A DNA stretch of 40,464 nucleotides, from NCBI GenBank assembly GCA_903850915.1, contig CAINMV010000026.1, positions 1-40,464 of the forward strand. Reading direction: 5' to 3'. Made by a program: the position numbers and the translations under genes. The DNA is from an uncultured Bacteroidota bacterium. Its GTDB lineage: Bacteria; Bacteroidota; Bacteroidia; UKL13-3. The notes under the pieces were generated by a model. That model did not search any database, had not been told where the DNA came from, and saw nothing but the letters and a program-made list of their open reading frames with translations. Below, piece by piece: positions 1 through 40,464 of this stretch (the stretch's first letter is position 1; each line of letters starts with the position of its first letter).

Positions 1-211
1 ACCACCAAAAACATCATCAATCCATTAACACTTCACCTAACAAAAAGTATCATGAATCTATCAATCAAAAAGCAGCTTAAACAATCAAATTATTTAACTT
101 AACTTCCTAAACTTTTGGTACAACAAATGGGGAGTATTACAGGGTGAACCACCGATTGGAGATCCACAAGATGTGCATTAAATCTATTAACCATTTTATT
201 ACCTATAAATA
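1..211. other. Left-edge region without a complete gene
   Basis: No complete gene is visible here. One short plus-strand open stretch from about 103 to 180 ends in TAA and reads like the tail of a protein (FWYNKWGVLQGEPPIGDPQDVH). An in-frame TAA lies only a few codons upstream of it, so it is either a decayed remnant or chance. The remaining sequence is AT-rich spacer leading to the start of the secreted protein at 212. Confidence 0.4.
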
Positions 212-1537
212 ATGAAAAATATATTACTTTCAATAATTACATTTAGTATTTTTCTCAATGCTAAAGCTCAGTGGAAAAAATCATTTGGCAATATGCCAAC
301 GTTTAGTCCTAATTTAAGTCTCTGCTTTCAGTCAAGTGGTGAACAGTTAGGTCCAAAGTCAATAAAATGGCATTTATTACAATCATTGGATTATGGAATT
401 ACCTTTAAAGAAGTTTTATCAGATACATCGAATGCTCTATTTTCAAGAGGATATAAAATAATTAATGATTCAAATATATATGCTTACGCTCCATTTACAT
501 CCCAAATATATCATTATAAGTTTCCAAATTACAAAGTCACAGATACGATAAATATTTCATCTATCGCCCTTGCACAATGTGCTGGATGCAGTAATTTGTC
601 CTCATATTTAACTCGATTTATTCCATTATTCGTTAATAACGATACTACTATTATTATTCTTGGTAAAACCTGGATTTCTACCAATAAAGGAACTCAAAGG
701 CAATTTTTACCTTACAATAATATGAACTTTGATATTTCTTTAGCAGGCTATTATACAAGCCCAAATTTTAGGCAGATCGCAATAGCAGGCAGGACGAATG
801 GCATTAATACAAAAATTTTCCACAGTAACGATTATGGGAAAACATGGATTGACAGTATTCCTTTACCTTCTTATATTAGCAACATAAGATTCCGGAATAT
901 TGATACTCTATACGCTACTGATGCTGATTTAGTTGAGAAGTTATACTACAGCACAGATGGTGGTCGCAATTGGGCTGTTAAATTTGATATTAAAACAACA
1001 AAAGGTATTATTAGTTCAAATGGGAGGAGGATTTTTGAATACTATTTTACAGATCCTAATCGTGGTATTTTAGTTTTGAATGGTGATACAAATATTTATA
1101 GCACAATTAATGGTGGAATAAGTTGGAAAACCCAAACCATTGACCCACCTTTGGAAAATAATAATGGAATTCAGGAAACTCCCCAAGATTTCGTCTTTAT
1201 AAATGATACTTTAATGTATTTTACTTCATCATTTTACAATACATATAGAACAGGTAATAAAGGAGGAGATGTTTTTGTGGGGGTAAAAATGAACAATGAA
1301 AAATCCGAAAACTCTCTTTTTTCACTATACCCAAATCCCGCACACAAAGAATTAACAATAAGATTCGAGAATGAACTGTATAATAATTTAACTTACTCTA
1401 TCTCTAATACCTTAGGTCTTGCATTATATAAAGGAAAAATGAATAACAAAGAAACTGTTATTGATGTCTCAAAATTTATTAAAGGTATTTATTTTATGTC
1501 ATTAGGTCATCAAGTCAAAAAATTTATAATAGATTGA
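212..1537 (+). CDS. Secreted BNR/sialidase-like repeat protein with T9SS sorting domain
   Basis: This 441-residue protein is probably secreted across the outer membrane. Residues 1-20 form a signal peptide ending in AKAQ. The body carries three Asp-box-like repeats typical of beta-propeller (BNR/VPS10-like) folds: SNDYGKTW near 205-212, STDGGRNW near 247-254 and STINGGISW near 297-305. A type A Por-secretion C-terminal domain begins near residue 365 with the signature LYPNPA (372-377) and ends with a short basic and hydrophobic tail. In known T9SS cargo this domain is removed by the PorU sortase and the protein is fixed to the surface or released. No catalytic residues of a sialidase are recognisable, so the substrate or ligand is unknown. 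The gene stands alone, with no partner on the same strand. Confidence 0.85.
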   Translation: MKNILLSIITFSIFLNAKAQWKKSFGNMPTFSPNLSLCFQSSGEQLGPKSIKWHLLQSLDYGITFKEVLSDTSNALFSRGYKIINDSNIYAYAPFTSQIYHYKFPNYKVTDTINISSIALAQCAGCSNLSSYLTRFIPLFVNNDTTIIILGKTWISTNKGTQRQFLPYNNMNFDISLAGYYTSPNFRQIAIAGRTNGINTKIFHSNDYGKTWIDSIPLPSYISNIRFRNIDTLYATDADLVEKLYYSTDGGRNWAVKFDIKTTKGIISSNGRRIFEYYFTDPNRGILVLNGDTNIYSTINGGISWKTQTIDPPLENNNGIQETPQDFVFINDTLMYFTSSFYNTYRTGNKGGDVFVGVKMNNEKSENSLFSLYPNPAHKELTIRFENELYNNLTYSISNTLGLALYKGKMNNKETVIDVSKFIKGIYFMSLGHQVKKFIID

Positions 1538-1587
1538 TAGGTGTGATTGAGATTAATTTGCTTGAGGTAATTAAGGTCTAGATATAA

Positions 1588-1902
1588 TTATTTTTCATAT
1601 GTCCCATACCTCCCATACCTATTCTTCGAAATCGTAGCAATCCTATCACTCACCACCTCAACAATATCTACTTCATGTTCCCAATCCTTATCCCCTTTGA
1701 AATTGCCATCTTTATTAGATTGTAGGATAAGAATAAAGGAAGTCGTTGGAGCAGAAGCTTTCAAATCCTGAAAATCCTTTGCAGAAATTGCAATATGCGA
1801 TGGGCTGATACTATCAACAAATACAAATTGATAGTCCCGGAAATTTATCCCAGTAATATTTTGCTCTACTATTTTGCTATATAGCGATAATCTAATATTT
1901 CG
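1588..1902 (-). pseudogene. C-terminal fragment of a RecA/RadA-like P-loop ATPase
   Basis: Read on the minus strand, 104 codons are open between a TGA at 1903-1905 and the TAA at 1588-1590, with no ATG that could start a protein. The peptide contains a Walker B-like strand (QFVFVDSIS) followed by TSFILILQSNKDGNFKGDKD and HEVDIVEVV. This resembles the pattern in RadA/Sms and in RecA-like ATPases of Bacteroidota mobile elements, where a beta strand is followed by a T/S-K-D/E-G loop and a conserved H-x-VD. The Walker A part is missing. It lies just downstream of the unknown gene ending at 1939, so an insertion or deletion may have removed the N-terminal half. The family assignment is from memory of motifs and is tentative. 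The absence of a start is directly visible. Confidence 0.55.
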
Positions 1903-1938
1903 TCATCCTAGTATAGGAAAATAAGGTAATAGCCATTA

Positions 1939-3429
1939 CTAATAGGGAATAGTATATAAGATTGACCGATCCTCATCTTGCTTCAGCATACGAATCGAAT
2001 GGTCATCAAAATCAAATACCCGATTATTCTCGCTACACTTTATTTTTATCGACTTTATTGGCTGAAACTTGAGATCGAATACAAGCAAAGTCCTTACCCC
2101 ATCTTCGTAGCAAGATATATATATATTCTTATCAATCTCACAAACCGAATTTATATTAAATTTTAGTTTATTGTCTTTTATTAGATCGTTTCTTGTAGCA
2201 AATTTACTAAAATCTGCCTTGTGTGTAATTTCTATCATAAAGCTCGTATCTCCAAATTTGTAGACATAAGGATAACTTTTAAAAATATAAAATGTATCTG
2301 AATTAGCTTTAATAAACACTACATCATCTAAATAATATTCTGCATGTATCCTTTTAATTAATTTTGGCTCTTGAAGGTTTCTGTAAAGTCCAGAAAAGAG
2401 CAGCTCACTGCCCGAAATGGTGTACTTCCCTAGAAAATATGATTTTGGAAGAACTTGCGTATTCTGTAACCATCGCAGTTTAAAAATGAAAACAGAATCA
2501 TTATACATATAATTATCATTAAATATGTCTATATAATAATCTCCAAAACTAGAATCTTTAATACTATAGTATTTTTTGACCTTCAAAGATTTATTTGTTA
2601 TAACTATAAGATGGTCATTTCTTGAAATCACATCAGAATCATTAATAAATCTCAGCCTTGCCCATTGATAGATAAACATAAATTCAGAATCGTTCATGTT
2701 AAAGCTCTCTGGGTTCAAATAAGTGTAGGTTTTGTTCTTTTTAAATTCGTTGAAAATTTTGATCAATTTATTGTATTTGCTTTTTGAAACATTATTCGAG
2801 TAATATGCTAATCTGACAATAGAATCTATTTCTTCTGGCACAAAATTATCCCTCATCCCACTTTTTGTCGATAATAAAAATATTTCTTTTTGAAAGTAAT
2901 GGTCAATAATTGCATTGGTGCTATCATTAACCTTAAAAACCATGTTCTCAAATTTAAATTCTTTTTTCGATTCATCTATTACTATTGTGTCAATTGTTTC
3001 CTCAAAATAGTTCTTGCAAAATACATAGCTGAAAGTATCTAGTCCATTATACTTTACAACCAATTGTTTATTGAAATCGTTTAAAAATGAGTAGAGTTGT
3101 GTGTCGTTAGAAATCAATCGGCTCTCTGGTTCAAGATTTGTTAACAATACAAAATTCTCATTCAAGAACTTCCTTCTAGTGAAGGAAATAATATATTGCA
3201 CTCTATATTTCTGCCTTAATAGATCATTTTCTATTAGTGGCATGTTTTTTAAACAGTCTAAGCAATCATGCTTCTCAAGTAATACAAAAGCTACTTTAGC
3301 ATCCTTCCCAAGATGGTTGTTTATATAATAATTTTCTACCGGGTTCTTTTGTGAGTAAGCAATTGCAATAGAACAAAAAAGGAGGAAGATTATTATTCTT
3401 CCCCTTTTATCTTTTGTTTGGAAAATCAT
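1939..3429 (-). CDS. Secreted or membrane-anchored protein with a CxxC motif, unknown function
   Basis: I do not recognise this 496-residue protein. A hydrophobic segment at about 11-25 ending in AYSQ looks like a signal peptide, so it should act in the periplasm or at the outer membrane. A strand-like VAFVLLEKHD followed by CLDC at 56-59 resembles the redox-active turn of thioredoxin/TlpA folds, but the usual proline-rich features are not obvious. The long remainder (about 150-496) is rich in aromatic and charged strands and could be a beta-propeller, which is inference only. It starts 7 bp after the small cysteine-rich secreted gene at 3437-3838, so the two are very likely cotranscribed, with the small one first. 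Low GC and no recognised domain suggest a lineage-specific gene. Confidence 0.7.
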   Translation of the reverse strand: MIFQTKDKRGRIIIFLLFCSIAIAYSQKNPVENYYINNHLGKDAKVAFVLLEKHDCLDCLKNMPLIENDLLRQKYRVQYIISFTRRKFLNENFVLLTNLEPESRLISNDTQLYSFLNDFNKQLVVKYNGLDTFSYVFCKNYFEETIDTIVIDESKKEFKFENMVFKVNDSTNAIIDHYFQKEIFLLSTKSGMRDNFVPEEIDSIVRLAYYSNNVSKSKYNKLIKIFNEFKKNKTYTYLNPESFNMNDSEFMFIYQWARLRFINDSDVISRNDHLIVITNKSLKVKKYYSIKDSSFGDYYIDIFNDNYMYNDSVFIFKLRWLQNTQVLPKSYFLGKYTISGSELLFSGLYRNLQEPKLIKRIHAEYYLDDVVFIKANSDTFYIFKSYPYVYKFGDTSFMIEITHKADFSKFATRNDLIKDNKLKFNINSVCEIDKNIYISCYEDGVRTLLVFDLKFQPIKSIKIKCSENNRVFDFDDHSIRMLKQDEDRSILYTIPY

Positions 3430-3436
3430 AGTTCTT

Positions 3437-3838
3437 CTATGATTCTGTATAGGTAAATACTATTTGACCACCATTGTTGTTCGAAATAGTAATCTTACAG
3501 GTCTTAGAGTTTACATTATCACAACCTTCAATTATTACCCCGTCCGTTCCGTTTCGACAAGTGTATGGCCCACATACAACCGTTTGGCCTTGTTTACCTT
3601 TTTCGGCCTCACATTCTGGTACTTCCTTCGAAGGATCATTGTCACCGATTGGATCTAGTTCAATATTTTCTATAATGTTTCCAATCAAGTAAATGTCTCC
3701 ATTACTGTGAAACTCCATTCCACCTGAGGTTTGAACTAAATAGTAATTCCCATCATGAATATGATAGTAGGTAATTGTTTGTGAGTACAAACCAATACTC
3801 AAAAAAGTTAGGACTGCTAATAAAACTCTAGATTTCAT
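3437..3838 (-). CDS. Small cysteine-rich secreted protein, unknown function
   Basis: This 133-residue protein has a clear signal peptide (residues 1-19, ending GLYSQ) and no recognised domain. The C-terminal half contains five cysteines, in PEC, VVCG, YTCR, EGCD and KTCK, embedded in a Gly/Asn/Thr-rich sequence. Disulfide bonds in the periplasm or outside the cell are plausible. Its stop is followed 7 bp later by the start of the CxxC protein at 1939-3429, which suggests a functional pair in which the larger protein may oxidise or bind the smaller. Small secreted proteins paired with larger secreted proteins of unknown function are a known pattern in Bacteroidota (for example NVEALA proteins), but this one does not show that family's motif. 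Confidence 0.65.
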   Translation of the reverse strand: MKSRVLLAVLTFLSIGLYSQTITYYHIHDGNYYLVQTSGGMEFHSNGDIYLIGNIIENIELDPIGDNDPSKEVPECEAEKGKQGQTVVCGPYTCRNGTDGVIIEGCDNVNSKTCKITISNNNGGQIVFTYTES

Positions 3839-3953
3839 ATTGTAATATATCCGTTATTGTGGATAATCAAACATAGTCATTTGTTTCGAAATAAAACATA
3901 ACATTCGTCATGTTTGGTATAATTCTAGGCTTTCAATCAAATTACTATCCATT

Positions 3954-4046
3954 CTATTCCACCCCTATTTTTAAATGACCATTGCCTCCCCAGCGATTCT
4001 TATCGCCTTTGGTATAGCCTAAAATTCGAACCGATTGACTTAATTT
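3954..4046 (-). pseudogene. Short coding-like remnant
   Basis: On the minus strand 30 codons are open between a TGA at 4047-4049 and TAG at 3954-3956. The peptide (KLSQSVRILGYTKGDKNRWG, then GNGHLKIGVE) reads like the end of a real protein because it is glycine- and charge-rich and has few low-complexity residues. There is no start codon. It is in a different frame from the CarboxypepD protein that ends at 4052. It could be the tail of a lost gene or coincidence. The 3839-4051 spacer holds nothing else that I can see. Confidence 0.25.
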
Positions 4047-4051
4047 TCAAT

Positions 4052-4756
4052 CTACTTCTTTTTTTCCTTTGCTTTTATGCGCTTTAAATATTCTAGGTAG
4101 TTGTACAACTTTGTGATATTCACCGCCGGAATTATCTGCCCATTGGGACCCATCATAAAGAAAGGATTGTAAGGCTGACCGCCTAAACGAGAATTTTGAT
4201 CTTGTAGCTGCGCAAAAAATGCAGTTGCATTTTCATTGCCATCACGTGTCATATTATCAGCAATGCTCTGCAGCACCACTGGATCGAGGTTTTTCAAGGC
4301 GCGTTCTAAGTCATCGTCGGGCAGTATTTTATGAACAAATACATAATTAAATTCAGCCGTCGAGGGCCACGGATTAACAATAACTTCGTTGAGATACTGG
4401 GTGTCTATTTGTAAATATTCTGTGATTGAAAGTTTGTTGTTTGCGTTGTTCTTGGGAACTCGGAAACCTCCTGGACGAAATCCTACAAATGAAAAAATTA
4501 CTAAGTCATTTTCTTTTACCGGAATAGTAAAATACCCGTAAAGATTGGAGGTAACACCATATTTGGTTCCGGAAATTAGCACCGTGGCATATGGCAATGG
4601 TACACTATCAAATGATTTTAACACTCCTGAAAGTTGCACCACCCGCACCGCATTTGTATCTCTACTCGACAAATTCGTTGTTTGCGAAAACATCGATTTT
4701 GCAGCCAGAACGAATAGAAATAAAACAGAGCATGTTTTTAGAGAAATAGATTTCAT
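4052..4756 (-). CDS. Secreted CarboxypepD_reg-like domain protein
   Basis: Starting at the ATG at 4756 gives a 234-residue protein with a clean signal peptide (MKSISLKTCSVLFLF... ending SMFSQ). A longer frame begins at 4822 but would bury this peptide. Residues about 38-100 form a CarboxypepD_reg-like (transthyretin-fold) domain with the typical pattern LSGVLKSFDSVPLPYATVLI, GVTSNLYGYFTIPV and a VIFSFVGF strand. In Bacteroidota this domain usually decorates outer-membrane or secreted proteins. The C-terminal part is helical and polar, ending in a lysine-rich tail, and I do not recognise it. The gene follows the ABC ATPase by 142 bp on the same strand and may share its transcript. Confidence 0.75.
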   Translation of the reverse strand: MKSISLKTCSVLFLFVLAAKSMFSQTTNLSSRDTNAVRVVQLSGVLKSFDSVPLPYATVLISGTKYGVTSNLYGYFTIPVKENDLVIFSFVGFRPGGFRVPKNNANNKLSITEYLQIDTQYLNEVIVNPWPSTAEFNYVFVHKILPDDDLERALKNLDPVVLQSIADNMTRDGNENATAFFAQLQDQNSRLGGQPYNPFFMMGPNGQIIPAVNITKLYNYLEYLKRIKAKEKKK

Positions 4757-4898
4757 AACGATAACAAAGATACGATTAAGCCTAGAATACGTTACTTTAT
4801 TTTTGTTAATGAACCTTACCAACTTGCTGTTTTTTCAACTTGGATTTTAAAACCAATAAAGTGCTTATAAATTTATAATCGTTTTTTTATTTTAAAAT

Positions 4899-5828
4899 CT
4901 AAAACGATTGGGGGATAATACCTCCTGTTTCTGCCACTTTTAACTTAAAAATATCATTAATAGTGGGTATAATTTCGGTAAAGCTAAGTATTGTATAATT
5001 CGGAAGTAATACTTCTAACATACTATTGGTATTGCCTTCTAAGAGTTTTACCTCAAGCTGCGTTTTATCACCTAAAATTTGAATATGGTTGACTTGATAC
5101 TCCGAAGGGATATTTATTAATTCGTGCTTTCCAGCTATAGTCAAAGCATATTTACTTTCCGCATAATGCTTTTTTATGTCCGCAGTTTTACCATCAAGTA
5201 CCTTTCGTGATAAATTGAATAATGCAATATGATCACAAAGCATCTCAACACTTTCCATTCGATGTGTAGAGAATATTACTGCTGTGCCGCTTTTTTTCAA
5301 TGCTAAAATCTCATCCCGAATTAAATCGGCATTAATAGGATCTAAACCTGTAAATGGCTCATCTAAAATCAATAGAGCCGGTTGATGGAGGACGGTGGCA
5401 ATAAATTGAATTTTTTGTTGCATGCCTTTACTTAGATCCTCAATTTTTTTATCCTTCCAGCTCATAATATCAAATTTCTCAAACCAAAATCGCAACCTTT
5501 TACTGGCTTCACTCCTACTTAAACCCTTTAGTTGTGCGAAATAGAGCATCTGTTCGGCTATTTCCATTTTTTTATAAAGCCCACGCTCTTCAGGTAAATA
5601 TCCAATATTAAAGATGTGCGATGGGCCAAGCGGCTCGTCTTTATAAAATACGGTTCCTGAATCCGGTGCAGTAATTTGGTTAATGATTCGAATTAAAGTG
5701 GTTTTACCTGCGCCATTTGGGCCTAAAAGACCATAAATTTTACCCTCAGGAATCTGCACACTTACGTCGTTTAGGGCAACTTTATTGGTGTATTTTTTGG
5801 TAACGTTATTTACGCTAAGGATATTCAT
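4899..5828 (-). CDS. ABC transporter ATP-binding protein (NatA/YhaQ type)
   Basis: This 309-residue protein is a cytoplasmic ABC-2 type ATPase. Walker A is GPNGAGKT (36-43), the signature is LSKGMQQK (132-139), Walker B is LLILDEP (152-158), the D-loop is GLDP, and the switch histidine is H189 in STHRMES. The sequence around 77-85 (GYLPEERGLY) is typical of the COG4152 subgroup, in which the Q-loop position departs from the consensus. A C-terminal extension of about 90 residues resembles the DUF4162 domain seen in the same subgroup. It starts 12 bp after the DUF5686 gene. No gene for the usual ABC-2 permease partner lies on either side, so its transported substrate cannot be guessed and the permease must be elsewhere. 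Confidence 0.93.
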   Translation of the reverse strand: MNILSVNNVTKKYTNKVALNDVSVQIPEGKIYGLLGPNGAGKTTLIRIINQITAPDSGTVFYKDEPLGPSHIFNIGYLPEERGLYKKMEIAEQMLYFAQLKGLSRSEASKRLRFWFEKFDIMSWKDKKIEDLSKGMQQKIQFIATVLHQPALLILDEPFTGLDPINADLIRDEILALKKSGTAVIFSTHRMESVEMLCDHIALFNLSRKVLDGKTADIKKHYAESKYALTIAGKHELINIPSEYQVNHIQILGDKTQLEVKLLEGNTNSMLEVLLPNYTILSFTEIIPTINDIFKLKVAETGGIIPQSF

Positions 5829-5840
5829 TGAGATTTTATA

Positions 5841-8432
5841 TTAATAGGTCCAACGATTTTCGACTCTATCGTAAAAGTCGAGAGTGAATTTGAACTGCAA
5901 CGGAGCTTTAAAGTTATTTGATATTGCTTGTACAGCATATATTCCAATACGAGCACGTTCACTAAATAGCACAAATTGCTTATCGATTCCGGCAAACAAC
6001 TCAACATAAAAAAGATGATGCTCTTTGCTATACAATAGGCCCCCACCTCCACTTTCGTTAAGTTTCAACAACTTAAGTCCTGGAATTTTATTTAGGATAG
6101 CACCGTTGAAACGATGAAAATAATGGGCAGCGTAAAATCGATTTAAAGTAACATAAGAGCTATCTAGTGCTTGAAAACTATATAAAGGATTGGCAAAAAA
6201 CACAGGTCCGATTCTATTTTGATATTTATAATCGATAAACTGAAGGCTTTTTTTGTTGTAAAACTTGCCGCTTGAAACATAGAGTTTACTGTTACCTACA
6301 AGCCCTATTTTAAAATCCCATTCTATTCGATATTCAAGATAATCAAAATTAATTTTACTCCCCAAAATGTTTGGAATTCCTTTGCGCCAATCCACAATAA
6401 AGGTCGGATATCGAGAACCTAATATTATTTTTTCATGCGGCTCACGAAGGTATTTTTGAAAGGGAGTGTAGGATAAGGTAAGATTTGAATATAACGTATT
6501 ATAATCCTCAAAAGAAGCTGGACGATTCTTATAATTATCATAAACAGAATCGAAGGCTTGGGTAAATTTATAATTGGAAATTGAGGCACGACGAGCGAAC
6601 TCCAATCCAGTTATTAAATATAGTCCATTGCTTAATTCAATTCGGTGAAAGGCCCGTACGCCTGTGCTCACATAAAAATTTGCTCTTCTAAATACATTTA
6701 ACCAGGAATCGAAGGGATTGATAACATCGAAATTTCTTTTTGCGCTAATATTCCAATACGCTTGTTTAATTGGATTGTACAATCGCGAAATTGTTCCATT
6801 GCCTTTAACATCTTGGTTAAGCAAACCATAACTGAGGTTAGTATAGCTATTTAAAGTAGTTTTGTTTTTGAATTTTTTGTATATCCCTAGACCATAACGG
6901 ATACGAACGCCACCGATCGCCATTGGGTTTACAACAATCCAAAGAGGATCGAAAGCCAACGTTCGCTCTTTTTCTCTATTGTAATTAACTTGTCCGAAGA
7001 GTACAATTTTTGATAATGTTAGTTTATTTAAAACTTTATCTACTGAATCAAGATATTCTTTCTTCTCATGTGCAGCTTTTATGCTATCGCTCACATAAAT
7101 AAATCGAACTTCCTTTGCAGTGAGTGGCTCCTTACGACGAGTATTCCAAAATGCACTGTCTTTCTCATAGGCATCTTGCGATGTAGAACTTAATTCATTG
7201 TTAAAATAACGTTTACTAAATTTTTGAGTAACATAATTACTGTAAAACACGGTTGTTTTGCCACTCGAACGAGCACCTCCTAACTTAGTTTTAAAAATAA
7301 ACTCTTGTTTGTCGCACATCCACAAGCCATTACTATCGGGCGAAAATGAAGCAGATGCCTTAAAATAATCATATTCGGCAAGGTGAAATTGAGGAAATGT
7401 GAAGGAATAACTTTTGAGGCACCAAAGACTGTCAATTACTTCCATTTCACCAGATACCAAAGCATTTCCAACAGCATTGGGCGATACCCTTATCGTATAT
7501 ACTTTAAGCCCGTTTTGAATGCTTGATTTAACCAATTTATATTTATAGGCAAGTAAACCACCATTACTAAGAGGCGATTGAAATGGTGATTCACTGAGTG
7601 ATGAAATCCTTACTAGGTTCTGATAAAAATTAAATTCACCTTCTGTAGAACTGAGATAAAATAGTCCAGACACATCACCTTTCTTTTTGTATGCCGAACG
7701 CACTTCTTTAACTTTATCAGGATATTCAAAGCTCTTTTCAATAATTATTTCAGCTAAATCTATATTGATTCCAGCTAACGGATTAATAGGTTTTATGTTT
7801 TTAATGCGTTTTTTATAGGCTTTACTCGAGGTGTCTTCGGCAGCTATGCGTTCCAACGAGTCAAGTTTCGCCTTTTTTTTGAAAGCCATAGAACTAGAAT
7901 CCGACTCCTCCAATTTTAATAACGAATCTTTTTGCCACTTTTTAATGGCACGTGCTAAACTATCTTTATGCACTTTTCTATGCATTTCATCTGCTTCCTG
8001 AATAGACTTAATATACATATTACAGGAATAAGAGGTTTCTAGATATTTGTTCTTGCTACGTATCACTTCTCGCACTATTTCACGCGAGCGATCGATACGT
8101 TTTGTCGTTAATTCTACTTCGTTAATAACGCTGATATCTTCCTCTAAAATTGTATTTAGTGTTACATTTTGAGTAATAGTAATGTTTTTTTTAATGGTAT
8201 GGTATCCAACATAGGTAAATATCAATTCGAAAGTACCTTTTTCCAATTGTAATACATAGTTACCATTGGCATCTGTAGCTGTACCATATACGCTGCCCCT
8301 GACTTTAATATTGACATTTTCAATAGGCTCAATTGATGTATTCGTTACTTTTCCGCTAATACTAAAGAACTGCCCAAACACAGTGGCAGACATTATCATT
8401 AAAATAAAAGTTAGAATAGTACCTTTAGCCAT
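5841..8432 (-). CDS. DUF5686 and CarboxypepD_reg-like outer-membrane protein
   Basis: The protein has 863 residues with a signal peptide (1-20, ending VFGQ) and an N-terminal CarboxypepD_reg-like domain (about 22-105; FSISGKVTNTSIEPIENVNI, TDANGNYVLQL, FTYVGYHTI). The rest matches the layout of DUF5686 proteins, a Bacteroidota family with a TonB-dependent-receptor-like regulatory domain followed by a long strand-rich, probably barrel-forming region ending in aromatic strands. A lysine-rich, helical segment lies around 150-215. The function of the family is unknown. The gene sits 39 bp downstream of argS and 12 bp upstream of the ABC ATPase. Cotranscription with these is likely from spacing alone. 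Confidence 0.88.
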   Translation of the reverse strand: MAKGTILTFILMIMSATVFGQFFSISGKVTNTSIEPIENVNIKVRGSVYGTATDANGNYVLQLEKGTFELIFTYVGYHTIKKNITITQNVTLNTILEEDISVINEVELTTKRIDRSREIVREVIRSKNKYLETSYSCNMYIKSIQEADEMHRKVHKDSLARAIKKWQKDSLLKLEESDSSSMAFKKKAKLDSLERIAAEDTSSKAYKKRIKNIKPINPLAGINIDLAEIIIEKSFEYPDKVKEVRSAYKKKGDVSGLFYLSSTEGEFNFYQNLVRISSLSESPFQSPLSNGGLLAYKYKLVKSSIQNGLKVYTIRVSPNAVGNALVSGEMEVIDSLWCLKSYSFTFPQFHLAEYDYFKASASFSPDSNGLWMCDKQEFIFKTKLGGARSSGKTTVFYSNYVTQKFSKRYFNNELSSTSQDAYEKDSAFWNTRRKEPLTAKEVRFIYVSDSIKAAHEKKEYLDSVDKVLNKLTLSKIVLFGQVNYNREKERTLAFDPLWIVVNPMAIGGVRIRYGLGIYKKFKNKTTLNSYTNLSYGLLNQDVKGNGTISRLYNPIKQAYWNISAKRNFDVINPFDSWLNVFRRANFYVSTGVRAFHRIELSNGLYLITGLEFARRASISNYKFTQAFDSVYDNYKNRPASFEDYNTLYSNLTLSYTPFQKYLREPHEKIILGSRYPTFIVDWRKGIPNILGSKINFDYLEYRIEWDFKIGLVGNSKLYVSSGKFYNKKSLQFIDYKYQNRIGPVFFANPLYSFQALDSSYVTLNRFYAAHYFHRFNGAILNKIPGLKLLKLNESGGGGLLYSKEHHLFYVELFAGIDKQFVLFSERARIGIYAVQAISNNFKAPLQFKFTLDFYDRVENRWTY

Positions 8433-8471
8433 TTGTAACGTCGGGGATGTAACGAATTAACCTAAAAAATG

Positions 8472-10247
8472 TTACATCTTTTTTGGAGCTTTAATACCCA
8501 GAAGTCTCAAGCACTCAGAAATTGTTTGTCCAGTAAATTTAGATAAAGCCACTCGAAAAGTGCGTGTTTCAAGAGCTACATCTTCTTTTGCGATGGGGCA
8601 TTCATAATAAAACCGATTATAAATTCGAGCCACATCATAAACATAATTAGCAATCTCTGATGGGTTATATGTTGTAGCCGCTTTATCTAAAGTAATTTTA
8701 TAGTTGTGTAACGCAAGTAGCAGTTCACGTTCAGGTTCAAGCAAGGTTGAATATCCGGTATTAACCAAATTGTCTCCGGCTTTATCAATAACAGAATTAA
8801 TGCGGGCGTTTGTATATTGTATATAAGGCCCGGTATTTCCTTCAAAGTCGATGCTCTCGGCCGGATTAAAGAGCAACCGTTTTTGCGGATCCACACGTAA
8901 TAAATAATATTTTAAAGCCGCCATTCCAACATCTTCACAAAGCGCATCAATTTGCTCTGCTGTCATTCCTTCTGTTTTGCCACGTTCTAAAATTATCCTA
9001 CGCGCCTCGTCATGCATCTCTTCCATTAAGTCATCGGCATCAACCACGGTTCCTTCTCTACTTTTCATTTTACCACTTGGCAAATCCACCATTCCATAAC
9101 TTACATGATGAATGCCATTGGCATAAGGTTTCTCCATCTTCTTTAAAATACCCTGAAGCACTTTAAAATGATAATCTTGTTCATTACCAACTACATAAAG
9201 AGACATGTCGTAATGGAAGTCGTCATATTTTAACTGCGCAGTCCCAATATCTTGGGTGATATAAACGGAGGTGCCATCAGCACGTAAGAGTAATTTATGA
9301 TCAAGCCCTTCATCCGTTAGGTCAATCCAAACACTACCATCCTCTTTTTTATAAAACACCTTTTTATCAAGGCCTTCCTGAACGATAGCTTTTCCCAGTA
9401 AGTATGTATTCGATTCGTAATAATACGTATCAAAATCAACACCCAAACGTTTGTATGTAACATCAAACCCATCATAAACCCAGCCATTCATCAATTTCCA
9501 TAAAGCAATAGTTTCGGGGTCTCCATTTTCCCATCGGAGAAGCATCTGTTGCGCTTCAATCATACTTTGGGCTTTTTTCTTAGCTTCGTCCTCGGTAAGG
9601 CCATCGTTAACCAATGCTTCGATTTCTGCTTTGTAGGTTTTATCGAAAGCCACATAATATTTTCCAACCAAATGATCGCCTTTTAATCCTGAAGATTGTG
9701 GTGTTTCTTGCAATCCAGACTGTTGCCATGCTAACATACTTTTGCAAATATGAATACCCCTATCATTAATTAGGTTTGCTTTCTTTACATCGTATCCACC
9801 CGACTTTAAAATTTCAGCGACAGCAAATCCCAATAAATTATTACGTATGTGCCCTAAGTGCAATGGTTTATTTGTGTTTGGAGATGAATACTCCACAACC
9901 ACCTTCTTAGCTCCTCCTGTGTTAGTTCTAAAGTGGTTTTCGTCTTTACCAGCAGCAATAAAAAACTCAAAAAGTAAAGCATCGTTCAACACCAAATTCA
10001 AAAACCCTTTCACAACATTATATTCAGCAATTTTATTTTGTGATTGTAAAAAGTCGCCTAAAGCTGCAGCTGTTTGTTCTGGACTTTTTCGCGTTTGTTT
10101 CACATATGGGAACACAACAAAAGTGTAATCACCTTTATAATCCTGTAATGTTTGCTCTAATTTGATGGTAGCGCTTTCCACTTCTATATCGAACACCTGC
10201 TGCAAGGCTCCCTTCAAATAGGATTGAATAATGTGTACTAAATTCAT
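8472..10247 (-). CDS. argS: Arginyl-tRNA synthetase
   Basis: This 591-residue cytoplasmic class Ia enzyme charges tRNA-Arg with arginine using ATP. The HIGH-type motif is HLGH (130-133) in the context SSPNTNKPLHLGH, and the KMSKS-type loop is KMKSR (393-397) after GMVDLPSG, as expected for ArgRS. An N-terminal Add-1-like domain (1-110) and a C-terminal DALR anticodon-binding domain (about 470-591, ending in the family-typical LLGIKAPKKM) are present, so the gene looks complete. A terminator hairpin at 10260-10287 lies just upstream of the start, which means argS probably has its own promoter or takes read-through from it. The next gene is 39 bp downstream. Confidence 0.98.
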   Translation of the reverse strand: MNLVHIIQSYLKGALQQVFDIEVESATIKLEQTLQDYKGDYTFVVFPYVKQTRKSPEQTAAALGDFLQSQNKIAEYNVVKGFLNLVLNDALLFEFFIAAGKDENHFRTNTGGAKKVVVEYSSPNTNKPLHLGHIRNNLLGFAVAEILKSGGYDVKKANLINDRGIHICKSMLAWQQSGLQETPQSSGLKGDHLVGKYYVAFDKTYKAEIEALVNDGLTEDEAKKKAQSMIEAQQMLLRWENGDPETIALWKLMNGWVYDGFDVTYKRLGVDFDTYYYESNTYLLGKAIVQEGLDKKVFYKKEDGSVWIDLTDEGLDHKLLLRADGTSVYITQDIGTAQLKYDDFHYDMSLYVVGNEQDYHFKVLQGILKKMEKPYANGIHHVSYGMVDLPSGKMKSREGTVVDADDLMEEMHDEARRIILERGKTEGMTAEQIDALCEDVGMAALKYYLLRVDPQKRLLFNPAESIDFEGNTGPYIQYTNARINSVIDKAGDNLVNTGYSTLLEPERELLLALHNYKITLDKAATTYNPSEIANYVYDVARIYNRFYYECPIAKEDVALETRTFRVALSKFTGQTISECLRLLGIKAPKKM

Positions 10248-10259
10248 TTTGATTTAAAA

Positions 10260-10287
10260 AAAGAGACGCATAAAAACGCGTCTCTTT
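10260..10287 (-). terminator. Rho-independent terminator of the 10329-16472 operon
   Basis: A perfect 10-bp stem (AAAGAGACGC / GCGTCTCTTT) encloses an 8-nt loop. On the minus strand it is followed by a run of T. It lies 41 bp past the stop of the lipoprotein gene at 10329, so it ends the upstream minus-strand unit before argS. Confidence 0.85.
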
Positions 10288-10328
10288 AATTTGTTATAAA
10301 TATTTCTAATTTTAAAAATTAGGCAAGA

Positions 10329-11531
10329 CTACCGCTTAATGTAAAACTGCAAATTGCTTTGTCCAAGATTACGATGGTAACCAGTAAAAAATGGTATTTG
10401 CTTAATATTGGCAGAATCTTTAATGTAATCTCCTTTAAGTGCAGGTTGTTTAATCCATGGGAAATCTTTTGTAGGAGGATAATATTTTCCAAACAAACTA
10501 ATCTTCCATTTATTTCTATCTATTTTGTCGTATGGAACTCCACTTTCATCAGTAAGCATCGTTTTGCTTATATCCAATAGTAGGTAAAGTGATTTAGAAA
10601 AGGTTTCGTTATAAAGTAAGTAAGAAGCGGCTTTTAAATAAGCATTGGCATTTTTTACATTTGCTCTAACATAACTCTCATAATTTTTAATAAAACTATG
10701 GCCATAACCTTTGCTATCCATATCTTCTAGGTTACCTTCAAAATACGTTAAGGAAGCCACCTTATTATCGGCGTGTCTAAATGTAACACGACAACCACGC
10801 ATATTCATTTTATCGTTTGGCAAACCATCTACAACATTGGCTTTTCCGGCTTCGTCGAGGCTTAATAGTTCAACCTTTTCGATGGAACATCCCATACGCA
10901 CCATAAACAAGTAATAAATTGGAATCACTCCTTTTAGCTTTGTAAGGTTCAAATCTTTACTCATGTAACTCGTTACATAATATCCCCACTCCTTCACTGT
11001 ACGAAATCCTTTCGAAAAACCTTGAAGGTTGTTTTTTAGTTCATTGTTTCCAGTCATGGTTAAAGGCGCTGGTATTGCTCCAACTGGCTCTAGGCCAGCC
11101 ATCACATAGGACGAACCATGAGGATATACTTGGTAAATATTTAAGAAATCGGGACCACTAAAAGGATAATAAACATTTTCTTCGCTTTTGGTAAACTCAC
11201 CTATGTTTTCTTGGTAAAATTTCTCCATTACACTAAAACGAGATGCTTGAAGTTTTCCCCATGCACTATCCATCTGAGTTTTGTAGGCGATCCATTCCGG
11301 TTTTTTCTCCCATTCGGAATATTCATTAGGACTAAGCTGATTTAAGCCAGCGATGAAACGAGCAGCTTTATTGTAGCTGTTGTCGGTGAAAGGTGCAACA
11401 TCGGTTTTGTTTGGTGTTGCTGTGCTGTCGGTAGTTTTATTTTCGTTAGAGCCTGCTTGGTTTTTACATGAAACTAGTGCAATGGAAAACAAAACTGTAA
11501 TAATAAAAAATTGGTTTATTTTGGATTTCAT
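10329..11531 (-). CDS. Lipoprotein of unknown function, paralogue of 12957-14144
   Basis: The 400-residue protein has a lipoprotein signal peptide with lipobox LVSC (cysteine near 22), so it should be anchored in the periplasm or outer membrane. It is followed by a Thr/Asn/Lys-rich linker. It shares a set of motifs with the protein at 12957-14144: AARFIAGLNQ, YYPFSGPDFLN, GLEPVG, AYLKAASYLL, DESGVPY, ISLFGKYYPP and GQSNLQF. These are spread along the whole length, showing true paralogy. I do not recognise the family. It is the last gene of a probable operon with an M23 peptidase, an amino-acid permease, the paralogue and a serine hydrolase. It begins 23 bp after the serine hydrolase stop and is followed by a strong terminator. 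Confidence 0.8.
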   Translation of the reverse strand: MKSKINQFFIITVLFSIALVSCKNQAGSNENKTTDSTATPNKTDVAPFTDNSYNKAARFIAGLNQLSPNEYSEWEKKPEWIAYKTQMDSAWGKLQASRFSVMEKFYQENIGEFTKSEENVYYPFSGPDFLNIYQVYPHGSSYVMAGLEPVGAIPAPLTMTGNNELKNNLQGFSKGFRTVKEWGYYVTSYMSKDLNLTKLKGVIPIYYLFMVRMGCSIEKVELLSLDEAGKANVVDGLPNDKMNMRGCRVTFRHADNKVASLTYFEGNLEDMDSKGYGHSFIKNYESYVRANVKNANAYLKAASYLLYNETFSKSLYLLLDISKTMLTDESGVPYDKIDRNKWKISLFGKYYPPTKDFPWIKQPALKGDYIKDSANIKQIPFFTGYHRNLGQSNLQFYIKR

Positions 11532-11554
11532 GGATAATATATAATGATGCGAAT

Positions 11555-12928
11555 TTAAAACTTAAACTCCAATAAATTGGGTAAAAGTTTGCGCTTTTTG
11601 GTTAATTCATACTTATAAACCGACTGCCCCAAATTTCTAAAAAATGGCAGAACCTCTCGGTCATAGGTTTCATCAGTGCCATCGATAACGCCGTTACCTT
11701 CCTCAATAAAATAGGTTGCCGTAAGCATAAACTCAATGTTATGTTCGAAATCAACGATATAGGCACAATCAGTGGTATACCCATAACTTACCCCAACAAC
11801 ATTAAAAATACGTATGTTTTTATTGGCAATTATTGAGCTATCGCGACCATAAAAAAGGTACTTTTTATAACTATCAAAATACTGTTCACGGTTTGGATAT
11901 GACGGAAAGTCGCTTTCGTAGGGCATCATTTGCAAGTACTTCCAAAGCAATTTTCGATTGTTGGCATTTATTTTAAACGCCTTGTTTGATGGTGTTTCTC
12001 GAGGAAACATAATGCTCTTCAAAACCTCATGCATATCCTGAAGACTAAAAAAATTGGAATGCGTAAAGTCCTTTAATAAGCTAACATTTGGATCTCTAAA
12101 ATCGATTTTTCTAACTGCGTTTTTAATTGGCATCGCCAATTGATCTGCAGGAAAGTACTTTGCAGGTTGCAAATAAAGAAGCCTTCCAGTGGAATCAAGA
12201 AAACGAATGGGGTTGGTATAATTGTTGGGTTTACCCAAACAATCTGGGTCGAAACGAATCCGAATCCGAGCCGTAGGATATCCTTTTGATGTCATCTTTT
12301 TATAGATGTATTCAGGCGTTAAAAACTCGTATATACGACTATAAGCGATATTGTCGCTAACCAAAAGCATTCGTTTTATATAATTAGCAATTGAAGGATA
12401 TCCATTTTCAGCGGAAGCGTCGGCATGGGTTAAATCTTGGCAATCATTCGCCTTGTCGGTAAGCATCCTTGCATTTACTGTAATACCGGATTTAGCAAGT
12501 TCTTCTGCCTTCTCCAGTGCGAGTGCGCAAGAAGGTAGTTTCACCATGCTGGCAGGATAAAAAAACTCTTCTTTATTTAATCGAAATGTGGTGTTAGTAA
12601 ACGTGGCTTTATTGAGCTTATCACGGGTGATTTGTGTATAAATAATTTGAACATGGTGTTTCTTCGGATCTTTCAAGATATCACCAAAAGCAGACTGATT
12701 TTTACGAAGTATAGAATCGAGTATGTTTAAGGGCCTTGAGGCTGTTGTTGGGTTTGCGGTGAGTGCTGATGTAGTATTTGTTTTTACCGGTGGTGCAACT
12801 TTTTTAACCGAATTAACCTTTGGTTTGGGCTTTGGTTTTGATTTCGCCTTTGGTTTGGTTTGTGCTTGAAGTAATAAACTAAAACATAAGAGTATTCCTA
12901 AAATAACAAAATGGAATACTCTATTCAT
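11555..12928 (-). CDS. Serine hydrolase of the class A beta-lactamase/PBP fold
   Basis: Beginning at the ATG at 12928 gives 457 residues with a signal peptide (MNRVFHFVILGILLCF...LLQAQ). A longer frame from 12970 overlaps the upstream gene. A Lys/Pro-rich repeat (KPKAKSKPKPKPK) is a likely cell-wall spanning linker. The catalytic SxxK is SMVK at 127-130, and the SDN motif is at 191-193. The third motif, usually KTG, appears to be replaced by SYGYTTD (381-387), followed by a VDFEHNIEFML strand. This suggests a class A-like hydrolase acting on peptidoglycan or a related peptide rather than a true beta-lactamase, although resistance activity cannot be excluded. It sits between two paralogous lipoproteins in the operon. 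Confidence 0.85.
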   Translation of the reverse strand: MNRVFHFVILGILLCFSLLLQAQTKPKAKSKPKPKPKVNSVKKVAPPVKTNTTSALTANPTTASRPLNILDSILRKNQSAFGDILKDPKKHHVQIIYTQITRDKLNKATFTNTTFRLNKEEFFYPASMVKLPSCALALEKAEELAKSGITVNARMLTDKANDCQDLTHADASAENGYPSIANYIKRMLLVSDNIAYSRIYEFLTPEYIYKKMTSKGYPTARIRIRFDPDCLGKPNNYTNPIRFLDSTGRLLYLQPAKYFPADQLAMPIKNAVRKIDFRDPNVSLLKDFTHSNFFSLQDMHEVLKSIMFPRETPSNKAFKINANNRKLLWKYLQMMPYESDFPSYPNREQYFDSYKKYLFYGRDSSIIANKNIRIFNVVGVSYGYTTDCAYIVDFEHNIEFMLTATYFIEEGNGVIDGTDETYDREVLPFFRNLGQSVYKYELTKKRKLLPNLLEFKF

Positions 12929-12956
12929 ACTAACTTTAAAAGTGATGCAAACTAGT

Positions 12957-14144
12957 TTATTTCTTTTCAAATAACATCAAATTTGAGTTGTTGAAATTAT
13001 ATCCAATGCCAAAATTTAATGTTTTATGACGACTTGCTGAATCACCATAAGCTGAATCTAAATCTTTTTGATAGTAATTAGCAAACAACGTAATTGGCGG
13101 CACATAATCTCCATAAAGATTAATTGTCCATTGCTCTGGAGTGAAATAATGATATGGTATACCGGAATCATCCTGTAAAAGATATTTAGATTGTGATAGT
13201 ATGGTGCTTCGTATCTCAGAGAAAGATGAGTTGTGCATAAGGTATGAAGCAGCTTTTAAGTATGAGTTAAAACCTCCTAAATTCTTAATATATTGTTGCA
13301 GTCCAAGGTTCTTAGACAAATGGGTATTATCTAAATTAACAGAATAATACGTAACAGTATGAACCTGAGATGCGCTGTCTAGAAAAGTAATTTCTACTCC
13401 GTCATTATTCTTAACTTTACGATCCACATTGTCGCGTTGGATGCCTTGATCATCAATATAAACATAGTGTACGTCGGCAATAACATTGTTATTCCTAGAT
13501 AAAAAGAGAAGCATAAGATGAATCGTACCATTGAGTTCATCGGCTTTAAAGTCAACTTTCATACTATTTGTGCGAAAGAAAGAGAAGTTGGTAATTGCGT
13601 TTAAGGAAACATCCAACGATTTAAAATAATGATTTAAAGTATCCTTAGCATTTGCATTTAACAATATATCTGGCAGGTATCCCACAGGCTCTAGTCCAAA
13701 TAGGTAATATGATTTTGTGTTTGGAAATAAGAGATTGGCATTTAAGATGTCTGCACCACTAAATGGATAGAATAAACGATCACTTTCACGCATAGCGTTA
13801 GGTACTTCCTTTGCAGCCCATTGATTAAGTTTTGCAGTACGACGGTTCGTCATTAATCGCCACTTTGCATTTAGCCTGTTGGAGTGAAATACCCATATCG
13901 AATCTTTTTCAACTTTACTGTAGTTGTTTTCTGTTGTTTGCTTCATCCCTGCAATGAAACGAGCAAAATTATTAAATGAAGACGTGTTCGCGTTACGAAT
14001 CACCTCCGTCAAATCTCGAGATGAGGCCAAAGAATCCTTTTGGTTTTTTTGGTCGTTAACTTGTGTTGAGGAGTTGTTGGAATTACAAGCATAAAAAAGG
14101 CTCAAAAAAGTGAGTAATAGAATTGAGAAGTGAACTTTTTTCAT
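12957..14144 (-). CDS. Lipoprotein of unknown function, paralogue of 10329-11531
   Basis: The ATG at 14144 gives a 395-residue protein that begins with a lipoprotein signal peptide and lipobox (MKKVHFSILLLTFLSLFYAC). A frame from 14186 would overlap the permease and add a non-signal leader. The mature part starts with a Ser/Asn/Gln-rich linker. Motifs shared with the paralogue include FARFIAGMKQ, LFYPFSGADILN, FGLEPVG, SYLKAASYLM, DDSGIPY, INLYGDYVPP and NNSNLMLF. The family and role are unknown. It begins 4 bp after the permease stop and its own stop lies 28 bp before the serine hydrolase start, so translation of these genes is probably linked. Confidence 0.8.
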   Translation of the reverse strand: MKKVHFSILLLTFLSLFYACNSNNSSTQVNDQKNQKDSLASSRDLTEVIRNANTSSFNNFARFIAGMKQTTENNYSKVEKDSIWVFHSNRLNAKWRLMTNRRTAKLNQWAAKEVPNAMRESDRLFYPFSGADILNANLLFPNTKSYYLFGLEPVGYLPDILLNANAKDTLNHYFKSLDVSLNAITNFSFFRTNSMKVDFKADELNGTIHLMLLFLSRNNNVIADVHYVYIDDQGIQRDNVDRKVKNNDGVEITFLDSASQVHTVTYYSVNLDNTHLSKNLGLQQYIKNLGGFNSYLKAASYLMHNSSFSEIRSTILSQSKYLLQDDSGIPYHYFTPEQWTINLYGDYVPPITLFANYYQKDLDSAYGDSASRHKTLNFGIGYNFNNSNLMLFEKK

Positions 14145-14148
14145 AAAA

Positions 14149-15477
14149 TTATTGCTCAGATGGATTGCTAAATAGTTTTTTATCAAGGTAATAAATTAAT
14201 GCGCCAATGACGATAGTACCTAAACCAATAAGCCCAACTACTGGCTTCTCAACAAATACGCTATATAAAATCCAGGCAGTTAGTGCTAAAAACAACACTG
14301 GGACAACAGGATAACCTGGAGTTTTGAAAGGGCGAACCAAATATGGCTCTTTATGACGTAAAACAATTACACCAAGTACCGTAAGGAATGTGATAAGCTG
14401 TAAGGTAAATCCAACATAACTTAATATCGTTTCAAAACTACCCGTAACCACCAATGTAATAGCTATTAAGCTTTGAAACCACAATGCAATATATGGTATG
14501 TTTGAAATAGATTTGACAGATAAAAACTTAAGCATATAGGTATCTTCTCCCATCACTTGCAAAACACGAGGGCCTGCAAAAATCATCGAACTAATAGTCG
14601 AAATCAATAAAAATGCAATAACACCCGACATTATTCTGCCCCCTGCTGGACCAAAAATTGCCTTTGCGGCTTCATGTCCTATATCTTGTTTGCCAGCAAG
14701 CTCGTCCATAGGCACGGTATACAAAAAGATATAATTTAAAAGAACATATAAAATTGTAACAATCACGGTACCATATAAAATCGACTTAGGTATGTTTTTA
14801 CCTGGATCCTTCATTTCTCCAGCAATATATGCCGAGGCATTCCAGCCACTATAAGCATACGATACATAGATCAGTGACACCGCAAAGCTTCCGCTAAAAA
14901 TGTAATTCACGTCACCTGCTTGTGGCAAAACTGAAATACTAAATGAAGGGATATAAAGAAAACCCGCTATAACAAAAAATACAATAATAGCCACCTTTAA
15001 AAAAGTCATCACACGCTGAAAACCACTTCCAACGGCGGTGTTTATCGTATGAATTATTGAAATTAAAATAATGACCCCTACGGCAGCTTTATCACCATTA
15101 AACAAGATGGGATTTACATTAGAAAAGTATTTGCCAAAAAGCATAGAAGCTACTGCTATTGGAGCAGCGAAACCAGCCACCAAAGATACCCAACCACTTA
15201 CAAAGCCCAACATAGGATGATATATATGACTTAGGAAGTTGTATTCACCACCACTGCGTGGCAAGGCGGCGCCTAACTCTGCATAACTTAAAGCACCACA
15301 AAAGGAGAGCACTCCACCGGTAAGCCAAAGCATAATAATAGCAAAAACTGATTTTATTGAAATCACCTGGAATCCCAAGCTACCAAATACGCCCGTTCCA
15401 ATCATATTGGCAATTACGATGGCTGTTGCAGTATAGACACCAATGGTAGCTATACTTTTCGTTGAACTTATACTCAC
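14149..15477 (-). CDS. APC-family amino-acid permease
   Basis: This 442-residue integral inner-membrane protein has about 12 hydrophobic segments. The start (VIANMIGTGVFGSLGF) carries the glycine-rich unwound segment typical of TM1 in APC amino-acid transporters, followed by GALSYAELGAALPRSGGEYNF in TM2-TM3, which is also characteristic. It likely imports amino acids or exchanges them across the membrane, with unknown specificity. Its genetic setting with an M23 peptidase (23 bp upstream) and a serine hydrolase suggests uptake of amino acids or peptide fragments released from the wall, which is inference only. The start chosen is the first ATG and gives the complete TM1. Confidence 0.93.
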   Translation of the reverse strand: MSISSTKSIATIGVYTATAIVIANMIGTGVFGSLGFQVISIKSVFAIIMLWLTGGVLSFCGALSYAELGAALPRSGGEYNFLSHIYHPMLGFVSGWVSLVAGFAAPIAVASMLFGKYFSNVNPILFNGDKAAVGVIILISIIHTINTAVGSGFQRVMTFLKVAIIVFFVIAGFLYIPSFSISVLPQAGDVNYIFSGSFAVSLIYVSYAYSGWNASAYIAGEMKDPGKNIPKSILYGTVIVTILYVLLNYIFLYTVPMDELAGKQDIGHEAAKAIFGPAGGRIMSGVIAFLLISTISSMIFAGPRVLQVMGEDTYMLKFLSVKSISNIPYIALWFQSLIAITLVVTGSFETILSYVGFTLQLITFLTVLGVIVLRHKEPYLVRPFKTPGYPVVPVLFLALTAWILYSVFVEKPVVGLIGLGTIVIGALIYYLDKKLFSNPSEQ

Positions 15478-15500
15478 AAAAAAGTAGGGTTATTATATAA

Positions 15501-16472
15501 TTAGTCGAAGGATTGATTCGTTAAACTGCATGCCTTACGCATTTGCTCGTAATCGGCTGCAGTAAGGTCATTAAAGAAATAGTTGATGGGGTCTATTTTA
15601 TTACCATTTTTTATAACTTCGTAATGTACATGAGGACCAGTAGATTTACCTGTACTACCAACATAACCAATAAGGTCGCCACGTTTCACTTTTTGACCAA
15701 CGCGACATCCCAATCTGCTCATATGACCATATAGCGTTTGATAACCGAAACCATGGCTTAATACCACATGATTGCCATAGCCCCCGGTATTAAAGTCGGC
15801 ATTTTTAACAATACCGTCAGCGGTAGCATAAATTGGTGTTCCCATTGGTGCTGTAAAATCGATGCCTGGATGTAACTCACTAATATGATAAAATGGATCC
15901 GTACGCCATCCAAATCCTGAAGCCACTCTTGTGAGATCTTTGTTATTTATTGGTTGAATTGCCGGTGTACCAGCAATTTGTAATTCTTTGTTTTTGGCTA
16001 ACTCAAACAACTCGTCATAACTTTTAGACTGCACATAAACTTTTTTGGTTATGATATCCAACTTACGTGTGATTTCTACCATGATATCGCTGTTACTGTA
16101 ACCACGAAGTTTTTTATATCGATCCACACCGCCAAAGCCGCTTTCACGTTCCGTTTCGCTAATTGGGTCAGCACCCAGTACCTCACGATAAACCTTGTCA
16201 TCGCGTTTTTGTAAATCCATTAAAGTAGATGAAAGCTCATCCATTCTTTTACCCATAAATTCAAACTGCGTTCTATATTCCATGTTCTCGCGTTGAAGTT
16301 GACGTTCAGTTGCAGAAGGAAAATATTTAGTAGCTAAAAGAAAAAATATTGCACCAAAGACTAAAGAGGCAGACAAAAACCCAAAAATTCGTGTTATAAC
16401 TGCACGAATACTTGTTTTAACCTTCTCGTAACGAAGGCTATGTGGATTAAAAAAATATTTTGTTTTAGCCAT
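15501..16472 (-). CDS. M23 (LytM) family metallopeptidase
   Basis: Starting at the ATG at 16472 gives 323 residues beginning MAKTKYFFNPHSLRYEKVK, a typical N terminus for the Bacteroidota M23 group. The frame from 16529 adds an unlikely leader. One membrane segment follows (about 25-48), then a coiled-coil-like stretch (about 55-95) and the LytM domain. Zinc ligands are visible: H201 and D205 in HPGIDF, and H281 and H283 in HVHYEV, with H250 in YGHMSRL as catalytic support. It should cut peptide crosslinks in peptidoglycan. It is the first gene of the proposed operon running to 10329. Upstream lies a 24-nt imperfect palindrome (16556-16579) that may be regulatory. Confidence 0.93.
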   Translation of the reverse strand: MAKTKYFFNPHSLRYEKVKTSIRAVITRIFGFLSASLVFGAIFFLLATKYFPSATERQLQRENMEYRTQFEFMGKRMDELSSTLMDLQKRDDKVYREVLGADPISETERESGFGGVDRYKKLRGYSNSDIMVEITRKLDIITKKVYVQSKSYDELFELAKNKELQIAGTPAIQPINNKDLTRVASGFGWRTDPFYHISELHPGIDFTAPMGTPIYATADGIVKNADFNTGGYGNHVVLSHGFGYQTLYGHMSRLGCRVGQKVKRGDLIGYVGSTGKSTGPHVHYEVIKNGNKIDPINYFFNDLTAADYEQMRKACSLTNQSFD

Positions 16473-16555
16473 TGGAAATGGGATAAAGGTTCGCGAATAT
16501 AACAAATTATCCACAATAAAATATGCCATTTAGTATCATTTTTAACATATCATTT

Positions 16556-16579
16556 ATAGACATCTGTTAACATGTCTAT
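16556..16579. promoter_or_regulatory. Palindrome upstream of the M23 operon, possible operator
   Basis: Two perfect 8-bp arms (ATAGACAT / ATGTCTAT on the coding strand) flank an 8-nt centre, which overlaps the palindrome TGTTAACA. It lies about 85 bp before the M23 start and is not followed by a T-run on either strand, so a terminator is unlikely. A binding site for a dimeric regulator is plausible but unproven. Confidence 0.3.
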
Positions 16580-16608
16580 AATTATGGATTTACAATAAAA
16601 TAAAAAAA

Positions 16609-16632
16609 CCGTTTCGAGATAACCCGAAACGG
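16609..16632 (-). terminator. Rho-independent terminator of the OmpA-family gene
   Basis: An 8-bp stem (CCGTTTCG / CGAAACGG) with an 8-nt loop is followed on the minus strand by a T-run. It lies 21 bp past the stop of the OmpA-family gene at 16654. Confidence 0.85.
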
Positions 16633-16653
16633 CAATAAATCTTAAAAATATGC

Positions 16654-17496
16654 TTAGTTTTTTGGAACCATCAACTTGAAAAATTGATCCAATTGAGGAA
16701 TAATAACGATACGGGTACGACGGTTCAAAGCACGATCAGCTTCAGTTTCGTTAGATCTTAAAGGAATATACTCGCTTCTACCTGCTGCAATAATACGAGA
16801 AGGATCTACGGCAAATTCTGTTTGCAATACACGTACCACTGAGGTGGCGCGCAATACGCTTAAGTCCCAGTTATCTTTAACAAACTTGGCTTTCATTGGC
16901 TTATTATCCGTATGACCTTCAACCATAAATTGCAAGTCAGGTTGTGCCTTTAATACCGCAGCTACTTTACCTAAAACCTCTTTTGCTCTTGGACTTATAT
17001 CATAACTTCCGCTGTTAAACATTAGCTTGTCAGAAACAGAAATAAACACTGCACTACCTTCAACTTTTATTTGAACGTCGGTATCATTAATATCTTTTAG
17101 GGCACCTTTTAAATTTAACACCAACGACATGTTCAATGAGTCTTTGCGAGCTAACTCCGATTGCAGTCCTTTTATGTATGATTCCTTGGCATTAATGTTC
17201 TCCAAAGATTTTTTTATGCTTTCTGATTGCGACTCTGTAATCACAGATAAGCTTGATAATTGATTTAATAAAATAGAACTTTTATCCTTAACGTTTGCCA
17301 ATTCGGCCTCTAAACTACTAATTTTATTGCTTTGCTTTTCGCGTTCCGACAGGCATAATGCCAAATCAGTGTTTGTCCTATCCCAAGTGGTTTTTAATTC
17401 ATCATATTTCTTTATTTCAAGAGCATACTTTTTCTTGGTAACACAGCTTGTGAAAACTAGGGTAATTAAAACTAGGAGTAAATATTTTCTTTGCAT
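16654..17496 (-). CDS. OmpA-family lipoprotein (peptidoglycan-binding)
   Basis: The ATG at 17496 gives 280 residues with lipobox VFTSC (cysteine 18). The frame from 17544 adds a non-signal leader. The lipid anchor is followed by a helical, probably coiled-coil region (about 25-135) with heptad-like Leu/Ile and charged residues. The OmpA/MotB C-terminal domain covers about 150-265, with the peptidoglycan-binding signature GHTDNKP (194-200) and NRRTRI (258-263). It likely tethers the outer membrane to peptidoglycan or serves as a structural partner for an envelope complex. It forms a single-gene unit, with its own terminator downstream. Confidence 0.92.
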   Translation of the reverse strand: MQRKYLLLVLITLVFTSCVTKKKYALEIKKYDELKTTWDRTNTDLALCLSEREKQSNKISSLEAELANVKDKSSILLNQLSSLSVITESQSESIKKSLENINAKESYIKGLQSELARKDSLNMSLVLNLKGALKDINDTDVQIKVEGSAVFISVSDKLMFNSGSYDISPRAKEVLGKVAAVLKAQPDLQFMVEGHTDNKPMKAKFVKDNWDLSVLRATSVVRVLQTEFAVDPSRIIAAGRSEYIPLRSNETEADRALNRRTRIVIIPQLDQFFKLMVPKN

Positions 17497-17622
17497 TGCA
17501 AGGTTAGGTTTTTTAATGAAATGCAAAGGTACGCAATTCAACAACCTTCCAAATAATAAACACTGAAAAAGAATTCAAAAAAGAATGTGGATAAATAAGA
17601 GAAGTCTAAATTATTATCAAAA

Positions 17623-17640
17623 AACTAAAACGATTTAGTT
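17623..17640 (-). terminator. Weak terminator of the M48/YidD locus
   Basis: A 7-bp AT-rich stem (AACTAAA / TTTAGTT) with a 4-nt loop is followed on the minus strand by a run of T, 16 bp past the stop of the barrel protein at 17656. This marks the likely end of the unit that starts near 26310. Confidence 0.55.
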
Positions 17641-17655
17641 GAACAAAAATAAATA

Positions 17656-18423
17656 TTAAAAAGGCAAACCGATAGTGAACTTATAATTGAACCAATTATT
17701 GCGTATTATTTTGTTTTTGATTGAGGTTTCTAAATCATAAAATTCACTTTTCTTTATTATAAATGAGTTATTAAGAACATCCAACTGTGGGAAATTTAAA
17801 GCTTGAAATACATATGGAAATGAAATCTCCACTCTAAATAAAACTGATTTTTTTGTAATAAAACTTCGGCCAATGCCAGCACTTAATCCATAAAAACTAG
17901 CTTTACCGTTAGAAGTATACAGTGAATTTCCTGGGTTTAGCAATAATTGAGCTGAATCTAATCTATATTTAGTATAGGTGGCTCCAATAAAAAAGTAATT
18001 TCCAACAGGTGCAGGCGACATATTGGATTGAAAAAAACGCAAGTATGGCATAAAGCTAACACACGATAAATTAACAGGATTTGGCACTAAACTATAGGTT
18101 CCATTAATTATGCGAGTGTTAAAGCGATTTTCTATTACAATGACATTACGATGGAAATCTGTTTCCATTCCGAGAGATAGATAATTTTTTACTGCATATT
18201 CAAGGTTTATGCTTGATCGGGAAGAAATATTGATTAAATGTTTATTATAGCTATAGGAATCACCAAAATCTTGATACCCCCTTTTAGATGTAATATCTTC
18301 CATGAGGAAATTAAATGCGTATCCTAAATTAACAGAAAATCGTTTGCCTAGATAACCACTTGCATTTTGCGCATTCGCTAGCAAGCTAAATTGCATACTC
18401 AATATTAGCAATACTTTTCTCAT
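17656..18423 (-). CDS. Outer-membrane beta-barrel protein, paralogue of 23175-23936
   Basis: This 255-residue protein has a signal peptide (1-18, ending ANAQ), alternating-hydrophobic strands and a C-terminal phenylalanine (IGLPF), which together suggest a small outer-membrane barrel. It shares with the protein at 23175-23936 the N-terminal SGYLGKRFSV, the central MSPAPVGNY, the conserved stretch KKSVLFRVEISFPYV, and the end NNWFNYKFTIG. The family is not recognised and the barrel is inferred from sequence pattern only. The gene begins 4 bp after the M48-like protease at 18428-20782, so coexpression is very likely. It may assist in folding or anchoring the protease, or be its target. Confidence 0.7.
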   Translation of the reverse strand: MRKVLLILSMQFSLLANAQNASGYLGKRFSVNLGYAFNFLMEDITSKRGYQDFGDSYSYNKHLINISSRSSINLEYAVKNYLSLGMETDFHRNVIVIENRFNTRIINGTYSLVPNPVNLSCVSFMPYLRFFQSNMSPAPVGNYFFIGATYTKYRLDSAQLLLNPGNSLYTSNGKASFYGLSAGIGRSFITKKSVLFRVEISFPYVFQALNFPQLDVLNNSFIIKKSEFYDLETSIKNKIIRNNWFNYKFTIGLPF

Positions 18424-18427
18424 GACA

Positions 18428-20782
18428 TTAATATGTTTTAATTCGATTTAGAAGATGGTAAATATTGGAATTAATATACCCAGGAGTTGCCTTGCCTTTA
18501 ACCTGCTTGGAATAGTTTACCACAAAGTCATCACGTTCGCTATTATAAAGAATGGCATTTACATTTGATTGATACCCCCTTGACTTTAAACGCATATAAG
18601 CAATAGGCGTGGCGGGACCGTATATGCAATTTAGAGGTATTTTGTCAATCACATAATCTGAAACTTCACTTCTCGTTTTCTCTGTTTCCAAACCGACCAT
18701 TAAAAAATTAGAGCTTCCGTATTTTTCAGTTAATGCTCTAATAGCCATTAAATCGGTGGAAACACAGCCAATGGCTCGCTTGAAAAAATTCTCATATAAA
18801 CAATCGTTGATTAATGCAATATCGTTAAGCTTATCAGCATCAATTTGTTCTAAATCAATCCCACTAATAATTTCCGAATTATTGAATATCTTCTTGGAAG
18901 AAAGAATAAGAGCCTGATTCAAATCTTGCCCCTTTTGTTCCGATATTATAGGGTTATAACGACTATCGCCATTCGAATAAAAGTAATAAGGATTAACTAG
19001 AAGCACTTTGTTTTTTTCAATGCAAGGTATTAAAGTTGTATTTAAAGGTAAATCAACTGGAGGCTTGCTCGTGGCCGATTTGTATATTTCCGAAGTGTTT
19101 TCATCAACCTGGGCTAATAGTAGGCGCTCATAAACTCCTTTAAAAGTGGTATCCGACTCAAACCAATAAATTAGTGATTTCTTTATGTAAGGAGGACGTT
19201 TAACTTTGGCATTAACTAACGGTTTTTCTTCGACGTCTACTTTTTTCTTTTTAGACTTACTGTCTTTTTTAACCACAGGCGTTTCAACATCATCCTCAAC
19301 TTCGTTATCATTTAATGTTTTACGAATTATTCGCGCACGAACAGTGTCGGTGTAACTTCGATAAAAAACGGGCGTAGCTTTCTTCTCATGCACTGTTATA
19401 AAACTTTGCATTAAGGAACTACATATTAAATCTAATTCTTTATCCTCTGGATGATCAGCTTTAAGCTTCCAACAATAGTTTAAAGCAACAACATTAACCC
19501 CTTGTGCATTTAATTTTCCAAAGAGCAAAACCAATTGCTTAAAGCTACCCGTTTGCCCTTTAGAATTTATATGTATCTTATTGAAATCGTCTGCATTGGA
19601 ATATTTCGCAAACCCATATAAAGCCTTGGCTATACATTTTTTAAGATAGAGGCTATTTGGTTCACCTTTTAATAGTACCATGGAGGAGTAAATAGCCTTT
19701 TCAAAATCGCCATTTAATATGGACAATCGAGGTAACTCAAATCGACAAATTTTACGCGCTAGTAAAAAAGAAGTTTCAGAAACAAGCGCGTTACTTCGGA
19801 ATTCATCATTAGCAAAATCAACCATAATATCTTTCACTTTATTCAAACGTTCATCAGCATTGGTTTCCGTTAATTTAACTACATACTCCGTTTCAATAGG
19901 GGTGTTTTCTTCTTCCTCTTCTTCGTCGTCTAATATTTTTTTCTTCTTTACTACATTTATTGGGGACGAATTTAACTTAAGTAAACTTGGACTATCCAAG
20001 ACAAAGAAATTAGACGGAATTTTCAAGGTACCTATTTCGAAAAAGGAAGGCGAAAAAACGATAGAATCGAAAGGAGTATTAGGATTGTCAGGTGCCTTAA
20101 TTGCCGCAAGTACCGCTGATATTTTATAGGTAGAAGACGCAATTAAATCAAAACCAAGCTCATCGGCTTCTAATTCTTGAGTTTTAGTATAAGTATTACG
20201 AGATAAAAATGCATCCTCTACGTTTCGATTAAAGTATCGATTGTATCCTGTTTGGTAATGTGAATTATCAATACTTGAAGTAGGCTTGTGTTTCTTTAAA
20301 AAATGCACATATTCATGGGCCAAGATAAATGCCAATTCGGCTTCATTATGAAGTCGGGCAAATAGCCCCATCGTTAAAAATATCACACCTTGAGGTGAGG
20401 AATATGATGCAACATTGCTTGAACGAATTAAACATACAATAATATTGCGTTTAGATTCGCGATGTTCTAATACCTTCTGCATCACTAGGTTTAAATAGTT
20501 ACCAACGGTATCATTAAATATAACCTTGCCACTTTTTATGAAGTTGTTGAATTCGTATGCACTAGCTAGCTCGTAATCCTTAATTTCTTGTATTTCAACT
20601 TTTGATTTATCAACAGGTATTTTTAAAATTGTTTGCTGGTAATAATCGAAGGGGGCCGCAATAAAAACCTTAGGCAAATCTCCTCTTGATTTTAAAGTAG
20701 TATAATTGGAAAAGTCAATTTGCTGAGAATTAACTTGATAAAGACATAATATAAAGCAAAAGAATAGAAGTATATTTTTCAT
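18428..20782 (-). CDS. M48-like zinc metallopeptidase, paralogue of 23941-26310
   Basis: This 784-residue protein has a signal peptide (1-19). The zinc motif HEYVH is at 156-160 in LAFILAHEYVHFLKKH, with the third ligand likely E203 in ELEADE, which is the M48 pattern (HEXXH plus EXXXD). Membrane segments usual for HtpX and Ste24 are lacking, so it resembles periplasmic BepA-type proteases. The loop that in many M48 members reads THP is not present here: the aligned segment near 303-312 is KLTETNADER. Acidic and lysine-rich low-complexity regions occur around 280-300 and 505-530. The C-terminal third is unique to this pair. It forms a cassette with the barrel gene 4 bp downstream. The target is unknown. 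Confidence 0.85.
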   Translation of the reverse strand: MKNILLFFCFILCLYQVNSQQIDFSNYTTLKSRGDLPKVFIAAPFDYYQQTILKIPVDKSKVEIQEIKDYELASAYEFNNFIKSGKVIFNDTVGNYLNLVMQKVLEHRESKRNIIVCLIRSSNVASYSSPQGVIFLTMGLFARLHNEAELAFILAHEYVHFLKKHKPTSSIDNSHYQTGYNRYFNRNVEDAFLSRNTYTKTQELEADELGFDLIASSTYKISAVLAAIKAPDNPNTPFDSIVFSPSFFEIGTLKIPSNFFVLDSPSLLKLNSSPINVVKKKKILDDEEEEEENTPIETEYVVKLTETNADERLNKVKDIMVDFANDEFRSNALVSETSFLLARKICRFELPRLSILNGDFEKAIYSSMVLLKGEPNSLYLKKCIAKALYGFAKYSNADDFNKIHINSKGQTGSFKQLVLLFGKLNAQGVNVVALNYCWKLKADHPEDKELDLICSSLMQSFITVHEKKATPVFYRSYTDTVRARIIRKTLNDNEVEDDVETPVVKKDSKSKKKKVDVEEKPLVNAKVKRPPYIKKSLIYWFESDTTFKGVYERLLLAQVDENTSEIYKSATSKPPVDLPLNTTLIPCIEKNKVLLVNPYYFYSNGDSRYNPIISEQKGQDLNQALILSSKKIFNNSEIISGIDLEQIDADKLNDIALINDCLYENFFKRAIGCVSTDLMAIRALTEKYGSSNFLMVGLETEKTRSEVSDYVIDKIPLNCIYGPATPIAYMRLKSRGYQSNVNAILYNSERDDFVVNYSKQVKGKATPGYINSNIYHLLNRIKTY

Positions 20783-20835
20783 TTTGTTTTTTCATTCAAT
20801 CGTAAGACTCAAACCAGTATTGCATTAATGCGGTT

Positions 20836-20866
20836 AACAAATAAACATATAAATAATCGTAAAAGA
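20836..20866 (-). promoter_or_regulatory. Conserved upstream block of the second M48 gene, possible promoter
   Basis: About 55-85 bp before the start at 20782, the minus strand reads TCTTTTACGATTATTTATA, then ends in TTTGTT. The same 12-mer CGATTATTTATA, with matching flanks, occurs upstream of the paralogous gene (26395-26426). A TTTATTTG stretch is close to the Bacteroidota -7 consensus TAnnTTTG, with a T-rich block some 15-16 bp upstream. It is a likely promoter copied with the cassette. Confidence 0.45.
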
Positions 20867-20887
20867 AAACGATGCTTCCTAAATTAT

Positions 20888-21802
20888 TTACAAGACTAGA
20901 AGCATGCTCTGTAATTTTTCATTGTAGTTTTTTTTTAGGATGTAATTCCTTTTTTCAACCAAAAATTCCGATCTATACCTTCCCCCTCGATAAAATCTGG
21001 CGAAAAGCGGCAAACCAGCAAAAGCTGTTGCAAAATAATAGTGTTGATAAAATCCAAGTCCACTAAGCCCCAAAAAAGCAAGTTGAAATCCTGTATTTAA
21101 TAAACCTTCACCTACTTTACCTGCATAAATATAGCCAAGTCCTGGTAATATTGCATTCATTATTTTGGCTTTCTTTGGCGATTTTAAATGGGGTTGGCAG
21201 CGATGCGCATACACCGAATCGAGGCTGCGCAAGGTAGTTTTATCTAAATCATTAGTGTTTAATATGGAATACTTTGCTAGCAAAAGACTTGCATTATCCC
21301 ATTGCTCCAATTCATTTAATATTAAAATCTTTAGTGGAATATATTTCTTTAACTCTTCTACATTTAGTTTTTCCTCGTCTATTTTATCAAGCTGCAATTT
21401 TGCAAGTTCAAAGTTTTGCGCTAAATAGTAACACAATGCTGATTCAAAACTAACATTAAATTTATTTTCGGCATCCAATCCTGATGTAACTAATTCTGCA
21501 TAATTTACAGCTGCAGCGGCATAATCGGCCCTATATTTCAAGAAATCGGCCTTAGCTCGAAGCCAATAACTCTCATTTTCGGTATTTAATCCATTGAATA
21601 ATAGTCGATCATACGCGATTAAACTATCCTGGTATATCGCATAAAAACGAATAAAACTTGAATCCAACGAGTTTCTTTTGAAAGTAATATCACGTGAATA
21701 GGCAATAAATGCCTTTTTGGGGATGTAAGAAACATCACCCAATATAGAAGCATTACTCCAAAATAACAGCATTAATATGCTGTAAATTCGACAATATCTC
21801 AT
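20888..21802 (-). CDS. TPR-like protein with DUF5683-type C-terminal membrane domain
   Basis: This 304-residue protein has a probable signal peptide or anchor at 1-22, then a helical region with TPR-like repeats (about 45-190; YWLRAKADFLKYRADYAAAA is typical). At the C terminus is a membrane domain with the signature NAILPGLGYIYAGKVGEGLL, as in DUF5683/TM2-like proteins. It starts within the preceding gene: its ATG at 21802 lies 50 bp before that gene's stop at 21753, suggesting translational coupling. A shorter start at 21772 is possible. The neighbour at 21753-22646 has the same architecture, so the two are likely distant paralogues. The role is unknown. Confidence 0.75.
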   Translation of the reverse strand: MRYCRIYSILMLLFWSNASILGDVSYIPKKAFIAYSRDITFKRNSLDSSFIRFYAIYQDSLIAYDRLLFNGLNTENESYWLRAKADFLKYRADYAAAAVNYAELVTSGLDAENKFNVSFESALCYYLAQNFELAKLQLDKIDEEKLNVEELKKYIPLKILILNELEQWDNASLLLAKYSILNTNDLDKTTLRSLDSVYAHRCQPHLKSPKKAKIMNAILPGLGYIYAGKVGEGLLNTGFQLAFLGLSGLGFYQHYYFATAFAGLPLFARFYRGGRYRSEFLVEKRNYILKKNYNEKLQSMLLVL

Positions 21803-22646
21803 TGTTTATTCTCTTTTTGTTTCTTTGTTTAAAGGTATTTACACTTTTGATACTTCCAATAATATTTCCTAAATAAAACACAGAGAAGGCTGTTCCAAAA
21901 ACAAAAAATGGTATTGTTTTAAGATCAGTTTTGTGCACCACTCCTCCCATTTTTTTATATGATTCGTAGGTAATTAAACCATTTAAAAAAACCGGGATAA
22001 ATGTAGAAAAACATTGTTTATGATAACCAGCATAATATTTACCTAGTCCTGGAACAAAGGCAGATAAAATTCCGGCAACCGCTGGAGATTTATTTTTTTC
22101 TTTTAAAATCTCATTTTTACATTTCTTGAGTAGAATTTCATGTTGTGTTATCTTACTTTTATTTGATTTCATAAAACAAGCTAAACTATCATACTGGTAA
22201 AAATTTCTTTTAAGCAGGAAATAGGATGCTAAGTTTAAAGTTATTAAATCATCATATGTATTCGGCATTTTGGACAATGAAAGTAGCTCTTGCGTAGCAT
22301 GATCGTAATTAATTAGATTACCATAGTTCCAAGCATTATATATTTTTGCCGTGGTAAAGGAAGCTGAAGATAGCCTTATTTGGTTTAGAATTTTAATGGA
22401 AGAATCAAATTTGGCTTGGAATTGAAGAATCTTACCTTCCAACAAAAGCAACGTATCTATTTCATTTAAAGCAACGGTTTGCTTTTTTAAATTTTGCGCT
22501 GCTAATAAGGCTTCACTTAATTTACCTACACTTACTAAGTTCTGAACAAACTTTAATTCAAGTTGTAAATTAAAACTTTGCGCCTGAACCCGAGCACCAG
22601 CAAAGAGCATGTAAAGTACAAAAACACCATGAACTAATAATTTCAT
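21753..22646 (-). CDS. TPR-like protein with DUF5683-type C-terminal membrane domain
   Basis: The ATG at 22646 gives 297 residues with a signal peptide (MKLLVHGVFVLYMLFAGARV, then QAQ). A frame from 22694 overlaps the YidD gene and lacks a signal at its start. The body is helical with TPR-like spacing (about 25-180). The C terminus contains ILSAFVPGLGKYYAGYHKQC and two hydrophobic segments, the PGLGxxYAG pattern of DUF5683-type proteins, then a basic tail. It lies 25 bp after the YidD-like gene and overlaps the next gene by 50 bp. The matching neighbour and the shared context with YidD and the proteases point to a joint envelope role that is not yet defined. Confidence 0.78.
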   Translation of the reverse strand: MKLLVHGVFVLYMLFAGARVQAQSFNLQLELKFVQNLVSVGKLSEALLAAQNLKKQTVALNEIDTLLLLEGKILQFQAKFDSSIKILNQIRLSSASFTTAKIYNAWNYGNLINYDHATQELLSLSKMPNTYDDLITLNLASYFLLKRNFYQYDSLACFMKSNKSKITQHEILLKKCKNEILKEKNKSPAVAGILSAFVPGLGKYYAGYHKQCFSTFIPVFLNGLITYESYKKMGGVVHKTDLKTIPFFVFGTAFSVFYLGNIIGSIKSVNTFKQRNKKRINNEILSNLQHINAVILE

Positions 22647-22671
22647 AGCGTAGCAAAGCTTCGAATAACTT

Positions 22672-23121
22672 TTATCGGTACCACTCAATATCATCTATTA
22701 TTTTGTTGTTATCCGAATTTCTATCACTTTTCGGGTTCAAATCCTGTATTCCAAGCATAGAACAACGGCTTAACCTATCAGCAGTAAGTGTGATGCCTTT
22801 TATAAGCCCATATCGTCGTATCGCTGCTTTTGAAAACTCAGAACAACTTAGTTCGAAAGGACAACTGGCTGCTATTTGTGCTGAGACGTATTTTTGATAA
22901 ATAAAAAGCAACGACCCAAAGGATAAGGATACTGGGTTATAACGAATAATTTTGTTTTTTGAATTAAATTTCACAAAAGTCACAACACGATGGCTTTCAA
23001 AACGAGGTTCTTTAAATTCCACACTTCGCAATAGCACTCTATTGGCCGAGTCTAATTGGGCTTTGAGGGAAGATACCATAAATGTGAACCCAAGAAAAAA
23101 TACAACTCGAATTAATAGCAT
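22672..23121 (-). CDS. YidD-domain protein with an N-terminal signal peptide
   Basis: This 149-residue protein has a signal peptide (1-21, ending SLKAQ), about 40 further residues, and a YidD domain at about 65-130: FIYQKYVSAQIAASCPFELS, CSEFSKAAIRRYG, then GITLTADRLSRC. The conserved cysteine and aromatic pattern of YidD (membrane protein insertion efficiency factor) is kept. Classic YidD is a short cytoplasmic membrane-associated protein beside YidC. Here the signal peptide predicts an extracytoplasmic location and there is no yidC, rnpA or oxaA nearby. The genes on both sides encode envelope proteins, so it may have been recruited for a different task. It begins 53 bp after the barrel protein at 23175. 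Confidence 0.85.
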   Translation of the reverse strand: MLLIRVVFFLGFTFMVSSLKAQLDSANRVLLRSVEFKEPRFESHRVVTFVKFNSKNKIIRYNPVSLSFGSLLFIYQKYVSAQIAASCPFELSCSEFSKAAIRRYGLIKGITLTADRLSRCSMLGIQDLNPKSDRNSDNNKIIDDIEWYR

Positions 23122-23174
23122 ATTATATTTTATTTACCCCGAGTTTAGTATTGAAGTGCTTCACTGAAAATCGA

Positions 23175-23936
23175 TTAAAATGGTATACCAACAGTAATGT
23201 TATATTGAAACCAATTGTTAATTACAATTTTATTGCGTAAGGTTTTGCTTAAGCTCAATGAATAATCATGTAATTTCCTATAGTCAACATTCTGTTCATA
23301 ATCTGTTGTATAATATGCAGCTGGAAAAAAATGCAGAACATAGGGAAACGACATCTCTGTTTTAAGTAAAACACATTTTGCTAAAATAAAACTTCGTCCG
23401 AAACCAAAGGAAATATCGGTAAAGTTAAGTTTACCTTGACTTAGGTATAAATCTACATTTTGAAATTCCGGATAACTTGATAACGTAAGCATCGCAGATG
23501 ACAAATCGAGCATACTGTAGTTAATGCCTAAGGAAATATAATTACCTAAAGGTGCTGGCGACATACTTTTGTTATAAAATCGCACCACCGGATTAATATT
23601 TTTGCATTTTACATCATACGGCAAGCAATCATATCCTGGAGTATTGAAGGGATCAAATTTAGGAAACATCATTAAAATATTTTTATGATAAGAAAAATCC
23701 AAGCCAACACCCGTGTACTCTCCTATGGCATATTCGGCATTGAGATAAACACGTTTTGAAATACCTGGAATTATATAATAATTGTTTGCAGTTGAATAGT
23801 CGGAGGTTAAAAATGGAAAAACCCCAACACCCGTACTTACCGAAAATCGTTTTCCAAGGTAACCACTTGCTTTTTGACCGAACCCCGAAATAGCCCAAAA
23901 AAGAAAAACCGAAAAGATGATACTTGTTTTTTTCAT
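23175..23936 (-). CDS. Outer-membrane beta-barrel protein, paralogue of 17656-18423
   Basis: This 253-residue protein has a signal peptide (1-20, ending GFGQ), strand-rich sequence and a C-terminal phenylalanine (VGIPF). It shares with the 17656-18423 protein the N-terminal SGYLGKRFSV, MSPAPLGNY near the middle, the aligned stretch AKCVLLKTEMSFPYV, and NNWFQYNITVG at the end. The pattern fits a small outer-membrane barrel. No named family is recognised. It follows the M48-like protease by 4 bp, exactly as in the other cassette, which supports duplication of the pair as one unit. It precedes the YidD-domain gene by 53 bp. Confidence 0.72.
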   Translation of the reverse strand: MKKTSIIFSVFLFWAISGFGQKASGYLGKRFSVSTGVGVFPFLTSDYSTANNYYIIPGISKRVYLNAEYAIGEYTGVGLDFSYHKNILMMFPKFDPFNTPGYDCLPYDVKCKNINPVVRFYNKSMSPAPLGNYISLGINYSMLDLSSAMLTLSSYPEFQNVDLYLSQGKLNFTDISFGFGRSFILAKCVLLKTEMSFPYVLHFFPAAYYTTDYEQNVDYRKLHDYSLSLSKTLRNKIVINNWFQYNITVGIPF

Positions 23937-23940
23937 ATTT

Positions 23941-26310
23941 TTAATACGTTTTAACTCTTGATAAAATTTGATATAAATTTGATGTTAATGACGCCTGAGT
24001 GTCTTTGCCTCTAATTTGTTTATTATAACTTACCCTGAAATCGTCCAAATCGGTGTTATATAAAACTGTAAAAATGGAATATTCATAGGTTTTAGACATA
24101 CTCATAGTAACAAATAAAGGATAAAAAACCAAGGTATAACAACCCACACATTGCGTTCCTAGGGTGTTTAATTTCGTTTTCTCAATAGTCATACCAGTTA
24201 GAATAATATTAGAGGAATGGTATTTCTCAGCCACTTGTTTTACCAAACTGAGGTCGGTAGAAACCAATCCCACCCCACGTTTATTTAAATTCTCGAACAG
24301 GCAATCACGCAAAAGCGTTATTTCACTCAATTTCTCCGCTTCATCAATTTTCAATTGATCTTGATCTAAAACTTCATATTCGCTGAATGTTTTTCTAGCA
24401 ACATAATTCAATGCATCAGTGAAATTCGATTTATATTGTTCCGATTTTATAGCATCATATTTCCCTTGATCGTAATAAGAACGCTGCTCATAATAGGAGT
24501 AAAAAGGATCGATAAGAATTACCTTTCCATCTTTTACACAACGAATATCTGATTTATTTACTTTCAAATCGTCGCTATTTTTAGACTTTTCTTTGGCAAC
24601 TTTGGCCTTCTTTTTCTTTAAGTCTTTCATCTTTTCATTGTACAAATTGGCAAAGGCGGTATCCTTTTCAAACCAATATATAAAAGAGCGCTTAAAATAT
24701 TCTTTAACTTTTACCTTAGAGGTGCCTTCATCGTTACTATCTTCTTCCTCATTATCATTATCATTATTAGCTACCGTTTTTGCTTTTTTCGATTTGGTGG
24801 TTTTTACTGTTGCTTCCTCATCCCCATCCGTCTTTTCAGTTTCAGAGTCATCAATGGTTTTGCGCTTTATTTTCGGACCTATTGTATCGGCCAACGACTG
24901 ATAAAAAACATGTTTTTTGCGATCTTCATAGGAGAAAACGATACTTCGCATCATGGAGCGACAAATACTATTAAGCTCCTCGTCGTCTGGATTTTGGCTT
25001 CTTAGATCCCAGCAATAATTCATAGCCATAGCACTGATACCTTGCGACTTTAATTTCCCCATCATAAACACAAGTTGCTGAAAATGGCCTTGTGCATATT
25101 TTGATTTAATATGTGCATCATTAAAATGTCCGGTATTGCCATATTTAGCCATGCTATACAGCGATTTTGCGATAATTTTCTTGGCATATAAACTGTTCGG
25201 ATTGTCGTTAAGCAGCACCATGGCATGATACATGGCATATTCGTAGTCGCCATCGAGTAAATTAATTCTTGGTATCTCATACCGACACAATTTCTTAATA
25301 TACTTAAATGTAGCTTCAGAAACCAAGTAAAGACTTCTACTGCCGGAGTTTCCAAAGTCTTTAATTAAGGCATCCAACTTTTCGATTCGACTATCGGTGG
25401 ATGGATGCGTACTATATTTGTCTGATTCATCTTCACCCGCATCCTCATCATCATCCTTTTTTGAAGATGTTGATGTTCCTGAAGTAATTTTCTCGAATGC
25501 TTTCGGGTCCACCTTATCGTATTCATTTTTAAAGAAACCTTCAGGTAATTTAAAAGATCCTTTCTCAAAAAAAGAAGGCTTAAAGGTTACCGAATCGTAT
25601 GGCAGATAGTAATACCAAATGGTGTTTAATGCCGATGTGGCAGCCGAAATATCATAATTTGTTTTGGTGAACAAATCAAACCCTAATTCATCTGACTCCG
25701 ACTCTTGTTCTTTACTGAAATTCGCACGGCGTAAGTATTTATCATCAATGGAAGTGTTCCGATAATCACCTTTATTGTATTTTGCTTTTTTACTTTCTAT
25801 ATAATCATTGATACTGTGCTTTTTCAAGTAATGTATATATTCGTGCGACAAAACAAAAGCCAATTCCGCTTCAGAGTGCATTCGGGCGATGAGCCCCATA
25901 GTAACAAAAATAAGGCCTTTACCGGTAGCAAAAGCGTTAACCACTGAAGAACGTAGCACATAAACACGCACATTTTTCCTTTTCTCTCGTTGTTCCATTA
26001 GTTTATGCATAACGGCATTCACATAATTACTGATGGTGTCATTGAAAATCACTTTACCACTATGCAAAATATCATCGATTGCATAACTTGATTCAAGTTC
26101 ATAATCACGTAGGGCTTCCTTTTCAATTTTAGATTTATCTTTACTAATTTTCTTCTTCGCATCTTGGAATTTCTCCAATGAAGAGGTTGAAAATTCCTTG
26201 GGCAAATCACCACGCGACTTAATAGGAACGTAGTTATTGAAATCTACCGTTTGTGAATATCCTAGTTTTAACAAGGTTAAACACAGAAGGATTAGCAGTG
26301 ATTTATTCAT
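23941..26310 (-). CDS. M48-like zinc metallopeptidase, paralogue of 18428-20782
   Basis: The protein has 789 residues with a signal peptide (1-19, ending GYS). HEYIH lies at 156-160, the same positions as in the paralogue, and the third zinc ligand is probably E203 in ESESDE. Unlike the paralogue it keeps the M48-type loop THPSTDSRIE at 301-310. Acidic low-complexity sequence lies around 283-298, and a long acidic/lysine-rich linker at about 500-545. Both copies end in VLYNxxxDDFxVxYxKQxxGK followed by a helical tail. It probably acts in the periplasm on outer-membrane or misfolded proteins, as BepA does in E. coli, but the substrate here is unknown. It is the first gene of the locus. Confidence 0.87.
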   Translation of the reverse strand: MNKSLLILLCLTLLKLGYSQTVDFNNYVPIKSRGDLPKEFSTSSLEKFQDAKKKISKDKSKIEKEALRDYELESSYAIDDILHSGKVIFNDTISNYVNAVMHKLMEQREKRKNVRVYVLRSSVVNAFATGKGLIFVTMGLIARMHSEAELAFVLSHEYIHYLKKHSINDYIESKKAKYNKGDYRNTSIDDKYLRRANFSKEQESESDELGFDLFTKTNYDISAATSALNTIWYYYLPYDSVTFKPSFFEKGSFKLPEGFFKNEYDKVDPKAFEKITSGTSTSSKKDDDEDAGEDESDKYSTHPSTDSRIEKLDALIKDFGNSGSRSLYLVSEATFKYIKKLCRYEIPRINLLDGDYEYAMYHAMVLLNDNPNSLYAKKIIAKSLYSMAKYGNTGHFNDAHIKSKYAQGHFQQLVFMMGKLKSQGISAMAMNYCWDLRSQNPDDEELNSICRSMMRSIVFSYEDRKKHVFYQSLADTIGPKIKRKTIDDSETEKTDGDEEATVKTTKSKKAKTVANNDNDNEEEDSNDEGTSKVKVKEYFKRSFIYWFEKDTAFANLYNEKMKDLKKKKAKVAKEKSKNSDDLKVNKSDIRCVKDGKVILIDPFYSYYEQRSYYDQGKYDAIKSEQYKSNFTDALNYVARKTFSEYEVLDQDQLKIDEAEKLSEITLLRDCLFENLNKRGVGLVSTDLSLVKQVAEKYHSSNIILTGMTIEKTKLNTLGTQCVGCYTLVFYPLFVTMSMSKTYEYSIFTVLYNTDLDDFRVSYNKQIRGKDTQASLTSNLYQILSRVKTY

Positions 26311-26394
26311 TTGAAAGATGTTTAAAAAGATGTAAAAAAATAGTTAAAACCGAAGTTCATTATATTAGATCGTTAATAGGATTAAAGACCCAAA

Positions 26395-26426
26395 AACAAA
26401 GATTCAAGTATAAATAATCGCAAAGA
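26395..26426 (-). promoter_or_regulatory. Conserved upstream block of the first M48 gene, possible promoter
   Basis: About 85-115 bp before the start at 26310, the minus strand reads TCTTTGCGATTATTTATAC and then AATCTTTGTT. TTTG and AATCTTTG are spaced by 16 bp, near the Bacteroidota -33/-7 pattern (TTTG and TAnnTTTG). The block matches that before the paralogue (20836-20866) with small gaps. Confidence 0.45.
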
Positions 26427-26610
26427 CGTGAGCAAATATTAAATTGTCATAAATTTCCGGTTTGTTTAATTGGTCGAATAACGGAAAGACTCTTAGTAAA
26501 ATGGGAAACAGAACAATTCTAAATTAAATAGGAATACTAGGATAGCCAAGAAGTGTAAATTCCTTTTTATTGGCATTTTACGGAGTTTCGCTGTAGAAAA
26601 TGCTAAAATG

Positions 26611-26640
26611 AAAAAAGCCATCAAAAAATGATGACTTTTT
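26611..26640 (-). terminator. Rho-independent terminator of tRNA-Asp
   Basis: A hairpin of about 12 bp (AAAAAGTCATCA and TGATGGCTTTTT on the minus strand, with one G-U pair) directly follows the tRNA gene and ends in a T-run. Confidence 0.8.
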
Positions 26641-26642
26641 AG

Positions 26643-26716
26643 CGGACTGGACGGGACTCGAACCCGCGACCTCCGCCGTGACAGGGCGGCATTCTAACCA
26701 GCTGAACTACCAATCC
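26643..26716 (-). tRNA. tRNA-Asp (anticodon GTC)
   Basis: The 74-nt gene folds as a standard cloverleaf. The acceptor stem pairs GGATTGG with CCAGTCC, discriminator G. The anticodon stem is CCGCC / GGCGG around loop CTGTCAC, giving GTC. The T arm reads GCGGGTTCGAGTCCCGT. CCA is not encoded. It closely matches the typical tRNA-Asp of Bacteroidota. It is followed by a hairpin terminator and sits between two divergent units. Confidence 0.97.
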
Positions 26717-26911
26717 GTTTCTTCTGTTTTCAAAAGAGGTGCAAATATATAGGTTAGCTTCAATTCTAACAAATTTATAGTGAATATTATTGCAAATAAT
26801 TTAATTGGGTATTTTTACATTTAATAAATTATTTTCGCGGGCGCATACTTCAAAGGCATACGAGAAGATACTATAGCGTATTTTTATTAATTTCATTAAA
26901 AGATAACTTTT

Positions 26912-27859
26912 ATGTTCGACTTTGAGAAACCTATTGACGATATACTAGAACAAATTGAGAAGACGAAGCAAATTGCTGAAAAAAGTAAAATCGATTTAAG
27001 TGCTGCTGTGTTAGAATTGGAAGCGAAATTGGCGCAAACTCGCAAGCACGTATTCAGTAACTTAAATGCTTGGCAAAAAGTTCAGCTCTCGCGTCATCCT
27101 GATCGTCCATATACTATTGATTATATTAACGGCATCTGTGATGGTTTCATCGAACTTCATGGCGACCGAACCGTAAAAGATGACAAAGCGATGATTGGTG
27201 GTTTTGCGAGCATTGAAGGTCAAGGTGTAATGATAATTGGTCAGCAAAAAGGACGGAATACCAAATCACGACAATACCGCAATTTTGGCATGGCCAATCC
27301 TGAAGGGTATCGCAAAGCCTTGCGCTTAATGAAATTGGCGGAGAAATTTAATAAACCGGTAATCACATTTATAGATACTCCCGGTGCATCGCCAGGGCTT
27401 GAAGCAGAAGAACGAGGACAAGGAGAAGCTATTGCAAGAAATTTATTTGAGATGTCGGTATTAAAGGTGCCTGTAATATGTATTATTATTGGCGAAGGGG
27501 CCAGTGGCGGCGCCTTAGGAATAGGTATTGGCGACAAAGTGGTGATGTTGGAATTCACTTGGTATTCGGTGATATCACCGGAAAGCTGTTCAAGTATTCT
27601 TTGGCGCAGCTGGGATTTTAAGGAAACTGCTGCCGAAGCTTTGAAGCTCTCGGCTACAGATATGCTCGGAAATGGCTTAATCGACAAGGTAGTTAAGGAA
27701 CCTTTGGGTGGTGCTCACAACAATCCACAAGAAATGTTCGCAATTCTCAAAGCAGAAATATTAACGCTTCTCACAGAAATTAAGACTATGAGTGTCGACG
27801 AAATGGTTTCGAAACGAATCGAGAAATTTGCAGGAATGGGCGTGGTTCAGGAAATTTAA
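26912..27859 (+). CDS. accA: Acetyl-CoA carboxylase carboxyltransferase subunit alpha
   Basis: This 315-residue cytoplasmic protein matches AccA along its whole length. It transfers the carboxyl group from biotin carrier protein to acetyl-CoA to form malonyl-CoA, together with AccD. The start [20 protein letters not shown], then [23 protein letters not shown] and the oxyanion-hole segments [20 protein letters not shown] and [15 protein letters not shown] are diagnostic, and the length equals that of the family. AccD and the biotin enzymes are not in this window. It is a single gene on the plus strand with about 195 bp before it, holding only AT-rich spacer. Confidence 0.98.
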
Positions 27860-27939
27860 AGTCTCACAGCACAAACCATCTAAAAAATACTTCTATTATT
27901 AAATATTATTATCAAGGTTAATACGGCATTGCTGCATTA

Positions 27940-28542
27940 TTACTTAATATATTCAAGTAATCCTTTAGGTCCAAGATTAAAAAGCAAGTCGATGCTACTA
28001 AGGTTCCCAATGAAACCTTTTTTTGTTTGAAATACTTGATAATATTCCTTTTTAACTTCATGGTTATTGCTAGTGAATGTCTCTCTGCTATCTATCATAT
28101 CTTTCGGTGTTCTGAAATATTCGTTGGTCATCGAAAATTGCAACGGTAGTTTCAAGAAACTATGGATCATTTCCAATGCTGCAAGGTTAAAATCAACTAA
28201 AAAGTGGTATTTTTTATCAAATAATGTATTGAATTCTGCTTCAAAATACTCATAGTAAGAAGAAGATTGATATGCAGACTGAATAGTACGTTTATGTTGC
28301 AACTGCCAATTGTCTGCATAGGCTATACGCACGTCACGCATTCTGCTTCTCCCCTCTTTACTCTGGCTATGATCGATAGGTACCACTAATTTATGCATGC
28401 CATCGGCGGTGTATATTTCACAACGATTGCGATAAGTTTGACGTTGAAAATGTTCTTCCATTTCAAACTTAATTTCATCGGCATTTAAAAGGGCCTTAAG
28501 GTAGTTTATCTGAGGCAAATAATGAATACTGAACAGGTGCAT
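27940..28542 (-). CDS. WbqC-family protein
   Basis: This 200-residue protein matches the WbqC-like family, common in Bacteroidota and in O-antigen gene clusters. Recognisable parts are FSIHYLPQINYLKALLNADE near the N terminus, EEHFQRQTYRNRCEIYTADG, the conserved segment LVVPIDHSQ near 70 and the motif NWQLQHKRTIQSAYQSSSYYEYFEAEF near 90-118. The biochemical role is not established. It is transcribed divergently from the acyltransferase at 28611, with 68 bp between them that probably holds both promoters. Its stop lies 80 bp from the accA stop and faces it. Confidence 0.88.
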   Translation of the reverse strand: MHLFSIHYLPQINYLKALLNADEIKFEMEEHFQRQTYRNRCEIYTADGMHKLVVPIDHSQSKEGRSRMRDVRIAYADNWQLQHKRTIQSAYQSSSYYEYFEAEFNTLFDKKYHFLVDFNLAALEMIHSFLKLPLQFSMTNEYFRTPKDMIDSRETFTSNNHEVKKEYYQVFQTKKGFIGNLSSIDLLFNLGPKGLLEYIK

Positions 28543-28610
28543 TAAAATTTATCTATTTTTGAAGCAAAAGTAATACTGATTTTCGGCTTCTCCTTATCTC
28601 TTTTAGCAGC

Positions 28611-29477
28611 ATGCAACGAATTCTCACCTATCTTGTAAAAGCAATATCGTATTTGCCTTTTGGTGTACTTTATACCATTAGTACTTTTCTGTATTTTGTT
28701 GTTTATCGGCTTTTAGGATATCGAAAAGAAGTGGTAGAACGCAATTTAACACTTAGTTTTCCGGAAAAGAGTAAAGAAGAGATAAATCAAATTATGGATC
28801 GGTTTTACCGCAACCTTTGTGATGTGTTGGTGGAATCGATAAAAATGATTTCGATGTCGGAAAACGAACTAAGAACTCATGCCACTAGTCCGGAGCACTG
28901 CCTTTTAGATAGATTAAACGCGGAAGGTCGAACCTGCTTCTATTTTGCTGGGCATCTAGGTAATTGGGAATGGAGTCCTAATGTGGCAGGTTTGGCTTCG
29001 CAAGTGAAACTTTGGGGTGTATATACCAAAATCACCAATAAAGCATTTAATAAACTTATTACAAAATATCGCAGCCGTTTTGGTTGTGAGATGATTTTAA
29101 TGGAGCATGTCGCTCGCAGGGTATTAACCGACAAGGATGTGAAAAACATCTGTTTTATAGCCGATCAAACACCATCAAACCCAGAGGCTAATATATGGGT
29201 GGATTTTATGAATCAGCAAACCTTGGCATTTAGTGCTTCGGCGAAGTTGGCTAAAAAAATTAATGCTGTAATTATTTATGCAAGTATCATCCGAAAAAGC
29301 AGAGGCTATTATGAATATAAATTTGAAGTGCTTTTTGAAAATCCGCAATTATACAGCGAACAAGAAATAATGCAAGCTTTCTTTTCTCGATTAGAAAAGG
29401 ACATCCGTAAACATCCAGAATTATGGCTATGGAGCCATAAACGTTGGAAGCATAAACCGAAAGAAACATTACATTAA
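28611..29477 (+). CDS. Lysophospholipid/lipid A acyltransferase (LpxL/HtrB type)
   Basis: This 288-residue inner-membrane protein has an N-terminal hydrophobic anchor (about 8-35) and the HX4E/D-type catalytic motif HLGNWE (115-120), followed by the family patterns LILMEHVARRVL-type and DQTPSNPEANIWVDFMNQQ. In LpxL-like enzymes these transfer an acyl chain from acyl-ACP to a lipid A precursor. In Bacteroidota a related group acylates other lipids, so the exact acceptor is not certain. It ends HKRWKHKPKE, a typical C terminus (WxHxRWK). It faces the kinase at 29498 and is divergent from WbqC. Confidence 0.92.
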   Translation: MQRILTYLVKAISYLPFGVLYTISTFLYFVVYRLLGYRKEVVERNLTLSFPEKSKEEINQIMDRFYRNLCDVLVESIKMISMSENELRTHATSPEHCLLDRLNAEGRTCFYFAGHLGNWEWSPNVAGLASQVKLWGVYTKITNKAFNKLITKYRSRFGCEMILMEHVARRVLTDKDVKNICFIADQTPSNPEANIWVDFMNQQTLAFSASAKLAKKINAVIIYASIIRKSRGYYEYKFEVLFENPQLYSEQEIMQAFFSRLEKDIRKHPELWLWSHKRWKHKPKETLH

Positions 29478-29497
29478 ACGATTCCGAAAAAAACAAT

Positions 29498-30133
29498 TTA
29501 CAAGGCAATACGTGTAACGCCAACAGGATATTCTTGCTGCAACAATCGAAAAATAATCTCAAAGTTATTGGCATCATTAACGTAATCAAATTTATGGGCA
29601 TCCAATAAGAGAATTCGTTGATTGACTTGATTTTTAAACATGTTGAGATATCCATTCTGGATATTTTCGAGATACGCAGCATCAATATTAACCTCGTAAT
29701 CTCTATTTCTACGCGTTATATTACGAAGCAGCTGATTTACATCTCGAAAAATATACACCAAAAGGTCGGGTGCTGGACAGTTAAGTTGTATAATTTGAAA
29801 AAGTTTATTATACAAATTATACTCTTCTGGATCGAGGGTGATACGGGAAAACAACAAGCATTTTTGAATAATATAATCGGCCACAATATGTTTCTCAAAA
29901 AGATTGCCTTGTTGCAATTCACCGGTAAGTTGATGGTACCGAGAAGCCAAGAAACTCATCTCCAAAGGGAAAGAGTAACGGCTTTTATCGGCATAGAATT
30001 TGGGAAGAAAGGGGTTGTCTTCAAACTCTTCGAGCACAGATTTAGCATTTAGCCTTTTCGCCAAAAGCTTAGACAACTCCGTCTTTCCGGCTCCAATACA
30101 GCCTTCTATTGCAATATATTTATAAGGTACCAA
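29498..30133 (-). CDS. Deoxynucleoside kinase
   Basis: This 211-residue cytoplasmic kinase phosphorylates deoxynucleosides (dA/dC/dG-type) for nucleotide salvage. The P-loop is GCIGAGKT (11-18) in IAIEGCIGAGKTELSK. The DNK pattern EEFEDNPFLPKFYADKSRYS, then FPLEMSFLASRYHQL, follows, with a HIVADY segment and the RNITRRNRDYE lid region. Specificity is not readable. The start overlaps the folK stop by 14 bp on the same strand, a recurrent arrangement in Bacteroidota, and suggests cotranscription. Confidence 0.93.
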   Translation of the reverse strand: MVPYKYIAIEGCIGAGKTELSKLLAKRLNAKSVLEEFEDNPFLPKFYADKSRYSFPLEMSFLASRYHQLTGELQQGNLFEKHIVADYIIQKCLLFSRITLDPEEYNLYNKLFQIIQLNCPAPDLLVYIFRDVNQLLRNITRRNRDYEVNIDAAYLENIQNGYLNMFKNQVNQRILLLDAHKFDYVNDANNFEIIFRLLQQEYPVGVTRIAL

Positions 30134-30611
30134 TGGAGGTGCAAGCTAAGGTATCCGAACAATCATTGCAAAGCTCAAGCAATGTTTTTTTATACACAGG
30201 GTGTACAAAACCAGGTAGTATTTCAGCCAAAGGCGTTAAAGTGAATCGTCGCGCCGCAATATGTGGATGTGGAATTACCAAATCAGGTAAATTTACAATA
30301 GTATCGCCATAAAACAAGATATCTATATCAATTATTCGAGGTGAATATTGCATCACTGTACGTGTTCGACCCAGTTTTTTTTCAATTTCCAAAGCGTATT
30401 CTAACAACTGTTCTGCCTTCATTAAAGTTTCTATTACAATACAAATATTAAAAAATGAAGCTTGATCGGTATTCCCCCAGGCGGCTGTTTCATATAAAGA
30501 CGACTGCAGAATAACAGGACTAATTGATATATTTAGAGCTTGAATAGCTTGTTTTAGATTGCCGTGCCTATCGCCCATGTTAGAGCCTAAAAGTAATACT
30601 AGTTTTGCCAT
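30120..30611 (-). CDS. folK: 2-amino-4-hydroxy-6-hydroxymethyldihydropteridine pyrophosphokinase
   Basis: This 163-residue enzyme transfers pyrophosphate from ATP to 6-hydroxymethyl-7,8-dihydropterin in folate synthesis. It shows the HPPK motifs: LLLGSNMGDRHGNL at the N terminus, LYETAAWGNTDQASFFN near 42-58, and the signature PRIIDIDILFYGD (about 93-105) followed by PHPHIAARRFTLTPLAEI. The length is normal. It is the first gene of the pair with the deoxynucleoside kinase, whose start it overlaps. The neighbour at 30642 is divergent, with about 30 bp between them. Confidence 0.97.
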   Translation of the reverse strand: MAKLVLLLGSNMGDRHGNLKQAIQALNISISPVILQSSLYETAAWGNTDQASFFNICIVIETLMKAEQLLEYALEIEKKLGRTRTVMQYSPRIIDIDILFYGDTIVNLPDLVIPHPHIAARRFTLTPLAEILPGFVHPVYKKTLLELCNDCSDTLACTSIGTL

Positions 30612-30641
30612 GATTATTTGTTACTTTTGTTTTTTTCAAAA

Positions 30642-31217
30642 ATGAATATCCAAACCATACTAGTTGTTGCCGGAGTAATTTATTATATTTATTCGAGTGT
30701 CAAAGGTACGGATGCACCACAGAATAAAAAAACAAAACAGCATCCAACACCAACGCAACACAACCCTTTGGATGAAATTCTGGAGAAAATGTTGGAGCAG
30801 CAAAATAAACCTTTAGAAAAGACAATTCTGACCACTAAGTCAGAACCTTACTCAAAAACTTCAGAACGTAATGCCCCTCCTAAAAAACTATTTCAGCCAA
30901 AAGCAAAAAATACTGAAGCACAAAAGCAGGGGTTACCTTTTGAAAAACGAAGAAGCAGCGATGTGCGAGAAATGCCCTCAAGGAAACAAATTGAGCGGGT
31001 GGTTAAAAGAGAGAAAAAAGCCGCAGAACAACCAATTATAAAAGTTAGAGATTACGATACTGAAATTGTAGATCATGAGCTACCACATCCGGTGCATCAT
31101 CTTTCAGACAATTCTAAAATTAAATTTAGTTTTAAAGAAGCGGAATCGGAAACCTTTGAATTTGATGCCCGACAAGCTATAATTTCACAGATTATTTTAG
31201 AAAGAAAAGAATATTAA
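30642..31217 (+). CDS. Small membrane-anchored protein of unknown function
   Basis: The ATG at 30642 gives 191 residues, starting with a short hydrophobic segment (MNIQTILVVAGVIYYIYSS) that anchors it in the inner membrane with a charged tail inside the cell. An upstream TTG frame at 30618 is less likely. The rest is low-complexity, rich in Lys, Glu, Gln and Pro, and likely disordered. The end shows a more regular segment, EFDARQAIISQIILERKEY, like those seen in Bacteroidota membrane-anchored proteins of unknown function. It lies 48 bp before the heme-binding protein on the same strand. Confidence 0.75.
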   Translation: MNIQTILVVAGVIYYIYSSVKGTDAPQNKKTKQHPTPTQHNPLDEILEKMLEQQNKPLEKTILTTKSEPYSKTSERNAPPKKLFQPKAKNTEAQKQGLPFEKRRSSDVREMPSRKQIERVVKREKKAAEQPIIKVRDYDTEIVDHELPHPVHHLSDNSKIKFSFKEAESETFEFDARQAIISQIILERKEY

Positions 31218-31265
31218 AGTCAATTTACACTCGGAATTCTAATGAATTAAACAATCCAAATTATC

Positions 31266-31781
31266 ATGAAAATAAAAAAAGTATGGTTTAGAAACGTTGG
31301 TATTTTTCTGCTTTTTGTTTTACTTTGCATTCAGTTTATTCATCCTACAAAAAACAGTTCCGATGATAAAAAAGCGGATATATCCGCAACACTGCCGGTT
31401 CCGGAGTCGATACAACAAATTTTAAAAACATCTTGCTACGATTGCCATAGCAACTACACAGACTATCCCTGGTATTCTAAAATCCAACCTGTAGATTGGT
31501 GGTTAAATGACCACATAAATGAGGGAAAAAGAGAATTAAATTTCTCTACATTTAGTGCCTATCGCTTGTTCCGTCAATACCATAAATTAGAGAGCATTAT
31601 TGAAGAACTAAAGGATGATGAAATGCCATTGTCCTCATATTTGATAATTCATGGTAATGCAAAATTAAGTGCTTCACAAAAAACAGAACTCACATCTTGG
31701 GCTGAATCACTTTGTGATACTTTAAAATCAAGATATCCTGCAGATAGTTTAGTAAATCCCAAAAAGAGAGGAAAGCGTTAG
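31266..31781 (+). CDS. Heme-binding domain (Haem_bd) protein
   Basis: This 171-residue protein has an N-terminal membrane anchor or signal (about 8-25). It carries a single c-type heme motif CYDCH at 57-61 in the context KTSCYDCHSNYTDYPWYSKI, which is diagnostic of the Haem_bd family. The following PVDWWLNDHINEGKRELNF and the DDEMPLSSYLIIH segment also match. It should sit in the periplasm. The function is probably electron transfer or heme sensing. No cytochrome maturation genes are in the window. It converges on the PAP2 phosphatase, with 33 bp between the stops. Confidence 0.92.
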   Translation: MKIKKVWFRNVGIFLLFVLLCIQFIHPTKNSSDDKKADISATLPVPESIQQILKTSCYDCHSNYTDYPWYSKIQPVDWWLNDHINEGKRELNFSTFSAYRLFRQYHKLESIIEELKDDEMPLSSYLIIHGNAKLSASQKTELTSWAESLCDTLKSRYPADSLVNPKKRGKR

Positions 31782-31814
31782 AACGAACGCAACATCAATT
31801 CACAGGCAATTATA

Positions 31815-32459
31815 TTATTTCCTAGGATGGCGATTAATTAAAGGTTTATTGAATTTACTTTCATCATGGAAAATTCTGTTGGAAAAAACCCCAGAGAAAA
31901 CTCCTATAGTGCTTCCAAAAACAACGTCCTCAACAAAATGCTGGCCCAAATACACCCTTGAGTAAGCAACTAATATTGCAATAAAAAGAAGTAACAAATC
32001 ATATTTCCGTATATTCAGAAAACCTACCAAAACGGTTGCCAACGCAAACGCCGATACTGTATGCCCTGAAGGAAAACTATGCATTTTTAAGGAAGCGGAA
32101 ATAGATAAATGGTGAATTTGAAATTTGTCACCAAAGTAGGCTAAAGGCCTTAGATGTTCTTCAAATACAAAATGCTTTAATCCTTGCGCTAATATTGACG
32201 AAATGAGCAATGTTAACAGCAACATAAACGTAAGTCGACGCGAATAAAAAAGCGATAGAACCAACACAATTATATAGGTTATGGTGTTTCCTAACTCCGT
32301 TATTAAATAAAAAAAGTAATCAAAAAATAAAGAATTGTTCGCATTTGCTACAAAAAAAAGCCTTTCCTTCGATATTGTAAAACATAATAAAGCAAGTACT
32401 GAAACGATAATACCATATATTGCATAAAAATATTTGCGGGTTACAAAATAATTTACCAC
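31815..32459 (-). CDS. PAP2-family phosphatase
   Basis: This 214-residue membrane protein has about five or six hydrophobic segments. The phosphatase motifs are K95-x8-RP (KHFVFEEHLRP), PSGH at 130-133, and SRVYLGQHFVED (167-178) with the conserved S-R, H and D. These hydrolyse a lipid phosphate such as undecaprenyl-pyrophosphate or phosphatidic acid. It could equally be an LpxE-type lipid A phosphatase, but the acceptor is not decidable. It faces the heme-binding gene and is divergent from the START-like protein, with about 50 bp between them. Confidence 0.92.
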   Translation of the reverse strand: MVNYFVTRKYFYAIYGIIVSVLALLCFTISKERLFFVANANNSLFFDYFFYLITELGNTITYIIVLVLSLFYSRRLTFMLLLTLLISSILAQGLKHFVFEEHLRPLAYFGDKFQIHHLSISASLKMHSFPSGHTVSAFALATVLVGFLNIRKYDLLLLFIAILVAYSRVYLGQHFVEDVVFGSTIGVFSGVFSNRIFHDESKFNKPLINRHPRK

Positions 32460-32510
32460 TTTGCAGAAAATAAAAATTAGAATTCAAAGATAAATCATAA
32501 AAATTACACT

Positions 32511-32900
32511 ATGGCCGAAGCGAAAAGAGAAAGTTATAAAATTGAAATAAGTATTCACGCATCCCCTTCCCTATTATATAGTTATATATCTACTCCCGAA
32601 GGATTGTCGGAATGGTTTGCTGAGATGGTAAACCCACTTATAAACCAACGCTTCGAGTTCACTTGGGATGGATCAAAGCAAATTGCCAATGTTTTAAAAT
32701 TAGTTCCGAATAAAATGGTCAAATTTCAATGGGTAAAAGGTCCACCCGATGAGTTTTTTGAAATCGAAATCATAAAAGACGAGATGACCAATGATGTTGC
32801 CTTGGTAATTACAGACTTTTCTGATAGTAATGAGAAGGAAGAAAATATTATGGTTTGGGAGAGCCAAGTGCATGTTCTGCGTGAAAAAATAGGCGCTTAA
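32511..32900 (+). CDS. START-like/SRPBCC domain protein
   Basis: This 129-residue cytoplasmic protein matches the START-like proteins that are conserved in Bacteroidota. The helix-grip fold pattern includes IEISIHASPSLLYSYISTPE, GLSEWFAEMV and the FEFTWDGSKQ segment, followed by NKMVKFQWV. The fold normally has a ligand-binding cavity, with unknown ligand. Length is normal. The stop overlaps the stop of the converging unknown gene at 32897 by 4 bp. Confidence 0.87.
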   Translation: MAEAKRESYKIEISIHASPSLLYSYISTPEGLSEWFAEMVNPLINQRFEFTWDGSKQIANVLKLVPNKMVKFQWVKGPPDEFFEIEIIKDEMTNDVALVITDFSDSNEKEENIMVWESQVHVLREKIGA

Positions 32901-33469
32901 ACAAGCATGTTGTTAAGTGTCTTTATGGCAGACTCCAAGACTTCTATTTCATTTAAAACACTTAAATCGAATTTTATTGCAACTTTAAATGATCGAGAAG
33001 CATCAAAATATTCTTGCTTTAGAAACTGACTCCTCATATAGTGATTAGTATTATCTAAATCATGATGCCATAGACTGTCGATTTTACTTACAAAAAAACT
33101 CTCGGATTGAAGCAAAGGCATCTTTTCACGTAGTTTATTTTTTAATCTATTAAAGTTATTTACCCCTACAAGTAGATTCACACTTACATAATTGCCCCAC
33201 CAAACAATTACCCTAATTGAGCATATTTCTGCTTCTGAGGACAATTGGGGAAGATCAAGAACAAAATAAGGGAATCCAAGTAAATTTTCTCCTTTCGTAA
33301 TTTTCCCCTCTTTAACACCTTGTATAAAGGTTAGAACATTATTTTTGATTACGTTGTGTTGCAGCGTAGTCAATATCGACATGGTTTTCTCCGATGATTT
33401 GACTTTTAAAGCAAACCAGGATTTGTCTTGAATAAGGCGAAGTTCATCTGTGTTAAAATATGTTTGCAT
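32897..33469 (-). CDS. Conserved-looking protein of unknown function
   Basis: I do not recognise this 190-residue protein. It has no signal peptide and no long membrane segment. The centre (about 70-110; LLGFPYFVLDLPQLS, IRVIVWWGNYVSVNLLVGV) is strand-rich, while the ends are helical and polar. It looks cytoplasmic. It converges on the START-like gene with a 4-bp overlap and is divergent from the LptF/LptG gene by 52 bp. Confidence 0.65.
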   Translation of the reverse strand: MQTYFNTDELRLIQDKSWFALKVKSSEKTMSILTTLQHNVIKNNVLTFIQGVKEGKITKGENLLGFPYFVLDLPQLSSEAEICSIRVIVWWGNYVSVNLLVGVNNFNRLKNKLREKMPLLQSESFFVSKIDSLWHHDLDNTNHYMRSQFLKQEYFDASRSFKVAIKFDLSVLNEIEVLESAIKTLNNMLV

Positions 33470-33521
33470 GGCTTAGCAAATATAACTTTCATAGCGTAAT
33501 ATTAGTAAATTCGCACACAGA

Positions 33522-34967
33522 ATGAAAAGGCTGCATCTTTTTATAATTAAATCATTTATAGGCCCCTTTATCGTGACATTTTTTGTTGCGCTTTTCGTTT
33601 TGGTGATGCAGTTTCTATTTATGTACATCGACGATATGGTTGGGAAAGGCTTGAGTTATCTGACCATTGCCAAACTTATGATGTATATGTCGGTTACGCT
33701 TATACCAATGGCATTGCCGCTGGCAGTTTTATTGTCAAGTATAATGACTTTTGGCAACCTAGGCGAGAACTTTGAGTTGGTAGCGGCAAAAAGTGCCGGA
33801 ATATCCTTAATACGAATTATGGGGCCATTAATCGTATTGATGGTTTTTCTATGTGGAATTGCTTTCCTCATTTCAAATTACTTAATGCCTAGCGCTCATA
33901 TAAAGGCTAGCACCTTATTGATGGATGTGCGCAGTGCGAAGCCCACCTTTGAACTTAAAGACAACACCTTTAACACCAGCCTACCAGAAGTAGTAATTCG
34001 CATTAGTGGCAAGGAGAAAAAAGGGAATAAAGTTAACGATATATTGATTTACGACCATCGCGATAACCGAGGTAATACAAAGGTAATCACCGCATCGTCC
34101 GGCGAATTTTATTTTACCGAAGACAAAAACTATGTTAAATTTGATCTTTATGATGGCGTAAGTTATGAACAGCTCGACCAAAGAAACTCAAGTTATCCGA
34201 TGAGTGTGATGGAATTTCACAAACAACAAATTGTATTTGATGTAAGCCAGTTTAAATTTGAAAGAAGTGATGAATCAATTTACAAAGGACATTCTGAAAT
34301 GTTACGAGTTGACGAATTACAATATTATATTGACTCAATGCAAATTCAACTTAAAAACAAGTACACCACCAATCTTTCTTATTTGCAACCCTATTTCCAT
34401 TTAAATGATAGTGTATTTTTAAAATTCAAGCCACAAATGCCGACATATCAGCAATCGAATTATATTGATAAAATTGATTCTGCCTTTAAATCGACAATTA
34501 TAGCGAGGGCACTTGATAACGCTCGTGTGGTAAAACAATCTGTAAATTACAGCATGGATGATAGTGAAAATTACATTAAAATACTAAACAAATATAAAAT
34601 TGAATGGCATCGGAAATTCACATTGTCCTTTGCAATTATGGTTCTGTTTTTTGTTGGCGCGCCATTTGGTGCTATTGTTAAGCGTGGAGGATTGGGTATG
34701 CCAATGGTAATTTCAATTCTTTTATTTATCACATATCATATTATCTCAATAACAGGAGAAAAAATTATTAAAGATAATGACACCAATGTATTTGGAGGTA
34801 TGTGGTTGGCATCTTTTACACTGTTGCCGGTAGGAATTTACCTTACTTATAAAGCCACTCGCGATGCTCAAATTATGAACAAAGAAATATACATCCATGC
34901 TTTCAAGAAAATCATTTCAATAATTAAGAAAAAAGCTGAAAACATAGACAAAGATTCTATCGAGTAA
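33522..34967 (+). CDS. LptF/LptG-family permease
   Basis: This 481-residue inner-membrane protein matches the YjgP/YjgQ family, which with LptB moves lipopolysaccharide from the inner membrane. It has an N-terminal helix set (SFIGPFIVTFFVALFVLVMQ, MSVTLIPMALPLAVLLSSIM), the conserved GNLGENFELVAAKSAGIS region, a large periplasmic domain (about 130-350) and C-terminal helices including FVGAPFGAIVKRGGLGMPMV. Bacteroidota often carry fused or single proteins of this type; which of LptF or LptG it represents is not clear. Two glycosyltransferases follow (4 bp and then 6 bp gap), so it leads a probable envelope-polysaccharide unit. Confidence 0.93.
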   Translation: MKRLHLFIIKSFIGPFIVTFFVALFVLVMQFLFMYIDDMVGKGLSYLTIAKLMMYMSVTLIPMALPLAVLLSSIMTFGNLGENFELVAAKSAGISLIRIMGPLIVLMVFLCGIAFLISNYLMPSAHIKASTLLMDVRSAKPTFELKDNTFNTSLPEVVIRISGKEKKGNKVNDILIYDHRDNRGNTKVITASSGEFYFTEDKNYVKFDLYDGVSYEQLDQRNSSYPMSVMEFHKQQIVFDVSQFKFERSDESIYKGHSEMLRVDELQYYIDSMQIQLKNKYTTNLSYLQPYFHLNDSVFLKFKPQMPTYQQSNYIDKIDSAFKSTIIARALDNARVVKQSVNYSMDDSENYIKILNKYKIEWHRKFTLSFAIMVLFFVGAPFGAIVKRGGLGMPMVISILLFITYHIISITGEKIIKDNDTNVFGGMWLASFTLLPVGIYLTYKATRDAQIMNKEIYIHAFKKIISIIKKKAENIDKDSIE

Positions 34968-34971
34968 AAAA

Positions 34972-36165
34972 ATGAAAATAGTAGTACTAACCACGCGTAT
35001 TCCTTATCCATTAATGGATGGTGGAAGTATTGCCACCATGCAAATGCTGCAAAGCTTGATTAACTGTGGTTATGTGGTGAAATTATTGTCATTAAACACC
35101 AACAAACACTTTGTAGAAAAGGGAAGCCTCCCCCCAATTTTTAATACCTTAGCTATAGAATCCACTGATATTGATACAAATGTCAACTTTAAAGATGCTT
35201 TTAAAAATTTATTTAGCGATAAAAGCTATAACGCCAATCGTTTTTATAGTGATGACTTTCGGCAATTAATTGTTCAAACGTTAGTGCGATCAGAGTACGA
35301 TGTGGTCCTCTTTGATGGCATTTACTCGGCAGTGTATTTAAATACTGTAAAGCAATTTAGCAAGGCGAAACGGATTTTAAGGCCGCATAATATTGAGCAC
35401 GATATTTGGATAAAAGCAGCACTCGATGAATCATTTCCGAAAAATTGGTACATCAGTTTGCTCGCAAAAAAATTAAAGAAATTTGAATATTTAAGTTGGC
35501 CTTTGTTCGATGCCATAATACCAATTTCTATCATCGATGAATTCACAATTAGAAAAGCAGCCAATACAACTCAAAAAATCCGAACCTTACCCACCGCCAT
35601 CGATGTAAAAAAGATTATAGCCAACAATGCTTTGGCCGACTGCAAAAAAATATTCCATCTTGGAAGCATGGATTGGGCACCAAACCAGCAGGCGATGGAG
35701 TGGTTTCTGTCCATGGTTTGGAATAAAGTTGAAAGCGCGTGCAAAGGACAATTTTTTATGGCTGGAAGAAATATGCCAGAGGATTTCTTTAAATATGCCA
35801 ACGATAGAATAAAAGTAGAGGGTGACATTGAAAATGTTTATGAATTTATGAATGACAAACAAATAATGGTGGTACCATTATTTGCGGGTAGTGGCATACG
35901 TATTAAAATCTTGGAAGGAATGGCCGCCGCCAAAACAATTATCACCACCTCACTAGGCGTGCAAGGTATTGACGCCTACGATAAAGAACACGTCATGATA
36001 GCAAACAATCCTTTGGCCTTTGCTGATGCTATTATTTGGTGTGTTAAAAATGAAACAAAATGCAAAGAAATTGGCAATAATGCACGTAAATTAATTGAAG
36101 AAAAATACAGCATAGAGAATTTCGAGGAAGAATTAAGTAAGTTTATAGCCGAAGTAACTAGTTAA
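34972..36165 (+). CDS. Glycosyltransferase (GT4-like)
   Basis: This 397-residue cytoplasmic or membrane-associated GT-B enzyme starts with MKIVVLTTRIPYPLMDGGSI, carries RPHNIEHDIW in the first half and IRTLPTAIDV at the domain junction. The C-terminal donor domain includes FHLGSMDWAPNQQAMEWFL and GSGIRIKILEGMAAAKTII, where the last segment holds the conserved glutamate pattern of GT4. It probably transfers a sugar to an envelope glycan. The donor and acceptor are unknown. It begins 4 bp after the LptF/LptG-like gene and is followed 6 bp later by a second enzyme of the same kind. Confidence 0.9.
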   Translation: MKIVVLTTRIPYPLMDGGSIATMQMLQSLINCGYVVKLLSLNTNKHFVEKGSLPPIFNTLAIESTDIDTNVNFKDAFKNLFSDKSYNANRFYSDDFRQLIVQTLVRSEYDVVLFDGIYSAVYLNTVKQFSKAKRILRPHNIEHDIWIKAALDESFPKNWYISLLAKKLKKFEYLSWPLFDAIIPISIIDEFTIRKAANTTQKIRTLPTAIDVKKIIANNALADCKKIFHLGSMDWAPNQQAMEWFLSMVWNKVESACKGQFFMAGRNMPEDFFKYANDRIKVEGDIENVYEFMNDKQIMVVPLFAGSGIRIKILEGMAAAKTIITTSLGVQGIDAYDKEHVMIANNPLAFADAIIWCVKNETKCKEIGNNARKLIEEKYSIENFEEELSKFIAEVTS

Positions 36166-36171
36166 ATAATT

Positions 36172-37368
36172 TTGAAAATCTTATATATAACGTCGCGCTT
36201 CCCTTATCCGCTCGAAAAAGGCGATAAGTTACGTGCGTATAATCAGATAAAAGAGCTTTCAAAAACACATGAAATCATACTTTATTCCATCACCGAAAAT
36301 GTGATTCAGGAACGATGGGACCAAGAAATAAACCGCATTACCTATTACCACGAGATCTCATTTTTAAAAAAGTGGCAACGATATGCAAACTTTTTTCGAG
36401 GTATTTTCAACGCTCTACCCTTTCAAATAAATTATTTTTATAACAAAAAAAGAAAAAAGCAAATTGAAAAGTTAATCGTTCGCTTTCAACCTGATCTGGT
36501 TTTTTGTCAGCTTATACGGATGAGTGAATATATAAAAGATAGCAGAATACCCAAAGTTTTAGATTACATGGATGCCTTTAGTAAAGGAGTTCAAAGGCGC
36601 ATGGAAAATCAACCTTTCTATATCAAAAAACTATTCGAGGTTGAATATCGTCGTCTACTCAGCTATGAAGGGGCTATATTTCAACATTTTGATGCCGCCG
36701 TAATAATTTCAAATGCAGATAAAGAACTAATACCAGTAATTAACAATAATGAAATTGAAATAATTAGAAACGGCGTTAATTTTGATTACTTCAAGCCTCA
36801 GCCAAATGTTATAAAAGAATATGATATTGTGTTTACCGGTAATATGAGTTACCCTCCTAATGTTTCTGCCGTTCTCTTTCTTCATAATGAAGTGCTGCCT
36901 TTATTAAAAGTTGCGCATCCTCAAATTAAAATTCTAATTGCAGGCGCTAATCCTTCGGCAAGGGTGAAAGAACTAAATGCATCTAATTTTGTTGTTACTG
37001 GATGGGTTGAGGATATAAATATCTATTACGACAAATCGAAAATATTTATAGCTCCAATGTTTATTGGTACTGGACTGCAAAATAAGCTATTAGAAGCTAT
37101 GGCTATGCGACTACCTTGTATTACATCGCCACTTGTTAATAAATCACTGGGCGCCGCGGCGCAGCATGAACTGTTAATTGCTGAAACCGCTGAGGAATAT
37201 GCACACTTTGTTATTCAATTACTTGGAAATTCTAACTTTGCTGACCAAGTTGCTTTAGATGGCTATAACTTTGTGACACAGAATTTTAGTTGGAGCAGCA
37301 CCACAGATCAACTAAACTTGATTTTTCAAAAGATAACCTATAATACTTCAACGTATAATCCATCATAG
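36172..37368 (+). CDS. Glycosyltransferase (GT4-like), TTG start
   Basis: This 398-residue GT-B enzyme starts MKILYITSRFPYPLEKGDKL with a TTG codon at 36172, which is the only start that keeps the complete N-terminal motif. The rest resembles the PEP-CTERM/EpsH1-associated sugar transferase group: IIRNGVNFDYF at the domain junction, then FTGNMSYPPNVSAVLFLHNE, and the donor-site GTGLQNKLLEAMAMRLPCIT. It likely shares its pathway with the enzyme 6 bp upstream, as their N termini are similar. The 3' end overlaps the converging metallo-hydrolase by 31 bp. Confidence 0.88.
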   Translation: MKILYITSRFPYPLEKGDKLRAYNQIKELSKTHEIILYSITENVIQERWDQEINRITYYHEISFLKKWQRYANFFRGIFNALPFQINYFYNKKRKKQIEKLIVRFQPDLVFCQLIRMSEYIKDSRIPKVLDYMDAFSKGVQRRMENQPFYIKKLFEVEYRRLLSYEGAIFQHFDAAVIISNADKELIPVINNNEIEIIRNGVNFDYFKPQPNVIKEYDIVFTGNMSYPPNVSAVLFLHNEVLPLLKVAHPQIKILIAGANPSARVKELNASNFVVTGWVEDINIYYDKSKIFIAPMFIGTGLQNKLLEAMAMRLPCITSPLVNKSLGAAAQHELLIAETAEEYAHFVIQLLGNSNFADQVALDGYNFVTQNFSWSSTTDQLNLIFQKITYNTSTYNPS

Positions 37369-38102
37369 GCCAAAAAAATGCCATTTGGCAATTGGCTATT
37401 TTCTTCCTCATGCAATCCAAGCTGATGACTAATATGTGTAAAATAGGTTTTCTCGGCGCCTATTTCCTGAGCCAAAGCAATAGCCTCTGCTAGAGAAAAA
37501 TGCGATATATGCGTTTCCTTGCGAAGCGCATTTAGCACCAAAATTTTAGACCCAATAATCTTTTTTTTCTCTTGTTCAGAGATAAAATTCGCATCTGTGA
37601 TATACGTAAAATCACCAATTCGAAATCCTTTGACAGGCAATTTATAATGATATAATTCGATAGGTGTAATGGATGTTCCTGCGGCCATAAAAGGTTCATT
37701 CGCAATGGAATGCATATTTACCTCTGGCACCCCTGGATATTTAATTTCATCAAAAATATAAGGAAACTCTCTGTGTATGGCTATTTGAACAATTTCATCA
37801 GCATAAATATCAATGCGCCTTTGTCCGATATAGTTAAATGCGCGGATATCATCCATCCCTGCAATATGATCTTTGTGGGCATGTGTAAAAATTAGTGCAT
37901 CCAAACGTTTTACATTTTCGCGCAACATTTGTTGTCTAAAATCAGGGCCTGAATCAATTACAATGACTTTACCTTCAATCTCAACCATAACGCTAGTGCG
38001 TAATCGTTTATCTTTTGAGTCAGCACTCGTGCAAACATTACACGGACAAGCTATTAGCGGTATTCCTTGTGAAGTTCCTGTTCCTAAAAATGTTATCTTC
38101 AT
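37338..38102 (-). CDS. MBL-fold metallo-hydrolase (PhnP-like)
   Basis: This 254-residue cytoplasmic metal-dependent hydrolase starts MKITFLGTGTSQGIPLIACP. The cysteines C19, C21 and C24 in ACPCNVC resemble the structural zinc site of PhnP-type enzymes. The MBL motif is HAHKDH at 74-79, followed by HIAGMDDIRAFN, and a late FTHISHQLG supplies further ligands. In the family this cleaves cyclic phosphate esters, but the substrate here is not known. The gene overlaps the 3' end of the glycosyltransferase by 31 bp in a tail-to-tail arrangement and is divergent from the HerA-like ATPase. Confidence 0.92.
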   Translation of the reverse strand: MKITFLGTGTSQGIPLIACPCNVCTSADSKDKRLRTSVMVEIEGKVIVIDSGPDFRQQMLRENVKRLDALIFTHAHKDHIAGMDDIRAFNYIGQRRIDIYADEIVQIAIHREFPYIFDEIKYPGVPEVNMHSIANEPFMAAGTSITPIELYHYKLPVKGFRIGDFTYITDANFISEQEKKKIIGSKILVLNALRKETHISHFSLAEAIALAQEIGAEKTYFTHISHQLGLHEEENSQLPNGIFLAYDGLYVEVL

Positions 38103-38269
38103 TTCTTTTTACGACACGTTGGGGTTGGCACTTCGCCTTTCATGGAAATTGAACCAATTATTGTAGTACTTGATTTATTCAAATTAATGAGCACAAAGAT
38201 TGTGAAAAACATCTGCTTGTTTAAGTTTTTTTAATGCATTTAATTAGTAGCAAATTAATAGTTTTTATT

Positions 38270-39823
38270 ATGTCCGACAAACAACAATTTATTGAGTCCA
38301 TTAAAAAATCATATTCAGCCACCCAGTCTCATATATATTTAGGTGCGGGTTTGCTCAATGGAGAAATTATTAGCGAAGCGCAAATAAATTTGCCTTTGCA
38401 GATGATGAATCGTCATGGCTTGATTTCAGGAGCCACCGGAAGCGGAAAAACAAGGACATTACAGGTTATTGCAGAACAGTTGAGCGATGCCGGTGTGCCT
38501 GTGTTTATGAGTGATATAAAGGGCGATTTAAGTGGATTAGGGGTTGCAGGAACAACGAATACAAAACTTGAAGAACGCGCCAAAGCATTGGGCTTCGAAT
38601 TTAAACCTTCCGCTTTCCCAATTGAACTATACTCGCTAACCGGGAAAACTGGGGCGCAAATGCGATCTACAGTTTCGGAGTTTGGCCCTATATTACTATC
38701 TAAGATTTTCGAATTGAATGATATTCAACAAGGTGTATTAAGTATAATTTTTAAATATTGTGACGATAATGGCTTACCACTTGTTGATTTAAACGATTTG
38801 AAAAAAGTGCTAAATTATCTTACAGAAGGTGCTGGTGCAGCTGAAATAAAGGAAAGTTATGGCAAAATTTCATCTTCAACTTCTGGCACTATTTTGCGTA
38901 AAATTGTAGCCTTAGAGCAACAAGGTGTGGGACAAATTTTTGGAGAAAAAAGTTTCGATGTCGAAGATCTCTTTTCAAAAATAGACGGTAAAGGAGTAAT
39001 CAGTTTGTTAAACATCTCCGACATGCAGACCAATCAGATGGTGTTTTCAACCTTCATGGTATCATTACTTGCTGAGTTATACCACACCTTACCTGAGGCG
39101 GGCGATTTGGACAAGCCGAAGCTCGTGTTCTTTTTGGACGAAGCCCATTTGCTATTTAAAGATGCACCCAAGGCTTTCTTAAATCAGATAGAACAAGTAA
39201 TCCGGCTAATTCGGTCCAAAGGAGTAGGCGTATTCTTTTGCACACAGCAACCTACCGATGTACCCGATACTGTTTTAGCGCAATTAGGGAATCGAATTCA
39301 ACATGTATTGCGCGCATTTACGCCCAACGACGCTGACAATTTAGCAAAAGTTGTAAAAACGTACCCAAAAAGTACGTACTATAACATTAACAATACACTT
39401 ACTAGTCTTGGAATTGGACAAGCATTAATAACTGTATTAAATGAAAAAGGGATTCCAACCGAAGTCGCTGTAACCCATTTGACACCGCCAAGAGCAATAA
39501 TGGGTCCGATGCCCGTGAAAGAATACAATGATGTTTTACAAAATAGCGATTTGTATAAAAAATACAAAGTTGCGGTTGACCCAGAAAGTGCCTTTGAAAT
39601 GCTAGAAGCGCGACTTAAAAAATCACAATCTGAGAATTTAGATACAGAAGAAGAAGACGTAAAAACACCATCTACAAGAGTGAAAAAAGAAAAAAGCACC
39701 TTCGAAGAGGTAATCAACTCTCCTATTTTGAGAAGTATTGGAACCCAACTTATTCGTAGTACTTTTAGTATGCTACTTGGTGGCAAAACGTCGTCTTCCA
39801 AAAGGAAAAATGGCTTTTTTTAA
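38270..39823 (+). CDS. HerA/YjgR-like ATPase (DUF853)
   Basis: The ATG at 38270 gives 517 residues. A start at 38234 adds an unlikely leader. Walker A is GATGSGKT at 54-61, followed by VFMSDIKGDLSGL, and Walker B is KLVFFLDEAHLLF. Then come IRLIRSKGVGVFFCTQQPTD and QLGNRIQHVLRAFTPNDAD, typical of the YjgR group of HerA-like ATPases. The function of YjgR is unclear, though related HerA proteins act in DNA end processing with NurA. No nurA gene is nearby. The tail has an acidic linker and a C-terminal segment ending SKRKNGFF. Confidence 0.95.
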   Translation: MSDKQQFIESIKKSYSATQSHIYLGAGLLNGEIISEAQINLPLQMMNRHGLISGATGSGKTRTLQVIAEQLSDAGVPVFMSDIKGDLSGLGVAGTTNTKLEERAKALGFEFKPSAFPIELYSLTGKTGAQMRSTVSEFGPILLSKIFELNDIQQGVLSIIFKYCDDNGLPLVDLNDLKKVLNYLTEGAGAAEIKESYGKISSSTSGTILRKIVALEQQGVGQIFGEKSFDVEDLFSKIDGKGVISLLNISDMQTNQMVFSTFMVSLLAELYHTLPEAGDLDKPKLVFFLDEAHLLFKDAPKAFLNQIEQVIRLIRSKGVGVFFCTQQPTDVPDTVLAQLGNRIQHVLRAFTPNDADNLAKVVKTYPKSTYYNINNTLTSLGIGQALITVLNEKGIPTEVAVTHLTPPRAIMGPMPVKEYNDVLQNSDLYKKYKVAVDPESAFEMLEARLKKSQSENLDTEEEDVKTPSTRVKKEKSTFEEVINSPILRSIGTQLIRSTFSMLLGGKTSSSKRKNGFF

Positions 39824-39971
39824 TCCAAAATATACCACTTTTGTAATCATTTAGTTTATATTCGCCTAATTACTTTGGAGTAATCGTACAGCATTTTGTT
39901 ATTTTCTATTTAGAATATTCAACATACTAAGCGAAATTAGATTTAACCTAATTTACTCCGTATCGAAAAAA

Positions 39972-40464
39972 ATGATTGCAAAAAACACTGTTATGTTGAT
40001 TGGCGCCACTGGTTTGGTTGGCAATCTCACCTTGAAAAAACTCCTTGAGGATGATTTTTTTGATGAAGTTCGAGTAATATCACGTAGATCAACGGGATAT
40101 AAACATCCCAAACTTCAAGAATTAAACATTGATTTTGAAGACCTTCAAGGCCATTTAAAATTTCTAAAATGTGAAGTATTAATCAGTTGCCTTGGCAGCA
40201 CAATGAAAAAGGCAGGAAACAAACAAACATTTAAACGTTTTGATTATTACTACCCATCGGAAGTAGCTGGATATTGTCGCATGAATGGAACAAAAAAAAT
40301 GGTTTTATTAAGCGCTCAAGGTGCTGATGAGCATTCGTTATTTTATTACAATCAGATAAAAGGGAAACTTGAAAATATTTGCAAAGAACTATCGTTTAAG
40401 GAACTCGATATCTTAAGGCCCTCTTTAATTTTAGGTCACAGAAATGAACATCGCACAGGCGAAC
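39972..40464 (+). CDS. NAD(P)-binding oxidoreductase (TIP30/HTATIP2-like), truncated by the window edge
   Basis: The open frame runs from the ATG at 39972 to the window end without a stop, giving 164 codons of a longer protein. It begins MIAKNTVMLIGATGLVGNLT, a Rossmann-fold GxTGxxG motif, and carries RVISRRSTGYKHPKL, LISCLGSTMKKAG, FDYYYPSEVAGYC, LLSAQGADEHSLFYYNQIKG and LRPSLILGHRNEHRTGE. These match the TIP30/HTATIP2-like group of atypical short-chain dehydrogenases. The substrate is unknown. It lies 148 bp downstream of the HerA-like gene on the same strand, which leaves room for its own promoter. Confidence 0.9.
   Translation, partial: MIAKNTVMLIGATGLVGNLTLKKLLEDDFFDEVRVISRRSTGYKHPKLQELNIDFEDLQGHLKFLKCEVLISCLGSTMKKAGNKQTFKRFDYYYPSEVAGYCRMNGTKKMVLLSAQGADEHSLFYYNQIKGKLENICKELSFKELDILRPSLILGHRNEHRTGE

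Follow-up and report, generated by a model that had tools for sequence, protein, structure and literature searches.

A predicted exported YidD paralogue and its neighbors may mark an uncharacterized route of cell surface assembly in some Bacteroidota

Introduction

Do seven adjacent genes of an uncultured Bacteroidota bacterium make up one system of envelope assembly, or are they two modules that have come to lie side by side? The genes are in a stretch of 40,464 nucleotides (here, the window), and one of them encodes a paralogue of YidD. The usual YidD is short, has no cleavable leader, and works with YidC/Sec in membrane insertion at the inner (cytoplasmic) face of the cytoplasmic membrane. 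The paralogue has a predicted leader. A preliminary description of the window proposed that all seven products share a job in the envelope. We find that the envelope role is supported but that the seven genes are not a single unit. Our best reading is that the block consists of two modules forming a lineage-specific composite, and the genes may point to an uncharacterized route by which some Bacteroidota build their cell surface.

Results

Seven genes on one strand

All seven open reading frames were found on the minus strand at 17656 to 26310, at the coordinates given previously. Read along that strand, they and a possible terminator are as follows.

23941 to 26310, minus strand: M48A, a predicted exported BepA-like M48 metalloprotease with a helical middle and a PelC/CsgG-like C-terminal domain
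23175 to 23936, minus strand: barrel A, a predicted exported protein of the GYxGKR family with a C-terminal Phe; a probable outer membrane beta-barrel
22672 to 23121, minus strand: the putative secreted YidD paralogue, with a leader ending in AQ, a YidD domain at residues 71 to 124, and cysteines at 87, 93, and 120
21753 to 22694, minus strand: TPR1, a TPR protein with a C-terminal PGxGK region and one hydrophobic segment (residues 261 to 279)
20888 to 21802, minus strand: TPR2, a second TPR protein whose C-terminal region is weakly DUF5683-like
18428 to 20782, minus strand: M48B, a paralogue of M48A with an intact catalytic motif
17656 to 18423, minus strand: barrel B, a paralogue of barrel A
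17623 to 17640, minus strand: an AT-rich hairpin and then T's, seen in the sequence; a weak, possible terminator

The spacing was largely as previously described, with gaps of 4 bp (M48A/barrel A), 53 bp (barrel A/YidD), 105 bp (TPR2/M48B), and 4 bp (M48B/barrel B) and a 50-bp overlap of TPR1 with TPR2. The 25-bp gap reported between YidD and TPR1 holds only if TPR1 starts at an internal ATG before its leader, which is likely; the longest TPR1 frame overlaps YidD by 23 bp. The hairpin proposed as a weak terminator is visible, and it was absent from the output of a terminator scan that demands at least three G-C pairs. A scan of 16500 to 27500 for sigma-70 promoters gave 39 matches versus 45.8 in shuffled sequences, and the Bacteroidota -7 promoter word occurred 68 times in the window versus 64.4 by chance, so neither was in excess. 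With both scans at chance level, the sequence gives no basis for dividing the block into transcription units.

A simple 19-residue hydrophobicity measure flagged a leader in four of the seven proteins (M48A, YidD, TPR1, and M48B) and none in the two barrel proteins or TPR2. By eye, a leader can be made out in all except TPR2, with Gln where cleavage is likely. An anti-phage system was considered and rejected: seven proteins (five of the window's seven, with the barrels left out, and two from a relative) had no PADLOC match at an E value of ≤0.01.

A duplicated protease-barrel pair

M48A and M48B scored 78.0 and 41.2 bits (Pfam cutoff, 20.3), which bears out their earlier M48-like label. The two cassettes are homologous, as had also been noted. 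The proteases are 40% identical over 791 columns and the barrels 36% over 266 (E value, 3e-46), alignments that put the duplication far beyond chance. H156, E157, and H160 of the HExxH motif and E203 are invariant in all 21 rows of the M48 family alignment; we take the later Glu of M48A to be a zinc ligand. In a structural model of M48A, residues 67 to 363 match BepA (Z score, 17.8), and residues 588 to 789 match PelC (10.3) and CsgG (9.1), with sequence identity to structures of that fold of about 6 to 10%. By this model, M48A is a protease of the BepA type that ends in a PelC/CsgG-like domain.

The barrel proteins had no Pfam match over the cutoff, and a profile search with their family found no solved structure in the PDB. 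Both copies in the window end in Phe, and this residue and the family alignment fit the earlier label, making outer membrane beta-barrels probable. The M48-barrel pair looks like outer membrane quality control.

A predicted secreted YidD with two TPR proteins

The identification of YidD was upheld by scores over both cutoffs (54.2 versus 27 bits for Pfam PF01809 and 58.6 versus 40 for TIGR00278). The protein has 149 amino acids, and its hydrophobic leader and AQ site agree with the signal peptide assigned to it. The leader Gln, at position 22, is invariant in 15 of 15 secreted YidD rows, and the three cysteines are conserved across the family. By a simple measure, a hydrophobic core was present in 61 of 62 secreted copies and an AxAQ-like site in 41 of 62, compared with 4 of 10 and 0 of 10 short YidDs. 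The window's own genome also encodes a short YidD, on a different contig. A profile of the secreted family matched no solved structure, and only 3 of 72,556 plasmid records matched the window's YidD, in the C-terminal half alone and at 34 to 37% identity.

We surveyed 295 Bacteroidia genomes (the class sample). Among the matches listed, 78 of 82 secreted-YidD places have a TPR gene no more than 2 kb downstream on the same strand, and the YidD-TPR1-TPR2 trio is present in 70 of the 295 genomes. The 82 places are a manual selection among the matches listed, namely those starting near the N terminus in a stop-free frame of at least about 120 amino acids. G006 and the truncated G118 were kept as exceptions, and rows with stops or with the YidD domain only, some of them ambiguous (G117, G296, G093, G129, and G160), were left out. 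The four remaining places are one contig end (G193) and three members of a single family, f39; in two of these (G111 and G144), the TPR matches are on different contigs, and in the third (G072), a 975-amino-acid TPR protein adjoins YidD. In a phylum sample, secreted YidD (E ≤1e-20) occurred in 4 of 247 genomes, the window's included. This is far below the frequency in the class sample, so the trio is patchy.

We also scanned named genomes with a query from one branch of the family, counting genes anywhere in a stretch, and took the best 80 of 481 loci, which may overlap with the sampled genomes and are not an independent set. Where the YidD frame had at least 115 amino acids, 66 of 68 loci had a TPR gene, and the other two (L219 and L229) are at contig ends. 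None of the 12 loci with shorter frames had a TPR gene or either of two partners described below (LolA-like and k1), although this control was loosely matched, with only 3 of the 12 labeled Bacteroidota. Cultured environmental strains of Emticicia, Marivirga, Cyclobacterium, and Lacihabitans are among the genomes found. The 312-amino-acid YidD frame of one locus (L213), in GC-rich DNA, seems to begin at a false start.

The DUF5683 part of the earlier "TPR/DUF5683-like" label was weak: TPR2 scored below the PF18935 cutoff (15.3 versus 26.7 bits), and TPR1 had no match. DUF5683 was matched by 9 of 16 TPR2 rows at an E value of ≤0.05. The TPR1 model had TPR-type matches only, none at an E value of ≤0.001, and no segment of TPR2 was hydrophobic enough to pass our threshold. 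Secreted YidD, TPR1, and TPR2 form a conserved, nearly fixed envelope trio. It is apparently undescribed; in the mostly open-access literature on YidD and DUF5683, we found no description of this operon.

The two modules are mostly apart

YidD and M48 genes do co-occur in other genomes, contrary to the result that would have refuted the preliminary description. Among the matches listed in the class sample, an M48 gene is within 5 kb of secreted YidD at 4 of the 82 places, in the window and in G006, G028, and G201. The two are also neighbors in G021, G032, and G212. With the window left out, 3 such adjacencies were observed, whereas chance would give 0.11 (P = 0.0002; P = 0.006 when the two from one genus are taken as one); this is a rough estimate that assumes uniform placement and rounded genome sizes and handles kinship for one genus only. 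However, there was no association across whole genomes of the class sample: M48 was present in 24 of 70 genomes with secreted YidD and 63 of 225 without (P = 0.37), counted at an E value of ≤1e-40, which misses divergent members such as that of G212. Secreted YidD was missing from 24 of 29 stretches fetched for M48, and the 80 named-genome stretches had one barrel match and no M48. A relative, G003 (whose gene, in two pieces, is counted twice among our 34 M48 frames), has an M48-barrel pair at the corresponding site but lacks YidD, TPR, and the second cassette. No barrel-family gene was recognized beside the M48 of G201 or G212.

In a YidD-TPR tree, 45 of 52 modules lack M48. The seven linked modules are a biased set, since four were fetched as M48 loci (L079, L082, L084, and L085), one was fetched for c11, a further neighbor (L144), and the window was the starting point; the class sample is the fair one for M48 linkage. 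The linked modules are at three places in this tree, with the window on a long branch of unsure position, and the M48 tree likewise has their M48 proteins at three places. A single gain together with two losses may explain the three label changes on the YidD-TPR tree. We reject the seven genes as one general system, because the protease-barrel pair and the trio are mostly apart. Adjacency above chance without genome-wide association suggests a functional link that is likely but optional.

Partners of the trio in relatives

The commonest form of the module in the loci seen is k1, LolA-like, secreted YidD, TPR1, and TPR2. Among the best 80 of 481 named loci, the LolA-like gene is in 66 of the 68 with a long YidD (absent at L166 and L212); it is also in 7 of 58 relatives, every time beside secreted YidD. 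At an E value of ≤0.05, 10 of 23 members matched Pfam LolA_like, 3 matched DUF4292 weakly, and 1 matched LolA (best E value, 5.5e-05). One member reached 18.2 bits against TIGR00547 (cutoff, 112), and a profile search with the family gave no PDB match. The gene k1 encodes a small, hydrophobic, putatively exported protein that has a leader and, at the C terminus, a conserved hydrophobic region. It is in 56 of the same 68 loci, with three copies at one (L196). In the 58 relatives, three of six k1 matches are beside the module, and the other three are on another contig of G050. The third neighbor, c11, accompanies six of the seven M48-linked modules. Full-length matches to it are beside the trio in 6 of 9 cases and beside M48 in 5 of 9 (4 of 7 and 3 of 7 without two profile-seed matches), and its only match by profile to a solved structure had an E value of 0.92.

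The window's genome had no match to LolA-like (E ≤1e-6), k1 (1e-5), or c11 (1e-20). Its version therefore works without them or with unrecognized ones. With no LolA-like or k1 gene found in this genome, the preliminary description could not have included these partners.

Discussion

Three features argue for a role in the envelope: most of the proteins have a leader, the BepA-like protease has a C-terminal domain that models like folds associated with the outer membrane, and secreted YidD has a LolA-like partner in relatives. For the mechanism, we put forward a tentative proposal, somewhat short of probable: a periplasmic YidD/TPR module inserts a client or hands it over, and in some lineages M48 adds quality control. 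Exported YidD would bind a membrane surface from the periplasm and assist in the insertion or transfer of a hydrophobic client. TPR1 and TPR2 would hold the client or a partner, with TPR1 probably anchored through its C-terminal hydrophobic segment. The LolA-like protein, where present, would carry the client, for which k1 is a candidate, across the periplasm. M48, in most of the linked cases with its barrel partner, would have joined the module in the window's lineage and in two more, there to check the assembled product much as BepA does. The leaders, the gene linkage, the domains, and, by model, the protease and C-terminal folds of M48A are observed here; we infer the membrane attachment, the direction, the client, and the sharing of a client by both modules.

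The main alternative is that two unrelated modules lie side by side and have no job in common, the trio having entered a duplicated M48-barrel locus or been retained there. This is a real, if rather doubtful, possibility. The missing genome-wide association, the many M48 stretches without secreted YidD, the few secreted-YidD places near M48, and the lone pair in G003 are all consistent with it. On the other hand, it does not account well for adjacency above chance, at three places in each tree, or for c11, which is found beside both modules even when the seed matches are set aside.

Two other explanations would give the genes a narrower task. The trio and LolA-like protein might be the delivery machine of a surface peptide, k1, rather than general quality control. 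The frequency of k1 in long-YidD loci, its three copies at one locus, and its leader and conserved C-terminal region suggest this, but many YidD-TPR loci lack k1, which is thus not the sole client, none was found in the window's genome, and half of the matches in the relatives are away from the module. We consider this unlikely. It is also quite improbable that all of the products are accessories of the BAM machine, with the barrels as its substrates or subunits. The M48 domain is closest to BepA, and one study (PMC8546649) describes induction of a BepA-like protease in Bacteroides vulgatus when BamA is hit, but most mapped modules have no M48, and the named stretches have almost no barrel matches.

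Our reading of two optionally linked modules leads to a broader possibility, which we hold with less than even confidence: an undescribed envelope-assembly pathway in which exported YidD is a periplasmic insertion or transfer factor with a LolA-like carrier, two TPR proteins, and an optional BepA-like protease bearing an outer-membrane-type domain, patchy in Bacteroidia and found in single genomes of other phyla. These genes also offer a concrete set with which to study how Bacteroidota get their proteins and lipoproteins onto the cell surface, a question that is still open.

Parts of this set resemble known systems. The LolA-like protein has a weak likeness to LolA of the Lol pathway; its gene adjoins secreted YidD in relatives, with none found in the window's genome. 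The C-terminal domain of the M48 proteins is modeled with the fold of PelC, CsgG, and TolB-N, here fused to a protease. BepA (YfgC), the beta-barrel assembly-enhancing protease, has the closest fold to the M48 domain by model comparison and is among its best profile matches, although 3c37, a Geobacter-type M48 peptidase, scores higher. BepA ends with its TPR domain, whereas in the M48A model the helical segment continues into the extra PelC/CsgG-like domain. The window's proteases are also far under the NCBIfam BepA cutoff (43.4 and 29.5 versus 570 bits), and unlike BepA they are paired with a barrel-family gene. Finally, the window's YidD shares its domain with the membrane protein insertion efficiency factor YidD of E. 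coli, for which a table in a review (PMC8082313) cites Yu et al. 2011. In contrast to that protein, it has a leader, which should make it periplasmic, and an extra C-terminal stretch, and its gene has TPR genes beside it, joined in relatives by a LolA-like gene. If this YidD is indeed exported, the same domain would have been put to a new use across the membrane, tied to two TPR proteins and, in relatives, to a LolA-like protein.

Genes of the block and its surroundings

All seven minus-strand open reading frames of the block lie where the preliminary description had placed them. Its M48 and YidD labels also hold, as both score above the Pfam cut-offs. The features are as follows:

16654-17544: OmpA-like gene, downstream of the block; leader with a possible lipobox
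17656-26310, minus strand: the block (M48A, barrel A, secreted YidD, TPR1, TPR2, M48B, barrel B)
26612-26716, just upstream of the block: tRNA-Asp, followed directly by a hairpin, one arm of which is T-rich
34972-37368, plus strand: adjacent genes of 397 and 398 aa in one similarity cluster, likely a tandem duplication

The cassette (an M48 protease gene and a barrel-family gene) had been described as duplicated from homology at both ends of the proteins. The homology runs along their length: M48A and M48B share 40% identity over 791 columns, and the two putative barrels share 36% over 266. The DUF5683 label given to the TPR proteins was weak. Export signals are predicted from the sequence of the block: read by eye, every protein but TPR2 (six of the seven) carries a leader whose likely cleavage site has a Gln, and a 19-residue hydrophobicity measure flagged a leader in M48A, M48B, YidD, and TPR1 only.

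The secreted YidD and its partners

The YidD of the window is a secreted paralogue that belongs to a secreted family. It scores 55.6 bits against PF01809; a second, separate YidD on contig 9 of the same genome (71 aa) scores 106.5 bits. All 15 rows of the family alignment share Gln 22 and three cysteines (Cys 87, 93, and 120). A simple measure finds a hydrophobic leader core in 61 of the 62 secreted copies fetched, versus 4 of 10 short YidDs, and an AxAQ-like site occurs in 41/62 and 0/10, respectively. Because some short YidDs also have the core, the main support for the leader call is the conserved AQ site, together with the extra length.

The trio YidD-TPR1-TPR2 is conserved yet patchy. Among the matches listed from 295 Bacteroidia genomes, we picked 82 secreted-YidD places in 70 genomes, and in 78 of these a match to TPR1 follows immediately downstream in the same orientation. 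This gene order is shared by 57 mapped loci, one of them the window's, and by a set of 52 complete modules. A LolA-like gene (c3) is near at least 32 of the 52, and k1, encoding a small exported hydrophobic protein, is near some. In 58 relatives, the LolA-like gene occurs in seven, always beside a secreted YidD. Neither gene was found in the window's genome (E up to 1e-6 for the LolA-like gene and 1e-5 for k1).

In named genomes, we scanned the best 80 of 481 loci. Those with a YidD frame of at least 115 aa (n = 68) have TPR (66), LolA-like (66), and k1 (56) genes, whereas the 12 with shorter frames, 9 of them not from Bacteroidota, have none of these. Trio hosts among these 80 include Emticicia, Lacihabitans, Jiulongibacter, Marivirga, Cyclobacterium, Marinoscillum, and Mariniphaga. 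In the phylum sample, a secreted YidD (E up to 1e-20) occurs in 4/247 genomes including the window's, two of them outside the class. Among the 80 named loci, secreted YidD, LolA-like, and TPR genes are also present in metagenome-assembled genomes labelled Spirochaetaceae (L209) and Spirochaetes (L213). One labelled Neomarinimicrobiota (L229) has LolA-like and secreted YidD genes on a stretch that stops at the contig end. Two modules sit side by side at four loci (divergent in L160 and L196, tandem in L173, and convergent in L204). For the mechanism proposed for the trio, we infer the client, the contacts, and the direction.

Linkage of the trio to M48

Two counts argue against the trio and M48 belonging together. 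In the class sample (E up to 1e-40), M48 is present in 24/70 genomes with a secreted YidD and 63/225 without (p = 0.37), and among the matches listed only 4 of the 82 places, the window's included, have an M48 within 5 kb. However, adjacency argues for it: with the window excluded, three such pairs were observed among the matches listed versus 0.11 expected (P = 0.0002, or 0.006 with the two pairs of one genus counted once). The trio also adjoins M48 in genomes G021 and G032, and in G212 with a divergent M48. The gene linkage is an observed feature of several genomes. In a tree of the 52 modules, the seven M48-linked ones fall in three places (the window, on a long branch; G006, G021, G028, and G032; G201 and G212). 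Its starred branches require at least three label changes, possibly a single gain plus two losses. The M48s of linked modules likewise fall in three places in the M48 tree. The M48s of G201 and G212 have no recognised barrel-family neighbour.

A 555-aa exported protein matching no known family (c11) is encoded beside six of the seven M48-linked modules, the window being the exception. Nine full-length matches (>200 bits) in the class sample lie beside the trio in six cases and beside M48 in five; without the two profile seeds, the figures are 4/7 and 3/7. G016 carries three c11 genes in tandem (L147 3878-8992), and ~9 kb separates them from the secreted YidD-TPR module of that genome.

History of the site

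At the same site, G003, of the same genus, has an M48-barrel pair and then a 1,911-aa gene (L148 2018-7753) carrying both SprB repeats and a type IX secretion tail domain. The latter gene takes the place of the genes from YidD through barrel B and of the OmpA-like gene, which is absent there and may be part of the same inserted or lost segment. The N-terminal part of the G003 M48 is 70% identical to M48A, versus ~40% between M48A and M48B. This comparison suggests that the duplication is probably older than the split from G003 and that the block was probably lost in G003, though not with certainty, as the G003 M48 spans a contig break. In the M48 tree, M48A and M48B group as sisters (100/100), separate from the M48s of three same-genus relatives.

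Comparison with known systems

Among the open-licence papers that our searches listed, we found no description of an exported YidD with a TPR pair and a LolA-like partner. The component families are already known. In the fetched loci, a barrel-family gene lies directly downstream of 25 of 34 M48 frames. An AlphaFold2 model of M48A (mean pLDDT, 80.2) has predicted folds that match known structures: residues 67-363 match BepA (Z 17.8, 197 aligned, rmsd 3.5), and residues 588-789 match PelC (Z 10.3, 125 aligned, rmsd 2.9), CsgG (Z 9.1), TolB (8.6), and PqiC (8.1). The C-terminal part was modelled within the whole protein, so its matches rest on the whole-protein model; by Foldseek alone, this part has no match better than GNA1162 (E = 0.012). 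BepA cleaves barrels that have stalled on BAM (PMC13067283); in Bacteroides vulgatus, a BepA-like protease increases upon attack on BamA (PMC8546649). By analogy with these proteases, the natural reading is that the M48 part would serve envelope quality control.
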